The position numbers were made by a program, and so were the translations under genes. Below are positions 1-64,000 of a stretch of DNA of 64,000 nucleotides, piece after piece. The stretch covers positions 62,001-126,000 of IMG/VR virus record IMGVR_UViG_3300032331_000527. One strand, 5' to 3'. The notes beneath the pieces were generated by a model. The model was not told the DNA's origin, did not search any database, and worked only from the letters and a program-made list of their open reading frames with translations. The first letter of the stretch is position 1; every line of letters starts with the position of its first letter. Origin of the DNA: a virus.

Positions 1-841
1 TCCAGAAAAAGTTTTCGATAGTATAGATATCGTCTACGTCTTTTTTCTGGATCATCTTCACGGAGTGCATTGATGCATCGCTGAAACGGAATTGAAGATG
101 ATTGTCTAATATATTTAGCGATGGTTTCTCGACTCCTCTGATAAAAGCTGCGTTATTTTTTCTTACAGCATGTTTATTATTGTGATGCTGTTGGAAGAAG
201 CTTCTCGTATATGGCGTCTTTATTGTTACGAACGATGGATTACTGACGAACTTATCCATACCCAAACTCGAGAATTTATTGCTGACGATATCGCCAACAG
301 CGAAATCTGATGCGTCTAACAGCGTGATCTTAGTGTTTGGACTTCTATCAGCTATGATCTTCAGCTGTGGTTTAACCATAATATCGAATTCTAAAAGTGT
401 CTTGATAGAAGCGTCTTTCATCAACTCGTTTTTGTCGAATCTGTTAAGAGCTTTGCTGTAGTGAACTGTCTGTATCTCGTCAATGAAAATGTTGTTATCT
501 AAGAATGTGTAGAGAATCTCGTGTGAGTCTGCTCCTCCAGAATAGCTAAGAATGAGATAGTCATACTTGTCACGCAATTGTTGACAACGTTCGACATAGA
601 GCTGCTTGAGAGTTTGCTCTGGTTCTTTTGACCAGTCACGTGTCTTGAACACTGGCTCGTTGAAACAATAGTAAATAGTTTCACGACCAGCGCCTCGACT
701 GATCCTAATATCAGCAGGGATATTATGAATCTTCTCGCGCAGATTTACGCCAGCAACCATCTCATCGAGCAGATCCTCTCGACTGATATAGATCTTGTTA
801 CCATGAAGATAGAAACCGCAATGCAGTTGAGGATATATCAT
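1..841 (-). CDS. PP-loop ATPase-like protein, partial (C-terminus outside window)
   Basis: The frame is open from an ATG at 841 to the left edge, giving about 280 residues with no stop. It carries the nucleotide-binding PP-loop SGGADS at residues 101-106, preceded by hydrophobic strand residues (YLILSY). PP-loop enzymes (asparagine synthetase, QueC, TilS, PAPS reductase families) adenylate a substrate using ATP. The region before the loop and the following FLDNNIFIDEI resemble the 356-residue protein two genes upstream, so the two are paralogues. Its ATG overlaps the stop of the preceding gene (ATGA), so it is the last visible member of a translationally coupled operon. I see no QueC-type cysteine cluster or glutaminase domain. 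Substrate unknown. Confidence 0.8.
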   Translation of the reverse strand, partial: MIYPQLHCGFYLHGNKIYISREDLLDEMVAGVNLREKIHNIPADIRISRGAGRETIYYCFNEPVFKTRDWSKEPEQTLKQLYVERCQQLRDKYDYLILSYSGGADSHEILYTFLDNNIFIDEIQTVHYSKALNRFDKNELMKDASIKTLLEFDIMVKPQLKIIADRSPNTKITLLDASDFAVGDIVSNKFSSLGMDKFVSNPSFVTIKTPYTRSFFQQHHNNKHAVRKNNAAFIRGVEKPSLNILDNHLQFRFSDASMHSVKMIQKKDVDDIYTIENFFW

Positions 842-1680
842 TTAATTTTCCATAGATCTAAGAACTCTATTAGATCTGCTCTTTTGCCAAAACTATAACC
901 AGGTTTCGCCGTTTTCATACCGGAACTCATACTGATCTTTCGAGCTAGCTCACGGAACTCTTTATCGAACTCATATCCCAATATAGGACGATATTCTATC
1001 CCGTACAACTTACACTTCCACATGTCCACAGGTTCTTTGTCATCGTAGATAGCGTCTATCATAGCATAGGCTATCTCTAGTGTGTACATGAAAAATGGAA
1101 TTGTGTACTGTTCGCCTACGAAACACTCGTTATAACTATCCCACTCGTTCATCATTGGACGAAGCCTAACTTCTCCGTCTTCGTCGGGCTTTTCACCTTC
1201 AATCATATGTTCGCCAATAATCAATACGCCATCATTGTCTCTTGCGTATCTACAGGCGTGGATAGAAGGGATTGAAAAAATACCATATCCAAGTATCTTC
1301 TTTATCACTTCCTCATAGTATATACTGAGATACTCGCTATTGTCAAGATTTAATACGATGGGCTCGATATTAAGTTTCTTACACAGCTCAAAGGCGTATC
1401 TAAGTTCTTTTTCGTTACCCGAAGTCTTTACGATAATCACTTCAAAGGGAATATTGTTACGATGGAAACATTGGGTAACGAAAATAGAATCTGCGCCTCC
1501 GCTAAGAGCGACGTAAATCTTCTTGTTTTTTTCGTAGATTTTTTTGGCTGTGTAATCCGCGGCGTCTTGAAAGCTCATCTCTCGAAATGGATATGGGCGC
1601 AAACGAACATAGTACGCCATTCCTTTGACGAGCAATCGTTCGTAGATGTTGGTATCTACCCAGTCATTTTCGGTTGCCAT
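838..1680 (-). CDS. PP-loop ATPase-like protein
   Basis: 280 residues. A PP-loop, VALSGGADS (Ser60-Ser65), follows a short N-terminal region, as in adenylating enzymes of the asparagine synthetase/N-type ATP pyrophosphatase group. Downstream it has an Asp/Glu-rich region and a late Gly-Lys segment, but no zinc-cysteine motif, so a QueC assignment is not supported. The ATG at 1680 was chosen over an in-frame TTG at 1683 because GGAAGGG lies 5 bases upstream. The start overlaps the hydroxylase gene by 17 bases and the stop overlaps the next ATG. It is more divergent than the other two PP-loop proteins of the operon. Target molecule unknown; inference is ATP-dependent activation of a carboxyl or amide group. 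Confidence 0.8.
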   Translation of the reverse strand: MATENDWVDTNIYERLLVKGMAYYVRLRPYPFREMSFQDAADYTAKKIYEKNKKIYVALSGGADSIFVTQCFHRNNIPFEVIIVKTSGNEKELRYAFELCKKLNIEPIVLNLDNSEYLSIYYEEVIKKILGYGIFSIPSIHACRYARDNDGVLIIGEHMIEGEKPDEDGEVRLRPMMNEWDSYNECFVGEQYTIPFFMYTLEIAYAMIDAIYDDKEPVDMWKCKLYGIEYRPILGYEFDKEFRELARKISMSSGMKTAKPGYSFGKRADLIEFLDLWKIK

Positions 1681-2116
1681 CAAATCCCTTCCAAGTACCG
1701 AATATCAAATCCCACACAGGGATAAACACACCATAATTACGAGTCGGGTCTTGGTGATGGATTAGATGCCACTTACCACTGGTAAGGAACGGATAAAGAT
1801 TAATGCGTTTGTTGTGTTCTATAGCTTCCTGAATGAAAGCAGCCCAAACATAATAAGCTACGAATAACCACCAATGACCTGTTACAGCACTAATTATAAA
1901 GGTTGGGATCACCTCTGTCAACCACTGATCTACGGTACTGTTTATCGTATCAAACCAAAGAAATGCGTTCTTCCAGCTCAATCCCTGTATCGTAGCATTC
2001 GTGACTTGAGCGTGATGATCAATATGAAATTGACGCATGAACGGCCACGCATGCGCGAGTCTGTGCATCCAGTAGATTGTGAACGTCCATAGAATGAATA
2101 CAAGGAAATAATGCAT
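1664..2116 (-). CDS. Membrane fatty acid hydroxylase/sterol desaturase superfamily protein
   Basis: 150 residues, hydrophobic, with the histidine signature of integral-membrane di-iron oxygenases: HRLAH (His18, His22), HIDHH (His31, His34, His35), a lone His101 in EAIEHNKR, and HLIHH (His117, His120, His121), ending with the family-typical NYG and DLIFGTW. Family members use O2 and a di-iron centre to hydroxylate lipids or carotenoids at the membrane. All expected histidines are present although the protein is short for the family. The ATG at 2116 overlaps the upstream stop (TGATG). It sits between PP-loop genes, so it probably works with them, for example on a lipid or LPS component; that is inference. 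Confidence 0.85.
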   Translation of the reverse strand: MHYFLVFILWTFTIYWMHRLAHAWPFMRQFHIDHHAQVTNATIQGLSWKNAFLWFDTINSTVDQWLTEVIPTFIISAVTGHWWLFVAYYVWAAFIQEAIEHNKRINLYPFLTSGKWHLIHHQDPTRNYGVFIPVWDLIFGTWKGFDGNRK

Positions 2117-3186
2117 CACTTTATATAGTAGCGACGTGATAGGAAATGGCGTTTGCCGTTAATGAGATCTGTTGTCAGCTGTTTGTTAGATTCTATGTAG
2201 AATTTGAACAACTCAGAATCCGTTTTATTTAGCATGAAACGATCTCGATTACTGAATCCAGTCGATGCAGATTTTTTTGAGAAGTGTCGTAGCGGATGTT
2301 TCACATCTGGATAGATAAGCTTGACTATTATCTCTTCATAGTTTTTACAAAACAACGTATGCTTATTGAAAGTTCTAATGTTACCTCTATCTTCACCTAA
2401 AAATCCATAATAGAAATTCATACATATATGCAACTGCTTACGCATAATCTCTTGTGCGTCTGGATGCGTATAGAAATTCACACGTTCAAAATTTTGATCT
2501 AGATAATTACAACCATAATCCGAAACAGCTATGTCTGTGAAATCGGTATAGACTTTCAACGCCAGCGGATCTAATACGCTCATGCGAGGTTTGTCTGTAC
2601 CAAACACAACAGCAGTTTTCTTTTCGTTTGTTCCTATGAACCGACGAAGATCGTGCCACCAGAGATGCGTTACGCTCGTGAATGCGCCTATATGTTTAAC
2701 ATAATCCGTATTGTATTTTTGTACAAGCGAGAATTTATTGAAGTCTCTGAAATGCTCTGTGTAATCAGCGACAGTGATCTTTGTGTTAGGTAGATGCATA
2801 TCATTAAGAGTAGGAAAGACGTTATGATATAAATCGCCGTTGTGATTATCATCCGTACCTTTCTCAGTATCTTGAGAAAGAGCACCTACTGTCAATATCT
2901 CGTCGATGTGAATGTTGTTGTAGTAGAACGTTTCCAACATGAACGTAGAATCAATTCCGCCAGAGTAGCACAAAATCACATACTCGTAATCATCACGAAT
3001 CTGTTGTGCTCTCTGGCGATATAGTTCTGGAAGAGATGATGTTGGTTCTGTTGTCCAATCTACCTTTACGAACTCACGATCATAGTAGTAGAAAGCGCAT
3101 TGTTTATTAGATCGTTCTGCATCTACGCGATTGGCGTAGAAGTTCTTGTCGTTATCATAATAAAAGATGTTTGGATTTATCAACAT
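2116..3186 (-). CDS. PP-loop ATPase-like protein, 356 residues
   Basis: First gene of the PP-loop/hydroxylase operon. PP-loop CYSGGIDS with Ser75-Ser80, flanked by YVIL before and a TFYYNNIHIDEI helix/strand after. The same layout (aromatic-rich N-terminus, a basic LYRQRAQQIRDDY helix, PP-loop, then NNIxIDEI) recurs in the partial gene at the left edge, which identifies paralogy. The C-terminal half (about residues 200-356) is rich in Phe, Tyr, Arg and Lys, with no recognised motif. ATG at 3186. Family knowledge supports ATP-dependent adenylation; the reaction is not determinable here. It lies just downstream of the tail-fibre genes and may be co-transcribed with them. Confidence 0.8.
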   Translation of the reverse strand: MLINPNIFYYDNDKNFYANRVDAERSNKQCAFYYYDREFVKVDWTTEPTSSLPELYRQRAQQIRDDYEYVILCYSGGIDSTFMLETFYYNNIHIDEILTVGALSQDTEKGTDDNHNGDLYHNVFPTLNDMHLPNTKITVADYTEHFRDFNKFSLVQKYNTDYVKHIGAFTSVTHLWWHDLRRFIGTNEKKTAVVFGTDKPRMSVLDPLALKVYTDFTDIAVSDYGCNYLDQNFERVNFYTHPDAQEIMRKQLHICMNFYYGFLGEDRGNIRTFNKHTLFCKNYEEIIVKLIYPDVKHPLRHFSKKSASTGFSNRDRFMLNKTDSELFKFYIESNKQLTTDLINGKRHFLSRRYYIK

Positions 3187-3196
3187 TATCCATTAT

Positions 3197-3643
3197 TTAG
3201 ACCGCAGAAGCTGTCTTCTTAATAAGATCCATGATTTCTTCATCGGTCAACTTCTCGTTCACAGGATCCTTCATCTGTGGAAGCGCAGTCATTTCAGGGA
3301 ATGTAAACGTCATAGTTTTTTCTACGCCTACAGGAACATGACTGTTAGTTGTGTCGATTGATGTGTTGGCAATATCTTTGATTCTCTTGATGAAAATAAC
3401 AGGAGCCCATCTTAAAATATACTCATCTAATTCTGGACCCGCTGGAATCATAGGAATTGGAAACTCTACAGCACAATCTGTTCTACAGAAACGTGGAGAT
3501 CCGTCTTCCATACGAAGAATGTTTTCTCTACCATTAACCAAATCACTAGCCAGATCCTCTTCGCTCACATGATCCGAATAGAAACGGACTGTTGCTGAAT
3601 GATTTTCTGGATATACCTGTAAAATTTTATACTTGATTATCAT
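3197..3643 (-). CDS. Hypothetical protein in tail-fibre cluster
   Basis: 148 residues starting MIIKYKILQVYP. The N-terminal half looks like beta strands with a 'DLVNGRENILRMEDG' turn; the C-terminus ends in an acidic/charged helix (LTDEEIMDLIKKTASAV). No family recognised. It immediately follows the glycine-rich adhesin on the same strand (15-base gap). Small genes in this position in T4-type phages are often fibre chaperones or fibre-tip accessory proteins, which is only a positional inference. Confidence 0.7.
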   Translation of the reverse strand: MIIKYKILQVYPENHSATVRFYSDHVSEEDLASDLVNGRENILRMEDGSPRFCRTDCAVEFPIPMIPAGPELDEYILRWAPVIFIKRIKDIANTSIDTTNSHVPVGVEKTMTFTFPEMTALPQMKDPVNEKLTDEEIMDLIKKTASAV

Positions 3644-3658
3644 CGAAGATACCCTTTG

Positions 3659-4744
3659 TTATCCTAATGGACCCGTTCTGGTTCCTGCGTTAATATAACT
3701 CGTGATGAGAGATCCACCGTATACAGCATTTCCTTGTGCTGCAGGAGTTCCTGGAGTTCCTCCTGCACCAGTTGCGCCTGTTGCTCCATATCCACCAGCA
3801 CCTCCGCCTCCACGTCCACCCCAACTTGCGTCGTTTGGTGCATGTGAACCATATCCACCAGTTGCACCACCGGCAGTTGAAGCACCACCTTGGCCACCTA
3901 TACCTTGATATTCGTTCCAGCCGCCACCAAGACCTCCACCACCGCCACCGCCGTATGTGTTGTAACCCGTTCCACCGCCAGCGCCACCAGATCCATTTCC
4001 ATGCGAACCAATACCGGCACCGCCACCACCGCCAGCACCAGCATTTCCTTGAACAGTAGCTGTGTTTCCACCTCCGCCTCCGCCACCGCCACCATACCAA
4101 TAGCTATATCCTGGAACACCTTTAGAAGGACCAGTGTATAGGATACCGAGACCACCGCCTCCGCCTCCTCCACCGCCGCCCCATCCACCAGTACCGCCTG
4201 GTCCACCTGCGCCGCCGGCACCACCAGTTCCACCTGTACCGCCTACTATGGATCCGGAATTATCTACATACAGTTTCGTGCTTGTATTTGTATCAACATA
4301 AAATGCTGGTCCGCCAACTGATCCTGGAGTTCCTGGAGTTCCTCCTACACCGGTGCCTCCTGTTGCTCCAGGATTTCCGCCACCACCATATCCAACACCA
4401 CCATTACCGCTACCACCTGGACCGTTTCCTAATCCGACACCTCCACCGCCGCCGGCTCCACCATATCCCCAAGTTCCTGGACCACCGCCTGGTCCAGCAG
4501 GACCATTCGCTCCAGTTGCACCAGTAATTACAGCACTATTTTTAACGTGTAGATACGAACCGGTAGGGAATGTGCCTGTTCTGAATGCAGGAGTACCTGT
4601 TCCAGATGCTCCTAGATTTCCATTGATGAATGCAACCAGATGCAACGGATAGCTAGGACTACCCGCTTGACTTAATAGATTGACATCGTTCTGAGAAGCG
4701 ATGTTAACAATCTTGTGGGGACGAGGAATTAATGCTAGAAACAT
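3659..4744 (-). CDS. Glycine-rich fibre-tip protein, candidate adhesin
   Basis: 361 residues. About 75 N-terminal residues of ordinary composition (MFLALIPRPHKIV...) are followed by a very glycine-rich region of about 250 residues made of GGxGGxGG runs with Pro, Ala, Thr and Tyr, and a short C-terminal tail (YGGSLITSYINAG). Such Gly-rich segments form packed polyglycine-II helices in the gp38 adhesins of T2/S16-like phages, which sit on long-tail-fibre tips and bind host receptors. Location directly after a fibre gene fits that role. No sequence homology to gp38 is claimed. Composition makes other frames appear open; they are compositional shadows. Confidence 0.65.
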   Translation of the reverse strand: MFLALIPRPHKIVNIASQNDVNLLSQAGSPSYPLHLVAFINGNLGASGTGTPAFRTGTFPTGSYLHVKNSAVITGATGANGPAGPGGGPGTWGYGGAGGGGGVGLGNGPGGSGNGGVGYGGGGNPGATGGTGVGGTPGTPGSVGGPAFYVDTNTSTKLYVDNSGSIVGGTGGTGGAGGAGGPGGTGGWGGGGGGGGGGLGILYTGPSKGVPGYSYWYGGGGGGGGGNTATVQGNAGAGGGGGAGIGSHGNGSGGAGGGTGYNTYGGGGGGGLGGGWNEYQGIGGQGGASTAGGATGGYGSHAPNDASWGGRGGGGAGGYGATGATGAGGTPGTPAAQGNAVYGGSLITSYINAGTRTGPLG

Positions 4745-4751
4745 TTTATCC

Positions 4752-5915
4752 TTATCTTACGTCTGGGAGGAAAGAACCGTATAAATTTGTGCCATCAGAA
4801 ACAAAAGACAATATGTCGCGACGAGCTGCTGTTGTCGATAAGACAGGAGCAACTGCACCAACCCATTTGAATACTGCGTTCCATGCTATCGTGCGTGAAC
4901 CAGTGCCGTCTTGAATGACGTGTAGAATATATGTACCAACTTTAAGATTGGTAGGAGCAGCCATAGTTCTGTTGCCGCCAAGAGTTATTGTAGCAACACG
5001 ACCAAGGGATGTATCCCAAGTAATTGTAGCACCGTCTGTTAGTGTCTGTGATAGAGCATTTGATTTATCGGTTGTTGTGCCGTTAATTGTGGTGTTACCA
5101 GAAACTGTGAGGTTTTGTGTCACCGTCATCGAGTTACAAGCAGTTACTAGGCCGCTTGATGCGATGCGCATACGTTCTGTTGATCCGGCAGCAAACTTCA
5201 TGTTTGACGAAGTATCAATCGTCATCCAACCTTTTTCAAGAGTATTTCCGTTGTTAACCCATTGGATAAAAGCCCCTTCAGTATCGCCAGAATTTTGACG
5301 AAGAATTATCGCTCCTGTTGTAGCCGCGGAATCCTGAACAAATCTTGATCCCCCATTCACATCAAGTTTGCGTGAAGTCGAATTCATCCCAATTCCCATA
5401 TTACCCATAACATAAGTATTTGCACCAACAAACAGATTGGTAGAAACTGTTGCACGACCCGTAACACCGAACCAACCAGTCGTATTCGTTGTGTGTCCAG
5501 CACCACCGATTGTTAGAGTAGATGAGGTACCACCGATTGTTACTGTTTTGCTTGCACCACCGAGAGTCGTGTTGCCAGATACCGTTAGATTGGTACCAAT
5601 AGTCGCGCGACCTGTAACAGTCAATAGATCCGAAACATCGTCACCAAGATTAATATTTCCGTTTATAGTAGTGTTGCCGGAAATAATGATGTTACCGTTA
5701 ACAGAAAGAAGTCCGTTAACAATAGCTCTATTAGAACCTGTAGTACCTAGTCGAGTAGATCCAGCTGATACGAAACGGACGTTAGCGGTAATGGTATTTG
5801 CGTAGAGCTTTGATTCGTCAATGGCGAACTGGTTCAATCGAGTTACGAGATTGTTTGTTCTTGTGCGCCATGTATCAAACGTATTTGTTAAGGCGACGTT
5901 AGCGAGTAAGGCCAT
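4752..5915 (-). CDS. Tail fibre protein
   Basis: 387 residues. N-terminal TFDTWRTRTNNLVTRLNQ is the attachment-type segment common on fibre proteins of T4-like marine/rhizobial phages. The body carries short beta-repeat units such as TVTIGG, TLTIGG, NLTVSGNTTIN, expected of trimeric beta-helical fibres. A middle region (GAIILRQNSGDTEGAFIQWVN) resembles tip-proximal fibre domains. Four bases separate it from the next gene, and the adhesin follows 7 bases downstream, consistent with a fibre-adhesin pair. A CATAAATA late-like element lies about 70 bases before the ATG (5984-5991). Confidence 0.75.
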   Translation of the reverse strand: MALLANVALTNTFDTWRTRTNNLVTRLNQFAIDESKLYANTITANVRFVSAGSTRLGTTGSNRAIVNGLLSVNGNIIISGNTTINGNINLGDDVSDLLTVTGRATIGTNLTVSGNTTLGGASKTVTIGGTSSTLTIGGAGHTTNTTGWFGVTGRATVSTNLFVGANTYVMGNMGIGMNSTSRKLDVNGGSRFVQDSAATTGAIILRQNSGDTEGAFIQWVNNGNTLEKGWMTIDTSSNMKFAAGSTERMRIASSGLVTACNSMTVTQNLTVSGNTTINGTTTDKSNALSQTLTDGATITWDTSLGRVATITLGGNRTMAAPTNLKVGTYILHVIQDGTGSRTIAWNAVFKWVGAVAPVLSTTAARRDILSFVSDGTNLYGSFLPDVR

Positions 5916-5918
5916 TGC

Positions 5919-6137
5919 TTATCCTATCTTGTCTAAAATACGCTGCATGAGCGTCTTAAGATCGTTGATCTCTTGCTTTATGTTATTTATGTCCGAGATT
6001 GACGACTCAATTTCTTTAGCGTGAGCTTTTCTTTTTTTATAGGCTTGAAGACCGTTAGTGTCGGTATTCAATACAGCCTGAGTCGTCATGTCTCGAACAT
6101 ACTCTGGTTTTTCTTTCACTCGAGCGAACTTTTCCAT
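5919..6137 (-). CDS. Small coiled-coil protein of the fibre/baseplate cluster
   Basis: 72 residues. The N-terminal half is basic and ends KKRKAHAKEIE; residues about 40-72 form a heptad-like helix (SSISDINNIKQEINDLKTL) predicting a short coiled coil. It sits between the DUF4815 giant protein and the fibre gene with 3-base gaps. Small proteins of this type occur at the same position in T4-like cyanophages; role unknown, possibly fibre-baseplate joining. Confidence 0.7.
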   Translation of the reverse strand: MEKFARVKEKPEYVRDMTTQAVLNTDTNGLQAYKKRKAHAKEIESSISDINNIKQEINDLKTLMQRILDKIG

Positions 6138-6140
6138 ATA

Positions 6141-9100
6141 TTATACCTGTAGAGCGATAGCTCTTAAATCCCTCACGCGAGGAGGATTTGTGCTGGTGCT
6201 ATTTATGAGTACGATCTTAATCTGGAAATACTTGAACGTTTCGAATTTGGCTTTCGCTGTGTTCAGATACTTATAGATGCCCGATGAAGTGTTAGAACCA
6301 AACTTATACGGCGAACCGCTTGAAGCTGCATAGTCAGGCACATCATATACGAGTTCAATAAAATCGTTTTTGTTTTCGCTGCTTGAATAGCGAGTTCCAG
6401 AAGTAAATCCTTGATCAGTATTAAGAGTCATCGGAATCCAACGAGCCTGATCCATAGTATCACTATCAGAAGCATTTAAAGCTTTCATATAAACTAGGAT
6501 ATCTGATCCAGATGGTTTATATACGGTTAGATATGCGCGAAGATCTTCAGCGTCTTGACCATCAGCCAATGTTACGATACGAGTGATATATCGAGCTTCT
6601 GAACTTCCGCCAAACTGAACATAATCTTCTGTTGTTCCTATAGCCGTAGCAGTACTAATCAAATTATGTGTCGAGTACAATGTGATACGACTTAGATCGA
6701 TAGCAGGAGATGCTACTTTATTGCGTCCATCTAGCTGATACATAATTTCTACTGATCTATTCGTAGCCATTGTAGCAGAAGTTGCAGCTGTATTAGATTC
6801 ATTGCTGCGACTTAGGATATACCTTGGTACACTGAATTCATTGTCTCCATTCATATTCAACTTGAAGAACGTAGTGTCACGTGCGCTCGTACTTGTAGCC
6901 ATCTTAGCATAAGCACGAACTTGATTGTTTGACGGCTGAATCATATTCGTGATCAAGTTGACATTGTCCATCGCAAGATTAATGATGGAAACAATACGTC
7001 CGCTGTATCCGTTTGTTTGACCCTTGATATATGTGCCAGCCAAGAACAATCTTGCGTTAGCGAACGCAGGACCTGTGTTGATATACGATACGTTAGCAAC
7101 AACCAGACGTGTATTAGCATAGTTCGTACTATCATAATAATACACACGTCCTGTTGGATACGTAGCAGAAGTTGTAGCAGAAGAAGTGAGAATCAATTGA
7201 CCATTAGTCGCATTTCTGTATGCATTGTTCGCGATCTTAACTCTTACTTGCTCACCACCTCTAAATGGCGTACCTGCTGAAACTTCTCGAACTCTAATTG
7301 CGTCAGTAGCGAACTTAACAATTTTTCCTGTAGCTCCAGAAGTCACACCGACAACATATGCAGATCCATTCGTAACGTGACGACCAATTGAAATGTTACC
7401 GTTAGCCGCTGCAGCTGCTCCAGTCCAGGTACCAGATGTTGTTGCGAAGTTACCTACGATACGAGTTTCGCCGTGAATAACTTCACCAGTTCTTGAAAGA
7501 GCACCAGTCGTGTTCGCGATATTAAATGTGTCGCGAGCAGGATTCTTTACGATAAGATTACCAACATTGCTTGTGTCAAACTCAGCATAGTAAGCAGTGT
7601 ATTTTAGATCTTCATCGATAACTGGTTCGTAAATTCGATCGTTTGATGAATAGTAAAGGACTCCGCTTGCTGGCTGTTCTGAGATACGAGCACCTTCTCC
7701 CTTGAGCGCACGAGCTGCACCAATTCCTGTATAGTCATTCATTCCGATAACAGCAGTATGAATTAGATAATTTGGATTTGTTGCGATTGGAGCAACAAGA
7801 ACAGCATATTCAGTTTCGTCAGAAAGATAAACTGGCGCAGGGAAATATACTGGTGTTGGTACTGTTGCGTCATCACTGATGTTAACATCATCTGGCTGTA
7901 GTGTAACACGACCATATGGCAGAACACGACGAGTAATCGTACCGCTGGCAGGATCTACTTCACGGAGTTGAATTTCAACACCAAGTTTCGCGTCCTTGCC
8001 CTGGAAATATAAATCCATCTTGGTAATATACATACCACTCGTTTCGATTTGAGCAGTATGACGACCGGTAACAACGAAAGTTTGAGCAAGAGGATCCTGT
8101 TCGTTCGCTGGAGCGAAGTCTTGCACGCTTACGATTCTAGATCCTGTTGCGACTGATGTTGAACTCTGAGAACCAGTTGAAGATTTTAATAATGCAGTTT
8201 GTGTAATCTCAACAGATTTAGTTGTTGTAGAAAGAGCAGAAACTGTTGAAGACAATCCTTCAGCTGTGTATTGAGCTTCAGCTGCTGTTGTATATTGTCC
8301 TTTTGTACTAGAATTTGTTGCATTATCAACAAAACGTAGACGCTTGGTACCAGTTTTGAATTTAAGAGCTGCATCATTAGGCAAACGGAATACACCGTAA
8401 ATAAAACCTCCTGATCCAACTACCATTGCAGAACCTTCTGCTGATGCTGGTTTAACCGGATTTCCATTAGAATCTTTAAGACCAGATAGATATTCAGCTT
8501 CTGTCAATGGTGTTACATATGCGCTAACATATGTATCATCAAAGAACGCATATAGAGTGCTAGAAGGGCGCATACCTTCAATTTTAAACAAAATCATACG
8601 AGAACGCATAAAAGGTATGATACTTGTATCTTTAACGATATTTCCGTAAGATTGCGTATTCGTGTTTACCTTAATGCCTGTTTGATTGCCAGTTTGAGTA
8701 GTGATTGTTGGAGTAGCATATGTAGAAGTTGTTTGAGTTGAAGCGCTGGTTACTAAGGTATCACCACCACCAGCAGCGTTGCCCATAAGCCACTGTTGTT
8801 GATAAGCAGTATCTACTGTTACGCTTCCTGTGAGTACTGGCGCTCCAGTAAATGAAGTGATAGGCGCATTCCACGTTGCTGGCCAGGTAGACGCAAGATA
8901 TTCCCATGCGTCAGTATTCTGATCGATCATGATGTTAGTATCTGGACCCTGAACAGTATCACACCAGTAATCAGAATCTGGCGTTAGAGTCATGGTACCT
9001 CTATAGCTATAAGAAGCACCTGATCCGTTTCTTGTTGTTGATGCATATGGTTGATTGACAAGCACCTTATGTGAATAAGGAAGTGTTACTAGAAGACCTG

Positions 9101-12100
9101 GAGATTGTGTTTGAACAGCAGAAATAGTGAGTGTCCCACCACCATCGCTACTTGTGACTGTTGCGCCTGCTACGAAATTGCCTGTGGCGTTTTCAATATA
9201 GATTCTAGTTCCTACTTTATGACGGATAGTCGCAGTATATGATCCAGAAGTTACTGTTGCGCCGGCTTTAAATGAATTCGTTCCAGGAGTTGTAGTGAAC
9301 GTGACACGCTGATCTTTAGATACACCAGCAGGAGTTACGTTCGTGCGAACAACATATGTTGAATTAGACGTATAATGTAGTGGTGTTTCGTCAATCGTGA
9401 AACGAGGACGCATTTGACCTTTTTCAGGATCGATCGCGATCTTATAATCAAGATCAAACACATTACCTACTGCGTGTGAAGTAAATGAGTCAACGAGAAT
9501 ACCGTTCTTGAAACGATCAGCACCGGCATTATCTTGAACGAGCATGTCACTCGCGCTCTTCTCAAGAAGATTGAGAGAAGTGTAATATTCAAGACGATCG
9601 ATACGTTGAGCAATTTGTCCTATATCTTTCATCGTATAACGACGATTGCTTAGCTTTTTAAGACCAATAGCTTGATCTGGACGTCCATAACGACGAGCCA
9701 TAACAGCAGGGATTGAAGGATATGGAGAAACTCCAATCATAGCCATAGCCATAACATCATCAGGAACTGTTGGTGGAACTGGTCTTTGACCAGCAACGCC
9801 GCGAGTAATATTAAGTTTACCTTTTTCAGTTAAACCGACGATGTCGATACGAGATTGATAATAACTAAGATCTGTTGTGAAATCTTCATTTGGTGGAGTA
9901 AAATGCAAACCGCCTGAAGGAAGAACGAAAGTATTCGCTACCTTTGGATTAATAGAAATATTTGTCAGAGATGTTACGCTATTGGCACTATCTGTTTTTC
10001 TAGGACGGAAATCCACACTATCTCTAAGATCGTATGTTGTGCCTGATGTTTTTGATTTGTATAGAGGAATTTCGTATGTGAATATCTTAGCTGTATCTGT
10101 TCCTGCCGTAGCATCATTAACTGGATAAGAGTCTACAGAAAAGAATCCTCTACCAGAAGTACCATGAGCAAGATAATCTAACTTAACAAGCAAACGATCG
10201 TTCGCACTAATTGTTAATGAGCTAGAAGGAATCTTAACTAGCTTGGCGTGATCATAGAAACTGTCTTCCATTCCCGAATCTAGAACGAATTGTGAAGTAA
10301 CATCAGACCCATCTGTAGTTGTTACGAAATTTGAACCGTTCTTCTTGCGAACTGATACGAGTTTAAATCCGTCCGAGAATCCAAGAGGCCAAGGTCCAGA
10401 CGTGTTAGCCACATATGAAGTTCCGCCACCATTGTTTACGTTGATTTGTACCAAACGTCCACGTTGAACAGTTTTCGTTTCTTCTTGTGAAAGCAGCTTG
10501 TTTAATTTTACGATTACTGTTGCGTCGAGCGTTCCCGCTCCCGCGATAGTTTCGTTCAGATTTAGAACAGCCGTATTCAATGGTGTACCAGAAGGAGTAA
10601 TAGCACGAGCGCCATTTCTTCCATATCCAGCAAAATCAAGAATTTGTCCGCCTTTAAATTTCTTAAAGTATGCACCGTTCGTTATTGTAGAACCAGCATT
10701 GTTCAGAACGCTAAGAGTCGTTGCGCCAACTGCACTTACGATAAAGTCTCCTGCGAGACCAATATTGATAATATCGCCTACAGCTACTTGTCCAGTGAAG
10801 TTAGGTGTTGTTGAACCTTGTGTTACTGTGTTAGCACCACTTGTGATAGATACAGTACCTGTTAGAGTAGATGTGTTTGCGTTTCCACGAGAAACAATAT
10901 ACCAATCAGAACGCTGTCCGTCTGAGCTGAGAGCAACACCAGCACTTCCATCGTATGTTTCATCCGCTGCGCCAGTCGACAATGAATATGTACCGGCAGA
11001 GTTGAACGTGATATCAAATGATTTATAGAATGTGAAATCGTTTCTAACTGCATCGCTGCTGCTACGAAGCTTTCTTATAGCTGTAGCAGGCAAACGAAAA
11101 AGCGCAGTATCATAATTTGGTGAAGTCATTGCTGCAGCAGGAGAAGCTACGATATCAGCTTTTCCTAGAACAGTACCTGTTCCTCCGTTGTATCCAATGG
11201 ACTGAACATTCTTGAACGTGTATCCGGCATTCAATTTGATATCTGTTAGATATAGTTTATAGAAAGCTCCAGGAGTACCAGGAGTTCCGCTATAATATTC
11301 AACACCACGAACACGAGCTTTACCTACTTCGTTTCCTGGAAAATTAGTTGATGAATACACTTTTGTGAAAACTGCATTCGCTTGTAGCGTACGAAGTGAA
11401 ACAACGCCTTGTTGATTTAAATCCCACTGTCCGCATACGTTACGCACAATAACATAGTTGCCGTAATCAGCAAGAGTCTTGGCGTCGGCAATTGTTTGAT
11501 AATCAATACCCTTATCAATAGTTTTGCTTGTTGAAACAATACGATCTACGTCATATCCATGAACATAAGCTTTTCCTGGCTCTGCGAACACAACAAGCTG
11601 TGATGAATTTCCGCCTTCTCCTGATGTGTAGATACCTTGATTGTTACCAGTCTTTAGATGCTCTTTGACGCTGATATTGAATCCTTGTACAACATAGTCT
11701 CCAGATTCATCGTATGTACGACTAGCAATATAATCACGAATTTTAGCATATTCTGTTTTTGTAGAAGTAGACTGAATAGTACCATTTTTAACTTGCATAA
11801 GTTCTACGAATGTATTTGATACAGTAGCAGTTAGATCTACTGCAATGATAGGCGCAGTCAATTTAAGACGAGCTGCGCCAGGAGCTGCATAATTATACGC
11901 TCCGCTCGCTGGATCTAGGAGAGTTCCGTCGTCGACTTCAGTTACGATTGTTTCTGCTACGTCAAATCCTACACGAGCACTACCAGTCGTAGAATATTTA
12001 CTGATAACAACTGTTTGAGCAGGAACGCGAATGAAGTGATCTTTAGCATAGATAACGCCGGCATTAAAAGTAGCTGCCGTTCCAATACCCGCAGCTCCAC

Positions 12101-12632
12101 CTTGCGCAGAAGTGATAGTGTTGGCATAAAGGATTGAACCGGTTGCGGCTACTGTGCGAATGATTTCATTGTTAGCGAAATAACGATAACCAGTAGAATT
12201 ATTAGCCGCAAGATACTTTACAAATAAAGTTTTCGTACCAGATCCAGCTGAATTTGCTTCTGAACCATCATTCGTATTGATAACAGTAGCAAGAACGCCA
12301 GAAGTCTGACCCTTAATGATTTGATTTTGGAAATTCGTTACGACTACGGTATTGCTAGTCGAATTCTTATCACGAAGCTTTAGATAGTAGTAATCTGTAT
12401 CATAATACATCTCCATGCCCTTAACAGTAGAGCCTTCCTTGAAGATGTTTTCTGCGAAACGATCGATTTGATTTTGAAGGATTGTTTGCATCTGCGTAAG
12501 TTCACGAGCCTGTACAGCCAATCCTGGACGGAAAAGAATTCTATGGAAATTCTTTGTTTCGTCAAAATCGTCGTAGTATGGATCTACGTTGAAATTCGTA
12601 GATAGCGATACGTTATTTGCGTCTAAAGCCAT
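6141..12632 (-). CDS. Giant DUF4815-type virion structural protein (2163 aa)
   Basis: The largest gene in the window. The N-terminus (VDPYYDDFDETKNFHRI, RPGLAVQARELTQMQ, QNQIDRFAENIF) is the DUF4815 signature of tail/baseplate proteins in T4-like cyanophages and relatives. Residues about 960-1040 contain a helical QRIDRLEYYTSLNLLE segment. The remainder is Thr/Ser/Asn/Gly-rich beta structure with an SYSHKVLVNQPYAS stretch, and it ends with a FKYFQIKIVL plus RVRDLRAIALQV motif typical of the family's C-terminal domain. Expected location is the baseplate periphery or a fibre stem. It lies in order after gp8. Exact T4 equivalent (gp10/gp12-like region) not assigned. Confidence 0.85.
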   Translation of the reverse strand: MALDANNVSLSTNFNVDPYYDDFDETKNFHRILFRPGLAVQARELTQMQTILQNQIDRFAENIFKEGSTVKGMEMYYDTDYYYLKLRDKNSTSNTVVVTNFQNQIIKGQTSGVLATVINTNDGSEANSAGSGTKTLFVKYLAANNSTGYRYFANNEIIRTVAATGSILYANTITSAQGGAAGIGTAATFNAGVIYAKDHFIRVPAQTVVISKYSTTGSARVGFDVAETIVTEVDDGTLLDPASGAYNYAAPGAARLKLTAPIIAVDLTATVSNTFVELMQVKNGTIQSTSTKTEYAKIRDYIASRTYDESGDYVVQGFNISVKEHLKTGNNQGIYTSGEGGNSSQLVVFAEPGKAYVHGYDVDRIVSTSKTIDKGIDYQTIADAKTLADYGNYVIVRNVCGQWDLNQQGVVSLRTLQANAVFTKVYSSTNFPGNEVGKARVRGVEYYSGTPGTPGAFYKLYLTDIKLNAGYTFKNVQSIGYNGGTGTVLGKADIVASPAAAMTSPNYDTALFRLPATAIRKLRSSSDAVRNDFTFYKSFDITFNSAGTYSLSTGAADETYDGSAGVALSSDGQRSDWYIVSRGNANTSTLTGTVSITSGANTVTQGSTTPNFTGQVAVGDIINIGLAGDFIVSAVGATTLSVLNNAGSTITNGAYFKKFKGGQILDFAGYGRNGARAITPSGTPLNTAVLNLNETIAGAGTLDATVIVKLNKLLSQEETKTVQRGRLVQINVNNGGGTSYVANTSGPWPLGFSDGFKLVSVRKKNGSNFVTTTDGSDVTSQFVLDSGMEDSFYDHAKLVKIPSSSLTISANDRLLVKLDYLAHGTSGRGFFSVDSYPVNDATAGTDTAKIFTYEIPLYKSKTSGTTYDLRDSVDFRPRKTDSANSVTSLTNISINPKVANTFVLPSGGLHFTPPNEDFTTDLSYYQSRIDIVGLTEKGKLNITRGVAGQRPVPPTVPDDVMAMAMIGVSPYPSIPAVMARRYGRPDQAIGLKKLSNRRYTMKDIGQIAQRIDRLEYYTSLNLLEKSASDMLVQDNAGADRFKNGILVDSFTSHAVGNVFDLDYKIAIDPEKGQMRPRFTIDETPLHYTSNSTYVVRTNVTPAGVSKDQRVTFTTTPGTNSFKAGATVTSGSYTATIRHKVGTRIYIENATGNFVAGATVTSSDGGGTLTISAVQTQSPGLLVTLPYSHKVLVNQPYASTTRNGSGASYSYRGTMTLTPDSDYWCDTVQGPDTNIMIDQNTDAWEYLASTWPATWNAPITSFTGAPVLTGSVTVDTAYQQQWLMGNAAGGGDTLVTSASTQTTSTYATPTITTQTGNQTGIKVNTNTQSYGNIVKDTSIIPFMRSRMILFKIEGMRPSSTLYAFFDDTYVSAYVTPLTEAEYLSGLKDSNGNPVKPASAEGSAMVVGSGGFIYGVFRLPNDAALKFKTGTKRLRFVDNATNSSTKGQYTTAAEAQYTAEGLSSTVSALSTTTKSVEITQTALLKSSTGSQSSTSVATGSRIVSVQDFAPANEQDPLAQTFVVTGRHTAQIETSGMYITKMDLYFQGKDAKLGVEIQLREVDPASGTITRRVLPYGRVTLQPDDVNISDDATVPTPVYFPAPVYLSDETEYAVLVAPIATNPNYLIHTAVIGMNDYTGIGAARALKGEGARISEQPASGVLYYSSNDRIYEPVIDEDLKYTAYYAEFDTSNVGNLIVKNPARDTFNIANTTGALSRTGEVIHGETRIVGNFATTSGTWTGAAAAANGNISIGRHVTNGSAYVVGVTSGATGKIVKFATDAIRVREVSAGTPFRGGEQVRVKIANNAYRNATNGQLILTSSATTSATYPTGRVYYYDSTNYANTRLVVANVSYINTGPAFANARLFLAGTYIKGQTNGYSGRIVSIINLAMDNVNLITNMIQPSNNQVRAYAKMATSTSARDTTFFKLNMNGDNEFSVPRYILSRSNESNTAATSATMATNRSVEIMYQLDGRNKVASPAIDLSRITLYSTHNLISTATAIGTTEDYVQFGGSSEARYITRIVTLADGQDAEDLRAYLTVYKPSGSDILVYMKALNASDSDTMDQARWIPMTLNTDQGFTSGTRYSSSENKNDFIELVYDVPDYAASSGSPYKFGSNTSSGIYKYLNTAKAKFETFKYFQIKIVLINSTSTNPPRVRDLRAIALQV

Positions 12633-12644
12633 GATACCTTCCGA

Positions 12645-14441
12645 TTAATAACTTATTGTGATCTTGTAATCTTCTGTTTGCGCAGGCGATCTGAAGACAG
12701 GATCTCTTATCTCAGTATATATGACTGCGCCAGAGAACAATTTTAGAGCAGGCTTAGATACAGAAACGACGTTCGCCGTCACACCTGTAGTTTGCCCAAC
12801 AACAAGTTCGTTTGTTTGAAAACCTAATCCAATTCCATTAGTCGTCACGCGAATCATCTTCAGATGTCCAGATGTTCTCGCGCCGTTGGTGTTAGCGAAA
12901 TAAACTAAACGAGCTTTAGCTTTGCTCTTTTGTCCTAGAATAATTTCATCGCCTTGAAAATCTCCCGACACATATGTAACACCAAGATTCGTTGTTTGAT
13001 CAATAACAGAAGTATTTGCGATTGATCCATTAGCAAATAGAGGATCTTGGATCAATCCGATGATTCTAAAGTCGTTGTTAGTAGGGAACGTTTCCGATTC
13101 TGAACCAGCAGTACGAACGTTAAACATAACAGACGTTCCGTATAGCTCATCAACTGGGTCCGAACCGTGTCCGCCTAAAGGAGAAATGACTGGTCTAGCT
13201 GTAGCACCGTATCCATTATTAGACGTGATCGTTACGTTAGCTGACGAATATGAACGTCCTTGATTAATGATCTTAATGTATTTAATTTGTCCACCAGTTG
13301 TATTCGACACATACGCAGTCGCGCGAGAGTCAATTGTTCCTCCAGAATCACCTCGAATCGTAACGAGAGGAGAGATAATATAACGACTCGAAGTTGTTGG
13401 TGTTGTAGAAAAAGCAGAGTTAACGATCAGAGTATTATTAGAACCATAATACTTCGTGATTTTTCTATACTCGCCAGCACCAGCACCTTCACTGATAAAC
13501 AATCCGGATCCCGTCCATACGCCGTCCGCCTGAAGAGAATTTGATTTTAACGTGAACGCAACCGTGTTGACAATCGCAGAAAAAAGATTTGACGTTGCAA
13601 TATAATTAGTACCATTAGCCAACATATTAACGTGATGGATTGCGCCATTAGCTGCGTTTGTTTGTACGCTCCATTGTGAAGAACCGTCATTGCTCTTCAG
13701 AGTTTTAACAGGAATAAAATCTGTTGAACGGAACTTGATGATTTCACCAGCCGTTACTGTGTACATATATTTCCAACGATATTTATCAGCAGTTATAATG
13801 ATCGAAGATGGATCCGTACCAGTTGGTTTATAATACGAATTCGCACCGCGATTGTTATCGATGCACTTATAGACGTTGGAATCATCAGTAAAGACAAAAA
13901 ACTCTTTGTTATACAAAGCATAATCTGTGTCATCGTATTTATCGTAATAATGATTGTACGCCCAATTATAACGATAACATACGTGTGTAGCATCAGAAAC
14001 TTGCACTTTTTTCAGAGAAATCATATTACGCCAAATATCATAATATAAGTTTTGATAGCTATCTTCTACTTCAGGCGGATCTTGTTCTGAAAAAAGTTTA
14101 CGGATATATGCGTTAGCGCCTGTCGTATTAGAACCATTCGGACGAGGCGATACGATCATTGTTTGTGCTGTTTTTATTGAAACAACACGTACAGTTTGAG
14201 TTTGATTCGTAACGCCTACATAATCACCGACAGCTAATTCAGTATTGAATAAAGTACCTTGTCCAACAATCGTGTTGCTTGTGTAATTAGTTTTCACCTT
14301 TCCAGTCAAAGGAATGCTATTCGCAAGCGCATAGCTCTTCGCGATGAAAAGATAATAGTTAGTAGGATTGCTTTCACTCACCGATTCAAACATCTGAATC
14401 GCTTGATGAACCTTAAAATGACGAGGTACTAATACTGACAT
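12645..14441 (-). CDS. 8: Baseplate wedge protein gp8-like
   Basis: 598 residues. The start VLVPRHFKVHQAIQMFES, SESNPTNYYLFIAKS, the DPPEVEDSYQNLYYDIW segment and RYNWAYNHYYDKYDD match gp8 proteins of T4-like cyanophages, which are longer than T4 gp8 (about 334 residues). The middle is beta-rich with glycine/asparagine loops, and the C-terminus IRDPVFRSPAQTEDYKI is typical. gp8 is a dimeric wedge component linking gp10, gp7 and gp6 in the baseplate. Its position among the giant structural protein, gp6 and gp25 supports the call. Start ATG at 14441; 3 bases separate it from the upstream gene. Confidence 0.85.
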   Translation of the reverse strand: MSVLVPRHFKVHQAIQMFESVSESNPTNYYLFIAKSYALANSIPLTGKVKTNYTSNTIVGQGTLFNTELAVGDYVGVTNQTQTVRVVSIKTAQTMIVSPRPNGSNTTGANAYIRKLFSEQDPPEVEDSYQNLYYDIWRNMISLKKVQVSDATHVCYRYNWAYNHYYDKYDDTDYALYNKEFFVFTDDSNVYKCIDNNRGANSYYKPTGTDPSSIIITADKYRWKYMYTVTAGEIIKFRSTDFIPVKTLKSNDGSSQWSVQTNAANGAIHHVNMLANGTNYIATSNLFSAIVNTVAFTLKSNSLQADGVWTGSGLFISEGAGAGEYRKITKYYGSNNTLIVNSAFSTTPTTSSRYIISPLVTIRGDSGGTIDSRATAYVSNTTGGQIKYIKIINQGRSYSSANVTITSNNGYGATARPVISPLGGHGSDPVDELYGTSVMFNVRTAGSESETFPTNNDFRIIGLIQDPLFANGSIANTSVIDQTTNLGVTYVSGDFQGDEIILGQKSKAKARLVYFANTNGARTSGHLKMIRVTTNGIGLGFQTNELVVGQTTGVTANVVSVSKPALKLFSGAVIYTEIRDPVFRSPAQTEDYKITISY

Positions 14442-14444
14442 TTA

Positions 14445-15041
14445 TTAGGCAGACGCTGTGTAGGTAATGTTAACAACGTCACCAGAAGCGATCGTCTTAT
14501 CTCCACCAGTGAACAAACCAGCTGAATAAAGGACGCCAGAAAAGCCACCTTTCTTAGCAGCACCACCACCAACACCACCACTATTGTTATTGGCCATAAG
14601 GAACGTACCCTTAACTGTGTTAGCTGAAGTGATAGAGTATACTGCAGCCGTTGATGTAGCTTTTGAACCGCTTGCTGCAACAGAAAATGTAGGCTGAGGA
14701 CGAGCAGGTTGTGAATAACCGAAGAATTCTGTCCAACCCGTATGGGAGTTTGCAGTATCGCCGACGGCAACTGCTGTGTAGCTGGTTGAGCTGATCATTC
14801 CGAGGAACACCTTACCACCAGCAACTCCTGAATATGTGTTGCTCGCTAGATATGTGTTCAGAAGATGATTCTTACCCTGTGTAGTCACGAGATTGTCGAA
14901 TTCTTCTTCCCACTTAAGATTTCCTTGTACGTCAAAGCACTTTGCTGTATACTTTCCTGTTATATTAACTGATTCCACTTCCTTAGCTCCTCTGATAACT
15001 GAAGCATCTGCGGCTTCCATCGGTTTAATAAGTTCTGACAT
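14445..15041 (-). CDS. Virion-associated protein with WEEEFxNLVTTxGKN motif
   Basis: 198 residues. The early motif LKWEEEFDNLVTTQGKNHLL is shared by many tailed-phage minor structural proteins of unknown detail; the remainder is Gly/Ser/Thr-rich and ends NITYTASA. It has its own signals: a TATAAATA late-type element at 15057-15064 and AGGAGA 4 bases before ATG 15041. Location in the wedge gene block suggests a baseplate or tail ornament. Function unknown. Confidence 0.75.
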   Translation of the reverse strand: MSELIKPMEAADASVIRGAKEVESVNITGKYTAKCFDVQGNLKWEEEFDNLVTTQGKNHLLNTYLASNTYSGVAGGKVFLGMISSTSYTAVAVGDTANSHTGWTEFFGYSQPARPQPTFSVAASGSKATSTAAVYSITSANTVKGTFLMANNNSGGVGGGAAKKGGFSGVLYSAGLFTGGDKTIASGDVVNITYTASA

Positions 15042-15056
15042 TTTGTCTCCTATGCG

Positions 15057-15064
15057 TATTTATA
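15057..15064 (-). promoter_or_regulatory. T4-type late promoter element TATAAATA
   Basis: An exact match on the minus strand to the T4 late -10 octamer TATAAATA, in the 30-base gap upstream of the 198-residue virion gene. A start about 10 bases downstream would leave a very short leader containing AGGAGA. The phage encodes gp33, the late co-activator, so use of this class is expected. Confidence 0.7.
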
Positions 15065-15071
15065 CTGTTTG

Positions 15072-18017
15072 TTATGGAACTGAACTGTACCAGATTCTCG
15101 TATTCGCTGAAACAGGGTCGAAATTGGTGCGAATCGTGAATGCTGTATTTGAGAAGATCGCATTGACCTGATATATTGGAGATCCACCGACAGGAACACC
15201 AGCTGTTGTAATGATATATAGGTTGGAACCAACATCACCAACCGAAACAGTACCAGTGTTGGCTTTAAGCGCACCGTTTGCGAATTTCGCGCCGATTGAA
15301 CCCGAAGTAACAAGGCGCGGAGTCCCGTCCAGAGCGCCAACAGGAACGCCAGCATAAGGAGCAATTTGAGAACTTGCATATACTGAAATGATATTGTTTG
15401 CATATTGAACAACACCATATATGCCAGACATAAGGGCAAATCGTTGTCCCTGATGCGTAGCAGCAGCGGTAATCGTTTCAGTGATCTGAGTGTTAGCTGT
15501 GTAGGTCGCAGTATGTGTAGCAGTTGAAGTAACAGACTCAGAAGCGAACGTGTTAGCTGTGTATACACCAATCGCAGATTCTGTTGCTGTAATAGATTCA
15601 GTTGCGAACGTGTTAGCTATGAACGTTGCTGCATGTGTAGCAATCGAAGTTATCGTTTCAGTAGCGAACGTGTTAGCTGTATATGTAGCTGTATGTGCGG
15701 CAGTCGAAGTGACAGATTCTGTAGCGAACGTGTTAGCTGTATATGTAGCTGTATGTGCGGCAGTCGAAGTGACAGATTCAGAAGCAAACGTATTAGCAAT
15801 ATAAGTGACAGAATGAGCAGCAGTTGCTGTAATAGATTCAGAAGCGAATGTGTTAGCTGTATAGGTGACTGAATGTGTGTCAGTTGATGTTACAGATTCT
15901 GTGGCAAACGTGTTAGCTGTGTATGTAGCTGTATGAGCAGCAGTTGATGTTACAGATTCTGTGGCGAATGTGTTAGCTGTGTATACGCCAGTATGTGTAG
16001 CAGCTGCTGTAATAGCTTCTGTTACATTTATACCACCAGTGTATGACGCAAGAGCAGAAGGAGTATCTGTAGCCACAATTTTTTCTACGATATTGCGGCG
16101 AGTAACAACAGCTGAGCTATCAATAACTGTAGGATCGAGTGTGATACCTGATGAATGGATATAGTCGCCAAACATCTTTGTTCCTGCTGGATGCAGCAAC
16201 GCTTTGACGATGTCTTTATATTTTTCTACCGTTTCAGTTAGACGAAGAACGTAAGAGAATTCTTGATAGTAATAGTTGTCCTGGAGTCGATTGTTCCAGC
16301 TCAAGAATCCCTTCGTGTCGAGATAACGACCTGGGAACGAAACGAATCCAGAAGGTTTAACTGAAGAGTATGAATTAAACGTCTTCTTACGAATTGTGTA
16401 TTTCGTATTCGCGGCTCCGCTCACGCGAGATCCTGTGTAAGAATCTGTTATTAGCGTGTTACCCTGAGTCGTATTGATAATCGTAGCACGACCAGTTTTA
16501 TTGAAATCTGCGCCAGGACTTACTATTGCAATTTTTACGATTGCACCTGGTGCATTGTTTGTCGTGACAACGCAGTTGTTTCCAAGAACGTTGCCATACG
16601 TGTCAGCAAGATTAAGCTTGGAAATGCTATCGTCAACGATACGAATTGTAGGTAGAGTCGTATATCCATATCCAGGATTTGAAATAGCGATAGCATTGAT
16701 ACTGAAAATATCTGTGCTGCTGTAGTTCAACGCAGAAACAATTCGTGTTGAAATGTTGGCACCAGCCAATCCAATATATGCGTTAGCACCAGAACCAGCT
16801 ATAGTAACTGTTGGAGTGAAGGCAGAAATGAAAGCTGTTGCGTTAACAATAGAATGAACACGCATTGTGTTGGCTGATCCGAACACGCGGACCAGATTTC
16901 CAACTGCTAATTGATTAACAAAACTTGTTCCTACACCAATAACGGTATTTGATACAGAAGATAATTTTACTGCGCCTGATAGTTTTCTGTAAACAGTAGA
17001 TGTATTCGCAACACCACCAGAAACAGGTCTAGCAAAAAATTGAGAATTGAGACGCACGTTTCTAACAGAACCAATTAGATCTGTGTTGATATTAAGACCA
17101 GAAATAGGCTCGGAACTAAACGAAGCGATAGTGGCTTCAAATCCAGTACCGTTTCCCCCTGAAATAATTAAGCGTGTATTTTCTTTTGTGTATCCGTTAC
17201 CGCCCTTAGCAACTTTAGCTGTTACGGCACTTTTGTTTGAAACTTCTGTGATTCTTCCGATAGCTGCTTGAGTTGAACCAGCACCATCGATACTAACTTG
17301 TTCGCCTTGTGTGTGATAAGCTCCACCGTCAATAACACCGACTTCAATAAGCGATCCCGTTTGAGCATTAACCGTTACGAAATTATCTGTATTGTCAATG
17401 TCAACAACACGCTCACCATCGGAAAAGTTTCCAACGATCTGCTCTAGTGACATATCATAAACTGTTAGACCAGAAGCATCTTTACAAAGAATATCCTGCA
17501 CGTATGCAGTAGCACCAGATACTACGCCTCGAATTCTTCTACCTTCAAATAAACGAGGATTTTCGCTAACAGGATCACCGACACGAAGACGAATTTCTTT
17601 AGTCCATCGTCCGTCAGAAGCGCGAAGAATATCATCGCCTGGATAGTAAAATTCTAGCTCTTTATTAAAGAGTGCACGGAACAGGAATTTATATGATTCT
17701 TGTGAACCACGAGCGCGATAAAACTCACGAATATGTTTGGCTAATAGGCGTTTGTTGGCAAGAACAGATCCTGGAATATTAACCATGAACTCTTTACGAA
17801 AATATTCAACAAAAGAATCGACTGTTCTGTCTATGTCTTGATTATCAATAAGAGAACGTGCTTCGTAGACAGGACTACCTGGTTGCTCCATATATTCAAA
17901 ATAAGCTTTAAGGAACGCAACAAATTGCGGACCTTCCTCACGAACGAAACCAGGAAACTGTGTTTCGACCTGTGAAGAAATCTTTTTGAATAGTTCCTGT
18001 GAGCCAGCTATTGCCAT
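15072..18017 (-). CDS. Large baseplate-associated structural protein (gp7 position) with 20-residue repeats
   Basis: 981 residues. The N-terminal 140 residues (FPGFVREEGPQFVAFLKAYFEYMEQ, ... LAKHIREFYRARGSQESYKFLFR) are helical and match a conserved structural protein of T4-like cyanophages found next to gp6 and gp8, where T4 has gp7. The centre is beta-rich with a FSSVKPSGFVSFPGRYL-like region and a helix (ETVEKYKDIVKALLHPAG). Residues about 665-850 are nine to ten tandem 20-residue repeats with core ANTFATESVTS. The C-terminal 130 residues are unique. One base overlaps gp6 (TAATG). The gp7 equivalence is positional, not proven. Confidence 0.8.
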   Translation of the reverse strand: MAIAGSQELFKKISSQVETQFPGFVREEGPQFVAFLKAYFEYMEQPGSPVYEARSLIDNQDIDRTVDSFVEYFRKEFMVNIPGSVLANKRLLAKHIREFYRARGSQESYKFLFRALFNKELEFYYPGDDILRASDGRWTKEIRLRVGDPVSENPRLFEGRRIRGVVSGATAYVQDILCKDASGLTVYDMSLEQIVGNFSDGERVVDIDNTDNFVTVNAQTGSLIEVGVIDGGAYHTQGEQVSIDGAGSTQAAIGRITEVSNKSAVTAKVAKGGNGYTKENTRLIISGGNGTGFEATIASFSSEPISGLNINTDLIGSVRNVRLNSQFFARPVSGGVANTSTVYRKLSGAVKLSSVSNTVIGVGTSFVNQLAVGNLVRVFGSANTMRVHSIVNATAFISAFTPTVTIAGSGANAYIGLAGANISTRIVSALNYSSTDIFSINAIAISNPGYGYTTLPTIRIVDDSISKLNLADTYGNVLGNNCVVTTNNAPGAIVKIAIVSPGADFNKTGRATIINTTQGNTLITDSYTGSRVSGAANTKYTIRKKTFNSYSSVKPSGFVSFPGRYLDTKGFLSWNNRLQDNYYYQEFSYVLRLTETVEKYKDIVKALLHPAGTKMFGDYIHSSGITLDPTVIDSSAVVTRRNIVEKIVATDTPSALASYTGGINVTEAITAAATHTGVYTANTFATESVTSTAAHTATYTANTFATESVTSTDTHSVTYTANTFASESITATAAHSVTYIANTFASESVTSTAAHTATYTANTFATESVTSTAAHTATYTANTFATETITSIATHAATFIANTFATESITATESAIGVYTANTFASESVTSTATHTATYTANTQITETITAAATHQGQRFALMSGIYGVVQYANNIISVYASSQIAPYAGVPVGALDGTPRLVTSGSIGAKFANGALKANTGTVSVGDVGSNLYIITTAGVPVGGSPIYQVNAIFSNTAFTIRTNFDPVSANTRIWYSSVP
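15481..16020 (-). repeat. In-frame 60-bp tandem repeats within the 981-residue structural gene
   Basis: The period is exactly 60 bp, nine units in register, encoding 20-residue units with core ANTF(A)(T/S)ES(V/I). Units 15661-15720 and 15721-15780 differ at one base, indicating recent duplication; others diverge more. This is a coding minisatellite, not a CRISPR array. Confidence 0.9.
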
Positions 18018-19900
18018 TAGTAGCTATACAACTTTGCTGTTGGTGTTAATATGGTAGCAGTTTGTCCTGTAGTATCAATGTTTGAAGCAGAAGCTAATAC
18101 TTTACCAGTTTTATCGTCAATGATATTAACATGGCTCTGAGAGATCAATAGAATCTGATTGCGAATCGGCTGAACATTTACCTCAACTGGTGCTACGATA
18201 ATAGAGATACCAGAATTTTCGAATGATGTAGGCAAGAAATTGTTAATAGTAACAACACCCGTATCGTAATCAACAGTTCCTGCGTTCGAAATAACGTATA
18301 CTCTACCTAATGTTGCAGCAGCAGATTTATAGTATGCACGAATTCTTCCATATCCATTATCATCGAAGAAGCATTCTTGTCCGCCATATACGAATGGTGA
18401 AGAAGTCAAGCAGCCATAAGCAACAGAGCTTCCTGCTCCATTTTTATCACCAAGTCTTTGAATCGCGCAGTTAAATTTAAGAGTATAAGTTCCTAGCATC
18501 AGAGTTGATGGTGTGAAGAGTTTCTTCAAACGAATATGTGCTGTCGTTGTTTGAAATGAATCGTTTCCTCCATCAATATAGCTCAAGAATCGCGAGAATC
18601 TAAAACTCTTTGAGAATGTGGAAAGATATGATTCTTCAAAAGCCATAATGCTATCCGCAACAACAGTTGCTAACTCGCCTGGAGTTAATGATGTTGCGTT
18701 CATGTTGTATCTCACATCAACGTATGGCACAATATACATGTATGTGGGATCAACGATTTGTGTATCAATCGATTGAACATTATACTTACGAATAGAATTT
18801 CTGATTTCGTCTTTGCGATTCTTAGAAAACAGAATACCGGATTTAGGTTTCGCGCATACGAATACTTTACCGTAGATAGGCGGATCGTTTTCTTCTCCAC
18901 CCCAAACACTAATAGCTTGAATGTCTGGGTTGTCGCGAAGAAGAATACGCTCGTAATCTGGCGCAGTCACAGAACGATTTTGTGTTTCATATCCTCGAGG
19001 AGCATTAAATCTTACTGATTCAATTCCTTCGATTTCAGCTCCACCAGATGAACGTCCGATTGAAGTCACGCGAATTGAAGATTGGCCGTCGATAGTAGGA
19101 TTGACAATAGAAAAACTATTTGCGCCGTTCGGAGCACTACCAGAACACACACGATAATCTATAGCGACGATACTATTCGTTGGTGGTTGTTTACCAAAAA
19201 TTCCGTCTCCGAAATATACCTTATAACGCTGTTGTCTATCAGCTTCTGTATAGAAAACTTGACTGCTGCTATTTACACTAAACACATCATCAACCAAAAT
19301 GTATGGCTGAACGTTACCAGAAGAAGTGACGGTCACAGAGATACTTGAAGTATCTACGTTATCATTTGGAAGGATGAATGCTGTGTTTGATGTACGATTA
19401 TAAACGTATCTGTGTATCAATGGTTGACCTTCAACAATACGAATATAATCAGCAAATCCTCCACTTGAATTTGCTGATATCGTATAAGTCTGTGGTGCCA
19501 CGAAATTGTAAAGAGAGTTGTTTACGATGGCACTGAAACGTGTATTCTTAGGGACACGAATCGAACGGAAAACACCATTCGATTGACTCATCGTAAAAGT
19601 GAGCTGAATGTTCGCGCTAGATCCGCGAGCGCTTGTGGGTGTGTATCCAAGCTTCTTCGCGTGCGAGACTACGCTATCATACTGCTGTGCTGTGTCAATG
19701 AACGACTCGTTAGTAGCCATATTGACATAGAAAGCATTATAGTATGTGTTGTATGCTAGAAGATCAAGCAGAGTTCCGATAGCCGAGTCATCCAGATCGT
19801 AATCTGTGAACTCTGGTTTAGAAGCGACGTAGTTGCGTAGATTACCACGAATCGTGTCGAAATCTAAGCCCGTTACAACGATATCTGTTTTCGCAGCCAT
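18017..19900 (-). CDS. 6: Baseplate wedge protein gp6
   Basis: 627 residues. The N-terminus (GLDFDTIRGNLRNYVASKPEF, DDSAIGTLLDLLAYNTYYN, NESFIDTAQ, KLGYTPTSARGS) is the classic gp6 signature, and the middle holds the baseplate J-like core (NRSVTAPDYERILLRDNPD). gp6 forms the ring of dimers at the heart of T4 baseplate wedges, connecting with gp25 and gp53 and driving sheath contraction. Length is close to T4 gp6 (660). It is coupled to gp25: its start at 19900 shares a base with the gp25 stop. Confidence 0.95.
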   Translation of the reverse strand: MAAKTDIVVTGLDFDTIRGNLRNYVASKPEFTDYDLDDSAIGTLLDLLAYNTYYNAFYVNMATNESFIDTAQQYDSVVSHAKKLGYTPTSARGSSANIQLTFTMSQSNGVFRSIRVPKNTRFSAIVNNSLYNFVAPQTYTISANSSGGFADYIRIVEGQPLIHRYVYNRTSNTAFILPNDNVDTSSISVTVTSSGNVQPYILVDDVFSVNSSSQVFYTEADRQQRYKVYFGDGIFGKQPPTNSIVAIDYRVCSGSAPNGANSFSIVNPTIDGQSSIRVTSIGRSSGGAEIEGIESVRFNAPRGYETQNRSVTAPDYERILLRDNPDIQAISVWGGEENDPPIYGKVFVCAKPKSGILFSKNRKDEIRNSIRKYNVQSIDTQIVDPTYMYIVPYVDVRYNMNATSLTPGELATVVADSIMAFEESYLSTFSKSFRFSRFLSYIDGGNDSFQTTTAHIRLKKLFTPSTLMLGTYTLKFNCAIQRLGDKNGAGSSVAYGCLTSSPFVYGGQECFFDDNGYGRIRAYYKSAAATLGRVYVISNAGTVDYDTGVVTINNFLPTSFENSGISIIVAPVEVNVQPIRNQILLISQSHVNIIDDKTGKVLASASNIDTTGQTATILTPTAKLYSY

Positions 19901-20319
19901 TAGCGGACCTTATTTAAGTTGACGTCTACTACAACGTCTGCAAGTGTAATTGCGTTGCGATAACTAATCGTAACGGAAAGAGAATTCATATCAGGATATT
20001 CTTTCACTGAAACAGAGAACGAATCTAATATAGCACGAGGCTCGTAGTTTTTGATAACAGTCTTAAGGCGCGATTCAAAGTCGGATCTATCAATGCTATC
20101 AAACAAATCGAAAAGGCGTCTACGGATATCTCCACCATACTCTGGGCGAAAAGGACGCTCATACTTATTCGTTAATATCAAATTTTTAAGAGCTTGCTTA
20201 ACGGCGTCATCATCTTTCTTAACGAGCAATTTACCCGTAGAAGGATGACTACGAAATGAAAGATCAAAATCCTTACTCGTTACCTTTTTTAGTGACGTTG
20301 GCAGAACTCTTTTTTGCAT
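19900..20319 (-). CDS. 25: Baseplate wedge protein gp25
   Basis: 139 residues, GPW/gp25 family. Key segment KYERPFRPEYGGDIRRRLFD with the EPR-like motif YEPRAILDS, followed by alternating strands (VSVKEYPDMNSLSVTISYRN). gp25 binds gp6 and gp53 in the wedge and nucleates the sheath. T4 gp25 is 132 residues. Upstream, an AATAAATA late-like element (20338-20345) and AAGGGA precede the ATG. Adjacent to gp6 as in T4-type genomes. Confidence 0.93.
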   Translation of the reverse strand: MQKRVLPTSLKKVTSKDFDLSFRSHPSTGKLLVKKDDDAVKQALKNLILTNKYERPFRPEYGGDIRRRLFDLFDSIDRSDFESRLKTVIKNYEPRAILDSFSVSVKEYPDMNSLSVTISYRNAITLADVVVDVNLNKVR

Positions 20320-20337
20320 TTAGATATCCCTTTTTCT

Positions 20338-20345
20338 TATTTATT
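20338..20345 (-). promoter_or_regulatory. Late promoter-like element AATAAATA upstream of gp25
   Basis: The minus-strand sequence differs from TATAAATA at one position and lies 19 bases before the gp25 ATG, a distance suited to a short late leader. Confidence 0.5.
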
Positions 20346-20357
20346 CAGAAAAAAGTC

Positions 20358-20386
20358 TTGACAAGCGTCTACTTTACCATTATAAT
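20358..20386 (+). promoter_or_regulatory. Consensus sigma-70 promoter pointing antisense to a virion gene
   Basis: TTGACA at 20358-20363, a 17-base spacer, and TATAAT at 20381-20386: a perfect consensus on the plus strand. Both flanking genes are on the minus strand, so a transcript starting near 20393 would run antisense into the 500-residue gene. No plausible plus-strand gene follows. Confidence 0.6.
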
Positions 20387-20413
20387 AAGAATTGTATTCA
20401 ACGGGTCATAATA

Positions 20414-21916
20414 TCAACAATAAGTCTTATTCGCAGCTACATCAGCCGCAATTAATTGCTCGCGAGCAGCAGTTAGTTCATCATCCTCTTCGATAATACA
20501 CAAAGCTTCGAGTACGCTCATCGTAGGTTTGATTCTAGGATACTTTTTCGTTAATGTTTGATAGCTGCAAGAAGTGAGTTTTGTATAGTCAACCATTGCG
20601 AGTAGTTCTTGAGTATGCATCTCGACCTTAGCAGCCAAATCCATACGTTGCTGTTCGAGTTGAGCCATCTTCGTTTCACGACCATATCCTCCGCTACTCC
20701 AATTCACGGAGTTGGCATTACCGACAAGTTTATTTCCATATGAAGTAGCGGATGCCGACTTCGCAACTAATGGCGTCTGAGGAGCAATCGTAGCTTGCAT
20801 TCCCATAAACATAGATAATGGTTGCTTTAAGCTAGACATAGCTCCTGCTGCAGCTCCTTCAGCAAACAGATTCTTCATCTCGATTGGTTTCTTTGGCTTA
20901 GGAGGTTTAGCTGTTTTAACTGCATTCATAGCGTCCATAGTAGGTGTTCTTCCGGGCATTGGAAGAAGCTTTGACAATCCACCAGCGAGCGCCATATTAG
21001 GAACCATAGAACCTATATTAAATCCTGCGCCACCAAGAGCGCCTGTGATAGCACCAGCAACCATTTTTCCTGCGATGGCATTAACATTGATCATAGGAAA
21101 CTGCTGTTTGATCCCTGCTGCTTGTGCTGCGAATGCTATTGGATTACTAGCCATATCAGCTAAACTTGCAACCTGACTTTGCAAGCTAACAACATTCGCA
21201 AGAGCATCGGCTCCAGGTATGTCAGAAAGAAAACTTCCTCCGACTGATTTAAAAAGAGCAGAAGCTGGGCCGCTAATCATTCCTTGAAGTGTTGCTTTGA
21301 CAGAAACAATTTGATTCACAATATCTGCAGCACCATTCATCTTGAACGGAAGACTTTTCATCACACCACCAATAGCGCCTTTAACAGCTTCTACTGGTCC
21401 ATCTAATCCTGGAGGCATAAAACCAGAAGCGATTCCACCAAGAGCGCCACCAATTCCTCCTCCAAGAGCACCACTTAATACGCCACCAACAGAACCACTT
21501 AATGCTCCACCTAACGCAGCTCCTGCGCCAGCTCCGCTTAAAATATCACCAGCAAGTCCACCAACTGTATTACCCATAACGTCTTTAAGCGCTCCGCTAC
21601 TTACAGCAGCTTGCAATGCAGTAGCAACAGCTCCGCCAGCTAGTGCTGCTCCTATGTTTCCCGTGAGCGCATGCGAGATAGAAGGATCCATCTGAAATCT
21701 TGTTGGTGGTCTATATCCGAGTGGATCTGCCATCATATTTCTAGCGACTTCTAAATCAAGAAGTTCAGGATGATCGCGAGTTAACGTATCAATCTGATCC
21801 ATAATAACATCTAGACCAGTATATTGATAATCAACACAATTAATCGTAACAATAGTACCAGGAATGATGCCTGGATATGTTTGTGATAGCTGTGTGTCTA
21901 TTGTAAGTTGATCCAT
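20414..21916 (-). CDS. Ala/Gly-rich hydrophobic protein of baseplate/hub cluster
   Basis: 500 residues. The N-terminal 90 residues are ordinary (TYPGIIPGTIVTINCVDYQY). Residues about 85-340 are strongly Ala/Gly-rich, with GALGGxIGGALGG-like small-residue repeats that could form packed helices or membrane-active segments. The C-terminal 100 residues are helical (AQLEQQRMDLAAKVEMHTQ), then Cys-containing and acidic. No family recognised. It lies between gp25 and the central spike genes, so a hub, tape-measure-tip or membrane-penetrating role is possible; that is inference. Confidence 0.75.
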   Translation of the reverse strand: MDQLTIDTQLSQTYPGIIPGTIVTINCVDYQYTGLDVIMDQIDTLTRDHPELLDLEVARNMMADPLGYRPPTRFQMDPSISHALTGNIGAALAGGAVATALQAAVSSGALKDVMGNTVGGLAGDILSGAGAGAALGGALSGSVGGVLSGALGGGIGGALGGIASGFMPPGLDGPVEAVKGAIGGVMKSLPFKMNGAADIVNQIVSVKATLQGMISGPASALFKSVGGSFLSDIPGADALANVVSLQSQVASLADMASNPIAFAAQAAGIKQQFPMINVNAIAGKMVAGAITGALGGAGFNIGSMVPNMALAGGLSKLLPMPGRTPTMDAMNAVKTAKPPKPKKPIEMKNLFAEGAAAGAMSSLKQPLSMFMGMQATIAPQTPLVAKSASATSYGNKLVGNANSVNWSSGGYGRETKMAQLEQQRMDLAAKVEMHTQELLAMVDYTKLTSCSYQTLTKKYPRIKPTMSVLEALCIIEEDDELTAAREQLIAADVAANKTYC

Positions 21917-21927
21917 TATTATACCTT

Positions 21928-22797
21928 TTAACTTGGCAGAGTTTTACCGACGGGAGCAATAAGACCAGCGGTATCTAGCTGTGTACCACCATCTGTTTTC
22001 GATAATACTTTACCACCAGCGCCTAAGATGATATCTGTTGTAGAAGAGAACACACCAGCTTTATATCCTTTAGACCAAATGAATACCGGCAGAGCACCTG
22101 TAGAAGTACATTGGATACAGTATGCGTCAGTGATAAACGTTCCTGTTTGTCCTGACATCTGAACTTGTTCAGCTGAAGTCAATCCTAGAATTCCACCAGC
22201 TCCAAGTCCAATCTGTCCAACAGCTACGATTTGATGCATCTTACCAGTGAGTGTAGCGTTGTCTCCTGAAACAGTTTGTGTGTTATCTCCACCGACAGTC
22301 TGATCTAGATCTTTGTTGATAGTGTCTATCTTCTTGCCGCCAGTGATTTCTTCGCGATCGCCAGATGTACGATGAGATGTTTTACCATTGACCTGTATAC
22401 GTTGATCTCCACCAGATTCAATGATATGCTTTCCAGAAGACTTAACACGGAACTCGCCGTGAGTTACAATTTCGTAATTACCTTTGACTTCGTGCTTTAG
22501 ATTTCCAGTGACGTGCATAATAGCATTTCCATCAACAGTGATATTGAAATCACCTCCAGAAATCTTTTCTACTTTACCTTTATTAAACCATTCTTGCGTC
22601 TCGCCTTGATTCTTGGCGATACGTGCTCCGTCGTCTTTAATTTCAATGAACGTACCAGAAGCATGATATATGTGGATGCGTCTGTCGCCTGGAGTATTAT
22701 CAAACTCAACTTTATGACCAGCTTCAGTCGTGTATGAGTGATTCCCAAGATACTGAGACTTATCGCCACCTGGATCTTGTTCTTTTTTCTTAGCCAT
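21928..22797 (-). CDS. Central spike/needle protein (gp5 C-terminal beta-helix-like)
   Basis: 289 residues. After a short Lys-rich start comes the VgrG/gp5 needle pattern: GHKVEFDNTPGDRRIHIYH, then short repeating strands (GDFNITVDGNAIMHVTGN, EVKGNYEIVTHGEF, GDQRIQVNGKTS) as expected for a trimeric beta-helix. In T4 this is the C-terminal domain of gp5; here it is a separate gene, two genes downstream of the OB-fold protein, and no lysozyme domain is present. It should form the membrane-piercing tip of the tail tube. Confidence 0.8.
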   Translation of the reverse strand: MAKKKEQDPGGDKSQYLGNHSYTTEAGHKVEFDNTPGDRRIHIYHASGTFIEIKDDGARIAKNQGETQEWFNKGKVEKISGGDFNITVDGNAIMHVTGNLKHEVKGNYEIVTHGEFRVKSSGKHIIESGGDQRIQVNGKTSHRTSGDREEITGGKKIDTINKDLDQTVGGDNTQTVSGDNATLTGKMHQIVAVGQIGLGAGGILGLTSAEQVQMSGQTGTFITDAYCIQCTSTGALPVFIWSKGYKAGVFSSTTDIILGAGGKVLSKTDGGTQLDTAGLIAPVGKTLPS

Positions 22798-22806
22798 TAT
22801 TCATCC

Positions 22807-23700
22807 TTATCCAAATACGCTACCGACGCCTGAATCGCCGGGATTATTTTCAATCAGTGCTTTAGTTTCATCTGGCGCTGCTCTCATTTCAGGTGTAGAA
22901 CTAGCAGCTTCAATTTCAGCAGAAGAAATGCTTGCTGGTTCAGGAGGAACATCTGGCACAGTTTCATTATATCCAGTATAGTTACCCATCTGATCATATA
23001 TTGGCGCACCTTGTTCCACTTTCGCAGACGCAAGATTATCTTGTGCTTCTTCTGCTTTAGCCGGTTCTATCTTATCTGGTTTGAGTGGAGTACCGCCCGA
23101 TGGATCTGTAGCTCCGAATGGATGTTTCTCAGGCGGAACAGGAATCTCGTCTACAGTTTGTTTTTTACTCTTAACGCGAGGATCCTCTTTACGTTCTTTA
23201 CTTCCTCGCGCAACAAGAGAAGTCGATGATTGATCATCTTGCGTCGGGTGTACTGATGGACTAGGTCCACCAACTCCACCATTACCAAACAGCGCTTCCA
23301 ATGCTCCCATCAATGCAGCAACAGTAGCAGCTTTTTGTTTTAATTTTGTCTTACTTGGTCCTTTAGGATTATATACAGGAGGAAGAATCGTTAGTTCGTT
23401 TTTTGATGTGTCTGTGTCAACAGTCTGATTTGTGTTGATATCATAGATGTTGGCTTCTACCTCATATGTTCCAGGAAACATTGGAGTATCGATATGCAAT
23501 TTCCATTTGTATAATCCAGGATATGTCGTATTTTCTAAACCTAGATTTCCTTCAAACAAATAATATGCGTTGTAATTGACAATGATCTCTAGGTCTTCGA
23601 ATGCATTGCCTAAATCATCAAATCTAGTAAATGCTGCGAACCCCGTAATCGTAGGCACGTTGTTAGCAGTTGTCATTTTTCTTACAGTTATTCTAGCCAT
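22807..23700 (-). CDS. Hypothetical hub-region protein with beta-sandwich-like N-terminus
   Basis: 297 residues. Residues 1-110 read as a beta sandwich (ITGFAAFTRFDDLGN, YPGLYKWKLHIDTPMFPGTYEVEANIYD), reminiscent of Ig-like phage domains. Residues about 110-297 are Pro/Glu/Lys/Ser-rich and probably disordered. It is inserted between the OB-fold and needle halves of gp5, and overlaps the OB-fold gene (TAATG). A linker or cap in the spike complex is a positional inference. Confidence 0.7.
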   Translation of the reverse strand: MARITVRKMTTANNVPTITGFAAFTRFDDLGNAFEDLEIIVNYNAYYLFEGNLGLENTTYPGLYKWKLHIDTPMFPGTYEVEANIYDINTNQTVDTDTSKNELTILPPVYNPKGPSKTKLKQKAATVAALMGALEALFGNGGVGGPSPSVHPTQDDQSSTSLVARGSKERKEDPRVKSKKQTVDEIPVPPEKHPFGATDPSGGTPLKPDKIEPAKAEEAQDNLASAKVEQGAPIYDQMGNYTGYNETVPDVPPEPASISSAEIEAASSTPEMRAAPDETKALIENNPGDSGVGSVFG

Positions 23701-24086
23701 TATGCAACACTCGATCCTGGAGCATTAGAACCAGCTTCTTCTTTCTGCTGAATGTGTGGGAGAACACCAAATACGATAGGCACTTGTCCTCCGTCTCCAT
23801 CCATGAAAAATCCAACGACTTTGCTTTGCTCAACGATTCCTGTTGGACTAGAACCAACTCCACTAATTCCGCCAGAAGTTGTGGGCATCAATGTGTAGCA
23901 CCATGGCAGATCTTTCGTTGGAAGATCACTCTTATTATCCGTGTGCTTACCTTTAATGCGTACCTTCATTCTTCCGATACATAAATTATCAGGTTCTCCT
24001 GAAAATTGACCTGTTCCACGATCTTCGACAACACCGACCCACCACTTTAGGCCTTCTTGTCCCATTACTGTGCCTTCTTCAGCCAT
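23700..24086 (-). CDS. 5: gp5 OB-fold domain protein (spike base)
   Basis: 128 residues. WWVGVVEDRGTGQ, IGRMKVRIKGKHTDNKSDLP, DLPWCYTLMPTTS, GVGSSPTGIVEQSKVVGFF and QVPIVFGVLPH are the conserved features of the gp5/gpV N-terminal OB domain that joins the spike to the gp27-like hub. In T4 the OB fold, lysozyme and beta-helix are a single gp5 polypeptide; here only the OB domain is encoded. Coupled to the hub gene upstream (shared base) and the next gene downstream. Confidence 0.87.
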   Translation of the reverse strand: MAEEGTVMGQEGLKWWVGVVEDRGTGQFSGEPDNLCIGRMKVRIKGKHTDNKSDLPTKDLPWCYTLMPTTSGGISGVGSSPTGIVEQSKVVGFFMDGDGGQVPIVFGVLPHIQQKEEAGSNAPGSSVA

Positions 24087-25342
24087 TACTTAGCAACTCC
24101 CGAATTACCTGATGATGAAGATTTATTTTTTGAATCGCTCTTGCATTCCATAATAACCTCGTATTTCAAATCCTTATCGTCTTTATAAATCACGTGTCTC
24201 ACCTGTGTCACGAGATACGTACCAGAACGCTTATCTAACTCTCTTCCTTCACTGTTACCAGGAATATTGAGTTTCACTTTAGATCCTGGTTTGTAGCTTG
24301 TGTTTCCAGGAACACGAATAGTCATTATCATATTATCTAGCTGATTTGCAGCAGAGCTTTGAGCAGCATGCTCCGCTATGTTTCTTTTATTTTCAGAAAT
24401 TTTTGGATCGCGTGAGTCTCTGAATTTGCTCTTGGCTTGACCTGGAGCAACAACGAAATTGAAACGCTCTCCGATAGCTGATTTGCTATCTTTCGTTATC
24501 TTATCCGAACCAGTGTGAGTAGTATCGCCTGCTCCATCACGTTTACCTTTAGGAGGAGAGTCGATCTTACCTACTGTTGGATCGTAATAATACCAGTGAT
24601 CAGATTCTGCTCCGTTGTAAGAAGCTTCCATTTTATCAAAATCTTTCTTCTGATCGAACGCTATAATTTTCTTAGAGTCATCTGCTCCGCCAGCATCACC
24701 AATATTCTGCGAAGAATAACTGAGTTCGACAGGAGAGCCCCCCGCGGCTAACATAGCATCTAGCGTCTTGAAATAATATCCTTCGCGATCTTGATAGTAG
24801 ACATAGTTCGATGCTTTAGCCTTCGCAGATTTCGCTTCTTTAGCTCCCCAACGAATAGCTGATATCGGACCTTTGCCTGTTCCGTGATATGCAGCATTTC
24901 CTTCAGTTTCTTCGTTGTCAACAAGACTCTTTTTTAGAGTAGTTGATTCTTTAGTATATTCTTCGTGCCAGTCTTTAACCATATCAGAGATCTTTTTATC
25001 TTTGTATGCTTTACTGACTGCTTTCTTATTGTTATCTGCGAACTCAGACGAAGCGCAAGTCATGAGGAACATATCTTGGTTTTCTTTCACGCGAACGCGA
25101 TCGCCAACAATAAGAGATTTCATTTTAACATTGATACCACTCCCATTAGCACGATCACCGAATGAGATTTCTACGTCGTCGCCAACCTTCATCTCCGTAC
25201 CACTCGCGTCGTTGAGAGTAATATTCGCAGAAATCGTAGGAGAATTGATACTCTCAAAATATTCTAGCATGTAGAAGATACCTTTGATATCAGTTCCACC
25301 TACTGTTAATTTTGAGATATTACCGCCGCCGGTATCACTCAT
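24086..25342 (-). CDS. 27: Baseplate hub protein, gp27/VgrG N-terminal-like
   Basis: 418 residues. The N-terminus (GTDIKGIFYMLEYFESINSPTIS, ANITLNDASGTEMKVGDDVEISF) matches tube-like domains of gp27-type hubs. A charged middle (about 150-310) is followed by MTIRVPGNTSYKPGSKVKLNIPG and GTYLVTQVRHVIYKD, typical for the second tube domain and hub C-terminus. gp27 forms the trimeric ring under the tail tube and holds the spike. Order gp53, hub, OB-fold spike supports this. Its start overlaps the gp53 stop (ATGA). Confidence 0.8.
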   Translation of the reverse strand: MSDTGGGNISKLTVGGTDIKGIFYMLEYFESINSPTISANITLNDASGTEMKVGDDVEISFGDRANGSGINVKMKSLIVGDRVRVKENQDMFLMTCASSEFADNNKKAVSKAYKDKKISDMVKDWHEEYTKESTTLKKSLVDNEETEGNAAYHGTGKGPISAIRWGAKEAKSAKAKASNYVYYQDREGYYFKTLDAMLAAGGSPVELSYSSQNIGDAGGADDSKKIIAFDQKKDFDKMEASYNGAESDHWYYYDPTVGKIDSPPKGKRDGAGDTTHTGSDKITKDSKSAIGERFNFVVAPGQAKSKFRDSRDPKISENKRNIAEHAAQSSAANQLDNMIMTIRVPGNTSYKPGSKVKLNIPGNSEGRELDKRSGTYLVTQVRHVIYKDDKDLKYEVIMECKSDSKNKSSSSGNSGVAK

Positions 25343-25932
25343 CGAACGTATTCACCTTCGTTGAAAATATATGGATGTTGATCTTTAATGAGTGCTAGAT
25401 AATTCAAATCTAGAAGATATATATGACGACGATTTTCGTTAAGATTCATTTCGTAGTCATATACAGAAATCGTTTTTCTTTCAGGATATGTGAGAGACGC
25501 CCAAGTAGTGTAATCAATCACAAGGGTTTTTTCGGGAAGCAACTGTCTTCCTGCAGTAGTCTGAACTTCTTGTGCGGCTTGAATTATCTTTTCGTAATGA
25601 TGAGTCGTTTTCATCGCTTCGGAAACGCTGCCATATTTCTGCTTGATATAATTTTGAAATTCTGTGTATCCTAATACCCAATCAAAATACGGATCTTGAA
25701 TTTCATTCGTAAGAAGAATAAGCCAATCCATAGTTTCGTCGCCGTAATAATCATACGCAACAGTATCAGGACGCTCTCCGTCTTGAACATAGTATTCGTC
25801 GAAAGTCACGTTTGCGTTGAAAAGAAAATTCGCAATAGAAAATCTGCGTGTTATGTCAGTGACATTAACAACTTCATTTCTACCAGGAGTACGATACGAA
25901 ACAGTAGGATAAGGTCTGAAAAATAATGCCAT
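25339..25932 (-). CDS. 53: Baseplate wedge protein gp53
   Basis: 197 residues. The gp53 pattern is clear: NVTDITRRFSIANF near the N-terminus, YYVQDGERPDTVAYDYYGDETMDWLILLTNEI, then DPYFDWVLGYTEFQNYIKQKYG. T4 gp53 (196 residues) clamps gp6, gp25 and gp7 in the wedge core and is needed for wedge-to-ring assembly. Start ATG at 25932, two bases after the cap gene. Overlaps the following hub gene by 4 bases. Confidence 0.92.
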   Translation of the reverse strand: MALFFRPYPTVSYRTPGRNEVVNVTDITRRFSIANFLFNANVTFDEYYVQDGERPDTVAYDYYGDETMDWLILLTNEIQDPYFDWVLGYTEFQNYIKQKYGSVSEAMKTTHHYEKIIQAAQEVQTTAGRQLLPEKTLVIDYTTWASLTYPERKTISVYDYEMNLNENRRHIYLLDLNYLALIKDQHPYIFNEGEYVR

Positions 25933-25934
25933 GA

Positions 25935-26969
25935 TTATCTTCCTGTGCCAGGTGGTTGTGTAGGTCTAACTGCTACAGCTGCTTGATCCGGAACATTAAT
26001 TTTAATATTTCTTTGGAACGTCGCAGGCCCTGCATCAGATCCCATAGGTTTAGGGTTAAGACTATTCTTCGTGATGATTTCTGTTTCCATCATAGTAAAT
26101 GAGAATTCTACTTCTGCTGGAGCAGGCGTATCAGAAGGATTGTCTGTGCTATTATAAGCAGCATATCCTTGTGGATGATAGTTCACGCGAACGTCTTTAC
26201 ACACAGAAGGTTGAAATTCAAAAAGATAATCAGGATGTTTAAACTTTATATCAAAAAACTCAGGATACTTAAAGAACATTCCACCAGCAATATATTCAGG
26301 ATGTGAATAGTATGTGAACATATCAATAATAGCTTTGATTGCGTCCGATTCTCTACGATTTCTAGGTGAGAAACGCCAGCTGAATTGATGCTCGCGGAAA
26401 TTAACACCAGTGAACAAAACGATCTTGTGTGGATTTTGAGCAAGCCCAGCAGCAACTTTTAATGCAGCGGCTGCGGTTGGGCCTGTTGTGTCTAGCGTAA
26501 CACCCGCTGACTTAGCAGCCGCTCCAATAGCTGCTGCTCCAAGTCCTGCCATAGCCGCTCCAGCTTCAGCTGATTTAGGAATATCAGTATTTCCGTACAT
26601 AGCTCTATCAAATGGTTTTAGAACACCACCTGCCGCTGTTCCTAGAGATTCTGAAGTATAGTCTGGATGATAATTCGTAGAAAGATTAGATGGCATAGGT
26701 AGATATATAGAGCCACTATCAACTTGCTGTCCGATACTTGCACCTACACCATTAGTTGAATGTGCTGTGAACTGAATCCAATGCCCTAGTTGTCCAAGAT
26801 CTAATGGAAATCTCATCGTAGCACCTTTAAATGGATCAGGAGCTATGTTTGTTCCTACCAAAGAAGCTAACGCAAGTCCACCAAACGCAGCAGCTGAGCC
26901 ACCGAGAATCAATGCTTTGCTTCCGGCTGTTAGTCTACGAGTTGCTAATAGTGCTGCTCCGCCTGCCAT
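25935..26969 (-). CDS. Tail-tube cap/initiator protein (gp48/gp54-like)
   Basis: 344 residues. A hydrophobic N-terminus (TRRLTAGSKALILGGSAAAF) is followed by YLPMPSNLSTNYHPDY and, after an Ala-rich stretch, NPHKIVLFTGVNFREHQF, SWRFSPRNRRESDAIKAII and a C-terminal PAEVEFSFTMMETEIITK. These are the signatures of gp48/gp54 tube-related baseplate proteins that cap the hub and start tail-tube polymerisation. T4 gp48 is 364 residues and gp54 is 320; I cannot choose between them. First gene of the large minus-strand virion block, preceded by an exact TATAAATA element. Confidence 0.83.
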   Translation of the reverse strand: MAGGAALLATRRLTAGSKALILGGSAAAFGGLALASLVGTNIAPDPFKGATMRFPLDLGQLGHWIQFTAHSTNGVGASIGQQVDSGSIYLPMPSNLSTNYHPDYTSESLGTAAGGVLKPFDRAMYGNTDIPKSAEAGAAMAGLGAAAIGAAAKSAGVTLDTTGPTAAAALKVAAGLAQNPHKIVLFTGVNFREHQFSWRFSPRNRRESDAIKAIIDMFTYYSHPEYIAGGMFFKYPEFFDIKFKHPDYLFEFQPSVCKDVRVNYHPQGYAAYNSTDNPSDTPAPAEVEFSFTMMETEIITKNSLNPKPMGSDAGPATFQRNIKINVPDQAAVAVRPTQPPGTGR

Positions 26970-26996
26970 ATTTGGTATTCCTTTCGTTCTTCCATC

Positions 26997-27004
26997 TATT
27001 TATA
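26997..27004 (-). promoter_or_regulatory. T4-type late promoter TATAAATA in the divergent gap
   Basis: Exact TATAAATA octamer followed by G on the minus strand, 28 bases before the ATG of the tube-cap gene and therefore at the head of the 27-to-3 kb virion operon. The gap (26970-27019) also must supply a plus-strand promoter for gp4, but I see no clear one. Confidence 0.75.
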
Positions 27005-27019
27005 TCATACATAGTGGGC

Positions 27020-27466
27020 ATGGCTACTTACAAAGGTCGATTCCAACCAAAGAACCCCCAGAAATATAAAGGAGATCCTACTAAGATCGTTTACAGATCA
27101 TCGTGGGAACTTCGTTTCATGGCGTATCTTGACACTAACTCCAACATCATTCAATGGGCTTCTGAAGAGTTGTTCATTCCATATAAGTCACCCATAGATG
27201 GGAAGTGGCATCGTTATTTCCCAGATTTCATCATACGCATGCGTGACAAAGACGGCAACGTAGTCGTCAAGATGATTGAAATCAAACCTAGAGCGCAGTC
27301 GATTCCTCCTACTCCAAAAGGAAATGGTTCTAAACCAACGAAGAAGTATCTTCGCGAAGTCGCAACTTTTGGAATAAATAGTGCTAAGTGGCACGCTGCT
27401 AAGGATTATTGTGATGATCGTAAGTGGCAGTTCGTTGTGTTGACGGAAAAGGAACTCGGACTTTAA
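27020..27466 (+). CDS. 4: Head completion protein gp4
   Basis: 148 residues from the ATG at 27020 (a longer frame upstream is an artefact crossing the divergent promoter). MATYKGRFQPKNPQKYKGDP, VYRSSWELRFMAYLD, WASEELFIPYKSPIDGKWHR and YFPDFIIRM are diagnostic of gp4 (T4: 150 residues). The SEE...PDF...EIKP arrangement has the PD-(D/E)XK-like look described for gp4, needed to complete the filled head before tail joining. First gene of the plus-strand virion operon; stop and next start overlap (TAATG). Confidence 0.92.
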   Translation: MATYKGRFQPKNPQKYKGDPTKIVYRSSWELRFMAYLDTNSNIIQWASEELFIPYKSPIDGKWHRYFPDFIIRMRDKDGNVVVKMIEIKPRAQSIPPTPKGNGSKPTKKYLREVATFGINSAKWHAAKDYCDDRKWQFVVLTEKELGL

Positions 27467-28077
27467 TGGTCGCATATATCTTCGACGGTATTCTGAATCG
27501 CGCAGCGAAAGCTGGTATCTCGCCTTCTACTAAGAGAGATGCTCGTGCATGGTTCCGCAAACAAGCGCAATCTGTAACTGCGAATCCTACACGCATGATC
27601 CGTAGCAACGCTCAGCGATTGACGGATAATCCTATGATTGGTCGTATGTATCTTTTTAACTATGATCCGAAGTATAAAGGAAAGCTCCCATATTATGACA
27701 AGTTTCCGCTCGTTATTCCTATCGGCTCTGGGCGCACTTCTGGATTTGCTAGTAGTGGAGGATCCTTTATCGGACTCAACCTACATTATCTACCACCTAC
27801 GCTCAGAGCAAGATTAATGGATGCGCTGTATGCTACAGCGACTACCACAGAATTGAACGAGACTACTCGACTTCGCATCTCATATAATATTCTTCAGCAA
27901 GCAACTAAGTATCGTTTCTTCAAACCTTGCATCAAGCGATATCTAACTGCTCAAGTACGCAGCAAGTTTTTTTACATAGAGCCTACAGAATGGGAAATGG
28001 CTTTGTTTCTACCTCTTGATAGATTTGTAGGCGCCAACAAGTCACGCATTTATCGAGATAGTCGAGATAGGATCTAA
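27466..28077 (+). CDS. Conserved T4-like virion/assembly protein (KPCIKRYLTAQVRS family)
   Basis: 203 residues from ATG 27466. Recognisable conserved segments are KRDARAWFRKQAQSV, YDPKYKGKLPYYDKFPLVIP, GLNLHYLPPTLRARLMDALY, FKPCIKRYLTAQVRSKFFYI and EWEMALFLPLDRF. Proteins with this pattern lie in the gp4/tail region of T4-like cyanophages and rhizobial phages, with no agreed name known to me. A DNA-end or neck function is possible from position (in T4, gp2 flanks gp4), but I see no sequence basis for calling it gp2. Translationally coupled to gp4. Confidence 0.8.
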   Translation: MVAYIFDGILNRAAKAGISPSTKRDARAWFRKQAQSVTANPTRMIRSNAQRLTDNPMIGRMYLFNYDPKYKGKLPYYDKFPLVIPIGSGRTSGFASSGGSFIGLNLHYLPPTLRARLMDALYATATTTELNETTRLRISYNILQQATKYRFFKPCIKRYLTAQVRSKFFYIEPTEWEMALFLPLDRFVGANKSRIYRDSRDRI

Positions 28078-28078
28078 T

Positions 28079-28744
28079 ATGGCTGGACCATTTAATATCA
28101 CAAGTTTCAATGCGGAAATATCAAAGACTGGTATCGCACAGAACTCGTTCTTTATGGCTATGATTAGCGCGACTCCTACTGGACTTTCCGGTAAATTTGG
28201 TTTCACGAATGGATTGTCATTTCGTATCGAATCTGTTAATCTACCTGGAAGAACGCTAACGACGCTAGATCAAAACTATCATGGTCCCGTGCGTCGTATT
28301 CCGTATCGTTTCACACATCAGCCAATCACGTTTAGCGTAATCCTCTCGCGTGACATGCGCGAGCGAGAGTTCTTTATGCAATGGCAAGATTACTTCGTTG
28401 GACAATCAAGAACTTCTGGTGGAACAGGTTTAGCAGAACGCCCGTTCGATAGTCGCTATTACGACACTGGTATTGGTGAAATGGTTATCACGCAGTATTC
28501 TTATCCTATTCAATCATCAAGCTCTACAGCTGTGCCATCGCAAGAATATGTTGAGAGTTACAACATAACATGTCAAGAGGCATATCCATCATCAGTACAA
28601 GACATTCAGTTGGGTTGGGGTGAAGAGGGATACGGTAAATTGCAAGTAGAAATGACGTATCGTTTTGCAACAGAGAAACACTTGACGTTTGGTGACAATA
28701 GACAATTAGCAGCTGAGAAAGCTGTTCAGCAAGCGAATCCATAA
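28079..28744 (+). CDS. Tail-tube-fold protein (gp19/gp54-like)
   Basis: 221 residues. The segments FRIESVNLPGRTLTTLDQNY, GPVRRIPYRFTH, TFSVILSRDMREREFFMQWQD and a late ITCQEAYPSSVQDIQLGW, plus VEMTYRFATEK, follow the gp19/Hcp-like tail tube fold used by tube and tube-initiator proteins. Longer than T4 gp19 (163), so it may be a tube-initiator or a modified tube monomer. One base separates it from the upstream gene; gp26 follows 21 bases downstream with GAGGTGA as ribosome-binding site. Confidence 0.75.
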   Translation: MAGPFNITSFNAEISKTGIAQNSFFMAMISATPTGLSGKFGFTNGLSFRIESVNLPGRTLTTLDQNYHGPVRRIPYRFTHQPITFSVILSRDMREREFFMQWQDYFVGQSRTSGGTGLAERPFDSRYYDTGIGEMVITQYSYPIQSSSSTAVPSQEYVESYNITCQEAYPSSVQDIQLGWGEEGYGKLQVEMTYRFATEKHLTFGDNRQLAAEKAVQQANP

Positions 28745-28765
28745 TAATTTAAAATGAGGTGAATA

Positions 28766-29482
28766 ATGGCATTACCTAAAATATCAGCGCCAAGATTTGG
28801 TTTGACACTACCTTCGAATGGAAAACGTATCTCGTTTCGTCCGTTCCTAGTCAAAGAAGAAAAGATGCTGCTTATGGCGGCACAATCTGAAGATATGCTC
28901 GATATGATTGACGCAGTTAAAGACGTTATCTCTTCGTGTCTTATTAATCCAGATGAGACTATTGATGTTGAGAAACTACCATACTTTGATTTAGAATACA
29001 TTTTTCTCAACATTCGAGCTAAGTCAATTGGTGAAGTTGTTAAGCTTGAGTATCGTCATACAGGTGGAGTTAACTATCAAGGTATCAAGTGTGAAGCAGT
29101 TACGCCTGTTGAAGTTAATCTTGAAACAGTGAACGTAATCAAAGAAGACGATCATATGAAGACGATCCAGCTGGATGATAATCTTGGGCTTGAATTAAGA
29201 TATCCAACTGTAACTGATGTTCGTATGGTATCTGAAGGAGCTGATGAAATCGAGATGCTCGCTAAATGTATCGTGAGCGTTTATGACAGTGATAGCGTTT
29301 ATGAACCTGATAATCTACAAGACTCGTTGGATTTCATTGAGTCTTTGAACAATGCACAATTCACTAAGATTATGCGATTCATTGAGACTATGCCAAAACT
29401 GAAACATACATTTACATATAATTGTGTAGGCTGCGGACAAGAGGATACGGTGACGTTGCAAGGAATGTCCGATTTTTTTTAA
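28766..29482 (+). CDS. 26: Baseplate hub assembly protein gp26 (T4 baseplate protein family)
   Basis: 238 residues. SNGKRISFRPFLVKEEKMLL near the start, YFDLEYIFLNIRAKSIGEVV, and the C-terminal FTKIMRFIETMPKL, CVGCGQEDTVTLQG, SDFF match the gp26 family (PF12322-type). gp26 helps assemble the baseplate hub. T4 gp26 is about 208 residues. Two Cys near the end (CVGC) are a family trait. The gene ends GAT TTT TTT TAA and overlaps the gp51 start; the T-run is a potential -1 slippery site. Confidence 0.88.
   Translation: MALPKISAPRFGLTLPSNGKRISFRPFLVKEEKMLLMAAQSEDMLDMIDAVKDVISSCLINPDETIDVEKLPYFDLEYIFLNIRAKSIGEVVKLEYRHTGGVNYQGIKCEAVTPVEVNLETVNVIKEDDHMKTIQLDDNLGLELRYPTVTDVRMVSEGADEIEMLAKCIVSVYDSDSVYEPDNLQDSLDFIESLNNAQFTKIMRFIETMPKLKHTFTYNCVGCGQEDTVTLQGMSDFF
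29473..29479 (+). other. Possible -1 frameshift slippery heptamer T TTT TTT
   Basis: The last codons of gp26 are TTT TTT TAA within an eight-T run. A -1 slip would read TTA ATG and continue through the 59-residue gp51 frame, making a gp26-gp51 fusion like the G-GT tail chaperones of other phages. No downstream pseudoknot was verified. Confidence 0.35.
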
Positions 29483-29661
29483 TGATCCTCTCTCATAATA
29501 CTCTTGCGAATTACTACCGTACTAATTTTTCATTGATTCAGCATCACAAATACTCGCTGAGTGACATTGAAGGTATGATTCCGTGGGAGAGGGATATGTA
29601 CGTTAAGATGCTACTTGATTATCTTGAACAAGTGAAGGACGAACAGGAAAAAAGGCGATAG
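29482..29661 (+). CDS. 51: Baseplate hub assembly catalyst gp51-like
   Basis: 59 residues from ATG 29482, which overlaps the gp26 stop (TAATG). NTLANYYRTNFSLIQHHKYS, LSDIEGMIPWERDMYVKMLL and a charged C-terminal helix match the short gp51-like proteins that follow gp26 in T4-type phages. T4 gp51 (249 residues) is longer, so this resembles the cyanophage short form. It lacks an independent ribosome-binding site because the upstream sequence is the T8 run, which favours coupling or frameshifted expression. Confidence 0.75.
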   Translation: MILSHNTLANYYRTNFSLIQHHKYSLSDIEGMIPWERDMYVKMLLDYLEQVKDEQEKRR

Positions 29662-32600
29662 ATGGCCAAAGATACTAGAATTGTAGCAGGAAAAATTCAA
29701 GACACAATATACTATTACGCGAGTGATGGTACGGTTGTTGATGAAAACGGTAAACCCGCGCCTGCTAAATTCGCAGTTATGTTTCCTCCTATGCCTGAAA
29801 AAGTTCCCGAAGCTGTTGCTGAAACTCAACCAAAGAAGAGACGCAAAGGTCTTAAGAACGTAGCCGGTAAGATCAGCAACAGTAAATATTACTACGATCC
29901 TACAGGTGCGATTGTTGATGATCAAGGACAACCTGCTCCAGAACGCATTGCAAAGATGCTTCTGAAGAAAGACGAAACAGCTAATGTTATCAAAGAACAT
30001 CTAGCAAAAACAGCTAAACCTATTAAGACTGCATCGTCAAAAGAAATCAATCAGCTTCGAGCTGAAATCAAAAAAATGGTAGGAGCAACTAAAGATGTTG
30101 CTGCTGCGCATGATGTTGTGCTGAAAAAAGTTCCAGAGGCTACGAAAGGATATCAGAACGTTTTTTCTAATCTAGGAACACAAACACAAATGTTGCTTGA
30201 TAGTTTAATCAAGCAGAACGAAGCGTTCCAAGAAAAAGTAATAGAAACAATAACAGGCGTATCTTCTCCTACGCGAGCAGGCGGAGCTGTTCCTTCTTCT
30301 CCTAAGAAAAAAGGAGGAAAAGTTAAAGCTAGAACAGCAGAACATAAAGCTCGTATTGAAGCACGTGCTGCTAATATAGGTAAGATTCGCGCTAAGAAAA
30401 ATATCGGAACGGCAGCAAAGTATGGTGCCGCTGGTGCAGTCGCAGGAACTGCTGCGGCAGTAGGCGCTTATGGTGTAATGAAAGCGACAGGTGCTGTTAG
30501 TAGCTCAACTCCAGCAGCTCCTAGCGCTCCATCTACTACAGCCACCGGTGCTCCTCCTAGTTCTACTCCAGCGCAAACACAGTCAGCACCAGTTCAAGCA
30601 ACAGGGGCACCACAAGCTCCATCTGTTACAGCTACTCCTGCGCCTCCAGCTCCACAACCAAATTCTTCAGTAGGATTGGGTGGCGGACCAAGCGGACAAA
30701 CACCAGAAGATTCTCCTGCAGCTGAAAAGAAAGATCGTGAAGGTGGTGCCGGAGGAAACACACCTTCTCCTCCAGGCACTCCAGCAAACGTATCTGGAAT
30801 GATGCGCCTCACTACTCCTGGTGGTAGACCGTATGAAGTTGCTGCTCCTTATGCTGCTAACTTCAAAGGATTCGTTGACGAGCTAGAGAACAGTGGATAT
30901 AAGATTAAGAGTATCGGTGGATATGCTAATCGTAATATCGCAGGAACAGGAAAGAAGAGCTATCACTCACTAGGCGTTGCGATCGACATTAATCCTGGTT
31001 CTAATCCACATCTATTCGACGGCAGATTACAAACAGATATGCCTGCGAGTGTTGGCGCGATGGCTGCTAAGTATGGATTAGGTTGGGGTGGGAATTGGCG
31101 TACATCTAAAGACGCTATGCACTTTTCTATGGCATCAGGTGAAGGTGGATCTGTACCTGTAGATAGATCAGGTGCTACTCCTCTCCCAGGTGCTCCTGGT
31201 GCTCCTACAACTACTCCTCAAGCAGGTTCTCCAGAAGCTTCACGTCCTTCTGCTTCAACACCTTCTGCTCCAGGTGCTGCTCCTCGTCCAGTAGATCCAG
31301 GTATAGGATCCCCAGAACGTTCTAATGTTCCGTTAGGTTCTTCTAAAGTATCTGAAGGTGAAGCAGGCGAACAACCAAGAGGTAAAGCTGGATTTAAACA
31401 AATCATGGATTCTGCAGCAAAAGCTGGAGATCCATTTCCAGAAGTAGTAGCAGCTCAATGGGCTATTGAATCTGGATGGGGTAAACACATGACGGGTAAG
31501 AATAACCCGTTTGGTCAAACTGGAGTTGAAGGTAAAGATCCAGGTATAAGAATTCCTACCCCAAGGGATCCAGGTGGGGGAAGTAAATTCTTTAGAAGCT
31601 TTGAATCTATTGACGAAGCAGTTGCGTTTCGTGTTAAGAAATGGGCACCAAAATACTCAGGAGCTAAATCTGCTGAAGAAGCAGTTATGATGCTACAGAA
31701 TTATGGGAGAACTCCTAGATACGCTCAGGGTTATAATAATGACTGGATGTCATATGTGACCAGCATATCTGGTGTTATTCGTGGTCAAGGAATAGATCCT
31801 AAAGTTGCGAAGGGTCCAGGAGGAGGAACTCCAGGGTCTCCACAACCCACACAAACTGCTTCTGGTCCCTCTGGTGCACCTGGTTCTCCGCAAGCTGCTC
31901 TTCCTTCTGCTCTTCCTGCTCCAGGTACAGCACCAACTAACGCGACACAAGCAGCCGTAAATGCTAACGCTGCCGCAGGAGGAGATTCGAGTAAACCTGC
32001 TAATGTTTCATTCGAATCTAGCAAGGTAGACGTATCCAAAGTCGATCCTGAGTTGATGAAGAGATTCTATCAAGCAGCTGCTGCATATGGTGGACCTATT
32101 AGAATCAACTCTGCTTATCGTGACGATGAATATCAAGCACAGCTATGGGTTCGTGGTAATATCCTACATGAGCCAGGAATTCATATTCCAGCGAAGCCTG
32201 AGAAGACGATGACGATTAACTATAAAGGTCAGTCGTACACTGTTCCTGGATCAGGAAAAGGTTCTTCTCATGGAAAAGGACAAGCACTAGACGTAAGTCC
32301 TACAACTGCGCTTGATCCATTTCTAGCTAAGTTTGGTTTGGTTCATCCATTTGGTGCTAATGATCCACCACATATTCAATTGGCTGGAGGAAGTAATTAT
32401 ACTCCTCCCGCGAGCGGGACAGCTGTTGCTGGTGCTCCAGCCGCACCTGGAGTCACTCCTACGAGCGCAGCATCTGGAGCACAAATTGCTTCTGCTGCTA
32501 ATCAAAATGCTGTTCAGCAAGCAGCTTCTCCAGGAAGAATAGTACCTATGATAATTAACAACACTCAAAGATTCAACAACACGAGAACTGTCACGCAACA

Positions 32601-32694
32601 AGCAATGTCATCTGGAGAAAGACCATGTGCTGGATTTAATCCTATGACTATGGTTGCAGGAGTTGCTCTAGGTAAAGTTCTGAGGTTATTTTAA
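29662..32694 (+). CDS. Multi-domain murein hydrolase virion protein (two M15 peptidases and one GH73)
   Basis: 1010 residues. Two N-terminal repeats (AGKIxxxxYYYxxxGxxVDxxGxPAP, about 9-40 and 67-98), then an Ala/Pro linker. Domain 1, about 376-492: M15 metallopeptidase with zinc ligands His435, Asp442, His487. Domain 2, about 578-707: GH73/glucosaminidase, AAQWAIESGWGKH with catalytic Glu603 and NNPFGQ. Domain 3, about 795-915: second M15 domain, SAYRDDEYQ, with His870, Asp877, His904. Linkers are Pro/Ala/Gly/Thr-rich; a small-residue segment near 250-272 could cross a membrane. It can cut peptide and glycan bonds and probably replaces the lysozyme missing from gp5. Position after gp26/gp51 suggests a tail-tube lumen or hub protein. 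Confidence 0.88.
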   Translation: MAKDTRIVAGKIQDTIYYYASDGTVVDENGKPAPAKFAVMFPPMPEKVPEAVAETQPKKRRKGLKNVAGKISNSKYYYDPTGAIVDDQGQPAPERIAKMLLKKDETANVIKEHLAKTAKPIKTASSKEINQLRAEIKKMVGATKDVAAAHDVVLKKVPEATKGYQNVFSNLGTQTQMLLDSLIKQNEAFQEKVIETITGVSSPTRAGGAVPSSPKKKGGKVKARTAEHKARIEARAANIGKIRAKKNIGTAAKYGAAGAVAGTAAAVGAYGVMKATGAVSSSTPAAPSAPSTTATGAPPSSTPAQTQSAPVQATGAPQAPSVTATPAPPAPQPNSSVGLGGGPSGQTPEDSPAAEKKDREGGAGGNTPSPPGTPANVSGMMRLTTPGGRPYEVAAPYAANFKGFVDELENSGYKIKSIGGYANRNIAGTGKKSYHSLGVAIDINPGSNPHLFDGRLQTDMPASVGAMAAKYGLGWGGNWRTSKDAMHFSMASGEGGSVPVDRSGATPLPGAPGAPTTTPQAGSPEASRPSASTPSAPGAAPRPVDPGIGSPERSNVPLGSSKVSEGEAGEQPRGKAGFKQIMDSAAKAGDPFPEVVAAQWAIESGWGKHMTGKNNPFGQTGVEGKDPGIRIPTPRDPGGGSKFFRSFESIDEAVAFRVKKWAPKYSGAKSAEEAVMMLQNYGRTPRYAQGYNNDWMSYVTSISGVIRGQGIDPKVAKGPGGGTPGSPQPTQTASGPSGAPGSPQAALPSALPAPGTAPTNATQAAVNANAAAGGDSSKPANVSFESSKVDVSKVDPELMKRFYQAAAAYGGPIRINSAYRDDEYQAQLWVRGNILHEPGIHIPAKPEKTMTINYKGQSYTVPGSGKGSSHGKGQALDVSPTTALDPFLAKFGLVHPFGANDPPHIQLAGGSNYTPPASGTAVAGAPAAPGVTPTSAASGAQIASAANQNAVQQAASPGRIVPMIINNTQRFNNTRTVTQQAMSSGERPCAGFNPMTMVAGVALGKVLRLF

Positions 32695-34799
32695 TGGCGA
32701 TTTCAAATCTAGTTAAGGGCGGACAGAAGTTCGATCGTCCTAGTGTTGGAGCTTACTTTGGTAAGCGTCCAGCTAATGATAATCCGTCAACGAAAGTCTC
32801 TTCGGATATGATAACGCCCGACGTCGTTCGAGAGATGATGGGTGGCGTTAAAGGTCTCATCGGAGAAATGGCTCGTATTAAAACCACTTGCGTTGATATC
32901 TATAAATCGTTTGTTGGTATCATCAGAGATACGAACAGACTCAACGATGATATTACTCGTAGCTTCAAGCTCGTTAATATCGAGCTGAATAAGAGCAGAT
33001 TAGATTTCCTTAAATCAATAGTGCGAGTATCTGGAAATGAAAATGCTGTTCCAGGTGCTAATATGTCTGCCGCTCCTGGTGTTCCTGTCGCTGATCCTAA
33101 GAAACAAGAAAAGAAAACTGAAGACGATCAAAAATCTTGGTTAGACACAGCTTTATCATTTCTTGATATAGCAGATACAGCAAAAACTGCTTGGGATCTT
33201 GCTAAAGGTGGCGGACGATTTCTTGCTCGTGCGGCTTCTGGTCCTATGTTGTTACCGGCAGCAGCTGGCGCAGGTCTAATAGCATTAGCAGCTCATCGTA
33301 AAGCAGCACAAGAAGCAGATCCACTTGGCGCTGAGAATTTTGATAGAGCAACTGCTTCAGGGGCTAAACGAGCAGAAGTCATTCAAGGACCAGAAGCAGA
33401 TAAGAATGCTCCTAATCCAAATACCGACATTAGTCGTAAGAAATTGTCTCCGCCAGATTTCTTGATGCAACAAGGCATTATCAAAATGCCGTCTGAAGCT
33501 AAGAATGTTATCGCGAGTATCAAAGGCGATATCATTACTCTTAAGGATGGAAGATGGTTTGATAACAAAGTCCAGGTTCTCAATTATCCAGATGGACCAG
33601 GTACTCCAGAGAAAGCTCCTAAAGAACAATCTGATTTTCGTAGTAAAGTAAATGAAGCTATGCAAAAACGAGCTGGCATCGTCGATATGTCCGGTATGGT
33701 TAAGTCTGATGAACTCGTTCGTTCATTCGCGGGGCGTATGGGTCTAGATCCTAAGACTGACTATAAAGCTGAATTGCGTGGAGGGATACCAACAAAGATT
33801 AATGGACAGCCTGTTCCTCGTGAGCTATACACCAAAGAACAAGCAGCAACAGTGGACGCTGCTATTCAAATGGGTAAGATGATGACTGGCGATCCAGAAG
33901 CTATGAAACAAGCTCAATCAAATGCGGCTCCTCCTCCACCTCCTGTCGGAGAAAATGCATCAGGCGAAAAAGAACAGCCTAAACCAGGCGGAGATGATGA
34001 AGGCAAATCACCTCCCGCCGCCGCCGCTGCTGCTGGTGGTGGTGGCGGAGATACGGGAGCGAGTCCTCCTCCAGCTGAAGCTCCTGGTGGTGCTCCTAGT
34101 GGAGCAACCGCCCCTGCTGCTCCTGCAGCTCCTGCTGCGGGTGGTGATAATTCGAATGGTTCACCGACTCCTGCTGCGTCTGCTGGCGGTAGCTTAACTG
34201 GCGGAGGCGCAGGCGGCCCAACACAAACAGAAACAACTATGGTTGCTGGTCAGCCTGTTGAAAAAGGAAAAGATTTAACTGAACAACAGACTTCGGCTAT
34301 TGATATGGCTTTAAAGATGAGTCCCGAAAACGCCAAGAATTATCCTAAGTGGCTTATTGATCAGTACAACAAATCTAAAAATGCCAGTAAATCAACTGGA
34401 ACATCTGCGGATGGAACGACAGCTGCTCCCGGTGGTGGAGATGCTTCTTCTAATGCAGAAACGCCTACTATGGGTTCTCCAAGTCAAGCAGCGACCGCAC
34501 CTACTGCAAAGCCAAATGACGATGGTTCTGTTCCTCCAAAGGATGAATCGAAAGGTGGAGCTGGATCTCCTAATGGTGCTCCAGCTGCTGTTCCCGCAGC
34601 GTCAGCTCCTCCTGTACCTGGAGCAACGCCAGCACCAGCAGAACCAAAATCTATCGTGATGAATAATGAATCTACACAGAACAGCTCTTCTTCTGAAGGT
34701 GGAGCGAACAGTAAAGTCGCTGGACAGAACTTGCCTATGATTGCACACAACCAACAGTTGCAGCAGTATCTCGCAAAGCAGAACATAGGATATCAATAA
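32694..34799 (+). CDS. Low-complexity structural protein, possible tape-measure/hub protein
   Basis: 701 residues, start overlapping the upstream stop (TAATG). Residues 1-110 are ordered and helical (VREMMGGVKGLIGEMARIKT, LVNIELNKSRLDFLKSIV); about 180-205 is hydrophobic (GPMLLPAAAGAGLIALAAH); from about 400 on it is Pro/Ala/Gly/Ser-rich with long disordered stretches. The C-terminus ends QQYLAKQNIGYQ. In T4-type gene order the hub/tape-measure protein gp29 lies near gp26 and gp51; that role is possible but no gp29 signature is visible. Last gene before convergent terminators. Confidence 0.7.
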   Translation: MAISNLVKGGQKFDRPSVGAYFGKRPANDNPSTKVSSDMITPDVVREMMGGVKGLIGEMARIKTTCVDIYKSFVGIIRDTNRLNDDITRSFKLVNIELNKSRLDFLKSIVRVSGNENAVPGANMSAAPGVPVADPKKQEKKTEDDQKSWLDTALSFLDIADTAKTAWDLAKGGGRFLARAASGPMLLPAAAGAGLIALAAHRKAAQEADPLGAENFDRATASGAKRAEVIQGPEADKNAPNPNTDISRKKLSPPDFLMQQGIIKMPSEAKNVIASIKGDIITLKDGRWFDNKVQVLNYPDGPGTPEKAPKEQSDFRSKVNEAMQKRAGIVDMSGMVKSDELVRSFAGRMGLDPKTDYKAELRGGIPTKINGQPVPRELYTKEQAATVDAAIQMGKMMTGDPEAMKQAQSNAAPPPPPVGENASGEKEQPKPGGDDEGKSPPAAAAAAGGGGGDTGASPPPAEAPGGAPSGATAPAAPAAPAAGGDNSNGSPTPAASAGGSLTGGGAGGPTQTETTMVAGQPVEKGKDLTEQQTSAIDMALKMSPENAKNYPKWLIDQYNKSKNASKSTGTSADGTTAAPGGGDASSNAETPTMGSPSQAATAPTAKPNDDGSVPPKDESKGGAGSPNGAPAAVPAASAPPVPGATPAPAEPKSIVMNNESTQNSSSSEGGANSKVAGQNLPMIAHNQQLQQYLAKQNIGYQ

Positions 34800-34820
34800 A
34801 AAAAGTGGAGCCGAAGCTCC
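34798..34820 (-). terminator. Intrinsic terminator with UUCG tetraloop, end of gp32 transcript
   Basis: Read on the minus strand: stem GGAGC, loop TTCG, stem GCTCC, then AC and seven T. This is a standard intrinsic terminator positioned 36 bases after the gp32 stop. Its T-run overlaps the stop of the convergent plus-strand gene. Confidence 0.85.
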
Positions 34821-34827
34821 CCTAGGT

Positions 34828-34857
34828 ATCGTAGGTGAAAGGAATAAACCCTACGAT
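34828..34857. terminator. Inverted repeat between convergent genes
   Basis: ATCGTAGG at 34828-34835 pairs perfectly with CCTACGAT at 34850-34857 across a 14-base loop. There is no strong T-run on either side, so it may assist termination of the plus-strand virion operon or stabilise RNA 3' ends rather than terminate alone. Confidence 0.45.
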
Positions 34858-35768
34858 TATTCGTCATCCTCTGCGAGCTTCGAGAAGAATTCAAGATCGT
34901 CATCATCGACTGCCTTAATCGGCTTCGCAGGCGTTACTTTACCAACTGAAGGTGCAGCCGCGGGACGCGAAACCGGACGGTCAAAAGGGATGTCGTCTTC
35001 CTCCGTCTTGCGACCAGCACCTGTTGGCTCAGACAGAACCTTATCCAGACGCTTCTTGAGATCTTCGTAGCTCTTGAACTTATCTGGAGCAACCAACGCA
35101 GCAAGAGAATGCTCCGTCTTCCAAATAGCTTCCATGTTGTCTTCGTCATCAGACAAAGGAGCTGGCTCTGAGAACTCGCTCTTATCATAATTACGATAGC
35201 CCTCAACCTTACGGATCTTGAGCTTAAAGTCAGCTCCGGCCCAAAGATCGAAAGGATTCACAGGAGTCTCATCCTCGAACTGAGGATTCATCTTCTCATT
35301 AATCTTATCGAAGATCTTCTTACCAAACTTGTAGAGGAATACCTTACCTTCGTTCTCGGGATGAGCAGGATCCTTAACGACGTAGATATTAGCGATGTAA
35401 GTCAAACGACGCTTGCGCTGACGAACAATCTCCTTATCCTTATCGTTACCTGAGTTCCAAAGCTTGGAATTCATTTCGGATACGGGATCAGGATTGCCAA
35501 GAGTAGTGAGGGAGTTCTCGATATACCAACCGCCTGGACCTTGGAAACCATGATTCCAGATACGAACCCACGGGAGTTCTTCACCATTAGGAGCAGGGAG
35601 GAAGCGGATAACAGCATAGCCATTACCAACCTTATCAACTTCAGGCTGCCAGAAACGATCGTCTTCGTTAGAAGCCGTTTCCTTGTTAGCGAGTTTGTTG
35701 ATTTCTTTGGTCAGACGCTCGAGGGAAGAGGTACGCTGACGCTTGAGGGCAGAAAAAGATTCGTTCAT
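34857..35768 (-). CDS. 32: Single-stranded DNA-binding protein gp32
   Basis: 303 residues from ATG 35768 (GGAGAC 7 bases upstream; an upstream in-frame ATG lacks such a site). The N-terminal LKRQRTSSLERL is the LAST-like basic/Ser-Thr motif for cooperative binding. Core: RFLPAPNGEELPWVRIWNHG, GPGGWYIENSLTTLGNPDPVS, LWNSGNDKDKEIVRQRKRR, NIYVVKDPAHPENEGKVFLY. The C-terminus is acidic (DDDDLEFFSKLAEDDE), the partner-interaction tail. No cysteine occurs anywhere, so the T4 zinc site is absent, as in cyanophage gp32. Has its own sigma-70-like promoter and terminator. Confidence 0.95.
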   Translation of the reverse strand: MNESFSALKRQRTSSLERLTKEINKLANKETASNEDDRFWQPEVDKVGNGYAVIRFLPAPNGEELPWVRIWNHGFQGPGGWYIENSLTTLGNPDPVSEMNSKLWNSGNDKDKEIVRQRKRRLTYIANIYVVKDPAHPENEGKVFLYKFGKKIFDKINEKMNPQFEDETPVNPFDLWAGADFKLKIRKVEGYRNYDKSEFSEPAPLSDDEDNMEAIWKTEHSLAALVAPDKFKSYEDLKKRLDKVLSEPTGAGRKTEEDDIPFDRPVSRPAAAPSVGKVTPAKPIKAVDDDDLEFFSKLAEDDE

Positions 35769-35825
35769 TTGTATGTCTCCGATGTATGTGTTGTATGGGT
35801 AGTTCTTCGTCTTATCCACTTAATC

Positions 35826-35854
35826 ATAATATAACTTATATAGCATAATGTCAA
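35826..35854 (-). promoter_or_regulatory. Sigma-70-like promoter for gp32
   Basis: Minus strand: TTGACA (35854-35849), 17-base spacer, TATTAT (35831-35826). The -35 overlaps the stop of gp59. Transcription would start about 50 bases before the gp32 ATG. Confidence 0.75.
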
Positions 35855-36444
35855 GACGAAAACACATTACGCATAACTTTTTTTATCGTTTCCCGTTCAA
35901 TCCGTACGAACGGACGATACTTACTCAGCTGGCGATATAACTCAGGCCAGATGATTTGGTCGTCTATCAAAGAGTTCCACGTCTCCAACATATCGCCAAC
36001 GAAAATATCAAAGGCAATGATAGTCTCTGCTTTTATTTTTCCGCCAAGATACATTTTCAATAGTGTAGGATGACCAGTCGTAATCGTAATGCATTGTTTC
36101 CAGTCATCCTGCTCTTTTATATATTCTAGATCCTGCTTCAGATTATATGAAAAGGTATCCATTCGACCTTTCCAAGACATATATACTTTCTCTGATTCAG
36201 GACCAGACATTTCACCAACCCAGCGAACGCCAGCCTGTGAAATGAAATTAGCAACAAAGAAATCAGTCAGCTCGTTATCATCGTACTTACGCTCGAGCTT
36301 GCGAAACAGATATTGATCCTTGCGCTTTAGAAAAGACTCATCAGATATCTTGCGAACTTTTCCGCCGTACTTGATGAAGTCGTAGTCGCTAGTGAAATGG
36401 AGCTTGAGTGCTTGATATTTTTGGTAGGCTTTAATTCCTTCCAA
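35851..36444 (-). CDS. 59: Helicase loader gp59
   Basis: 197 residues. YQKYQALKLHFTSDYDFIKYGG, ISDESFLKRKDQYLFRKLERKY, ELTDFFVANFIS, VRWVGEMS align by eye with T4 gp59 (YKLYLMIKQH, YDVIKYN, YQKRRDKYFFQKLSEKY, LIFISNLV, AWIGDI). gp59 binds gp32 and fork DNA and loads gp41 helicase for replication restart. T4 gp59 is 217 residues. Adjacent to gp32 as in T4. Overlaps the nucleotidyltransferase gene by 14 bases. Confidence 0.88.
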   Translation of the reverse strand: MEGIKAYQKYQALKLHFTSDYDFIKYGGKVRKISDESFLKRKDQYLFRKLERKYDDNELTDFFVANFISQAGVRWVGEMSGPESEKVYMSWKGRMDTFSYNLKQDLEYIKEQDDWKQCITITTGHPTLLKMYLGGKIKAETIIAFDIFVGDMLETWNSLIDDQIIWPELYRQLSKYRPFVRIERETIKKVMRNVFSS

Positions 36445-37423
36445 CGACCCAACCTCTCTGCTTCATCTTTTCGATTCTATGAGGCTTAACAAGCTCCATG
36501 ACACCAGACTGCGCACGGATTTCTTTCTTCATGATAGTTTCATACACATCACGACTGATATAGAGCTTATCATCCCAAGGCGTATACGAAACGCAGCAAT
36601 GTACCATATCAAAGTGCTCAACGAGCTTTTGTCTCGTAGGATATTTGGTCGTGATGAACTGCAACTTAGTGATCGTATCGAACGCAGTATATTCGATGCT
36701 GTCGTTATCCATATAGTTTGAGCTGCCTTCCTTGATGATTTCGCTTGAAGGATTCTTAAACTTGATCTGCTCGATATGCTTATGAAGCATATCCTTAGTT
36801 TTTTTATCGTTGAGAATAAACACGTCGATATCGTGTGGAGTAGCACCGTGAAATAGTGAAGTCCAGCAACCGCCAGCGATAACGATATTCTTGCTGTACA
36901 TAAGCTCGCTAGGAATATACATCCAGTATTTTTGCTTAAGATTTTGCTTAGCAGTAGTGATGATAGCTTGCTCATACGGACCAAACGTCTTATCGCGAGC
37001 TAAGATTTCTTCATCATTCAGCGGAACATAACCGACGTGACCACCATGCCCAACCATAGGAGAATATGTTGTTTGTATAGTTCCTGAACCACCACCCCAA
37101 CCTGCGCCTTGAGCGCCTGGAAAAACTATGCCACCTATCCCAGGATTCGCCGCTTCTCTTATGATATCGCCAAGTTTGTCAATAGGTACTGCCATGATAT
37201 TACTGATAGCCTCTAATATAACATGATGTGGATTTGTTGCATCTTCCAGAGCATATCTAGTTATTCTTTGTGCTGAGTGATTATCTTTATTCAAGATAGT
37301 CAAATCATCAGTCAAAGGACTAGTCATGAACACAATGTTGGGAAGATTAAGACTTCGAATCCACTCGCTGAGTTCGCTCATCGTGGTGTAGCCGTTTTTT
37401 CCGGTAGCGTGTGTTAAAGCCAT
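36431..37423 (-). CDS. Nucleotidyltransferase-fold protein
   Basis: 330 residues. About residues 170-215 show IVIAGGCWTSLFHGATPHDIDVFIL: a GG helix start followed by the DxD pattern of the pol-beta-like nucleotidyltransferase fold. A later strand KLQFITTKY and a second acidic position (EHFDMVHCCVSY) fit the third catalytic acid. A Gly-rich loop (GAQGAGWGGGSG) occupies 104-115. Substrate unknown; relatives occur in T4-like phages. It lies between gp33 and gp59, starting with a one-base overlap to the gp33 stop. Confidence 0.75.
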   Translation of the reverse strand: MALTHATGKNGYTTMSELSEWIRSLNLPNIVFMTSPLTDDLTILNKDNHSAQRITRYALEDATNPHHVILEAISNIMAVPIDKLGDIIREAANPGIGGIVFPGAQGAGWGGGSGTIQTTYSPMVGHGGHVGYVPLNDEEILARDKTFGPYEQAIITTAKQNLKQKYWMYIPSELMYSKNIVIAGGCWTSLFHGATPHDIDVFILNDKKTKDMLHKHIEQIKFKNPSSEIIKEGSSNYMDNDSIEYTAFDTITKLQFITTKYPTRQKLVEHFDMVHCCVSYTPWDDKLYISRDVYETIMKKEIRAQSGVMELVKPHRIEKMKQRGWVVGRN

Positions 37424-37662
37424 TAGATTGGTAACCGTGATCCAGTACGTTTCAGGAGTTTAAGGTTCATAGCTTCTGACTGAAGCAACTTACGCATTGT
37501 AGGTGTCATTAGCTTGGAGACGTTCTCGAACTCTAAGCCGGTCTTTTCGCAGACATCAGTAATCGCTTCAAGATAGCTCATACCTTTATCTGAAATACGC
37601 TGCTCAACCATAGAGATGAATGTGTTGGAACTCAACACGCTTGCGATTACTGCATCAGTCAC
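37423..37662 (-). CDS. 33: Late promoter co-activator gp33
   Basis: 79 residues from a GTG at 37662, 8 bases after GAGGAG and overlapping the cupin stop (GTGA). The core GMSYLEAITDVCEKTGLEFE followed by LLQSEAMNLKLLK matches T4 gp33 GMSYLEATTAFLEEN and IQSEAIDENLL. gp33 links host RNA polymerase beta-flap to the gp45 sliding clamp and activates late transcription. The 112-residue T4 protein has an N-terminal extension that is missing here. Linkage to gp59 and gp32, as in T4, adds support. Confidence 0.85.
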   Translation of the reverse strand: MTDAVIASVLSSNTFISMVEQRISDKGMSYLEAITDVCEKTGLEFENVSKLMTPTMRKLLQSEAMNLKLLKRTGSRLPI

Positions 37663-38102
37663 TTATTGAACTCCTCAGATAAACCAATAGCATCAGCAAC
37701 AGCTGTCAGCGTATTGGGATACGCTTTAGGAACAGTGTATGGAAGAGGATGATTTGTTGGACCACCGACACTACGACGAATGATATCTTCGCTGAGTAGC
37801 TCGGGATAGTAGAGTTCTAGCGCAGCGCAATCGTCGACGCAGTTGAACCAATGATATTCGCCAGGACGAACAGTAGTAAAGTCACCTGCTCTGAGCACAG
37901 TGACATCAACCAAGTCGTAGTCATTTTTTCGTACATGGATTTCCAGAGTTCCAGAAATAACGAAGAATCCGTTCCATTTGTGTTCATGCTTATGCTCCGA
38001 ACATTTGTAGCCTGCGTTGACGTTAATCTTATGCAGTTCGACTATAGGATTCTGAATAATTACGCTTGTGTCTCCCCAGACTTTTCCTGTGAAGTTGCCC
38101 AT
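37659..38102 (-). CDS. Cupin-domain protein, sugar-phosphate type
   Basis: 147 residues. Cupin motif 1 appears as CSEHKHEHKWNGFFVISG (His ligands 36, 38 and 40 region) followed by TLEIHV; motif 2 as AGDFTTVRPGEYHWFNC. The style is like mannose-6-phosphate isomerase type II C-terminal/sugar cupins. It overlaps KdsA by 43 bases, which suggests a joint role in nucleotide-sugar or Kdo metabolism. Catalysis not provable; could be an isomerase/epimerase or a binding protein. Confidence 0.75.
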   Translation of the reverse strand: MGNFTGKVWGDTSVIIQNPIVELHKINVNAGYKCSEHKHEHKWNGFFVISGTLEIHVRKNDYDLVDVTVLRAGDFTTVRPGEYHWFNCVDDCAALELYYPELLSEDIIRRSVGGPTNHPLPYTVPKAYPNTLTAVADAIGLSEEFNK

Positions 38103-38941
38103 GATGTACCCTTTCTCATATTTAATGAACGTTTGCTGATATAATCCAACTCTACTAAATCATATACTAATTTCTCGAACGTGTCAAGATAAATCATATT
38201 GGGTCCATCACTTGGCGCTTCAGTCGGATTCTCGTGGACTTCCATGAACACAGCGGAGACGCCAACAGAAACAGCAGCTCTAGCCATAAGAGTAACATAC
38301 TTACGCTCGCCCGATGAACTCGTACCATGAGCGCCAGGAAGTTGAACTGCGTGAGTGCAATCCATAACGACCTGATTGGTGTATTGCTTCATAACATCAA
38401 GGGAACGAAAGTCTACGACGAGATTGTTATAGCCAAATGTTGTGCCTCGCTCTGTGAACATATACTTTTCACAACCAAACTTCCGAAGCTTCTCGGCTAC
38501 ATTCCGCATCTCCCACGGAGACATGAACTGTCCTTTCTTCACGTTGACTGGCTTACCACTTTCCGCAGCCGCGCGAAGAAGATCAGTCTGACGACAAAGG
38601 AACGCAGGAATCTGAATGATATCAGCATTAACTGCATCACAGTGCCAAGGTTCGTGAACGTCCGTGAGAACCTCGATTCCTCGAGCACGGACGGCCTCCA
38701 TTCCGTAAAACGCCTCGTCGAAGCCGCTACCTCTTTTACTATCTGCGGAACTTCGATTCGCTTTATCGAAAGAGGTCTTATAGATGAAATTGATCTCTCT
38801 GTCGAATGCTTGACCTACTGCTTTGCAATCGGCTTGCAAATGTTCAGCCATCATAACTGCATGTTCCGTATTCTCAAATAGACACGGTCCAGCAATGATA
38901 CTTAGTGGTTTGTCGTTATGACAATTATCATAGAAGCTCAT
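38060..38941 (-). CDS. kdsA: 3-deoxy-D-manno-octulosonate 8-phosphate synthase
   Basis: 293 residues from ATG 38941 (an upstream GTG is in frame). Condenses phosphoenolpyruvate with arabinose-5-phosphate to give Kdo-8-phosphate for LPS inner core. Signatures: AGPCLFEN, YKTSFDKANRSSADS, VNVKKGQFMSPWEM, TERGTTFGYNNLVVDFRS, VMDCTHAVQLPG. Cys20 of GPC occupies the position that marks the metal-dependent class (the E. coli enzyme has Asn). Full length compared with the 284-residue E. coli enzyme, apparently intact. Unusual for a phage; probably modifies host LPS or supplies Kdo for another glycan. An internal promoter serves downstream genes. Confidence 0.95.
   Translation of the reverse strand: MSFYDNCHNDKPLSIIAGPCLFENTEHAVMMAEHLQADCKAVGQAFDREINFIYKTSFDKANRSSADSKRGSGFDEAFYGMEAVRARGIEVLTDVHEPWHCDAVNADIIQIPAFLCRQTDLLRAAAESGKPVNVKKGQFMSPWEMRNVAEKLRKFGCEKYMFTERGTTFGYNNLVVDFRSLDVMKQYTNQVVMDCTHAVQLPGAHGTSSSGERKYVTLMARAAVSVGVSAVFMEVHENPTEAPSDGPNMIYLDTFEKLVYDLVELDYISKRSLNMRKGTSWATSQEKSGETQA
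38159..38187 (-). promoter_or_regulatory. Intragenic sigma-70-like promoter upstream of cupin and gp33
   Basis: TTGACA (38187-38182), 17 bases, TATGAT (38164-38159) on the minus strand, inside the 3' part of kdsA. It would drive the cupin, gp33 and following genes independently. Confidence 0.55.
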
Positions 38942-38943
38942 TT

Positions 38944-39615
38944 TTAATCCCACAATGCGCGATAGTATTTACCGAAAAGAATGAATCCATTTGCTTTACG
39001 CTTGTCGAACTTAGCATTCTCTTCGTGATACACTTTCCAAGCCTCAACATTTTCTGGTGAATCGTCGAATGGAATTGCATCCATTATCCGACGAGTATAC
39101 GCACTAGGACTATCAGGAGCATCAGGATCTTCGTTTGCTTCCTGATTGAAAGTCCAAATCAATTCATCCAAAATCCAATCCCAACGAGCTTCGTGTAAGC
39201 TATCTACACCGCCGTATTTCTTGTCTTCTTCAGTTAGAGGCGGAGCAGAAGTCGAACGCAAATGCTCGGGAACGTCTTCGTCATCTACGAAGGGAGAACC
39301 GTGCTTAGTAGCTTTCAGTTGGATAAGCATAGGATGAATGATAATCGAAAGTGTATGATCCATTGACCACGTGTCGTAATTATCGAGCTTCACTTTGACA
39401 GTGCGCTTGCGCTTATCGTGTATCCAGTTGCAGAATTTGTGAACCCACGTTTCTGAGAGCCAGTCGCTGAACTTTTCTTTTGCTTTATAATCCCAACGCT
39501 CGTATCGAGGATCGTCATCATTCATGATGCCGTTGCGCTTAATCCAAAAGAATAGGATATCAGCGATTTGATATGCGCCGTACCAGGTCAGATAGGGTCC
39601 AATGTTTACTTTCAT
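38944..39615 (-). CDS. Conserved phage protein of unknown function (GPY...GKYYxxLWD family)
   Basis: 223 residues. It has the pattern of a widely distributed myovirus protein: N-terminal KVNIGPYLTWYGAYQIADIL, YDTWSMDHTLSIIIHPML, TKHGSPFVDDEDVPEHLRST, ARWDWILDELIWTFNQE and C-terminal NGFILFGKYYRALWD. No function known to me. It is Trp/Asp-rich, cytosolic, with no signal sequence. Lies immediately upstream of kdsA with a 2-base gap. Confidence 0.85.
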   Translation of the reverse strand: MKVNIGPYLTWYGAYQIADILFFWIKRNGIMNDDDPRYERWDYKAKEKFSDWLSETWVHKFCNWIHDKRKRTVKVKLDNYDTWSMDHTLSIIIHPMLIQLKATKHGSPFVDDEDVPEHLRSTSAPPLTEEDKKYGGVDSLHEARWDWILDELIWTFNQEANEDPDAPDSPSAYTRRIMDAIPFDDSPENVEAWKVYHEENAKFDKRKANGFILFGKYYRALWD

Positions 39616-39618
39616 GTG

Positions 39619-39834
39619 TCACCAGTTCTCGTAATCTGTGATGTCTTTCCAGAGGCCTTCGCCTTCCGCAGTTTCAATCTCTGCGCGAAGACAGAAACCA
39701 ATACCTGTGCTTCCGCCGATAAGAGTAATCTTGTGAGGCTGAGGATCCATAGGCTTGATCCACTCAGTCAAAGACTCTAACTCTTTAGGGCTAATCATTA
39801 GTTGATACTTACGTTCCACGCGATCCTCATCCAT
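39619..39834 (-). CDS. Hypothetical protein
   Basis: 71 residues using the ATG at 39834, one base after the preceding gene's stop; a longer TTG-initiated version would overlap that gene by 38 bases. Contains YQLMISPKELESLTEWI and a short strand/turn TLIGGSTGIGFCLRAEIE. No family recognised. Confidence 0.65.
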   Translation of the reverse strand: MDEDRVERKYQLMISPKELESLTEWIKPMDPQPHKITLIGGSTGIGFCLRAEIETAEGEGLWKDITDYENW

Positions 39835-39835
39835 A

Positions 39836-40051
39836 TTATTTAATTCCAAAGTGATCTTTAATTTGTTTAGCAATCCAAGGAGCCTGTGGCGCTGGTTCTA
39901 AACCAGTATCATATTCTATCATACAAATTTCAGCACATTCACGCACGATCAACTCAGCAAACTTTACTGATTGTCTAGTCGGCATATCACAACCGCAACT
40001 ACACATTTCTAATCCAGCCTGTACAGCAAGTTCTTTGATTCGCTCTTCCAT
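39836..40051 (-). CDS. Small conserved phage protein (FAELIVRECAE / IKDHFG type)
   Basis: 71 residues from ATG 40051; the GTG-initiated longer frame enters the tRNA and is not credible. Pattern MEERIKELAVQAGLEMCSC, SVKFAELIVRECAEIC, IAKQIKDHFGIK is a common small-protein family in T4-like phages; function unknown. A related protein with the same C-terminal IKDHFG ending lies at 48283-48588. Confidence 0.75.
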   Translation of the reverse strand: MEERIKELAVQAGLEMCSCGCDMPTRQSVKFAELIVRECAEICMIEYDTGLEPAPQAPWIAKQIKDHFGIK

Positions 40052-40066
40052 AACATGCTCCAAAGT

Positions 40067-40142
40067 TGGCTCGGGGTGATGGGCTCGAACCACCAACACA
40101 CAGATTCAAAGTCTGTAGTTCTACCAATTGAACTAACCCCGA
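40067..40142 (-). tRNA. tRNA-Gln (anticodon TTG)
   Basis: 76 bases with encoded CCA. Acceptor TCGGGGT pairs with ACCCCGA, then G-CCA; D arm GTTCAATTGGTAGAAC; anticodon arm ACAGA-CTTTGAA-TCTGT with TTG anticodon; T arm GGTGG-TTCGAGC-CCATC. The first base U pairing with A72 is typical of tRNA-Gln. Would decode CAA/CAG. Lies 4 bases beyond the adjacent gene's stop. Confidence 0.95.
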
Positions 40143-40146
40143 ATAA

Positions 40147-40389
40147 TCACTTAGTTTCTGTCAAGAGTTCCGCAGAGCCAGGAACTTGAGAAGGACGACG
40201 ATACTGCTCACTTGGATTATCTGAATCAACGAACTTCATAAGCTCTTGAGCCTTTGAAACGATATCTGTAGTCGTAGGAAACGGAATTTGCGATCCAGTC
40301 TTCTCAGCCGAGAAAAGGAATTCCTGATCGCACATTACTTGAGCCATCTGGAGAACCTGAAGTCGGATTTCTTTATCAGTCGTTATCAT
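40147..40389 (-). CDS. Hypothetical protein
   Basis: 80 residues from ATG 40389, with GGAG 8 bases upstream; a longer start would overlap the upstream gene region. Begins MITTDKEIRLQVLQMAQVMC, a helical segment resembling small conserved T4-like proteins, and ends in Pro/Ser-rich residues. No function assigned. Confidence 0.65.
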   Translation of the reverse strand: MITTDKEIRLQVLQMAQVMCDQEFLFSAEKTGSQIPFPTTTDIVSKAQELMKFVDSDNPSEQYRRPSQVPGSAELLTETK

Positions 40390-40408
40390 ATAATAAGCTC
40401 CGTGCTTG

Positions 40409-40942
40409 TTATGGATTAGTAGGAGATTTGGGTACATCGAATACGAACGTAATACGTTCAACTTCCGAAATGTTTTTCGCAGAGTGCATCTTTTTGTTAT
40501 CGAACCAAAAGAACGTTCCTGGACTAATTATATGTTCTTCACCGTCTACTTCATACAGATACTCTCCTTGGAGAGCAAAATGATATCTGTCACGCGAAAG
40601 ATAATACGTTCCGTCATCAATATGTCGTCCCATACTTCCACCGACCTGAAGTCGAAAGAACGCTGCGCGAGAAGTTTGCTCGATGTTCCAAGATCTCAAC
40701 CATTCGTGAATCTCGGTATACTTATCAAACAAAGGAGTGTTTTGCTGCTGTTCACAATTCTTGGGATTAATACGCTTCGACGGTACAACAGCCATAACGA
40801 GTGGAAGAAATCCATATGGATCCAGATCGCCAGCGATATTATCGTAAGTAGAAACAGCTTTCCAGTCGCCAGGATTATCTAATACCTGTTGAAGCACAGG
40901 CTGATATAATTCTTCGTAACTGATAAATCTAAAATTGGTCAT
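40409..40942 (-). CDS. Aspartyl/asparaginyl beta-hydroxylase-like 2OG-Fe(II) oxygenase
   Basis: 177 residues from ATG 40942. The double-stranded beta-helix core shows FRLQVGGSMGRHIDDGTYYL (His-x-Asp, first iron ligands), RYHFALQGEYLYEVDGEE, PGTFFWFDNKKMHSAKN (distal His) and a following Arg (ERITFVFD). The family hydroxylates Asp/Asn side chains or related substrates using 2-oxoglutarate; phage members are frequent in T4-like genomes with unknown targets. It lies immediately downstream of the tmRNA gene, so it may share the tmRNA promoter by read-through. Confidence 0.82.
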   Translation of the reverse strand: MTNFRFISYEELYQPVLQQVLDNPGDWKAVSTYDNIAGDLDPYGFLPLVMAVVPSKRINPKNCEQQQNTPLFDKYTEIHEWLRSWNIEQTSRAAFFRLQVGGSMGRHIDDGTYYLSRDRYHFALQGEYLYEVDGEEHIISPGTFFWFDNKKMHSAKNISEVERITFVFDVPKSPTNP

Positions 40943-41001
40943 AATCAATCCTGTGTGAAACGGGCCCGTTCTGTTCCAAGGTGGAGCCCATACCCGTGAG
41001 A

Positions 41002-41043
41002 TTACGCCGCTAGGCGAGTCTCGATGAGTGCATTATCGTTTGC
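41002..41043 (-). other. tmRNA tag reading frame ANDNALIETRLAA
   Basis: Resume codon GCA at 41043, then AAC GAT AAT and so on, to TAA at 41004-41002. Starts ANDN like many alphaproteobacterial tags and ends LAA, the usual ClpXP/ClpAP-type degron. The interior ALIETR segment may differ from the host tag. Confidence 0.9.
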
Positions 41044-41112
41044 ATCTAGAACGTCGCTTTGGTCTACTCGTACCTTTACTACAATCCGTCGAACCTGTTT
41101 CGCCCCCATCAA

Positions 41113-41204
41113 AGATACACAATATCAAGCACCCTCTTGACCGCAGCCACTCACTTCCGTCGAAGCTATTCAAACGTGGTAGGACCCGTCGGCATTGTGT
41201 ATCT
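41113..41204 (-). repeat. Inverted repeat bracketing the tmRNA intervening segment
   Basis: AGATACACAAT (41204-41194) and ATTGTGTATCT (41123-41113) are perfectly complementary over 11 bp. They sit one base from the acceptor CCA and five bases from the coding 5' end, so in precursor RNA they extend the acceptor stem and present the processing sites. Confidence 0.85.
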
Positions 41205-41275
41205 ATGGTGGAGGCGTCGGGTACTGCCCCCGAGTCCGAATCGTCTATTCTGAACGCCTCAACAACCTTAGCGTA

Positions 41276-41410
41276 TTATTTATAATACCACTTTACGGGT
41301 GGATTGTCAAGAAGGAATTTCCTAGCCTGTGTCTCAGACCAGTTATTGATACAGATATATCGCGGGCAATCCCAGTAGATAAAAGCCCACGAGCTATAGT
41401 GCTCGCTCAT
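41276..41410 (-). CDS. 44-residue protein overlapping the tmRNA promoter
   Basis: ATG at 41410 overlaps the stop of the exonuclease gene (ATGA), with GGAG 5 bases upstream. The 44-residue product is Trp/Tyr-rich (HYSSWAFIYWDCPRYICINNW) and ends WYYK. Its last 12 codons contain the -35 (TTGACA) and -10/late elements of the tmRNA promoter, the stop codon lying inside TATTATAAATAA. No family recognised; may be a genuine small gene or a leader-like relic. Confidence 0.65.
   Translation of the reverse strand: MSEHYSSWAFIYWDCPRYICINNWSETQARKFLLDNPPVKWYYK
41277..41310 (-). promoter_or_regulatory. Overlapping early and late promoters for tmRNA
   Basis: TTGACA (41310-41305), 17-base spacer, TATTAT (41287-41282) forms a sigma-70-like promoter. 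TATAAATA (41284-41277), the exact T4-type late octamer, overlaps its -10. Both would start transcription just before the tmRNA acceptor piece, so expression may continue from early to late infection. Confidence 0.7.
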
Positions 41411-42099
41411 GCTATCTCCGCCAGGGCTTTACGAACTCGATATTCGTGGTCGTCGCGCACGCGAATGAGATCAGCCACATAGTCGTTACGCTCGCCATGA
41501 AAAGCTTGGAACTCTTGGTCTTCGCTGACCATAAGGATAACGATATTAGGCGTCCTGATTCCAGTGTGCTCTTCGAACATGATTGAGTAAGCCGTAGCCT
41601 GTAGGAAGTAATCCTTAATCATGTCGCGAGTTTTCATTCGCGTGGCAGTCTTGAAATCGACTACAGTGACTTCACCGTTCCACTCGCAGATTAAGTCTGC
41701 TGTCCCTGCGACCCTGAGAATATCTGAGAACATAGGCGTTTCAGACGCATAGACAAGTTGCAAATTTTCATCCAGACATTTCTGAACAGGACGAAAGTAT
41801 GAGAGTGTCGTAGGTAGTATTTTTCTTGCATCTATTTCATCTCCGAGAATATATTTTTCCATGAGATTATGAAGAGCAGTCCCTCGGCTAGCTGCTTGTC
41901 TACTTATCTTGTTAGCTTGTTCTTCGCCGACACGACGTCGCCACTCAGCAAGAGACTTCTTCTTCTCAGGTTGAGAACCAAGAACGGTTGTTATTGATGG
42001 ATATATGTTACCATCGGGGGTCGAATATCGACGCCCCAATGATGTGTTGATTTGAAATGCTTTGGGTAAATCTATATGCGGACTATGGTCAAATTTCAC
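41407..42099 (-). CDS. PD-(D/E)XK exonuclease-like protein
   Basis: 230 residues from GTG 42099, which overlaps the PhoH stop (GTGA). PSITTVLGSQPEKKKSLAEW, ISRQAASRGTALHNLMEKYI (motif with Arg-Gly-Thr-x-x-His), VAGTADLICEWNGEVTVVDFKTA (catalytic Asp-x13-Asp-x-Lys) and FLQATAYSIMFEEHTG (Gln-x-x-Tyr) are the PDDEXK_1/RecB-like nuclease signature. Such nucleases in T4-like cyanophages are annotated as exonucleases possibly used in host DNA degradation or recombination. Confidence 0.85.
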   Translation of the reverse strand: MKFDHSPHIDLPKAFQINTSLGRRYSTPDGNIYPSITTVLGSQPEKKKSLAEWRRRVGEEQANKISRQAASRGTALHNLMEKYILGDEIDARKILPTTLSYFRPVQKCLDENLQLVYASETPMFSDILRVAGTADLICEWNGEVTVVDFKTATRMKTRDMIKDYFLQATAYSIMFEEHTGIRTPNIVILMVSEDQEFQAFHGERNDYVADLIRVRDDHEYRVRKALAEIA

Positions 42100-42869
42100 A
42101 CTATCATTCCTCGTTCTTCAAGATCTGTTCGCGTAATTATATAGTCGCGAACGAAGCCTGAACGAACGATATCATTCTTATCAAATTTGACAATATCAAA
42201 AGATTTCATTTCAGCTGCTACCTTGAGCAGATTAGGCATTCCGCTGCCTTCACGAGTATAGTCCTTTTGCGTAAAGTCACCACAGAAGATAACACGACAT
42301 CCTTCACCTACGCGAGTCATTACCGTATGGATTTCATGGTCACTCATATTTTGACACTCATCAATTATAATAATGTTATCGCGAAATGTCAAGCCGCGAA
42401 GGAACGATGTTGTGTCAAATTGAATGTAGCCATTCTGTTTCAGCCAGTCGTAAGGCTTATCACAGACTTCCGAAATGATTCCTTGATAAGGGCTTTCGTA
42501 CACAGCAGCTTTATCCTTAGCATTGCCAGGAAGGAAACCGATGTCACGAGTTGGCACTACGCTTCGAAGGATGACGATTGGCTTAGGAGCGTCTCCACTA
42601 ATCATAGCATTCATAGAAAGCCATAACGCAATAAACGTCTTGCCTGTACCCGCGCAGCCATGAAGAATAAGATTTCTGTCGGAATGAAATGCTTCAAACG
42701 CGATACGCTGAGCAGCAGTCTTTGGGGAGATTTTACACAGACTAGGAATAACAGGTTGTCGATATCCTCCTGTTGTTCTAGTTCTCTTTTTTTGCTTTCG
42801 TTCTTTTCTCGTCAAATACTTACTGGCTTCGGCTTCAAGAAATGCTTCGTCTATGACTGGAGGCTTCAT
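42096..42869 (-). CDS. phoH: PhoH-like ATPase
   Basis: 257 residues. Walker A GCAGTGKT at 71-78; Walker B IIIIDECQ ending Asp170-Glu171; sensor-like VIFCGDFTQ; a basic N-terminal region (RKERKQKKRTR). The PhoH family couples ATP hydrolysis to RNA/DNA unwinding or processing; phage copies are common in marine and rhizobial T4-like phages, and the function in infection is unresolved. Overlaps the exonuclease gene by 4 bases, consistent with shared nucleic-acid metabolism. Confidence 0.92.
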   Translation of the reverse strand: MKPPVIDEAFLEAEASKYLTRKERKQKKRTRTTGGYRQPVIPSLCKISPKTAAQRIAFEAFHSDRNLILHGCAGTGKTFIALWLSMNAMISGDAPKPIVILRSVVPTRDIGFLPGNAKDKAAVYESPYQGIISEVCDKPYDWLKQNGYIQFDTTSFLRGLTFRDNIIIIDECQNMSDHEIHTVMTRVGEGCRVIFCGDFTQKDYTREGSGMPNLLKVAAEMKSFDIVKFDKNDIVRSGFVRDYIITRTDLEERGMIV

Positions 42870-42941
42870 TGTGGCTCCGATTGTTATGGTTATAGGGAAT
42901 CATAACGAAATACGAGAACGAGTCTGTGTCGTGAAATCTCC

Positions 42942-43175
42942 TTAGAATGTGTTGACGTTTGAGCGTGGATGTCGCTTCTTGATAGTCTTCAGAATATCTC
43001 TGAAGCCTGAGTCTGGTTTATTTTTGCTGGAAACGACGCCCGCTACGATAGGAGGAGCGCTGAGGCACTGACGCATGTGTGGATTCTCCGCGAGATAAGT
43101 CTCTAGCGCAGACCAAGACATGAATTCGGTGGAAGTTTCACCGGTTTCAGTATTTTCAATTGTGTATGTTGGCAT
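42942..43175 (-). CDS. Small conserved phage protein (FmdB-like without zinc ligands)
   Basis: 77 residues. MPTYTIENTETGETSTEFMS, LETYLAENPHMRQCLSAP, PDSGFRDILKTIKKRHP and terminal SNVNTF match a small protein widespread in T4-like phages, related in layout to FmdB-type zinc ribbons but lacking the CxxC pairs. Function unknown. A 72-base gap before PhoH contains only its ribosome-binding region. Confidence 0.8.
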   Translation of the reverse strand: MPTYTIENTETGETSTEFMSWSALETYLAENPHMRQCLSAPPIVAGVVSSKNKPDSGFRDILKTIKKRHPRSNVNTF

Positions 43176-43183
43176 CTTATCCT

Positions 43184-43870
43184 TTATTTAGTATCTGAGA
43201 GCACTTCCGAGAGTGACGGAAAAATCTTGATGATTTCATCCCAAGCCATAAGAGCAATTTCGCGATGCTCTTTCTGAGTTGCTACATCAGTCCTAACTTC
43301 CGCATAATGAATCCAAGAGCGTAGAGACCCAGCCATATACAAACGACTAATGATAAGTCCCTCAGGCAGTACAGCACGAGCCTGCTCCTTGGCAATTCCG
43401 TTTTCGATGGCCCACTGATAGGTTTCTTTTGATTTTGTTGTGAGATGTCTTTGCATTTCCTCCCACATTTCACTGAGTGATTCGTCGTCCGTCTCAATCG
43501 AGTTCTGTCGATTTTTTGTGTCTTGTAGACGGGCTTCACGGGTAACGAACCCCATGTCTTGTGTCGGATCTGCATAGCGTTGACTGAACTCCTGAAAGCT
43601 GAATGAACGATGGCGCAGAATCTGACGAGCAATATCACGGGTCGTCGTGATTTCCATACAGATAGAAATCATTTCAAATGGAGACCAATGCTTATGTTTG
43701 GCTAGATACTTAAGAAGTTTAGGAGCAGTTACAATATTCATCTGATTAGATGGATTACTCACGCGAGCGACGTATGCGATAAACTCATCTACTGTTAGCT
43801 TCTGTGGTTCTCCTGGAGCATCCGTCCAGATCCGCGGTTCACTTACAGCTACAACCTGTACTTTTTGCAT
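43184..43870 (-). CDS. thyX: Flavin-dependent thymidylate synthase ThyX
   Basis: 228 residues from ATG 43870 (GAGG 9 bases upstream). Makes dTMP from dUMP using FAD, NADPH and methylene-tetrahydrofolate. The ThyX motif RHRSFSFQEFSQR occupies 87-99; HWSPFEMISICMEITT and LPEGLIISRLYMAGSLRSWIHY are the usual substrate-binding parts. Overlaps the preceding small gene by 32 bases. Provides thymidylate independently of folate reductase, supporting phage DNA synthesis. Confidence 0.95.
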   Translation of the reverse strand: MQKVQVVAVSEPRIWTDAPGEPQKLTVDEFIAYVARVSNPSNQMNIVTAPKLLKYLAKHKHWSPFEMISICMEITTTRDIARQILRHRSFSFQEFSQRYADPTQDMGFVTREARLQDTKNRQNSIETDDESLSEMWEEMQRHLTTKSKETYQWAIENGIAKEQARAVLPEGLIISRLYMAGSLRSWIHYAEVRTDVATQKEHREIALMAWDEIIKIFPSLSEVLSDTK

Positions 43871-44078
43871 TACGAGCATCCTCAATGAGTTTCAAAATTT
43901 GTGCAGTGCTTTCTTCGACTTCCCAAGTGATAACTCCACCTAGTCCACCGTAGACGAAAGACGAAAGGCTTCCGTCTGGAACTTTAGAATGTTCGTAGAC
44001 GCAAGTTATATGATCTGCATTAACGTAGAGAGGTTCTCCACGATAATCTCCGCTTACGTTTGTGAGTTTGATGAACAT
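43839..44078 (-). CDS. Small FlbD-like hypothetical protein
   Basis: 79 residues from ATG 44078. MFIKLTNVSGDYRGEPLYVN, DHITCVYE and WEVEESTAQILKLIEDA follow the layout of small FlbD-like single-domain proteins (a strand set then a helix). Ends STGCSCK. Overlaps both neighbours. Function unknown. Confidence 0.65.
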   Translation of the reverse strand: MFIKLTNVSGDYRGEPLYVNADHITCVYEHSKVPDGSLSSFVYGGLGGVITWEVEESTAQILKLIEDARNAKSTGCSCK

Positions 44079-44602
44079 GTGAACCACTCCGGAATTTCAC
44101 GATTCGTCCATTTTGCGAATCGTGCTTTATCTTTTATATAGTATGCGCGATAGCCGTCCACAGGATCGAGACGCTTGCAGTCGTCTGGCATAGCTTGAGG
44201 AAACTCGTAGACAGGACCATTCTTGAGACTGTTAGGCTTATGCGACAAGATTTTCCATAACAGTTCGCTCTTATGAACTCTGTTGTAGCGATAACGATAC
44301 TCGTTCAGCAGCGCACGGAATAACATAAGAGCCCACACATAGTTATCTGACGACTGCATCACCCACTGAGTACACGGATGACCTACATGCGTGGCTTTGT
44401 ATAGAGTAAGCTCGCGATCATCGTGTAGTTTCCAACGCTTGATCTTACGACCAGACGATGCGTCGGTATACTCTTCGCCGTCAAGAATACGATGCGCCGT
44501 AGAAAGCATCTGCGCTTCCTCAAGGATCATCTTGACCACATGCTTGTCACAGTGATACTCTGCGGCCTTGACTGGATTCTGGTCTAGAATAAACCGATTC
44601 AT
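44054..44602 (-). CDS. Pyrimidine-dimer DNA glycosylase superfamily-like protein
   Basis: 182 residues. N-terminal MNRFILDQNPVKAAEYHCDK, HVVKMILEEAQMLSTAHRIL and THVGHPCTQWVMQSSDNYVW match a phage branch of the T4 endonuclease V/Pyr_excise superfamily, which removes UV-induced pyrimidine dimers. Catalytic details of T4 DenV (N-terminal Thr2) are not conserved as such (Asn2 here), so repair activity is uncertain. GGAGAAG precedes the ATG. Confidence 0.7.
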   Translation of the reverse strand: MNRFILDQNPVKAAEYHCDKHVVKMILEEAQMLSTAHRILDGEEYTDASSGRKIKRWKLHDDRELTLYKATHVGHPCTQWVMQSSDNYVWALMLFRALLNEYRYRYNRVHKSELLWKILSHKPNSLKNGPVYEFPQAMPDDCKRLDPVDGYRAYYIKDKARFAKWTNREIPEWFTCSSNSQT

Positions 44603-44614
44603 TCACTTCTCCCG

Positions 44615-44785
44615 TCATATAAGTTTCCTACTGGGTATAATTAACAACCAAGGTCTTGGCTTTTTCATAATATCTTCTACTGTAACTTTCAAGCAGCCTC
44701 TACGATAATAGTTACGATACCTATTCGTAATTGATATTACTGGTTGAAATGTATCTTGATTGATTCCAGCTTGCTGTTTCATCAT
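44615..44785 (-). CDS. Small basic protein, 56 residues
   Basis: ATG at 44785 overlaps the stop of the BI-1 family gene (ATGA) with GGAG 8 bases upstream. The product has a central basic patch (NRYRNYYRRGCLKV) and KKPRPWLLIIPSRK; pI clearly basic. It fills an otherwise empty gap before the glycosylase-like gene. No family recognised; possibly nucleic-acid or host-factor binding. Confidence 0.65.
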   Translation of the reverse strand: MMKQQAGINQDTFQPVISITNRYRNYYRRGCLKVTVEDIMKKPRPWLLIIPSRKLI

Positions 44786-45483
44786 TTTCTATCTCCTAGC
44801 AACTGGAGCAGGTTCACAAAGATATTGATGAAGTCTAGGTAAAGATTGAGAGCGCCAAAAATACCAGCCTTGCGGATTTCTTCGTCATCATTTAGTTCAT
44901 AATACTTCTCTTTGAGATCCTGCATGTCATATGCAGTGAAGCCAACAAAGATAAGGACACCGATAACACTGATGGCAAAGGCCATAACGCTACTCTGTAG
45001 AAACAGATTGACGACACCAGCAATCATCAAACCAATAGCACCCATCATGAGAAACGATCCCATGCTACTCAGGTCACGCTTAGTTGTATATCCATACAAT
45101 GCAGTAGCACCAAATGTTGCAGCACTAATGAAGAACACATTAGCAATGCTGCCCAGCTTGAATATCATAAAGATGCTACTAAGGCTCAGGCCCATCAAAG
45201 CAGAGAAACAATAAAGCATAGTCCTTGCTGTGCTTGATGACATACTATCTGCCATGTACGAGAACAAAAACACGAATGCAAGAGGCGCAAAGATAGCAAC
45301 CCACTTGAATGGTGTTCCCCAAATGGCTGCACCAATCTCAGGTGTGAGACCAATGTATGCGCTGACAACCGCACTGATTAGTAGTGCGATTCCCATGTGA
45401 TTGAACACACCAACAAGATATGTTCTGAGACCCCAATCAACGACTGGTGCTGGATATGCTTGTGATTCGTTTTGATAAGACAT
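44782..45483 (-). CDS. Bax inhibitor-1 (BI-1/TMBIM, YccA-like) membrane protein
   Basis: 233 residues, seven hydrophobic segments starting near residues 23, 60, 88, 112, 143, 165 and 210. The C-terminal ALNLYLDFINIFVNLLQLLG and FVGFTAYDMQDLKEKY are BI-1/YccA family hallmarks; acidic residues in these match the di-aspartyl pH-sensing site. Bacterial YccA modulates the FtsH protease; others leak calcium or protons. A phage copy could tune host FtsH or membrane stress. Start ATG 45483. Coupled to the small basic gene downstream. Confidence 0.92.
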   Translation of the reverse strand: MSYQNESQAYPAPVVDWGLRTYLVGVFNHMGIALLISAVVSAYIGLTPEIGAAIWGTPFKWVAIFAPLAFVFLFSYMADSMSSSTARTMLYCFSALMGLSLSSIFMIFKLGSIANVFFISAATFGATALYGYTTKRDLSSMGSFLMMGAIGLMIAGVVNLFLQSSVMAFAISVIGVLIFVGFTAYDMQDLKEKYYELNDDEEIRKAGIFGALNLYLDFINIFVNLLQLLGDRK

Positions 45484-45486
45484 GCC

Positions 45487-45858
45487 TTACTCCTTGTTTA
45501 GCCAGGGTTCAGAACCTTGCCCATAGTTTTCGGTCCAATCGAGAGGTTCTTTCCCCTCCAATGCTTTGCGGCAAGCCCACAATTGACAAACTTGTCCGCT
45601 TTTCTCGTCGCAATTCGACTCGCAAACGCAATTTGCATATTTCCGCAGCACCGCCTCCAGCTTCTCGATGCGGGCGGCGGCTTTATTGAAAGCATGGAAA
45701 TACAACTTAAATTGGCTTTCCAGCTTTTCGATGCGCTGTTCTTTATCAGCAATGGTCTGCTTCATTTCCATGATGCCGCCAGGGCCAGATTCAAGTTCTT
45801 TAATTCTCTGCTCCAGCCAGATTATTTGGCTTGATGCTGGGGTTCCCTTGTAGCTCAT
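45487..45858 (-). CDS. Coiled-coil protein with Cys-rich C-terminus
   Basis: 123 residues from ATG 45858 (GGAG 9 bases upstream). Residues about 15-75 form a coiled coil (IWLEQRIKELES, KEQRIEKLESQFKLYFHAF, ARIEKLEAVLRKY). It is followed by CVCESNCDEKSGQVCQLWAC, which could bind zinc. The tail is acidic. Base composition is more GC-rich than neighbours, suggesting recent host-type acquisition. Function unknown. Confidence 0.7.
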   Translation of the reverse strand: MSYKGTPASSQIIWLEQRIKELESGPGGIMEMKQTIADKEQRIEKLESQFKLYFHAFNKAAARIEKLEAVLRKYANCVCESNCDEKSGQVCQLWACRKALEGKEPLDWTENYGQGSEPWLNKE

Positions 45859-46075
45859 TTTCGTCATCTCCAGGATGAATGGTAAGTGTTGCTTCTCTTA
45901 GTCTGTATCCACGATCATGCCATGCTTGAATTATACGGGGGCGTTCGATATCATGTACCTCGTGCCCAAGCTTTCTATACCATGCTTCACCAGCAGTAGG
46001 AGCAAATGTCCAGTATCCGAGTTTCCAATCTGGATCACCAGGCGGAACAATTACGAAACCTTTGATTTCCTTCAT
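45800..46075 (-). CDS. Hypothetical protein
   Basis: 91 residues from ATG 46075, directly upstream of the next gene's start and overlapping it by 59 bases. MKEIKGFVIVPPGDPDWKLG, WTFAPTAGEAWYRKLGHEVH and RPRIIQAWHDRGYRLREATL form a compact alpha/beta-looking domain. No family recognised. Confidence 0.7.
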   Translation of the reverse strand: MKEIKGFVIVPPGDPDWKLGYWTFAPTAGEAWYRKLGHEVHDIERPRIIQAWHDRGYRLREATLTIHPGDDENELQGNPSIKPNNLAGAEN

Positions 46076-46076
46076 A

Positions 46077-46757
46077 TCAAATCTCCACAATCTTCGGAGC
46101 ATATCTCCAATAGTCGTCACGCTCATTCTTGTAGCCACGCGGGTGACATACGACGCGAGTATCACCAATCATATAGTCAAAATCATCGTGCGTGTGCCCG
46201 TGAATCCAAAGCTTAGGTGGCTTTTTCATATTGAGAATCTGTTTCTCAAGATTATTGGCAAAGCACACATTATGCGGATCGTTCATATAGCGTTCATGCA
46301 CCGAACGCATCGTAGGCGCATGATGCGACACGATGATATCAGCATCCATACCGAATAGGAAATGCTTGTGCATCTCGTGGGCCTCAATCATAGCCTCGTG
46401 ATTGAGGTCATCGATATAGACACAATCAATCAGGCCTTTCTTGTATGTATACCAAGCAAGATTGTCGCGAACATCAGTCCACAGAGTAGCACCAGCGATA
46501 CGCACACCATTGACCTCACGCAGGATCGTGTGATACTTGGCGTCCGAGAACGTGTTGCCGTAGTAATCATGGTTGCCATTGATAGACAACATGTGGTCGT
46601 AATGCTTCTGGGTAAATCGTGCGCGATGGTCATTGTCCTCGCAGATATCGCCAGCGCAGATATAAAACACGTCTGCCTCAGGATCAAAGTCCCAAGGCGT
46701 TTCCTCCGTCTTCACAGTCTTGTACATGTGAAGGTCTGACATAATGCCAATCTTCAT
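46077..46757 (-). CDS. Calcineurin-like metallophosphoesterase
   Basis: 226 residues from ATG 46757 (GGAG 6 bases upstream; an earlier ATG is too close to it). Metal-binding motifs in order: MSDLH (Asp8, His10), CAGDICED, SINGNHDYYG, VSHHAP, HGHTHDDFDY. A complete two-metal phosphoesterase site. Family members cleave phosphodiesters or phosphomonoesters of nucleotides, nucleic acids or proteins; substrate not determinable. Driven by a promoter at 46783-46811. Confidence 0.92.
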   Translation of the reverse strand: MKIGIMSDLHMYKTVKTEETPWDFDPEADVFYICAGDICEDNDHRARFTQKHYDHMLSINGNHDYYGNTFSDAKYHTILREVNGVRIAGATLWTDVRDNLAWYTYKKGLIDCVYIDDLNHEAMIEAHEMHKHFLFGMDADIIVSHHAPTMRSVHERYMNDPHNVCFANNLEKQILNMKKPPKLWIHGHTHDDFDYMIGDTRVVCHPRGYKNERDDYWRYAPKIVEI

Positions 46758-46782
46758 AGCCATCTCCTTAATTCATATGACT

Positions 46783-46811
46783 ATTATAGTCCGTTTCATG
46801 TCGTTCGTCAA
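46783..46811 (-). promoter_or_regulatory. Sigma-70-like promoter for metallophosphoesterase
   Basis: TTGACG (46811-46806), 17-base spacer, TATAAT (46788-46783) on the minus strand, about 26 bases before the start codon. Confidence 0.7.
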
Positions 46812-46814
46812 GAC

Positions 46815-46973
46815 TTACCAGTGACGTATCACGCCAGCAATGATAAAGCAATTCGTCACTATGTAGGACACAACGATAAGAGTTCGAACCAGTGCTACCC
46901 GGTCCGACTCCCTATCATTAATACCTTCTTTTCTGCCGAGGGCTTTGGCCCAGATGCGCCAGAACTTAGCCAA
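46815..46973 (-). CDS. Small conserved phage membrane protein (FWRIWAKALG ... AGVIRHW)
   Basis: 52 residues from a TTG at 46973 that overlaps the stop of the 34-residue gene. FWRIWAKALGRKEGINDRES, DRVALVRTLIVVSYIV and NCFIIAGVIRHW match a short single-membrane-segment protein common in T4-like phages. The hydrophobic stretch from about 28 to 50 should cross the membrane. Function unknown. Confidence 0.75.
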   Translation of the reverse strand: MAKFWRIWAKALGRKEGINDRESDRVALVRTLIVVSYIVTNCFIIAGVIRHW

Positions 46974-47070
46974 GACGCTCGTTCCAGTATTCTACGATAT
47001 CAGCCCAAAGATCTGGGAAATAGCCATTAGCGAGCATGTCGTTATATACCATCTGTTCGAACTCAGTCAT
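46966..47070 (-). CDS. 34-residue small protein
   Basis: ATG 47070 overlaps the preceding stop (AATGACTGA). Product begins MTEFEQMVYNDMLANGYFPD and ends EYWNERLG. Acidic and aromatic. Accepted because it links two overlapping genes without a gap; no family known. Confidence 0.55.
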   Translation of the reverse strand: MTEFEQMVYNDMLANGYFPDLWADIVEYWNERLG

Positions 47071-47320
47071 TGTTAAAGAACTCCTTCTGCTCATCGGGGG
47101 TCATATGATACTCAAGCACACGCTTCATTGCTTTGCGTGTGCGACGGAAATCCTGAAGATCTTGTTTCTGCCACAACTCGAGCTTTCCTGTCGACTTAAT
47201 CTTATGCTTCAGATCGCGAATCTGATCAGTGAGATCGTTGAAGGTAATCTTAAGGCTTTCTAGAACAATCTTGTCTGCTAGCTCATAGTTGATATCAATA
47301 TGCATCTTGATCCCAGTCAT
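47063..47320 (-). CDS. Small helical conserved phage protein
   Basis: 85 residues (ATG 47320; an internal ATG five codons later also has a GGGA upstream). IDINYELADKIVLESLKITF, DLTDQIRDLKHKI, LQDFRRTRKAMKRVLEYHM suggests a three-helix protein. Similar small helical proteins recur in T4-like phages. Function unknown. Confidence 0.7.
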   Translation of the reverse strand: MTGIKMHIDINYELADKIVLESLKITFNDLTDQIRDLKHKIKSTGKLELWQKQDLQDFRRTRKAMKRVLEYHMTPDEQKEFFNND

Positions 47321-47791
47321 TCACTTATCCTCCATATGCTCATAACAGGTATGACGGTATCCGCCGTCTTCGGTAGGCCAGCCGCAGCTGGTAACTTCAT
47401 AGCATCCTGGCTCGTCACAACAATTCAGGACTTCTTTTAGTTCCTTGAAATGATATTCGCGCATGTCTTCGCGACCTTGCTCGAATGCTCCCTTGAGCAT
47501 ACGCCTGGCATCGGGCAATGCCTCAGCGTTAAACTCATTGCTGATGAATAGCCCATCACTACACAATGGCGCATAAGCATCAGGGCCAAAACCAAGGCGT
47601 TCATAAATCAGATAACGGTATGATCCGCTTTCTGCGCCATGAGCAGCAATGTGTTTGAACACCCAACGAGTAACTGCAAGCTTCATATCATAATCGCAGG
47701 TTTCTGCGAGATTGTCAAGTTCTTTTTCACGCTCAGCCATTGCTTCACCTATCTTTGCGAAATCTTCCCACATATCATCTTTGTCGGTCAT
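47321..47791 (-). CDS. Hypothetical acidic protein with Cys/His-rich C-terminus
   Basis: 156 residues. A helical acidic N-terminus (DFAKIGEAMAEREKELDNLA) is followed by a central region and a C-terminal NCCDEPGCYEVTSCGWPTED with a final RHTCYEH, four to six potential zinc ligands. No family recognised. Overlaps the following gene by 4 bases. Confidence 0.7.
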   Translation of the reverse strand: MTDKDDMWEDFAKIGEAMAEREKELDNLAETCDYDMKLAVTRWVFKHIAAHGAESGSYRYLIYERLGFGPDAYAPLCSDGLFISNEFNAEALPDARRMLKGAFEQGREDMREYHFKELKEVLNCCDEPGCYEVTSCGWPTEDGGYRHTCYEHMEDK

Positions 47792-47997
47792 GGGATCATA
47801 TCCACAATTCGACCAGTCTGCTCACTCACAGCACGCACGCGAATAGTATATGGTGTTGCGTTTTGAGCCCGCTTTACTTGCATCATGCGCTGAGTAATTT
47901 CCTGAGAGTTGTTGATGATAGAACCCTGACAAACAGTCCAATCCATAACGACTTGTCCAGAAAGACCCAGCATCATCATTTCTATGCGTACAAACAT
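47788..47997 (-). CDS. Hypothetical protein
   Basis: 69 residues beginning MFVRIEMMMLGLSGQVVMDW; mostly beta-like with ITQRMMQVKRAQNA. No family recognised. Start chosen at the first ATG; ATGs at residues 7-9 are alternatives. Confidence 0.6.
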   Translation of the reverse strand: MFVRIEMMMLGLSGQVVMDWTVCQGSIINNSQEITQRMMQVKRAQNATPYTIRVRAVSEQTGRIVDMIP

Positions 47998-47998
47998 A

Positions 47999-48283
47999 TC
48001 AAAACTCCTTCCATATGTAGCTTGAGTTTTTGGTCTTGAACTTTACGGTCCAGAAACCTTCATCATTGACTGACTCCTCAGTGATCTCGGTAATCGGTGT
48101 GGTCTGCCAGTAATCTGACGCGGAGTATGTACGACCATACGGCGAGCCGACGCGAACACCATAACCAACCATAGGATAGTCGGCATTCTTTACAGCCGTG
48201 CCGCTTTCAGCGTCAAGGATTTCACACATAGGCCCGGAGTCACCAGCACCATCTTTGTCACGCACCAACGAATATCTAGGCAT
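47999..48283 (-). CDS. Hypothetical protein
   Basis: 94 residues from ATG 48283, overlapping the previous stop (TGATG). MPRYSLVRDKDGAGDSGPMC, YGVRVGSPYGRTYSASDYWQ, WTVKFKTKNSSYIWKEF; beta-rich and compact. No family recognised; the overlap chain (48767-48588-48283) suggests coupled translation. Confidence 0.7.
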   Translation of the reverse strand: MPRYSLVRDKDGAGDSGPMCEILDAESGTAVKNADYPMVGYGVRVGSPYGRTYSASDYWQTTPITEITEESVNDEGFWTVKFKTKNSSYIWKEF

Positions 48284-48588
48284 CAGTCTAATCCAAAATG
48301 ATCTTTGATTGATGTGGATACAGGAAATGTCCTGCATTTATATTGCGAATCATCAGCAAGTGTGATGCACTCCTCAGCGACTAACTTGATAAGCTTCATA
48401 ACATCATCGGAAATATCCACACCTTCGCGCCAGCGAGAAAGTATCTCATCTCCATCAACGCGAAAGCCAGCTTGAGTAATGATCTCGTGTAAACGCTCTT
48501 CGGTAATCAACGGTTCTCTCCTTGGACCCCACGGTGAAAAATCTTCATACTCACCATCATCTAGTGGATTATATCCTCCGAATGGCAT
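48283..48588 (-). CDS. Small conserved phage protein (IKDHFG type)
   Basis: 101 residues from ATG 48588 (TGATG overlap). Central EERLHEIITQAGFRVDGDEI, MKLIKLVAEECITLADDSQY and terminal TSIKDHFGLD align with the small protein at 39836-40051, so the two are paralogues of a common T4-like phage family of unknown function. Confidence 0.75.
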   Translation of the reverse strand: MPFGGYNPLDDGEYEDFSPWGPRREPLITEERLHEIITQAGFRVDGDEILSRWREGVDISDDVMKLIKLVAEECITLADDSQYKCRTFPVSTSIKDHFGLD

Positions 48589-48767
48589 CACTTCACCACA
48601 CAACGAGTCTGGATGTTGGTATCGTTCATCCAACGTCCATTGACATCCTTAGCAGCCTTTTGGACGACGATAGCAGCGACCTCACAAGCCTGCTGCCCTT
48701 TGTATTCCTGTTGGGAGACTGAAACACCATTATAGGCATTGGTCACTACGATCAGGACATATAGCAT
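48588..48767 (-). CDS. Small exported or membrane-anchored protein
   Basis: 59 residues from ATG 48767 (TGATG overlap). The N-terminus MLYVLIVVTNAYNGVSVSQQ resembles a short uncleaved anchor or signal; two cysteines (QACEVAA and TRCVVK) could form a disulfide in the periplasm. No family recognised. Confidence 0.6.
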   Translation of the reverse strand: MLYVLIVVTNAYNGVSVSQQEYKGQQACEVAAIVVQKAAKDVNGRWMNDTNIQTRCVVK

Positions 48768-49144
48768 CACTTGCACTCCCTTACATGCTTGCAGTCTTTA
48801 CGAAAGCCGAAGCCAACACAAGTGCAGCTCCAGTGCGAACCATCACAAGTTACAGTGTACGACGAGCCAGGCTTTGAACCCTTGACAGAGAAAAGCTTCT
48901 TGCTACTAGCAGCAGGCGCTGGCAAATAGCTCTGAAGGAAAGCTTTACACCAAGCCTTCTCTATCACGCGGACGGGAAACTTGGCATCACCCGTAGACAG
49001 GCAGAAAACATCATTGCCAAAGCCTTTGAGATTAGGCACGATGGTGCCGGTGTACTGATTCCACTCACGGATTACACCAGCAGCATACACAGCTGGATTA
49101 CGAGCGTCGCGGACTTGGACAGTTACAACATCGCCAACTTTCAT
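48767..49144 (-). CDS. SWIM-type zinc-finger protein
   Basis: 125 residues. The C-terminus YTVTCDGSHWSCTCVGFGFR-KDCKH gives the SWIM pattern C-x-C-x(n)-C-x-H with Cys107, Cys109, Cys118 and His120. The N-terminal 60 residues look like an SH3-like barrel (VGDVVTVQVRDARNPAVYAA). SWIM domains bind DNA or protein partners. Promoter 49168-49196 lies just upstream. Confidence 0.8.
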   Translation of the reverse strand: MKVGDVVTVQVRDARNPAVYAAGVIREWNQYTGTIVPNLKGFGNDVFCLSTGDAKFPVRVIEKAWCKAFLQSYLPAPAASSKKLFSVKGSKPGSSYTVTCDGSHWSCTCVGFGFRKDCKHVRECK

Positions 49145-49167
49145 GCCTGATCTCCTATCTATGAAGT

Positions 49168-49196
49168 ATTATATCATCGATTTCGATAGCTGTCAA
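49168..49196 (-). promoter_or_regulatory. Sigma-70-like promoter with extended -10
   Basis: TTGACA (49196-49191), 17 bases, TATAAT (49173-49168), preceded by TGA giving a TGnTATAAT extended -10. Drives the SWIM gene and the overlap chain after it. It is embedded in the 3' end of the kinase gene. Confidence 0.8.
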
Positions 49197-49767
49197 GTAT
49201 CACGTCTATCGTACCAAACATCTGCTCTATCGTGCCATTGTTATAGACAATAGCATCTACAGGCTCTCTGTTCCAAGCAGTTTCGCTCGTGTGAATATGC
49301 TCAGGATTTTTGCCAAACCAATCGGGAAGAGGACCACGCTGAACGTGCCAAATCTTGCCACCAAGACGACGAATCATTTCTATTTCATTGGGAAAGCGCA
49401 CGTCACTGATAACGAAGTCGCTTATGCCAAGTGAAAGATGATCCAATATACGCTTTTCTGTGGCTAACGCCCAGATTTCATTATGGAGATGATTTCTCAT
49501 GACTTCAGTTCCCATGAACTGAAGCATATATCGCGGAGACACATCAAAGCCAAGACGCTTGCTCCACCATTCGTCTTTGATTTCACGCTCATCGCGAGAC
49601 TGTTTGGTATCACCTTCGAGCATATCACGATCCCAGCCAAAGATACACGCAGCTGCATCCTTCAGTGTTTCTGCGAAGGACACGCCGACATAATCGTGCT
49701 GTTTCATGAGATGCTCAGCCGCAGTACCTTTGCCTGAGCCAATGAGTCCACACAATCCAATGATCAC
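49174..49767 (-). CDS. 1: Deoxynucleoside monophosphate kinase gp1
   Basis: 197 residues. P-loop GLIGSGKGT at 7-15 (Lys13), then FAETLKDAAACIFGWDRDML, RYMLQFMGTEVMR, FVISDVRFPNEIEMIRRLGG and a late YNNGTIEQMFGTID match T4 gp1-type kinases (241 residues in T4), which phosphorylate dGMP, dTMP and hydroxymethyl-dCMP. In this phage it supplies dNTP precursors along with ThyX. Overlaps the next gene by 4 bases. Confidence 0.9.
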   Translation of the reverse strand: MIIGLCGLIGSGKGTAAEHLMKQHDYVGVSFAETLKDAAACIFGWDRDMLEGDTKQSRDEREIKDEWWSKRLGFDVSPRYMLQFMGTEVMRNHLHNEIWALATEKRILDHLSLGISDFVISDVRFPNEIEMIRRLGGKIWHVQRGPLPDWFGKNPEHIHTSETAWNREPVDAIVYNNGTIEQMFGTIDVILDSYRNR

Positions 49768-50018
49768 TTATCATTCTCCATAGAACGAGCCACAAGTCCA
49801 TCAGCGACTTGATAGAACTCTTCAGCCATTCGTCTTATGCCATATGCTTCTACCCACGTTTCATGGATCGTATGGAAAGCAGTATCGAGAGCGAGTTCTG
49901 CTGCTTCGCGCTCATCCATTCCTTGTGCGACTAGTTTATCCGTATTAGCGTGCACAAAACCCAAGAATGAGTTCTTTATCATACGAATTCTATGGGCTTT
50001 GAGCTTGTCGGTAGTCAT
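49764..50018 (-). CDS. Hypothetical helical protein
   Basis: 84 residues. MTTDKLKAHRIRMIKNSFLG, DEREAAELALDTAFHTIHET and VADGLVARSMENDK suggest an all-helical protein. No family recognised. 4-base overlaps on both sides indicate coupled translation with the gp1 kinase. Confidence 0.65.
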   Translation of the reverse strand: MTTDKLKAHRIRMIKNSFLGFVHANTDKLVAQGMDEREAAELALDTAFHTIHETWVEAYGIRRMAEEFYQVADGLVARSMENDK

Positions 50019-50263
50019 AGAGGCATATCCATGTCTAGGAATTTGAGTTCCAAGAACTTGCGAAAGTTCTCAGGTGTATCTGTTATATATGACTGTCGGA
50101 TGAGCCAGAGAATGCGATCGCTATTCGTCTCGCGAGCTTTCATATCATGCTCGTCAAACACAACGAAACCACGATCTTCGAGTATTTCGATGAGATCGTC
50201 AGTATCGAAGTCGTTGATATCTACGTCTACATCTACGTCTACTGTAACAGTTTTACGACTCAT
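50015..50263 (-). CDS. Small acidic phage protein with DVDVDVDI repeat
   Basis: 82 residues from ATG 50263 (11-base overlap upstream). VTVDVDVDVDINDFDTDDLI, EILEDRGFVVF identifies a small conserved phage family with an Asp-Val repeat followed by a DxDDLIEIL helix. Probably a cytosolic protein; function unknown. The repeat is encoded by a short run of GTAGAC-like codons. Confidence 0.75.
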   Translation of the reverse strand: MSRKTVTVDVDVDVDINDFDTDDLIEILEDRGFVVFDEHDMKARETNSDRILWLIRQSYITDTPENFRKFLELKFLDMDMPL

Positions 50264-50732
50264 TGGATTCTTCCTCATCAACCATGAAGTCGCTGATGGC
50301 GAAACACTCGTCAATATCAGCGGGAACGTTTTCCTTCACCCAACGCCAGTCGTGCTCGGAGATATCATAATAGTCTTCCTCATCACTTTCGCTGCAATAC
50401 TTACCACAAAAGCCTACTCCAGACTCATAGTAGAAAGCTTCAACATCAAAGCCAAGCTCAGCAATATGCTTATAGAATCCGATAGGCGGAGCCCACGCAG
50501 AATCGAACCATATATCTAGCGATCCCTCGCTAAGATTATCAACTGCGTCGCTGCATTCCACGTCCCATTTCGTGCCCCAATTTTCAGCGCACCAACCATA
50601 CTCCCACTCTCCTTCGGGAGCAGGCATGAAAGTCATCATAGGATTACCTTGGACAAAGGCTTCAGCTAGACGCTTCAGCTCGCTCTGATCCTTGTGTCCA
50701 AATGTAGCAACGTTCTGGCACCAATTAGGCAT
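50253..50732 (-). CDS. DUF1281/YubB ferredoxin-like domain protein
   Basis: 159 residues. MPNWCQNVATFGH, NWGTKWDVECSDA, DSAWAPPIGFYKHIAELGF, FYYESGVGFCGKY are the fixed points of the YubB/DUF1281 family common on phages and plasmids. Ends in an acidic tail. Function unknown. Its start overlaps the upstream stop (TAATG). Confidence 0.85.
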   Translation of the reverse strand: MPNWCQNVATFGHKDQSELKRLAEAFVQGNPMMTFMPAPEGEWEYGWCAENWGTKWDVECSDAVDNLSEGSLDIWFDSAWAPPIGFYKHIAELGFDVEAFYYESGVGFCGKYCSESDEEDYYDISEHDWRWVKENVPADIDECFAISDFMVDEEESNES

Positions 50733-50890
50733 TAGACTACTCCACAGGCTTTATAGAAACGGTCGAAGTCGAACTTCGCATTGATGCGCTTACACGCAGT
50801 CGCAGCAGCGATCGCGGCGTTCAGTCGTGCGTGAGGATCCATGATATTACGAATCTCTTCAGCGAAGATTTCAAAATGCTTGCGTGTCAT
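50732..50890 (-). CDS. Small conserved phage protein (MTRKHF ... RFYKACG)
   Basis: 52 residues from ATG 50890 with GGAGC 6 bases upstream. MTRKHFEIFAEEIRNIM, NAAIAAATACKRINAKFDFD, RFYKACGV match a tiny conserved phage family. Function unknown. Its stop overlaps the YubB-like gene start. Confidence 0.8.
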   Translation of the reverse strand: MTRKHFEIFAEEIRNIMDPHARLNAAIAAATACKRINAKFDFDRFYKACGVV

Positions 50891-50892
50891 GT

Positions 50893-51096
50893 TCAGCTCC
50901 GTTCAATAATGTCAAGAAGATCGTTCAGCCACATTTCCTCATTGGCTAGACGGCAGTTGATACCCAGATCAAACTCGTCGTCAGCCGAAACTCTAACGGC
51001 TAACGCACGCCTCACGTCGTCCAGACGATCGTAAAGCTGTTCGACAATCTCTTCTTTCGCTGTTTCTGGATTAGCGGCAAGGAACGTCACACTCAT
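50893..51096 (-). CDS. Hypothetical helical acidic protein
   Basis: 67 residues: MSVTFLAANPETAKEEIVEQ, LYDRLDDVRRALAVRV, DDEFDLGINCRLANEE. Mostly helical and acidic; no family recognised. Overlaps the next upstream gene by 4 bases. Confidence 0.65.
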   Translation of the reverse strand: MSVTFLAANPETAKEEIVEQLYDRLDDVRRALAVRVSADDEFDLGINCRLANEEMWLNDLLDIIERS

Positions 51097-51329
51097 GCTG
51101 CTTGCTCCGCCTGTTCAGAATAAAGTTCGTCCAGCCAAGCCTTGGCATAAGCTTTCGACTCGTGTAGAAGCTTGCGCTCTTCTGAGGTACGAGTAGCGAC
51201 GAGGCACCAGACTCCAGGCTCGCGCTCGGAAAAGAGTTCAAAAGTCCTAGAGCCGTTATAGCGGACCATGCCCCACCAAGGGTCGAACGCAACAATCCAA
51301 CCGTCGCAGATAGCCATTTCGAAAGTCAT
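51093..51329 (-). CDS. Hypothetical protein
   Basis: 78 residues from ATG 51329 (GGGAG 8 bases upstream); a longer frame extends upstream over the neighbouring gene and is rejected. MTFEMAICDGWIVAFDPWWG, MVRYNGSRTFELFSERE, then a helix with ARTSEERK-like charge. No family recognised. Confidence 0.65.
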   Translation of the reverse strand: MTFEMAICDGWIVAFDPWWGMVRYNGSRTFELFSEREPGVWCLVATRTSEERKLLHESKAYAKAWLDELYSEQAEQAA

Positions 51330-51342
51330 GCTAAATTCTCCC

Positions 51343-51600
51343 TCAGAGTTCGCTATAGATTTCGCCGTCGGCGTGACGATACACGGTTTCGTTAACGAAC
51401 TCGTCATCCATATCGAAGAACGAAACGGTAAACTCGCCGAGGATACAGACGCCAAAGTCACCAAACTCGCCGATGAGGTCGCCAGCTTCGGCACCAGCAA
51501 AGCCCATGAAATCCGTTTCATCCATAGGGCGGAACTGAATGGTCTCGAGCAAAATCTGGGCGTCGGCTACGGTACGGGGGGCGGAGATAGAGATTTGCAT
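51343..51600 (-). CDS. Hypothetical protein
   Basis: 85 residues from ATG 51600 (AAGGAA 4-6 bases upstream). MQISISAPRTVADAQILLET, GDLIGEFGDFGVCILGEFTV and FDMDDEFVNETVYRH. Acidic, beta-rich. Behind its own strong promoter at 51625-51653. No family recognised. Confidence 0.7.
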   Translation of the reverse strand: MQISISAPRTVADAQILLETIQFRPMDETDFMGFAGAEAGDLIGEFGDFGVCILGEFTVSFFDMDDEFVNETVYRHADGEIYSEL

Positions 51601-51624
51601 TGGATTTCCTTTCATCATATTTTA

Positions 51625-51653
51625 ATTGTAGCTGGTTGGCATGAAATTGTCAA
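51625..51653 (-). promoter_or_regulatory. Early promoter cassette 1 (TTGACA-17-TACAAT)
   Basis: TTGACA (51653-51648), 17 bases, TACAAT (51630-51625). First of four promoters in 0.95 kb, each before a single small gene; this one lacks the C-run found in the other three. Confidence 0.8.
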
Positions 51654-51865
51654 GGGCGCTGGTCGAGCGTAACCTGACGAATTTCGAACCAAAACTCGTC
51701 GGCCTCAAGGTCTTCGGCCTCGGTCATTTCTTGGACATAAGCCTCGCCCACTTCGGCGGCAAGGGCGTGGGTCGAATAGGCCCCAATGACCTCGACAATA
51801 AAATCGTCGCCACCTTCAGAATTCCAGTCGGCACGACCCCCGATTACAACGTAAATGTTAGCCAT
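51650..51865 (-). CDS. Hypothetical protein
   Basis: 71 residues. MANIYVVIGGRADWNSEGGD, ALAAEVGEAYVQEMTEAEDL. Acidic, with GC-richer codons than the virion genes. Its own promoter lies at 51908-51936. No family recognised. Confidence 0.65.
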   Translation of the reverse strand: MANIYVVIGGRADWNSEGGDDFIVEVIGAYSTHALAAEVGEAYVQEMTEAEDLEADEFWFEIRQVTLDQRP

Positions 51866-51907
51866 ATTGTCAAGCTCCAGTTTCTAACGAATCACCCTAC
51901 ATTATTC

Positions 51908-51936
51908 ATTGTAGGGGGCTTAGCCTTGATTGTCAA
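51908..51936 (-). promoter_or_regulatory. Early promoter cassette 2 (TTGACA-17-TACAAT)
   Basis: TTGACA (51936-51931), a spacer ending in a C-run, and TACAATGA (from 51913). Shares the core CCCCCTACAATGA with cassettes 3 and 4. Confidence 0.85.
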
Positions 51937-52090
51937 GGGCCCCTTTGCGGCTTTTTCCGCGAGCGATATAGCGGGTCTTGCGGAGTCCAGCGGCTACGGC
52001 CACGGGAGCTACAGTCACGCTCCTGTTGGCGAGAAAAGTGGCGATAGCGGCGGTATTAGCGGTGTTGGTGGGCTTTACGGTAACGGCCAT
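51920..52090 (-). CDS. Small basic Ala/Thr-rich protein
   Basis: 56 residues from ATG 52090 (GGAG 7 bases upstream). MAVTVKPTNTANTAAIATFL, VAAGLRKTRYIARGKSRKG. The C-terminus is strongly basic, suggestive of nucleic-acid binding. Own promoter at 52121-52149. No family recognised. Confidence 0.65.
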   Translation of the reverse strand: MAVTVKPTNTANTAAIATFLANRSVTVAPVAVAAGLRKTRYIARGKSRKGALDNQG

Positions 52091-52120
52091 CGGTAAACTC
52101 CATTGCATCATCATATTATC

Positions 52121-52149
52121 ATTGTAGGGGGTATATTCGTGGTTGTCAA
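52121..52149 (-). promoter_or_regulatory. Early promoter cassette 3 (TTGACA-17-TACAAT)
   Basis: TTGACA (52149-52144), spacer ending CCCCC, TACAATGATAAT (from 52126). Identical over the -10 surroundings to cassette 4 at 52516-52544. Confidence 0.85.
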
Positions 52150-52161
52150 GGCCCCTAAACG

Positions 52162-52189
52162 AAAATACCGCCCTTTCGAGCGGTATTTT
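52162..52189. terminator. Bidirectional intrinsic terminator
   Basis: AAAATACCGC (52162-52171) pairs with GCGGTATTTT (52180-52189) over 10 bp with an 8-base loop; T-runs follow on both strands. Ends the transcript of the 94-residue gene and isolates it from cassette 3. Confidence 0.85.
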
Positions 52190-52204
52190 TTGTAGCTTTT
52201 TTTG

Positions 52205-52489
52205 TTACAGACGTAACAGCTTTTTTGCCATTTGTAACTCGTTAATGGCGGTTCGTAAGTCGAATTTTTCGTGATTTTCGTGGAACTTTACTTTACTTTC
52301 GATTTGGTTTATTACCTTTAGGACCTCGAATTTACTAGTAAAATCAGCGACTTGAAGTAAACGCTTGGCCTCGATTAAATCTATACTATATTCTACCCAC
52401 TTATCGGTGGGGTTAAACTTAGGAACCCCACGGCTATACTTACGACCCGCGATTTGTACATTTTTATACTTGAGAATTACATTTGACAT
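52205..52489 (-). CDS. Hypothetical protein
   Basis: 94 residues from ATG 52489 (GGAG 8 bases upstream). NVILKYKNVQIAGRKYSRGV, YSIDLIEAKRLLQVADF, ending in LQMAKKLLRL. Basic, AT-rich codons unlike the GC-richer neighbours. Own promoter (cassette 4) and terminator form a monocistronic unit. No family recognised. Confidence 0.7.
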   Translation of the reverse strand: MSNVILKYKNVQIAGRKYSRGVPKFNPTDKWVEYSIDLIEAKRLLQVADFTSKFEVLKVINQIESKVKFHENHEKFDLRTAINELQMAKKLLRL

Positions 52490-52515
52490 TTTTCGTTCTC
52501 CAGCGTCCAATTATC

Positions 52516-52544
52516 ATTGTAGGGGGTACTGAAGCGATTGTCAA
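52516..52544 (-). promoter_or_regulatory. Early promoter cassette 4 (TTGACA-17-TACAAT)
   Basis: TTGACA (52544-52539), spacer ending CCCCC, TACAATGATAAT (from 52521). About 27 bases before the 94-residue gene's start. Confidence 0.85.
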
Positions 52545-52552
52545 GGCCTAAT

Positions 52553-53230
52553 TTAATGGAGCGCCGCGCCCCCCGAAAGGTCGAAGCAAGAGCCGGTAAC
52601 ATGAGCCGACTCATCGGACAACAGAAAGAAAATCATGTTGGCTACATCAACTGGTGTGGTGTTGCGCCCCATAGCTGAATGGGCATTGATTTTCGTTCTG
52701 TTGGCGTTCCAACGATTTTCGGTGAATCCAGGCAGAATCGTGTTAGCACGAATTCCTTTCATGCCATACTCTTGGGCGATGCTCTGTGTAAATGTGTTCA
52801 CCGCTGCCTTCGAAGCGGAGTAGGCGCTCATTCTAGGGAATCCTTTGAACGCCGAACCTGAGATGATGGATACGATATTCCCCTTCTTCTGTTCTAGGAA
52901 ATGAGGAATGATGGCGCGAGTGGTGTTGACTACTCCATTAAAGTTGAGCATCATCGTTGCGTCGAAATCTTCCTTGCTAGTTTCATGGAACAGTTGTTTG
53001 GCAGATTCCATAGAAGGGAGACCGCCAGCGATATTGACGACAGCATCAATCTGTCCGCGAGCACTAATAGCAGAAGCGAAGAAGTTGTTCACCGCCTCTG
53101 CGTCTGTGACGTCAACAACGTTGTCACTCTTGCGGCTACACATAATGATATCCCAATCATTATCCAAAAGCTTTTTGGCTGTTTCCTGAGCCATCCAGCT
53201 AGTGCCTCCTGTGATGATGGCGACTGGCAT
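52553..53230 (-). CDS. Short-chain dehydrogenase/reductase (SDR)
   Basis: 225 residues. Nucleotide-binding ITGGTSWMAQE (about 6-16), VVNIAGGLP (NNAG-like), and the catalytic triad Ser124, Tyr137, Lys141 in SGSAFKGFPRMSAYSASKAA. Closest in style to 3-oxoacyl-ACP or sugar reductases, NAD(P)H-dependent. Apparently intact. It is next to a nucleotidyltransferase, HAD and glycosyltransferase block, so a role in making a modified sugar or alcohol donor is plausible; not proven. Confidence 0.9.
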   Translation of the reverse strand: MPVAIITGGTSWMAQETAKKLLDNDWDIIMCSRKSDNVVDVTDAEAVNNFFASAISARGQIDAVVNIAGGLPSMESAKQLFHETSKEDFDATMMLNFNGVVNTTRAIIPHFLEQKKGNIVSIISGSAFKGFPRMSAYSASKAAVNTFTQSIAQEYGMKGIRANTILPGFTENRWNANRTKINAHSAMGRNTTPVDVANMIFFLLSDESAHVTGSCFDLSGGAALH

Positions 53231-53571
53231 TATTCAGTCTCTTCTTTGAATTCCAAACGCAATCCAAGCTGCTTGAAAATATGATCACGAGTTATGTGTT
53301 GAATCTCGGAAACTGTTTCCGCTTGTCCGATGAACTTATGATTAAGGAACCAACCGTAGTAAAGACCGTCTATACGCACAATCTTGACCGGAATATAAGC
53401 GCGATCATCCTTATCATAATCTACGATGTCGTCTGTTGAGATTTGTCCAGAGATTTCTCCATCGTCTTCGACATGCTTCTTAATGAATTTCTTATATACA
53501 AGATCTCCCAAGAATGCGCCAATGATCCAGGTGACTCCATAGAAGAGTACGTTGTAAAAGAACGGTTCCAT
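53230..53571 (-). CDS. Small membrane-anchored hypothetical protein
   Basis: 113 residues. N-terminal hydrophobic anchor FFYNVLFYGVTWIIGAFLGD, then a basic YKKFIKKH and a soluble domain (IPVKIVRIDGLYYGWFLNHK). Probably one membrane span with cytosolic domain. No family recognised. Its stop overlaps the SDR start (TAATG). Confidence 0.7.
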   Translation of the reverse strand: MEPFFYNVLFYGVTWIIGAFLGDLVYKKFIKKHVEDDGEISGQISTDDIVDYDKDDRAYIPVKIVRIDGLYYGWFLNHKFIGQAETVSEIQHITRDHIFKQLGLRLEFKEETE

Positions 53572-53580
53572 TTATTTTCC

Positions 53581-54426
53581 TTATGCTAAGAACGATTCGA
53601 GTGTGTTGGTGAACTGAGAACTTTGATACGCTTTCTGCCACTGGATACGGACTTCCTTTCTATTCTCCATACCCATCTTTCCCCATGCGCCTTCTTTTTC
53701 TACGATGTCAACGAACTGGGGAAAATACTTCCTAAGCTCGTACGCAGCTTGCTCCTGCAATTCATGATTGCGAAACGTAGAGTTGCCTCCTGCGCTGTTG
53801 TGATTATAATTGAAGAAATACTTATAGATCACTGCATTCTTGAATCCCTTCGTGAGCATCGAAAGAGTGATCCAGTAATCCTCATAGAGTTTAATATTCT
53901 TATTCTGCTGATACATCCCGTCGAAACGAATTCCTTCACGCTCCATCCAGTCTGTGCGAAGTCCGTATGTCGCATACGAGCGACCCACTTCTTTGACATT
54001 ATCTTCGACGTGATTGTTTCCACCACGTGCAGAAAAGCCCACTTGCATATACTCGTCGAGCATCTCGCTGACCATATCGTACATTTTCAACCATTCAGCT
54101 TCCTCCATACCATTGAACTGTTTCAGTTCTTCATTACGCCAACCAAACGTAGCAAGATCATCGATGAACCAAACTTTCCCCTTACCTACTTCAGGATGAT
54201 CAATACACCGCTGCCTAATATCAGCAATCCCATCAATATCAAGGGGATTAGCGATAATGCGCACAGTATCAGGAACATGAGGTCGAAGGTGAGAAACCCT
54301 ATCCTCTCTCGTGAAAACATAGACGTTCTCGTGGAGCGCCTTCGGAATCTGAAAAATTGCACGCTGATTGTCCTCGCGCATGAACGTTGTAATGATAATT
54401 TTAAGTGGAGAAAGTGATGAACTCAT
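53581..54426 (-). CDS. TET-associated glycosyltransferase (TAGT)-like
   Basis: 281 residues. GT-A fold start IIITTFMREDNQRAI, then VWFIDDLATFGWRNEEL (the DDD-like metal motif reads IDD), VGFSARGGNNHVED, a RFDGM...YEDYWITLSMLTKGF segment with the second acidic pair, NSAGGNSTFR, and RIQWQKAYQSS. This order matches TAGT enzymes described with phage TET/JBP dioxygenases, which glycosylate 5-hydroxymethylcytosine in DNA. A TET-like gene lies 2 kb upstream in the same operon. Overlaps the HAD gene by 26 bases. Sugar donor unknown. Confidence 0.82.
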   Translation of the reverse strand: MSSSLSPLKIIITTFMREDNQRAIFQIPKALHENVYVFTREDRVSHLRPHVPDTVRIIANPLDIDGIADIRQRCIDHPEVGKGKVWFIDDLATFGWRNEELKQFNGMEEAEWLKMYDMVSEMLDEYMQVGFSARGGNNHVEDNVKEVGRSYATYGLRTDWMEREGIRFDGMYQQNKNIKLYEDYWITLSMLTKGFKNAVIYKYFFNYNHNSAGGNSTFRNHELQEQAAYELRKYFPQFVDIVEKEGAWGKMGMENRKEVRIQWQKAYQSSQFTNTLESFLA

Positions 54427-54790
54427 GGAGACTCATAGCCTTATCATCTATGTAAGCCATACCATACGGCTTACCGAATATCAGTTGATCGAAGGGAACT
54501 TTATACGCATCAAGCCAATCAGCTGTAATCTTACCCAGACGAGCAAAAGCTTCATCTGGATCATTGTAGCAAGATAGCATATGTCTGGCTGTGTGGATAG
54601 TGATGTACCATCCTTCGCTATGAATTCTTCTCATACCCTCAATGATATCAAGCTTTGGTTCGGCTGAGATATATTTTTCATAGATGTCTTGGATGGATTT
54701 ATCTGAGACGCAGATAGTGTCGTCCAGATCAATAACAATCGACTTACTGAACAAATCCAGAGTCTGTGGCCGCCTTACGATAGAGTGCAT
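54401..54790 (-). CDS. HAD-family phosphatase
   Basis: 129 residues. Motif 1 IVIDLDDTIC with Asp21 and Asp23; motif 2 ITIHTARHM; C-terminal IFGKPYGMAYIDDKAMS with motif 4. Layout resembles capsule-biosynthesis/polynucleotide phosphatases of the short HAD class. It overlaps the nucleotidyltransferase-kinase gene by 47 bases and the glycosyltransferase by 26, implying coupled expression and probably removal of phosphate from a sugar intermediate. Residue 1 ATG at 54790 is the only start before motif 1. Confidence 0.85.
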   Translation of the reverse strand: MHSIVRRPQTLDLFSKSIVIDLDDTICVSDKSIQDIYEKYISAEPKLDIIEGMRRIHSEGWYITIHTARHMLSCYNDPDEAFARLGKITADWLDAYKVPFDQLIFGKPYGMAYIDDKAMSLHEFITFST

Positions 54791-56357
54791 AGAACACTTC
54801 CTGGTTAGTTCTGTTATGTGAATGAAGTGGTATCATACTCAAAAACAGAGACGCTGTCAAGAACAAAGTTAAGCACCACACATGCTCACCATATTTGGCT
54901 ATGAACGCAGTCTTGTAGGCTTCGCGAGCAGCTTCTTTGCCAGCATCGAAGATGATGATCTCCTCGTCTTTCTTGACATACAGTTCCGCGTCGATATAGT
55001 CGTAAGGATAGTAGGCGGAATGAGTAAGCTTGGCTAAATCATACAGAATGTTGCCATATGCGTCGCCACGAGGATCGATGAGCTTTATCTGCTTGCTGCC
55101 AGGATGATAGAAAATATTCGAGAAGCAGAAATCACCATGTGACAACGAGTCTGTCCAATGAACAAAACCATCTTCGCTTTCTTTCAGCTCATCGAACTTA
55201 CGCAGGAACTCACGCGAGAGATCAAAGTCGATATCAGGTTTTTCTTCAACCATCTCTAAGAAACGTTCCCAGTTCTTTTCAGACATCTTATCGAAGAACT
55301 CGGAATAGACACCTGGCTTATAGTAGAACTTGAACGTATCGAGGATACCAAACAGTTTGTTATAGATTTCCGTCCAGAATGCGGGGTCTGACTCGAGATA
55401 CAGATAAAGCTCGCGCAGCGTAGGACTATCAATGCGCTCCATCGTGTATGTGGGGCGTCCGCTTTCTATAGTACCATATGGTTTCTTATCAAGGATACGC
55501 GGCGTCAACAACTTTACGGGAAGCGGAAGGTTTTCATACCAATTCATCTCAGCCTGAATCTTAGCTGGTTGCGTCTGAGAAGACTTGGTGATAGTCATTC
55601 CCTTATCGGTAGCATGAACCTGATTGAATTCACGCGAGTTCTTGATGCCTCGATTTTCAAGATACTCTTGCAACGTACCGAAGTCTTTGATACTGATTTC
55701 TTTGACCTGAATCTCTTCTGCCGAATTATAAAGACTCATAGCTTGAGAAATTTGAATTTCACCATCTCGCACGCGAGCGCGAGCATTGTAAATTGCTACA
55801 TGCAACGACTGACGAAAACGAGCACCGTTAGCGAAATAATACACACCACTGACAGCAAGATTCGTCGGAGGCTTATCAGCAGGCTTATCATGGAACGCTT
55901 TGATGCGGCTATCTTCTACTTCAGCCATGCACCAGCGATTCCAGTCAGAAACTTTCTGTACGCTCACCCAAGAAACAGAACCATTCGCGAACCACATATC
56001 AGGAATAGTCTTGACGATGATATCACTCAACAGAACAAGAACTGGTTCGTTCTGTGCGATAAGGTCTGTAGAAAGGCCGCAGTAGATAGAAACAGCTGGA
56101 CCACCATTTCCGATATGAACGTAGTCCTCGAAACGGATTCGTTGGTCATCAGGAAAGTACATCTTCACGATTTCGATAATACGATGACCCTGATGCCCAG
56201 TCACGATTGTTACGAGACGAGCACCAGCTTCAAAAGCAAATCGAATGTTATGAACGATGATAGGGATTTCCTGAAACGGCAGGACGCACTTTGGATAGTT
56301 CTTACCCAACTCATTAAAACGAACGCCACGTCCTGCCGCCGGAATCACACACTGCAT
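54744..56357 (-). CDS. Fused nucleotidyltransferase and APH/choline kinase-like protein
   Basis: 537 residues. Residues 1-230: sugar-1-phosphate nucleotidyltransferase, PAAGRGVRFNELGKNYPKC (signature GxGxR...PK), then VLLSDIIVK (metal Asp). Residues about 290-510: aminoglycoside phosphotransferase/choline-kinase fold with the HGDFCFSN catalytic loop (His407, Asp409, Asn414) and LIDPRG metal site. Such fusions activate a substrate by phosphorylation then nucleotidylation, as in LicA/LicC-type pathways. Adjacent HAD, TAGT and TET genes suggest supply of an activated group for DNA or surface decoration. Confidence 0.88.
   Translation of the reverse strand: MQCVIPAAGRGVRFNELGKNYPKCVLPFQEIPIIVHNIRFAFEAGARLVTIVTGHQGHRIIEIVKMYFPDDQRIRFEDYVHIGNGGPAVSIYCGLSTDLIAQNEPVLVLLSDIIVKTIPDMWFANGSVSWVSVQKVSDWNRWCMAEVEDSRIKAFHDKPADKPPTNLAVSGVYYFANGARFRQSLHVAIYNARARVRDGEIQISQAMSLYNSAEEIQVKEISIKDFGTLQEYLENRGIKNSREFNQVHATDKGMTITKSSQTQPAKIQAEMNWYENLPLPVKLLTPRILDKKPYGTIESGRPTYTMERIDSPTLRELYLYLESDPAFWTEIYNKLFGILDTFKFYYKPGVYSEFFDKMSEKNWERFLEMVEEKPDIDFDLSREFLRKFDELKESEDGFVHWTDSLSHGDFCFSNIFYHPGSKQIKLIDPRGDAYGNILYDLAKLTHSAYYPYDYIDAELYVKKDEEIIIFDAGKEAAREAYKTAFIAKYGEHVWCLTLFLTASLFLSMIPLHSHNRTNQEVFYALYRKAATDSGFVQ
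54832..54860 (-). promoter_or_regulatory. Intragenic sigma-70-like promoter upstream of HAD phosphatase
   Basis: TTGACA (54860-54855), 17 bases, TATGAT (54837-54832), inside the end of the 537-residue gene. Could separately drive HAD, TAGT and SDR genes. Confidence 0.6.
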
Positions 56358-56372
56358 AATATAAAGCTCCTG

Positions 56373-57776
56373 TTAAACGAAATCGAAGATGCTGGTCTTT
56401 TGACCTTTTCCAAGCTTATTTAGAATCTCTTCTGCTTCGTCATGGAATCCATTATTTCCTAAGAAATTCGCCCACTCTTCCGTATCCCACATTGATGGAG
56501 ATACACCAATCCATCCTTCATGCCACAACGGATGTTCCTTGTTATCACGACGCTGATAAACGAAACGACGACGAGTCTCTTCATACTTACGAGAGCCACA
56601 CGTCAACATAGACTCGCGGAAGTACATCACAACGCTCATGCGCTCGAAACCTTCTTCGTAATCGAACGCAGGTGAGTTGCTATGAACACGATGTGCGTTC
56701 ATCATAATCAAATCACCAGCACGAATATCAGCAGCCACACGAAACTCTGGGAAGCAAAGGAAGAATCCGTTATAGTTCTTACCATTATCTAGAACAAGGA
56801 GATTACTAAATCCTTTTGGATTGTCAGCATTTTCCCAACTCTCACACAAGTCACCTACGTCACGATGAGCAGCTGTGCGGAAATCGCGATTGATAGTTAG
56901 AGTCGTGTAGACTGTTTCACCAATACGCCAGTCTTCTCCGAGCTGTTTCATTGCTTCCGCTTGTCCTTCCCAACGAATAGGAAGCTCGCGCTTGAACACT
57001 TGATTAGCAGCTTCGAACAGAGGAACGGCAGCTTCATACTTATCTTTATGATTAGCTTGCCATCCAGTCTCACGGCAGAAAGGAATGCGTGGATATCTAT
57101 CCATGAATCCACCGACACCAGAGCGCACACCATTAGCATACGTTGTATCGGAAATCAAATCATGAAGGATATGATCTGCTGCCATACGACGTCCTTCTGG
57201 ACTCTTATCCTTATTCTCTTCATACCAAGTAGTGAAGTCAAATCCCTGAGTCTTCTTCACAATCCAGATAGCGCCAGCACCGATTTCTGCGAGATCCTTA
57301 TTAGCACCAGAGCCACGGCCTTGTAGAGGCTTATCTGGTGTCCTATCATAAAGATCTTGCAGCATATCTCTGCCAGTGATATCTAACGGAGAACCCTTCA
57401 TCATATATTGAAGAACAGCTTTCTCACGCTGTGTCACCCAACGGCGAGAACCTTCGCCGTCAGGAAGCTTCTGGAACGCAGTATCACGCTCGATACCAGC
57501 AGCCAGTCCACGATTGTCTGACATCATCGCGCCACTACGCAGATGCTTGTATGCAGCATCTGTCAGTTCTTTCGGGAATACGTTCTTACGAAACTTGCAT
57601 AGCAAATTCTTTTCGCTATGCGTTTCGCCATTAGCAATCTGAAGAGGAGTCAGAGGTTCGTAAACGTCTGTGTCTTCAGTAAGAACAAGATCGTAACAAT
57701 CATGGTCTAAGAACTTTCCCAGAAGATGATCCTTCTGGTCGCGTTCGGAATGCTCTAGATAAATTACTTTTACCAT
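56373..57776 (-). CDS. TET/JBP-like 2-oxoglutarate-Fe(II) dioxygenase
   Basis: 467 residues. The C-terminal half carries the TET/JBP core: TLTINRDFRTAAHRDVGD (iron ligands His304, Asp306), FSNLLVLDNGKNYNGFFLCF, PEFRVAADIRAGDLIMMNAH, distal His365 in HRVHSNSP, and Arg379 in ERMSVVMYFRES for 2-oxoglutarate. The family oxidises 5-methylpyrimidines in DNA to hydroxymethyl forms. The N-terminal half (about 1-250) is a phage-type extension with KFRKNVFPKEL and RGLAAG. Together with the TAGT-like gene it suggests hydroxymethylation then glycosylation of cytosine. The required C5-methyltransferase is not in this window. Confidence 0.82.
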   Translation of the reverse strand: MVKVIYLEHSERDQKDHLLGKFLDHDCYDLVLTEDTDVYEPLTPLQIANGETHSEKNLLCKFRKNVFPKELTDAAYKHLRSGAMMSDNRGLAAGIERDTAFQKLPDGEGSRRWVTQREKAVLQYMMKGSPLDITGRDMLQDLYDRTPDKPLQGRGSGANKDLAEIGAGAIWIVKKTQGFDFTTWYEENKDKSPEGRRMAADHILHDLISDTTYANGVRSGVGGFMDRYPRIPFCRETGWQANHKDKYEAAVPLFEAANQVFKRELPIRWEGQAEAMKQLGEDWRIGETVYTTLTINRDFRTAAHRDVGDLCESWENADNPKGFSNLLVLDNGKNYNGFFLCFPEFRVAADIRAGDLIMMNAHRVHSNSPAFDYEEGFERMSVVMYFRESMLTCGSRKYEETRRRFVYQRRDNKEHPLWHEGWIGVSPSMWDTEEWANFLGNNGFHDEAEEILNKLGKGQKTSIFDFV

Positions 57777-57806
57777 TGTTCTCTCTCCTTCTGAAAATCT
57801 ATATCT

Positions 57807-58385
57807 CTATGTATGCTTCAGAAGATTTTCATATGTGTTGAAATACACATTTTTACCAAATAAAGGATTCACTTTAAAGTCATTCGGGAAAATGAAAATG
57901 AAGTCAATGTCAGGATTGCTATTAGTCAGCCACTGAACATAGCGGATTCGTCCAGGATTATCAGCTGCGTTGGCACGAACTTCCATACCATAGTTGTTCG
58001 TGCCATCATAGACGTTGGAAACAGACTGCTTGTTATCAGTAGCCAAGAAATCGAATCCAACGCAAATCAGCTGATTGAATTCCATCTTAATAGCTTCACG
58101 CATAGCATTGACGCCAGCATTACTGCGTGGACGTCCAATGTTACACTCTGCTGGTTCCCAGCGTTCATCAACCGGAGGCACAAGAAAACGCATGGACGGA
58201 AAATCCGAGCATTCTATTTCGGAAATGATACCATCATCAATGCTAACGATGAAATCAGGAAAAGAGTAGTCAGGATAATCACGATATAGCGCATTACAAC
58301 CAAACACCGTTCCATAAGGTTTAAATCTGGTAAGGTCTATCCCCTTCCGAGAAGTGCCATTACCGATGATAAAAGCTGTGTTCAT
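57807..58385 (-). CDS. Rossmann-like sugar/pterin transferase (MptE/DUF115-like)
   Basis: 192 residues. Begins AFIIGNGTSRKGIDLTRF, followed by GTVFGCNALYRDYPDYSFPD, IVSIDDGIISEI and ICVGFDFLATDN. The GNGxS start, Rossmann strand and central VSIDD acidic pair match MptE-like/DUF115 and sialyltransferase-like proteins of phages. Likely a nucleotide-sugar-using transferase in the modification block; substrate unknown. Confidence 0.7.
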   Translation of the reverse strand: MNTAFIIGNGTSRKGIDLTRFKPYGTVFGCNALYRDYPDYSFPDFIVSIDDGIISEIECSDFPSMRFLVPPVDERWEPAECNIGRPRSNAGVNAMREAIKMEFNQLICVGFDFLATDNKQSVSNVYDGTNNYGMEVRANAADNPGRIRYVQWLTNSNPDIDFIFIFPNDFKVNPLFGKNVYFNTYENLLKHT

Positions 58386-58870
58386 ACTTTAGCCTTCTTT
58401 GATTTAGCGGGCTTTGATTCCTCCACATCTGGAGCTTGCTCAACCCAGTGACCAGCAAGATTCGGAAACGCTTCCTTCACAGCTGAAATTCGAATGTTCA
58501 GCTTCTTGTTCTTCATTCGCAAAAGCAGTTCAGCATCGCGACGATCAATAGATTCCAAGACCTGAATGAAAAGAACTTCACGACGGAGTTGTGCTACCTC
58601 ACGGCCTTCATTACTATCAACGAAGTAGATAAGTTTGCGACACTCCGTATAGAAACGACCTTCCTGATCAGCAGAATCGGGAAGAGGAGTATAGGGCGGA
58701 TCACCAGCAGGGAGTAACCAAGTGCAACCTGGATCCAAACCATATCCAAGAACAGTCTTCAAAGCAGACGAGCTATGAAGCTTAAGAAAGTCAACTTGTC
58801 TTGCGTGCGTCGTTTGTGCTTCAATCTTAGCAATAATCTGAGCCAAACATTTACTTGTATCAATCGCCAT
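58382..58870 (-). CDS. Conserved T4-like phage protein (DUF6433-type)
   Basis: 162 residues. DFLKLHSSSALKTVLGYGLD, CTWLLPAGDPPYTPLPDSAD, YTECRKLIYFVD, LRREVLFIQVLESIDRRDAE and AVKEAFPNLAGH match the DUF6433 proteins of T4-like phages. Lys-rich C-terminus (KPAKSKKAKV). Function unknown. Overlaps the next gene by 4 bases. Confidence 0.82.
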   Translation of the reverse strand: MAIDTSKCLAQIIAKIEAQTTHARQVDFLKLHSSSALKTVLGYGLDPGCTWLLPAGDPPYTPLPDSADQEGRFYTECRKLIYFVDSNEGREVAQLRREVLFIQVLESIDRRDAELLLRMKNKKLNIRISAVKEAFPNLAGHWVEQAPDVEESKPAKSKKAKV

Positions 58871-59177
58871 CGTTATTCTCCGTAAGGGGTGATTCGTAGT
58901 CTATACTGTTTATGTAGGAAAATTTCTTGTCGTCATCCCACAACTTGAGATAATCATTATCTTCATTGAAAATCTTAAGATACTCATCACGACTGATTTC
59001 GTAGTGAGTAATGATAGGTGATGGTTCCAAGTGTTTCTGACTGAACTCATGGAACTCGAAATTTTGTTCTTGCATAATAACTTCGTCGAGCGCATGGTCA
59101 ATGTCGTCTTCTACTTCCACGACATAGCGCATACGATACTGAGAAAGCACTTCAACCATAACAAGCTTCTTAGTCAT
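58860..59177 (-). CDS. Hypothetical acidic protein
   Basis: 105 residues. MTKKLVMVEVLSQYRMRYVV, VEDDIDHALDEVIMQEQNFE, HYEISRDEYLKIFNEDND. Acidic, alpha/beta-like, similar in layout to small proteins beside MazG in T4-like phages. Overlaps neighbours at both ends. Confidence 0.7.
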   Translation of the reverse strand: MTKKLVMVEVLSQYRMRYVVEVEDDIDHALDEVIMQEQNFEFHEFSQKHLEPSPIITHYEISRDEYLKIFNEDNDYLKLWDDDKKFSYINSIDYESPLTENNDGD

Positions 59178-59587
59178 TAGATATCACCTTCCTTACGATT
59201 TTCGGAATAGAATGCATCGAACGTGCCGCCAGGATATCTAGCCTGAAGCTTATCCACGTTTCCTGCGATTACTTCATTCGGGTCAATCTGCAACGCATTA
59301 CACGCATTAGTCCAGTACCAAATCACATCACCGAGTTCCTTGATAAGATGCTGGCGAGTTTCCTCGGTGTATGGCTTGCCCTGAAACAAAACCTTCTTGA
59401 GGATTTCTTGGGCCTCGCCAGCTTCACTAGTCAAGCCAATCATTGCAGTCAGAAGCAATGGCACATTGATGACTGTATCCTTATCATAATGTATTTGCTT
59501 CACTCTGTCAAGAAATTCCGCACATACGCGACTCTCTTTGCTCGTTACAGCCATAACGAACTCAGCATACTTAGCCATATCAATCAT
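59177..59587 (-). CDS. mazG: MazG-like nucleotide pyrophosphohydrolase
   Basis: 136 residues. LTSEAGEAQEILKKVLFQGK (E-x2-E metal site), LIKELGDVIWYWTNACNALQ (E-x3-D), then NVDKLQARYPGGTFDAFYSE. All-alpha NTP-PPase/MazG pattern. Phage MazG hydrolyses NTPs, dNTPs or (p)ppGpp; here it may trim dCTP/dUTP pools or alarmones. ATG at 59587; an internal ATG at codon 4 is an alternative. Confidence 0.9.
   Translation of the reverse strand: MIDMAKYAEFVMAVTSKESRVCAEFLDRVKQIHYDKDTVINVPLLLTAMIGLTSEAGEAQEILKKVLFQGKPYTEETRQHLIKELGDVIWYWTNACNALQIDPNEVIAGNVDKLQARYPGGTFDAFYSENRKEGDI
59483..59511 (-). promoter_or_regulatory. Intragenic sigma-70-like promoter in mazG
   Basis: TTGACA (59511-59506), 17 bases, TATGAT (59488-59483), inside the mazG coding sequence. 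May serve the downstream 105-residue gene or be incidental. Confidence 0.45.
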
Positions 59588-59880
59588 TCTTCTAGTTCTC
59601 CTGTAGGGATAAGTATTTTTGTTACGTTCAACTCATCTAGATCGCGATGGACTATTGGAAGCGGAATCCACTCTGGCGAACCCTGACGCTTATATTGAAT
59701 CTCATGGCGAACCACATCCCATATCTGCTTTTCTGCCGTAGTCCAATCCCAATAGTTTACTGCACGAATGTCGATGATAGCGTTATCAAGTTTGGTCTTG
59801 AGAGTGCGAATCTCCTTTTCCATCGTAGCGAGTTCGCGCTCAATGCGACTTCTATCCCATGACCAACTATCATTCATCAC
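59584..59880 (-). CDS. Hypothetical coiled-coil protein
   Basis: 98 residues. RIERELATMEKEIRTLKTKL forms a short coiled coil; the C-terminus has PLPIVHRDLDELNVTKILIP. Coupled to mazG (4-base overlap) and the lipoprotein gene. No family recognised. Confidence 0.7.
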   Translation of the reverse strand: MMNDSWSWDRSRIERELATMEKEIRTLKTKLDNAIIDIRAVNYWDWTTAEKQIWDVVRHEIQYKRQGSPEWIPLPIVHRDLDELNVTKILIPTGELEE

Positions 59881-60584
59881 TTCACCACATATCGCTTATT
59901 GATTACACTTACATTTAGTTCTTTATGCGCAACTTCAAATTTATCATATCCAACCTTGAGCTGTTTCCAGAAATCCATATTAGGATTCTTTGAATGAGTG
60001 AACATATTGAATTCGTTCATACGGAATGGATACATATGAATCTGAATCATCTTTTGTCCTGCCTTCAAAGAATCACGAATCGCTGCAAAGAGATCTTGCA
60101 TAGGAACGTCTTTAATCGCAAAGCAACCAGAGCTGTCGCATCCGCCGTGAATCATAATGCTTCCACCTGTACGACCATGAGCGCGATCGTACTCATTAGG
60201 ATATCCTGTGTTGAATGAGAGATATCTAATGCTATTGAAATTGAGATTATCAAAAGCAGTGCTATAGAAACCCTCAGGTGACTGACGATCACCTAACTTC
60301 TTCTTAGGACCAAGCTCTCCGCTGTATGCACACACGCTAAACGTATGCACGAGCGCATACTCGCCAGACGCAGTCTTACGCCAGAATTCCAGTTCATTCG
60401 ATTCTTTGAAGATACGAATGAGCACTGGACTGTTCTTAGTAGCACCTACTCTCTCGCTAGCCTCAACCAGCGAGAGAGTCTGGGGAGCATGACCTTTTCT
60501 ACGATCAGTGAACTCGCCGTATTGAATTCCTTGCGCACATCCCGCGAGCGCGAGCATTGCGACACCAAGAAAGAGCTTTTTCAT
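59877..60584 (-). CDS. YafK/DpaA-like L,D-transpeptidase-family lipoprotein
   Basis: 235 residues. Lipoprotein signal MKKLFLGVAMLALAGC with lipobox Cys16. Catalytic YkuD domain: VLIRIFKESNELEFW, CAYSGELGPKKKLGDRQSPE, GFYSTAFDNLN, NTGYPNEYDRAHGRTGGSIM, and the active site HGGCDSSGCFAI with His146 and nucleophile Cys154. The order matches E. coli YafK (DpaA/LdtF), which cleaves Lpp from peptidoglycan rather than making cross-links. In an alphaproteobacterial host it could release the outer membrane from the wall during lysis or remodel the wall. Should localise to the periplasm, lipid-anchored. Confidence 0.88.
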   Translation of the reverse strand: MKKLFLGVAMLALAGCAQGIQYGEFTDRRKGHAPQTLSLVEASERVGATKNSPVLIRIFKESNELEFWRKTASGEYALVHTFSVCAYSGELGPKKKLGDRQSPEGFYSTAFDNLNFNSIRYLSFNTGYPNEYDRAHGRTGGSIMIHGGCDSSGCFAIKDVPMQDLFAAIRDSLKAGQKMIQIHMYPFRMNEFNMFTHSKNPNMDFWKQLKVGYDKFEVAHKELNVSVINKRYVVK

Positions 60585-60585
60585 A

Positions 60586-61449
60586 TTAGAATTCCGAGAT
60601 AGATTCTGTTAAGTTGCGCAGCCGATACTTGATGAAGTAATTCAAGATCTTGCTCCGTGGATTACGCTCATACTTATCAAACTCTTCTACGATTTCTTTC
60701 TGAAGTTCATCAGGAACCAAGTCCAGATCAACCATCATCTTGTTTCTATTATAGTTTCTAAGCATCTCTGGAGTGCAATATGCTTCTGGCATCATAAGAG
60801 TCCACTCTTCGAGCTTCTTCTTAGGGAGAGGCTTCTGTCGTTTACCCGCTACGATAAACGTGTCGTCTTCGGAAAGGAAATTAGGTACACCGTCACCGCT
60901 GTCTCCTTGCAAGATATGATATTCTTTGAATCTTGCAGGATTGACGTCGGGCGCAATGAACTTCTTAGCGATGGGGGAATACTGCGTAATGTTTCCAAAC
61001 AGCTGGAGCTGCATGAAATCCTTATCGCCAGAGATGATGAGAATCTTCTCAGCTGTGTTCAGGAACGAACCATTAGCGTTACAGATAGAACCGATAATGT
61101 CGTCGGCCTCAGCACGATCGAAGCACAACACGGGATAAGGCATGTTGTCGCGAATCTCCTCGCGAATCTTGTGCAAGGATACAAAGATAGTCTTCCAGTC
61201 GTGATCGGAATTGGCTCGCGCTTTCTTGCGATTAGCCTTGTAATGAGGAAACACTTCACGACGCCAATAAGAAGGACCGTCGCAGCATATTACAAGCTCG
61301 CCATACTCTTTGCCAAACTTCTGCTTGTACATGCGAAAGCTCGACAGAACCATATGGCGGACCGTATCTTCGTCGAGCTTCTGTTCATTATTTGATAGCT
61401 GCATCATGATATTTGAAATCATGACTTGGCTGAAATCCACGAGTATCAT
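60586..61449 (-). CDS. rnh: T4-type RNase H / 5'-3' exonuclease
   Basis: 287 residues. MILVDFSQVMISNIMM (first Asp), ELVICCDGPSYWRREVFPHY, CFDRAEADDIIGSICN, IISGDKDFMQLQLF and ILQGDSGDGVPNF (H3TH region) are the metal-binding signatures of the FEN-1/T4 RNase H family. It removes RNA primers and 5' flaps in lagging-strand synthesis. T4 RNase H is 305 residues. Promoter 61473-61501. Confidence 0.93.
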   Translation of the reverse strand: MILVDFSQVMISNIMMQLSNNEQKLDEDTVRHMVLSSFRMYKQKFGKEYGELVICCDGPSYWRREVFPHYKANRKKARANSDHDWKTIFVSLHKIREEIRDNMPYPVLCFDRAEADDIIGSICNANGSFLNTAEKILIISGDKDFMQLQLFGNITQYSPIAKKFIAPDVNPARFKEYHILQGDSGDGVPNFLSEDDTFIVAGKRQKPLPKKKLEEWTLMMPEAYCTPEMLRNYNRNKMMVDLDLVPDELQKEIVEEFDKYERNPRSKILNYFIKYRLRNLTESISEF

Positions 61450-61472
61450 ATCAACTCTCCATTCATATTAAC

Positions 61473-61501
61473 ATTATATCAGGTCGTGGATAGGTTGTCA
61501 A
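61473..61501 (-). promoter_or_regulatory. Sigma-70-like promoter with extended -10 for RNase H
   Basis: TTGACA (61501-61496), 17 bases, TATAAT (61478-61473) preceded by TGA (extended -10). Starts about 24 bases before the RNase H ATG. Confidence 0.85.
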
Positions 61502-61869
61502 GCCGGATCGTAGTCATCATCATCTATATTGTCGTTCTTGGCTAGAGTCTGGACAGTAGCCTCGACGATTTCTTGAAAGGGATGATGGAGTCCCATAGTC
61601 ATAAGCAGCGTAGAACGTAGTGCTTCAATGGCAAAGCCAAAGTGTTTGTCGAACTGCTTATCAAAGATATCAAAGCCCTGCTGTGCAAGCTTGTTTGCAA
61701 TATGATTAGCATAGGCTTCAGCGACCTCATCGACGTATGCTCTACGAGTCGTTTCCCTAACAGCTTTGTCTTCTACTGGGGGAACGACTCGTAGATTTCG
61801 CTTCGGAAACCGAACGACGTTGTTATTTGACTGCCCTGAGGATGATGGTATATTCGTTGATTCGTCCAT
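61498..61869 (-). CDS. Conserved hypothetical phage protein
   Basis: 123 residues from ATG 61869, overlapping the upstream gene by 47 bases; a longer frame lies wholly within that gene and is rejected. The N-terminal 40 residues are Ser/Asn/Arg-rich; the remainder is helical (AYVDEVAEAYANHIANKLAQ, STLLMTMGLHHPFQEIVEA). The C-terminus is acidic. Resembles T4-like phage proteins of unknown function. Confidence 0.75.
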   Translation of the reverse strand: MDESTNIPSSSGQSNNNVVRFPKRNLRVVPPVEDKAVRETTRRAYVDEVAEAYANHIANKLAQQGFDIFDKQFDKHFGFAIEALRSTLLMTMGLHHPFQEIVEATVQTLAKNDNIDDDDYDPA

Positions 61870-62959
61870 TCGGAATGGCGTCCTTAGTCTTAATCGCTTC
61901 GAAGCTGCGTTCGGCACTCTTTGAGGTGCTGGTTGTGATGTTGGGTAGAGATTCAGCTGGCTTACGCAGCTTCTTCTGCTTAGATGCTTCACCAAAGTTC
62001 TGGAGAGTAGTACCCTTCAGCGAAAGTCCGCCTTCATTGGAAACATAATGAGCAAGGACGTTGTATTTAGTATTGAATGTCCAAAGCTCTGTAGCCCCAA
62101 CAAGCTTGGAAGGATCGATACTCGCGATCTTGAGAGTAGTATCTTCCTTCTGGAACTTGATCTTAGACACAAGCTTCTCAGCAGACTTAGGCTTTGTTTT
62201 GCGCGGCTTCGCATTGGTGACTTTGCGACTATTAGAAACGATAGATTCGCAGTCGCTGATGATGCCAGAGAAAATAGCAATGCGTTCCTTGAACTTCTTT
62301 TTTGTGAAGTGACGATACGCATACTTCAGATCTGGATCTTTAGTCTTTTCTGCTTCCTGCAACTCAGCAAGAGTTGGCTTATAGTAGTCAGCGATCGCCC
62401 TAGCCGCAGCAGGCTTCACTTGACGTGTGTCTTTCAGCCATGAGTAGAATCCCTCTATCAAGACAGGACTATCCTTGTCAAGCATCTCTTCGATGTCGCC
62501 GATGAGATTGCTGGCGGGATTCTTAGGAATCGTCACAACAAGCGCAGCAGCTTTCTCAGCCTTCTCAATCTCGATACCATTCTCTACGAGCTTGACTAGA
62601 TGATCGTTCAGCTTTTTTGTAAGCTCTTCGGATTCTAAGCCCATAGAAAGCATGCGTGCTGTGTTACACATGCTGGCGTTGAGCTTGTTATCCGAATTAC
62701 GATTCACCATAGCAATGGCAGCCTTAGACATACCCTGCTCAGTCATATAGGCTAGGATATTCTCGCGAGCTGTTTTGACTTCGTGAAAATAGTTGTACCA
62801 GTTGTAGGCGAAGCCAATCTTGGAACTGATCTCACTTTCACTTAAGAAAGCTTGATCGTCCCAAGTTGGTTCTTCGCCCCAATACTTGGCGTCAAGACCG
62901 CGAGGCGTGAAGACACGCTTCTTCTTGATCACGCCCGTCTTTAAGAGATTCTTTGCCAT
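61823..62959 (-). CDS. Conserved T4-like phage protein, function unknown
   Basis: 378 residues. Basic N-terminus with KKKRVFTPRGLDAKYWG, helical middle (SEISSKIGFAYNWYNYFHEV, YRHFTKKKFKERIAIFSGI), Lys-rich AKPRKTKPKSAEK, then TELWTFNTKYNVLAHYVSNE, LSLKGTTLQNFGEASKQKKL, RKP. This matches a conserved protein in T4-like cyanophage genomes, no known role. It has its own promoter at 62983-63011. Confidence 0.8.
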   Translation of the reverse strand: MAKNLLKTGVIKKKRVFTPRGLDAKYWGEEPTWDDQAFLSESEISSKIGFAYNWYNYFHEVKTARENILAYMTEQGMSKAAIAMVNRNSDNKLNASMCNTARMLSMGLESEELTKKLNDHLVKLVENGIEIEKAEKAAALVVTIPKNPASNLIGDIEEMLDKDSPVLIEGFYSWLKDTRQVKPAAARAIADYYKPTLAELQEAEKTKDPDLKYAYRHFTKKKFKERIAIFSGIISDCESIVSNSRKVTNAKPRKTKPKSAEKLVSKIKFQKEDTTLKIASIDPSKLVGATELWTFNTKYNVLAHYVSNEGGLSLKGTTLQNFGEASKQKKLRKPAESLPNITTSTSKSAERSFEAIKTKDAIPNGRINEYTIILRAVK

Positions 62960-62982
62960 GAGGATATCCTTTCACTATGAAC

Positions 62983-63011
62983 ATTATATCATAGCGGCTT
63001 TCAAATGTCAA
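62983..63011 (-). promoter_or_regulatory. Sigma-70-like promoter with extended -10
   Basis: TTGACA (63011-63006), 17 bases, TATAAT (62988-62983) preceded by TGA. The same TGATATAATGTT core as the RNase H promoter. Precedes the 378-residue gene and overlaps the end of the glycosyltransferase gene. Confidence 0.85.
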
Positions 63012-64000
63012 GGCTTGTTTTTTATAGAGAATAGGAAGTCTTTCCATTGAGCAGCCCTCATATCCCAATTATAGAAATTGTCAAAGTAGGCCTTTTGGAA
63101 GCCCAATCGTTGCTGATTGAATTCTACCCAATATTCGCTGATGATCATGCTAAGAATTCCAGCGAACATATTGGCGTGATTGTTGTTGTTCTCGGTCCAT
63201 CCATACATAACGGCAAAGTTGGCACACGTTTCGGGGAGAGCAGCAAGTGTTGGGCAAATCACGTTACAGCCAGCGCTCATAGCCTCAAGAACTGAGATTC
63301 CACTCGTCTCTGGCCAAATGCTAGGATAGACATACACATGGGCTTTCTTAAGAGCTTCTCGAATGACTTCATTGGGCTGATAGCCATGGTACGTCATCTT
63401 TGGATGCTTCTTAATACGATCGAAGAGTTGGAGATATGGCTCATCGCGAGCAGGCCATCCGTAGATAGCGAACGATGAGTAGACATCAAGATGGAAATCC
63501 AAGCCCTTATCTGCGAGGAACTCGATGACAGGAATCAAAATCTCTAAGCCACGATGTGGCGTTGTATGGTAGATAAGATTGATAGTTCCCTTTGGCTTTG
63601 AGTGTTCCTCGAAAGGAACGATAGCATTCTGCAGAACGATACCCTTATCATACGGAACACCAAGGCCGATGTTGAATGTAGCCTGCTGATAATGAGAAAC
63701 GAAAACGAGCTTCTCAAAACGATCCAAGCTTTCCTTCTTCTTAAGATGTTCGGACTCTGGATCATCCCAAGTATCATGAAGCCAAAGAATGTTCTTCTTC
63801 GTCTTGCTAATATTCTCATCACGCACGCGAGAGCAAATGATATTGAACTCGTTCGTAAGCTCTTTAGGAAGACGAGCCATCAGTCCTTCGTACATCTGCT
63901 CAGTTCCACCCTTAGAACCAATATGAGCATATGTACCATTATTCGCAGGTTCAATATGAGCTTGAGTAGAAGACTCTTTGAGTCCAGTGATATTCAGTTT
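63008..64000 (-). CDS. GT4-family glycosyltransferase, partial (N-terminus outside window)
   Basis: The frame is open to the right edge (about 330 codons visible, no upstream stop). IGSKGGTEQMYEGLMARLP is the usual near-N-terminal acceptor-side segment; KLVFVSHYQQATF, NLIYHTTPHRGLEILIPVIE (donor-side start), AHVYVYPSIWPETSGISVLE (the E-x7-E nucleotide-sugar motif region) and AMSAGCNVICPTLAAL identify a retaining GT-B/GT4 transferase. Probably transfers a sugar onto surface glycan or phage components. Relation to the hypermodification block is unknown. Confidence 0.88.
   Translation of the reverse strand, partial: KLNITGLKESSTQAHIEPANNGTYAHIGSKGGTEQMYEGLMARLPKELTNEFNIICSRVRDENISKTKKNILWLHDTWDDPESEHLKKKESLDRFEKLVFVSHYQQATFNIGLGVPYDKGIVLQNAIVPFEEHSKPKGTINLIYHTTPHRGLEILIPVIEFLADKGLDFHLDVYSSFAIYGWPARDEPYLQLFDRIKKHPKMTYHGYQPNEVIREALKKAHVYVYPSIWPETSGISVLEAMSAGCNVICPTLAALPETCANFAVMYGWTENNNNHANMFAGILSMIISEYWVEFNQQRLGFQKAYFDNFYNWDMRAAQWKDFLFSIKNKP

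Follow-up and report, generated by a model that had tools for sequence, protein, structure and literature searches.

Whether a circularly permuted tmRNA gene carried by a phage yields a working ribosome-rescue RNA, and in what form, is the question raised by a minus-strand locus in the DNA analyzed here. The window, by which we mean the whole 64,000-nt stretch, corresponds to bases 62001-126000 of a virus record that is 139,058 bases long. A preliminary description had read the locus from its letters as a circularly permuted two-piece tmRNA of the alphaproteobacterial type with a complete tag, encoded by a T4-type phage. Our results bear out this reading, and they indicate that the tmRNA is real and very probably functional. 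What is notable is the variant, namely, a phage clade whose tmRNA has lost pseudoknot 1, together with an intervening segment (spacer) that behaves like an exchangeable module. The absence of pseudoknot 1, the promoter, and the spacer as an exchanged segment all go beyond the preliminary description.

A permuted two-piece tmRNA gene in the window

The Rfam model alpha_tmRNA, which had been proposed as a check in the preliminary description, matches positions 41314-40959 of the minus strand over the full length of the model, with 100.4 bits against a cut-off of 50. The model tmRNA_permuted (RF04321) also matches the window tmRNA over its full length, with 90.7 bits (cut-off, 47). Over the whole 64 kb, the E values of these matches are 3.2e-26 for alpha_tmRNA and 3.7e-16 for tmRNA_permuted, and ARAGORN independently placed a permuted tmRNA at the identical locus with the tag ANDNALIETRLAA. 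A search with RF00023 over the whole record returned only pieces below the threshold. Both the sequence and ARAGORN give a permuted gene order, in which the T arm and CCA are followed by the spacer, the other acceptor strand, and the tag. The parts are as follows.

41206-41270, minus strand: acceptor piece (5' end approximate; Rfam alignment)
41267-41264, minus strand: helix 2 strand GGTT, within the acceptor piece
41233-41217, minus strand: T arm, with T stem TCGGG/CCCGA at 41233-41229/41221-41217
41216-41210, minus strand: acceptor 3' strand CGCCTCC, followed by A-CCA ending at 41206
41205-41108, minus strand: spacer (intervening segment), 98 nt, from the sequence
41204-41194 and 41123-41113, minus strand: closing arms of the spacer, an exact 11-bp inverted repeat (AGATACACAAT/ATTGTGTATCT) extending the acceptor stem
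40959-41107, minus strand: coding piece, about 149 nt (3' end approximate; 40959 is the end of the alpha_tmRNA match)
41107-41101, minus strand: acceptor 5' strand GGGGGCG, start of the coding piece
41064-41061, minus strand: helix 2 strand GACC, within the coding piece
41044-41060, minus strand: linker AAAGCGACGTTCTAGAT, 17 nt, occupying the place of pseudoknot 1 in bacterial relatives
41002-41043, minus strand: tag frame ANDNALIETRLAA plus stop, with resume codon GCA at 41043-41041
40960-40991, minus strand: last stem of the coding piece (by eye), ATGGGCTC at 40991-40984 with GGGCCCGT at 40967-40960

The preliminary description had placed the CCA end at 41206, the 98-nt spacer, the 11-bp inverted repeat, and the start of the coding half at 41107 correctly to the base. 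It had also held that the two halves can rebuild one acceptor stem, and GGGGGCG indeed pairs with CGCCTCC over 7 bp, including a G3-U70 wobble (G41105 with U41212). The G3-U70 wobble is an alanine identity element. In addition to this wobble, the window tmRNA displays the encoded CCA, the alanine resume codon GCA, and the hydrophobic tag end of permuted tmRNAs of the alpha type. The codons of the tag frame (41043-41002) are GCA AAC GAT AAT GCA CTC ATC GAG ACT CGC CTA GCG GCG TAA, and the last stem encloses the conserved GGAACAGAA, a motif that is aligned in all relatives. Compensatory changes are found among related phages in both the T stem and the spacer stem. Because of the E values, the agreement with ARAGORN, the presence of the gene at the same place in four close relatives (L137-L140), and these compensatory changes, a chance origin of the match is excluded.

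Relationship to known tmRNAs

The window tmRNA resembles the alphaproteobacterial two-piece tmRNA (RF01849) in its permuted order, the T loop GGCAGTA of the acceptor half, the encoded CCA, helix 2, the ANDN tag, the GGAACAGAA region, and a spacer stem that extends the acceptor stem. It differs from these bacterial RNAs in that it lacks pseudoknot 1 and has a longer spacer, and its alpha_tmRNA score (100 bits) is below those of the bacterial members (143-313 bits) because parts are missing. The region after the tag is also shorter than in one bacterial group of RF01849. With the permuted tmRNAs of betaproteobacteria and cyanobacteria (RF01850 and RF01851), the window tmRNA shares the permuted principle and the possession of fewer pseudoknots than one-piece tmRNA. 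RF01849, RF01850, and RF01851 are merged in RF04321, which matches the window; the specific model that matches it is alpha_tmRNA.

Phage-borne ssrA genes with a tag are also represented by the one-piece tmRNAs of mycobacteriophages Bxz1 and Wildcat and of Bacillus phage G (PMC4131195), which differ from the window in that the gene is not permuted and the hosts are others. Methylophilales phage Melnitz (Kyanoviridae; PMC9004378) is, like the phage of the window, T4-like, and its ssrA gene likewise has a late element upstream, a long spacer (142 nt in Melnitz), and PhoH and PD-(D/E)XK nuclease genes before it. Melnitz differs from the window in that the block preceding its tag is longer and, as judged by eye, could form a hairpin, in that a glutamine riboswitch is located at the 3' end, and in that a 54-residue frame starts in the spacer. 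A count made in 2022 identified 53 of 133 distinct phage tmRNAs as two-piece, nearly all of them aquatic (PMC9004378), and a 2025 database contains 79 phage sequences (PMC11915505). Two-piece tmRNAs are thus already known from T4-like phages, and the novelty implied by the preliminary description had been preceded by the publication of Melnitz and others (PMC9004378).

Absence of pseudoknot 1 in a phage clade

In the Rfam alignment, the pseudoknot 1 block is deleted in the window tmRNA, and the 17-nt linker AAAGCGACGTTCTAGAT is present instead. Bacterial relatives harbor a strongly conserved block of the GGCATGGTACCRCCGTTATCGGGCC type after the helix 2 strand and before the tag. The short form without pseudoknot 1 was identified in 33 distinct viral sequences (32 from related phages plus that of the window), in which the distance from GGGG to the tag is 55-68 nt, versus approximately 76-86 nt in 35 bacterial sequences, and it was absent from the bacteria compared (the same 35 sequences). 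Because the bacterial pseudoknot 1 varies too little for a compensatory test, its presence in bacteria is taken from the published model. In the linker, no helix with compensatory support was found. Members of the phage clade could form a 3-bp GYR/UGC pairing around the resume codon, which we rejected as too short to substitute for pseudoknot 1. A longer pre-tag block, possibly forming a hairpin or pseudoknot as judged by eye, is kept in Melnitz, in Mesorhizobium and Rhodobacter phages, and in L024. Pseudoknot 1 is usual in bacteria and lies outside the definition of RF04321; therefore, the window tmRNA is a variant and not a non-member.

Pseudoknot 1 has been described as present in the bacterial groups surveyed, with single exceptions, and the losses listed in that survey concern pseudoknots 3 and 4 in certain cyanobacteria and pseudoknot 2 in relatives of Rickettsia, and do not include pseudoknot 1 (PMC1168896). 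Older work, as cited in PMC3968760, concluded that tagging requires pseudoknot 1. In Escherichia coli, a hairpin can replace it (PMC3968760), and single-stranded RNA in its place has been reported, as cited in PMC4236655, to allow good tagging in vivo. Our search of the openly readable literature yielded no description of a natural lineage that bears a tag but lacks pseudoknot 1, and as far as could be checked, its absence from a whole phage clade is new. The need of tmRNA for pseudoknot 1 has so far been argued from E. coli mutants, and a natural lineage that lacks it but retains an intact tag frame makes this need testable.

Tag peptide

The window tag ANDNALIETRLAA keeps the LAA end, and the identical 13-residue tag is found in L139, L191, and L203. 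Like bacterial tags, each of the 39 distinct viral tags has a terminal AA, which is part of ALAA in 26 of them; these shared ends are partly built in, as DN and a final A were demanded by the search pattern. The RLAA end is also bacterial (ANDNYAEARLAA). The preliminary description had raised the possibility that the interior of the tag alters the specificity of proteolysis. Tag interiors vary as widely in bacteria, the LAA end is that of host tags, and the 13-residue tag recurs; the sequences give no sign of an altered degradation signal.

Promoter, gene neighborhood, and host

The features surrounding the tmRNA are as follows.

42096-42869: PhoH gene, upstream of the PD-(D/E)XK exonuclease gene
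41407-42099, minus strand: PD-(D/E)XK exonuclease gene, upstream neighbor
41389-41406, minus strand: terminator-like hairpin between the nuclease gene and the tmRNA promoter (weak; 0.6 expected by chance in the stretch)
41277-41310, minus strand: predicted promoter and late element (TTGACA at 41310-41305, 17-nt promoter spacer, TATTAT at 41287-41282)
40409-40942, minus strand: Asp/Arg hydroxylase-like cupin gene, 177 aa (PF05118 and PF07883), directly downstream
40067-40142, minus strand: tRNA-Gln (TTG) in the conserved neighborhood (ARAGORN and Rfam)

The predicted sigma-70 promoter matches 11 of 12 consensus positions and has an extended -10 element. It overlaps the T4-type late element TATAAATA at 41284-41277, a sequence that occurs three times in the window. 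The promoter arrangement is similar in many relatives; of the 73 viral tmRNA loci, 26 carry an exact copy of the late element, and a strict sigma-70 match is present in 33. A predicted sigma-70 promoter overlapping a T4-type late element is, as far as could be checked, new. A terminator scan between the tmRNA and the downstream cupin gene found none.

In the four close relatives L137-L140, the tmRNA is located just upstream of the same hydroxylase gene, and the neighbor protein is 77-79% identical; tRNA-Gln is present downstream in three of the four (L137, L138, and L140). The order PhoH, nuclease, and tmRNA in the window corresponds to PhoH, PD-(D/E)XK nuclease, two small genes, and ssrA in Melnitz. 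Because of this conserved place in L137-L140 and in Melnitz, the tmRNA looks like a maintained phage gene and not a stray fragment.

The assignment to a T4-type phage in the preliminary description agrees with the presence of the T4 core genes gp32 (410 bits), gp33, and gp59 in the same genome; among the matches listed, the identity of gp32 to its counterparts in Synechococcus T4-like phages reaches 59%. A search for smpB in the rest of the genome had also been suggested there, and none was found in the 139-kb record, which is possibly incomplete; RF-1/ArfB-type rescue proteins and ClpP likewise had no match in the record. Because neither SmpB nor ClpP was found in the record, trans-translation would need the SmpB and proteases of the host. 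The alpha-type RNA suggests an alphaproteobacterial host, with Melnitz as a counter-case, which has an alpha-type tmRNA yet infects a gammaproteobacterium (PMC9004378). Among bacterial genomes, the exact acceptor-half pattern had no match, and a looser pattern matched assorted alphaproteobacteria only. A blastn search of the tmRNA region against phage records found nothing, and for related phage tmRNAs, the only matches were short ones to Melnitz and to Mesorhizobium, Erythrobacter, and Rhodobacter phages.

Length, closing stem, and exchange of the spacer

The median spacer length is 85.5 nt in viruses (27-171 nt) versus 33.5 nt in bacteria (6-76 nt; P = 6e-14), the bacterial set being small and derived from pattern matches and best-scoring loci. 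All seven closing pairs are formed by 58 of 65 viral spacers; with shuffled partners, the number averages 13.8 and does not exceed 24. Extension of the acceptor stem by the spacer ends is also seen in some bacteria (L116 and L122). The similarity of spacers and that of mature parts are uncorrelated (rank correlations of -0.02 to 0.13). L009 and L021 have mature parts that are 97-100% identical and spacers that are unrelated, and the spacers of L138 and L065 are 99% identical, with tags that differ. As far as could be checked, the swapping of spacers between phages independently of the mature RNA that these comparisons indicate is new. It draws attention to a part of phage tmRNA genes that has been largely overlooked and from which small RNAs or proteins may arise. 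The window tmRNA (41206-40959) is itself a mosaic, with a 5' coding part nearest to L041 (97%) and a tag and 3' part nearest to L139 (88%).

The window spacer has no relative in our collection, no reading frame of 25 codons, and no Rfam family match except tmRNA itself. We considered it as an unusually stable RNA, with a z score of -4.0 for the spacer plus the acceptor stem, and rejected this; the interior alone is not more stable than shuffles (z = +0.91), so the value of -4.0 comes from the closing stem.

Among related phages, spacer family B is found in 23 contigs, always between tmRNA halves, and also in genes whose T arms differ considerably or whose acceptor stem is altered. Its helices have changes on both sides in 9 of 28 pairs, a number reached in 0 of 500 shuffles, and the family has no match in Rfam. 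Spacer family A was rejected as a known RNA, its Rfam match being at chance level. The spacer frame of L167/L175 displays 10 synonymous and 4 other codon changes, and third positions account for 11 of the 15 changes (P = 0.002). A weaker coding signal is present in the frame of L086/L089 (P = 0.014).

Individual spacers have further features. Spacer family B (L021, L041, L045, and L185-L201) is 91-95 nt long, is situated between CCTCCACCA and GGGG, and was found only inside phage tmRNA genes. It has two hairpins with invariant loops, GTTGCT and AGCAAC, which complement each other, making kissing loops possible. In L193 and L198, the family B spacer is followed in tandem by a second spacer, with GGGGGCGCACTAAGG between, as if one had been inserted. 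The spacers of L167, L169-L171, and L175 contain a frame for a membrane-like peptide of 38 residues, MKTPLVREVSKWMFKAYIVWSICADITLLAGLIYLVFF, that ends exactly at the spacer end. Spacer frames located behind a ribosome-binding-like sequence and running into the coding half are present in L086 and L089, in L010, L043, and L057, and in L181 (Melnitz, 1585-1726).

Proposed mechanism and alternative explanations

Based on the sequence, the model matches, the compensatory changes, the conserved place, the promoter match, and the absence of pseudoknot 1, we propose, with a probability of roughly 0.8, that the phage encodes an alphaproteobacterial-type two-piece tmRNA that is processed, charged, bound by SmpB, and active in tagging without pseudoknot 1. 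A single transcript would start near 41275, and on folding, the spacer arms would extend the acceptor stem. RNase P would cleave before G41107, and 3' processing would expose the CCA at 41206. The acceptor piece would then measure about 65 nt and the coding piece about 150 nt, and pairing in the acceptor stem and helix 2 would keep the two together. Charging with alanine and binding of host SmpB would lead to the rescue of stalled ribosomes, with a short single-stranded linker standing in for pseudoknot 1 in the phage clade. The added tag would end in LAA, which host ClpXP-type proteases would recognize. The retention of the tmRNA by phages, its strong promoter, and its reshuffling suggest that ribosome rescue matters during infection, and its control by the phage tmRNA at that time may be of benefit to the phage.

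It is conceivable that the phage RNA mainly occupies host SmpB or alanyl-tRNA synthetase, thereby dampening host trans-translation. A DS6A-type RNA consisting only of the tRNA-like domain strongly inhibits tmRNA, possibly through titration of SmpB (Mao 2009, as cited in PMC4131195), and no SmpB is supplied by the phage record. We nevertheless regard this as unlikely, since a decoy would have no need of a complete tag frame, a resume codon, and an LAA end, all of which persist in the 39 distinct viral tags. The prospect that the gene is a mere passenger, gained from a host by recombination and without a role in infection, seems more remote still. tmRNA genes are common integration sites, and the gene is a mosaic of blocks with different nearest relatives, as a passenger might be; however, it occupies the same place in divergent phages, its stems carry compensatory changes, its promoter is conserved, no bacterial genome has a matching acceptor half, and the form without pseudoknot 1 was not seen in the bacteria examined.

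A further explanation adds to that of a phage tmRNA that tags without pseudoknot 1 and is not exclusive of it. The spacer, freed as a stem-closed RNA (or giving a small protein in some relatives), would act alone, and the tmRNA would in part be its vehicle. This would accord with the greater length of viral spacers (85.5 versus 33.5 nt), the unrelated spacers of L009 and L021, the presence of one spacer family in tmRNAs with very different tRNA-like domains, the compensatory pairs of that family, which has no Rfam match (9; 0/500 shuffles), and the third-position changes in the L167/L175 frame (11/15; P = 0.002). The window spacer, however, is without kin, has an interior z score of +0.91, and contains no 25-codon frame, and the exchange may be neutral recombination at conserved flanks, so we advance this explanation only tentatively. 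With similar reserve, the two-piece tmRNA gene of a large group of aquatic phages could be viewed as a chassis with tradeable spacer cargo, RNA or small protein, of which one clade shed pseudoknot 1 and still tags. The cargo would be traded between phages independently of the tmRNA, and tRNA enzymes would free the spacer where it is a stem-closed RNA; we consider this view rather doubtful.

Other genes in the window

Two further minus-strand genes of the window encode proteins that have no PHROGs match. That at 38060-38953 resembles, by eye, KdsA (KDO-8-phosphate synthase), an envelope sugar gene product that is unusual in phage. The other, at 44782-45483, encodes a membrane protein that by eye resembles the BI-1/YccA family.

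What the first reader, a model, noticed from the sequence alone, without database searches (positions are those of the whole stretch)
59877..60584. Phage lipoprotein related to YafK/DpaA, which detaches outer-membrane proteins from peptidoglycan
Lipobox Cys16 plus an intact YkuD active site (His146, Cys154) in a sequence order resembling YafK. E. coli DpaA cuts the Lpp-peptidoglycan link. Rhizobiales link beta-barrel outer-membrane proteins to the wall through L,D-transpeptidases, so a phage hydrolase of this type could act as a new kind of spanin-like or envelope-loosening factor, or alter superinfection.
Basis: partly seen in the sequence, partly recalled or inferred. Interest (0 to 1): 0.7.

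Follow-up and report, generated by a model that had tools for sequence, protein, structure and literature searches.

The report
Phage-borne DpaA-like outer-membrane untethering enzyme
A virus of bacteria carries its own version of a bacterial enzyme family whose E. coli member unhooks the outer membrane from the cell wall; this copy belongs to a small virus-only branch with a changed active-site rim, so its exact target and purpose still need a bench test.

Summary
In detail: minus strand, 59877-60584, 235 aa, lipobox Cys16, His146, Cys154. The protein belongs to the YafK/DpaA family, not to cross-linking L,D-transpeptidases: NCBIfam LdtF_DpaA_YafK E 2.5e-60; model against E. coli DpaA 8IKR Z 28.7, 1.3 A over 188 residues, next best Csd6 Z 14.3. 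DpaA's essential Lys83 is kept (Lys94); Ala156 stands where transpeptidases have Arg. It stays below the DpaA equivalog cut-off (203.6 of 365 bits).

The gene follows RNaseH behind a perfect sigma70-type promoter, in a 139-kb T4-like phage with a curli operon and no detected spanin.

Amidase action on wall-linked outer-membrane proteins is likely but untested; a spanin-like role is only a hypothesis, weakened by the early-type promoter.

The parts
59877..60584 (-). DpaA-like (YafK family) lipoprotein gene, 235 aa, P0001
60537..60584 (-). Signal peptide up to lipobox Cys16 (LAGC, next residue Ala)
   Evidence: sequence; lipobox scans
60303..60305 (-). Codon of Lys94, equivalent of DpaA Lys83 (K83A inactive in E. 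coli DpaA, PMC10653827)
60225..60227 (-). Codon of Arg120, equivalent of DpaA Tyr109 (leaving-group side of the cleft), the position that sets the viral clade apart
60123..60149 (-). Active-site motif His146 to Cys154 (HGGCDSSGC)
60586..61449 (-). T4-type RNaseH (phrog_107), first gene of the operon; ends 1 base before the DpaA-like gene starts
61473..61501 (-). Perfect sigma70-type promoter TTGACA-17-TATAAT with TG before the second hexamer, 52 nt from its first base to the RNaseH start codon
59584..59880 (-). 98-aa ORF overlapping the end of the DpaA-like gene, no family found
59177..59587 (-). MazG-like pyrophosphatase, same operon
58382..58870 (-). phrog_461 protein, which directly follows RNaseH in Melnitz and lies near RNaseH in 70 of 80 RNaseH loci examined
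29662..32694 (+). 1010-aa protein with an M15/VanY-type motif (assigned by motif) and probably the glucosaminidase domain found in its set: the candidate wall hydrolase of this phage

Best explanation
The gene encodes a secreted, lipid-anchored cysteine amidase of the YafK/DpaA family. Made from a host-type (early) promoter together with RNaseH, it is exported, lipidated at Cys16 and, with Ala after the Cys, probably carried to the outer membrane facing the wall. Cys154/His146 attack the amide between the L-centre of meso-diaminopimelate in peptidoglycan stem peptides and a covalently attached envelope protein; Lys94 holds the diaminopimelate carboxylate. The altered leaving-group side (Arg120 for Tyr109, Ser142 for Tyr131) fits a partner other than the C-terminal Lys of Lpp, most simply the N-terminally linked beta-barrel proteins of Alphaproteobacteria. 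Cutting these tethers over the infection loosens the outer membrane, which would ease envelope rupture in a phage with no detectable spanin. Shown here: family, fold, catalytic and Lys residues, lipobox, operon and promoter match, viral clade, changed cleft. Inferred: activity, substrate, location, timing, purpose.
For: Family and fold: NF040599 E 2.5e-60; E. coli LdtB, LdtD and LdtE give no NF040599 hit at E<=0.01; DpaA 8ikr Z 28.7, 1.3 A over 188 residues, then LD-carboxypeptidases (Csd6 14.3, Pgp2 14.0, Bd1075 11.7), transpeptidases at most 10.5. In 397 Pseudomonadota genomes the listed scores fall in two modes, 153 bits and up and 124 and below; the phage protein lies in the upper one. Residues: Lys83, His135 and Cys143 kept in all 132 rows; Ala at Cys+2 in 9 of 9 viral clade rows, where DpaA-like proteins have Ala or Asn and transpeptidases Arg (PMC8263019 section 11). 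Purifying selection. Nearest cellular kin Hyphomicrobiales, a group without Lpp that links outer-membrane proteins to the wall (PMC10787603 passages); DpaA-like enzymes are proposed, untested, to cut these links (PMC8263019 sections 11-12). No o-spanin candidate by a scan that found 3 of 3 known ones.
Against: No activity data. Score below the DpaA equivalog cut-off of 365 bits. Tyr109 and Tyr131, whose Ala mutants keep 0.7% and 4% of E. coli DpaA activity (PMC10653827), are Arg and Ser here, so the enzyme might have lost the amidase activity or gained another. Early-type promoter and lack of a late-type motif do not fit a late lysis gene. The host, its Lpp status and its wall-linked proteins are unknown. 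The contig may be incomplete, and spanin detection by pattern is imperfect. Five close relatives (75-77% RNaseH identity) lack the gene at this place, so it is not needed there.
Confidence: 0.5

Rival explanations
1. Same amidase chemistry, but the purpose is envelope remodelling early in infection rather than lysis: making room for the phage-encoded CsgG pore and curli-like proteins, shedding vesicles, or changing wall-linked outer-membrane proteins that serve as receptors (superinfection exclusion).
For: Perfect sigma70-type promoter and no late-type motif. CsgG (PF03783) in 6 of 13 viral records with the DpaA-like gene against 1 of 37 RNaseH-bearing records examined. A curli operon in phage Melnitz has been proposed to work with a wall autolysin (PMC9004378 passages).
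Against: The CsgG link is one-way: 0 of 50 other CsgG contigs searched have the gene, and per base of contig the excess is not significant (6 of 7 on 54% of the bases, p 0.09); rows are related to each other. The genes are not neighbours. No receptor or vesicle data.
Confidence: 0.3
2. An LD-carboxypeptidase or trimmer of stem peptides (D-Ala, Gly or other residue at position 4), like Csd6/Pgp2 or the Gly activity of DpaA.
For: Csd6, Pgp2 and Bd1075 are the next best folds. PMC8263019 says some DpaA-like proteins may be carboxypeptidases. DpaA removes Gly at position 4 (PMC10653827).
Against: The D-Ala pocket pair of Csd6 (Tyr133, Trp158), which is Tyr109/Met133 in DpaA, is Arg120/Met144 here. 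Half the structural Z of the DpaA match.
Confidence: 0.13
3. A cross-linking L,D-transpeptidase that strengthens the wall or attaches proteins.
For: YkuD-type His...Cys motif; annotation of relatives as 'murein L,D-transpeptidase family protein'.
Against: Ala at Cys+2 instead of Arg; Pfam YkuD barely above cut-off; E. coli LDTs do not match the family model; transpeptidase folds at most Z 10.5 against 28.7.
Confidence: 0.03
4. A captured bacterial gene of no present use to the phage (passenger in a variable cargo slot).
For: The slot behind RNaseH holds other small ORFs in close relatives.
Against: dN/dS 0.10 and 0.13 between phage copies; catalytic residues kept in the viral clade; a viral clade spread over T4-like phage records of 139 to 361 kb and smaller contigs.
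Confidence: 0.04

Closest known systems
E. coli DpaA (LdtF, YafK; P0AA99, PDB 8IKR)
   Same: Single YkuD-type core, 45% identity, 1.3 A over 188 residues; Lys83, His135, Cys143, Met133, Ala145 kept.
   Different: Lipobox in the phage protein (E. coli DpaA has an ordinary signal, by my reading); Gln86, Arg108, Tyr109, Lys130 and Tyr131 are Leu, Ile, Arg, Gly and Ser; below the equivalog cut-off.
Hyphomicrobiales YafK-like proteins ('murein L,D-transpeptidase family protein')
   Same: Closest cellular relatives, 42-52% identity; many also lipoproteins (58 of 80 by a crude pattern).
   Different: 77 of 78 closed ORFs have a tail of 96 aa or more after the core; viral ones at most 13 aa. Tyr, Phe, Leu or His at the Tyr109 position, never Arg or Glu (88 of 88).
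Legionella Lpg1514 (YafK family; serine-dependent beta-lactam turnover)
   Same: YafK scaffold with the same Cys and Lys (PMC13400389, part 1 of 4 read).
   Different: Its Ser-dependent activity was not tested here; whether the conserved Ser118 of the phage protein is the same Ser is not established.
Phage spanins (lambda Rz/Rz1, T7 18.5/18.7, T4 PseT.2/PseT.3)
   Same: An envelope-directed phage lipoprotein.
   Different: Spanins fuse membranes and have no enzyme domain (recalled); this is a YkuD-type enzyme with no inner-membrane partner found.
PHROG 17304
   Same: The phage protein matches it at E 1.1e-52.
   Different: That family carries no functional label; this report proposes one.

Membership tests
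YafK/DpaA family (NF040599-like clade) | Family-level sequence similarity above other YkuD proteins | tested here: met
   203.6 bits, E 2.5e-60; upper mode of the scores listed for 397 genomes
YafK/DpaA family (NF040599-like clade) | DpaA fold: single-domain compact YkuD variant | tested here: met
   Model pLDDT 92.1; 8ikr Z 28.7, next 14.3
YafK/DpaA family (NF040599-like clade) | Catalytic Cys and His, Lys83, no Arg at Cys+2 | tested here: met
   Cys154, His146, Lys94, Ala156
YafK/DpaA family (NF040599-like clade) | Phylogenetic place with YafK | tested here: met
   Within the Hyphomicrobiales-type group, 99/96. Cross-linking LDTs were not in the tree; they were set apart by profile and fold
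DpaA equivalog (Lpp-peptidoglycan amidase sensu stricto) | Score over the curated equivalog cut-off of 365 bits | tested here: not met
   203.6 bits
DpaA equivalog (Lpp-peptidoglycan amidase sensu stricto) | Leaving-group aromatics Tyr109 and Tyr131 | tested here: not met
   Arg120 and Ser142
DpaA equivalog (Lpp-peptidoglycan amidase sensu stricto) | Hydrolysis of the mDAP-protein amide | not testable with these tools
   needs purified enzyme and PG-protein substrate
Cross-linking L,D-transpeptidases | Arg two residues after the catalytic Cys | tested here: not met
   Ala156; criterion from PMC8263019
LD-carboxypeptidases Csd6/Pgp2/Bd1075 | Aromatic pair of the D-Ala pocket (Tyr133/Trp158 of Csd6) | tested here: not met
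   Arg120 and Met144, through the DpaA equivalences Tyr109/Met133 given in PMC10653827
Spanins | Lipobox | tested here: met
   LAGC, Cys16
Spanins | No enzymatic core; an inner-membrane partner or C-terminal TM segment (recalled) | tested here: not met
   YkuD-type core over most of the protein; no TM segment found by a hydropathy scan
Outer-membrane lipoprotein | Transport to the outer membrane | not testable with these tools
   Ala after Cys16 is compatible (rule recalled from E. coli)

The most novel reading that the evidence does not exclude
T4-like and jumbo phages carry a phage-specific clade of DpaA-like amidases, cut down to the catalytic core, mostly lipid-anchored and with a re-tooled leaving-group pocket, which release wall-attached outer-membrane proteins of their hosts: an enzymatic way of dealing with the outer membrane in phages that lack spanins.
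Probability: 0.25. Interest if true: 0.85.

Novelty: new variant of a known kind. Interest (0 to 1): 0.55.

Why it matters
Whether DpaA-like enzymes of bacteria without Lpp detach wall-linked beta-barrel proteins is stated as an open question in PMC8263019. A compact viral enzyme, single-domain and free of the long tails of its cellular kin, is a handy protein for that test, and its changed Tyr109 site gives a direct structure-specificity test. If it does cut such links, it would also be an enzymatic, non-spanin way for a phage to weaken the outer membrane. It gives PHROG 17304, which carries no functional label, a testable function.

Tried and rejected
Cross-linking transpeptidase: rejected by profile, motif and fold. 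Phage-database homologues: the two INPHARED hits (MT836220, OR851105) are unverified scaffolds without annotation; OR851105 is close to enterobacterial DpaA and is probably host DNA, so neither was counted as viral. Close CsgG-DpaA partnership: looked promising (6 of 13 records; 1 of 37 control records; Fisher p 0.0007) but 0 of 50 other CsgG contigs have the gene (of the 80 CsgG loci, 28 were not examined and 2 were left out because already known to carry it) and the per-base test gives p 0.09; kept as suggestive only. Endolysin of the known relatives: no homologue of Melnitz's GH108 enzyme or SagA-like cell wall hydrolase found. The BFVD structure search gave no close match in its 50 rows. 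A first genome-contig scan with the single protein found no relative. A last scan with the viral clade alone returned 12 loci, all on contigs already known. Late-promoter search: 11 TATAAATA sites, 9 of 11 within 80 nt before an ORF, none at this operon; 11 is about the number that base composition alone would give (my estimate), so this motif is weak evidence.

Rows dropped: the tree used 30 of the 80 Hyphomicrobiales-set loci plus 8 plasmid rows, 5 of 14 cut-off-passing phylum loci, and left out near-copies L002/L021, L025, L027 and L031. L032, L033 and L034 were left out of the second tree as long branches; in the first, L032 and L033 fell outside the viral clade and L034 inside it on a very long branch. 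The count of nine clade members without the Tyr109 aromatic leaves out L034 (Tyr there) as well as L032 and L033 (Tyr, Phe): with all 12 viral rows it is 9 of 12. The loose lipobox scan gave 24 rows in this phage, many of them not in the ORF set.

Papers: PMC10653827 outline, Results and Discussion; PMC8263019 passages and sections 11-12; PMC13400389 part 1 of 4; PMC9004378 and PMC10787603 passages; all others search listings only. Godessart 2021 and Sandoz 2021 were seen only as cited there. No phage-encoded YafK/DpaA appeared in the listings (titles and abstract starts only; 30 of 55, 12 of 12, 20 of 26 and 20 of 94 papers listed); this is no proof of absence in print.

Full report
1. What is there. 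The finding is one gene on the minus strand, window 60584 to 59877, 235 aa. It starts with a lipoprotein signal (MKKLFLGVAMLALAGC, Cys16) and holds His146 and Cys154 in a YkuD-type motif. It matches NCBIfam LdtF_DpaA_YafK at 203.6 bits, E 2.5e-60, E. coli DpaA in the PDB at E 1.1e-50, PHROG 17304 of unknown function at E 1.1e-52, but Pfam YkuD at only 23.9 bits. Two other viral contigs carry it at 97 and 96% identity, with dN/dS 0.10 and 0.13 against the window's copy.

2. Where it lies. The window is bases 62001-126000 of a virus record of 139,058 bases. The phage is T4-like: its tail sheath, terminase, capsid and polymerase match Methylophilales phage Melnitz and other T4-like phages (major capsid 64%, terminase 54%, DNA polymerase 51% to Melnitz). 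Its tmRNA is of the alphaproteobacterial permuted type (RF01849, 100 bits), but Melnitz, whose host is not an alphaproteobacterium, also has a two-piece tmRNA (PMC9004378 passages), so this does not fix the host. The gene follows T4-type RNaseH by one base and overlaps a 98-aa ORF, then MazG and others. A perfect sigma70-type promoter, TTGACA-17-TATAAT with TG, lies before RNaseH at 61501-61473, its first base 52 nt from the start codon; the phage has 33 such sites with at most one mismatch against a mean of 3.9 in 20 shuffles. No TATAAATA late-type motif lies at this operon. The operon is therefore predicted to be early. In Melnitz RNaseH is followed by a phrog_461 protein and a GH108 enzyme; in 80 RNaseH loci of viral contigs the phrog_461 protein is near RNaseH in 70 of 80, and the DpaA-like gene only in the one contig already known. 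In five close relatives it is absent from this slot, which holds other small ORFs or none; in L213 and L214 these look like small membrane proteins. It is a variable cargo slot.

3. Family test. E. coli LdtB, LdtD and LdtE do not match NF040599 at E<=0.01, while E. coli DpaA scores 428 bits and viral relatives L022, L024, L028 and L030 193 to 218 bits. In 397 Pseudomonadota genomes, 229 match at E<=0.001; listed scores fall into 153 bits and up or 124 and below, and 14 genomes pass the cut-off. The AlphaFold2 model (pLDDT 92.1, pTM 0.87, 46 sequences) superposes on DpaA 8ikr with Z 28.7, 1.3 A over 188 residues, 45% identity; Csd6 14.3, Pgp2 14.0, Bd1075 11.7, transpeptidases at most 10.5. So it is a YafK/DpaA-family protein, but not a DpaA equivalog by NCBI's own cut-off (365 bits).

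4. A viral branch. A scan of IMG/VR with a family alignment gave 15 loci; a second scan with the viral clade alone gave 12, none on new contigs. In a 73-row tree ten viral rows form one starred clade (99/98) inside a group of Hyphomicrobiales-type YafK proteins (99/96); two further viral rows (L032, L033) lie outside. Without the three long rows, nine viral rows are one clade, 99/98. The viral proteins end at the catalytic core (tail at most 13 aa in 11 of 11), whereas 77 of 78 closed ORFs of the Hyphomicrobiales set run on for 96 aa or more. Records with the gene include two with a T4-like terminase besides this one, of 183 and 361 kb; for the smaller contigs viral origin rests on IMG/VR's classing.

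5. The cleft. PMC10653827 (Results, Discussion) reports for E. coli DpaA that K83A is inactive, Y109A keeps 0.7% and Y131A 4%; Tyr109 packs on the Lys side chain of Lpp in a docked model. In 132 aligned rows Lys83, His135 and Cys143 never change. Tyr109 is Tyr, Phe, Leu or His in all 120 cellular rows, but Arg (3), Glu (4) or deleted (2) in the nine clade rows; the three distant viral rows (L032-L034) keep Tyr or Phe. Tyr131 is Tyr in 16 of 16 enterobacterial rows, 7 of 88 Hyphomicrobiales rows and none of the nine. Between Lys94 and Cys154 the numbering offset to DpaA is a constant 11, so the placing of Arg120 on Tyr109 needs no gap. I infer that the leaving group differs from Lpp Lys. Rhizobiales lack Lpp and link outer-membrane proteins through an N-terminal Ala-Asp motif (PMC10787603 passages), and DpaA-like enzymes were proposed, untested, to cut such links (PMC8263019). 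The carboxypeptidase D-Ala pocket pair is absent (Arg120, Met144), and so is the transpeptidase Arg (Ala156).

6. Lysis context. In 45 otherwise unassigned ORFs, Pfam finds one GTA-type holin, one M15/VanY and one glucosaminidase match; the M15-type motif lies in the 1010-aa protein at 29662-32694. A strict lipobox scan that recovers lambda Rz1, T7 18.7 and T4 PseT.2 (3 of 3) gives four ORFs in this phage, of which only CsgG and the DpaA-like protein look real. Both spanin types need a lipoprotein part (recalled), so no spanin candidate was found. The phage carries a curli-type operon, csgF, csgG, curlin-repeat, FecR, curlin-repeat and CHASE2-cyclase, in the order of Melnitz, for which a role in lysis has been proposed (PMC9004378 passages). 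CsgG is in 6 of 13 records with the DpaA-like gene and 1 of 37 control records, but the gene is in 0 of 50 other CsgG records.

7. Verdict. What is new is a viral clade of cut-down, mostly lipid-anchored DpaA-like enzymes with a changed leaving-group site. I rate it a new variant of a known kind.

Noticed in passing
virus record G000:C1:53097-58377 (outside the window, before its start); locus L006: Curli-type operon: CsgF, CsgG, two curlin-repeat proteins, FecR protein and a CHASE2-cyclase, in the same order as in phage Melnitz.
   Followed up: partly
window 40911-41298, minus strand: Permuted tmRNA of alphaproteobacterial type (RF01849, 100 bits) with tag ANDNALIETRLAA, next to a tRNA-Gln.
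   Followed up: partly
window 61473-61501 and 62983-63011, minus strand, and elsewhere in G000: Perfect or near-perfect sigma70 promoters: 33 sites with at most one mismatch in 139 kb, mean 3.9 in shuffles.
   Followed up: partly
L212, L213, L214, L215, L219, just after RNaseH: A variable cargo slot between RNaseH and MazG holds different small ORFs, some with a membrane segment by eye, in close relatives.
   Followed up: partly
window 38060-38953, minus strand: Protein with a KDO-8-phosphate/DAHP synthase-like sequence (PF00793 was found in one member of the scanned set; assignment to this ORF is by reading the motif).
   Followed up: no
window 44782-45483, minus strand: Multi-pass membrane protein, probably the Bax1-I (Bax inhibitor-1 type) match; assignment by sequence reading.
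   Followed up: no
window 1664-2119, minus strand, and G000:C1:60672-61607: Fatty-acid hydroxylase-type protein and a TctC-type solute-binding protein carried by the phage.
   Followed up: no
MT836220 (L010), OR851105 (L011), OR851715: Small unverified 'phage' records that look like bacterial DNA: OR851105 carries an enterobacterial-type DpaA, OR851715 a CsgG.
   Followed up: partly
L029, L030, L031: Viral copies (L030 on a 361-kb contig) without a lipobox; the two aligned, L029 and L030, also lack four residues of the L2 loop, so the clade itself varies in anchoring and cleft.
   Followed up: no
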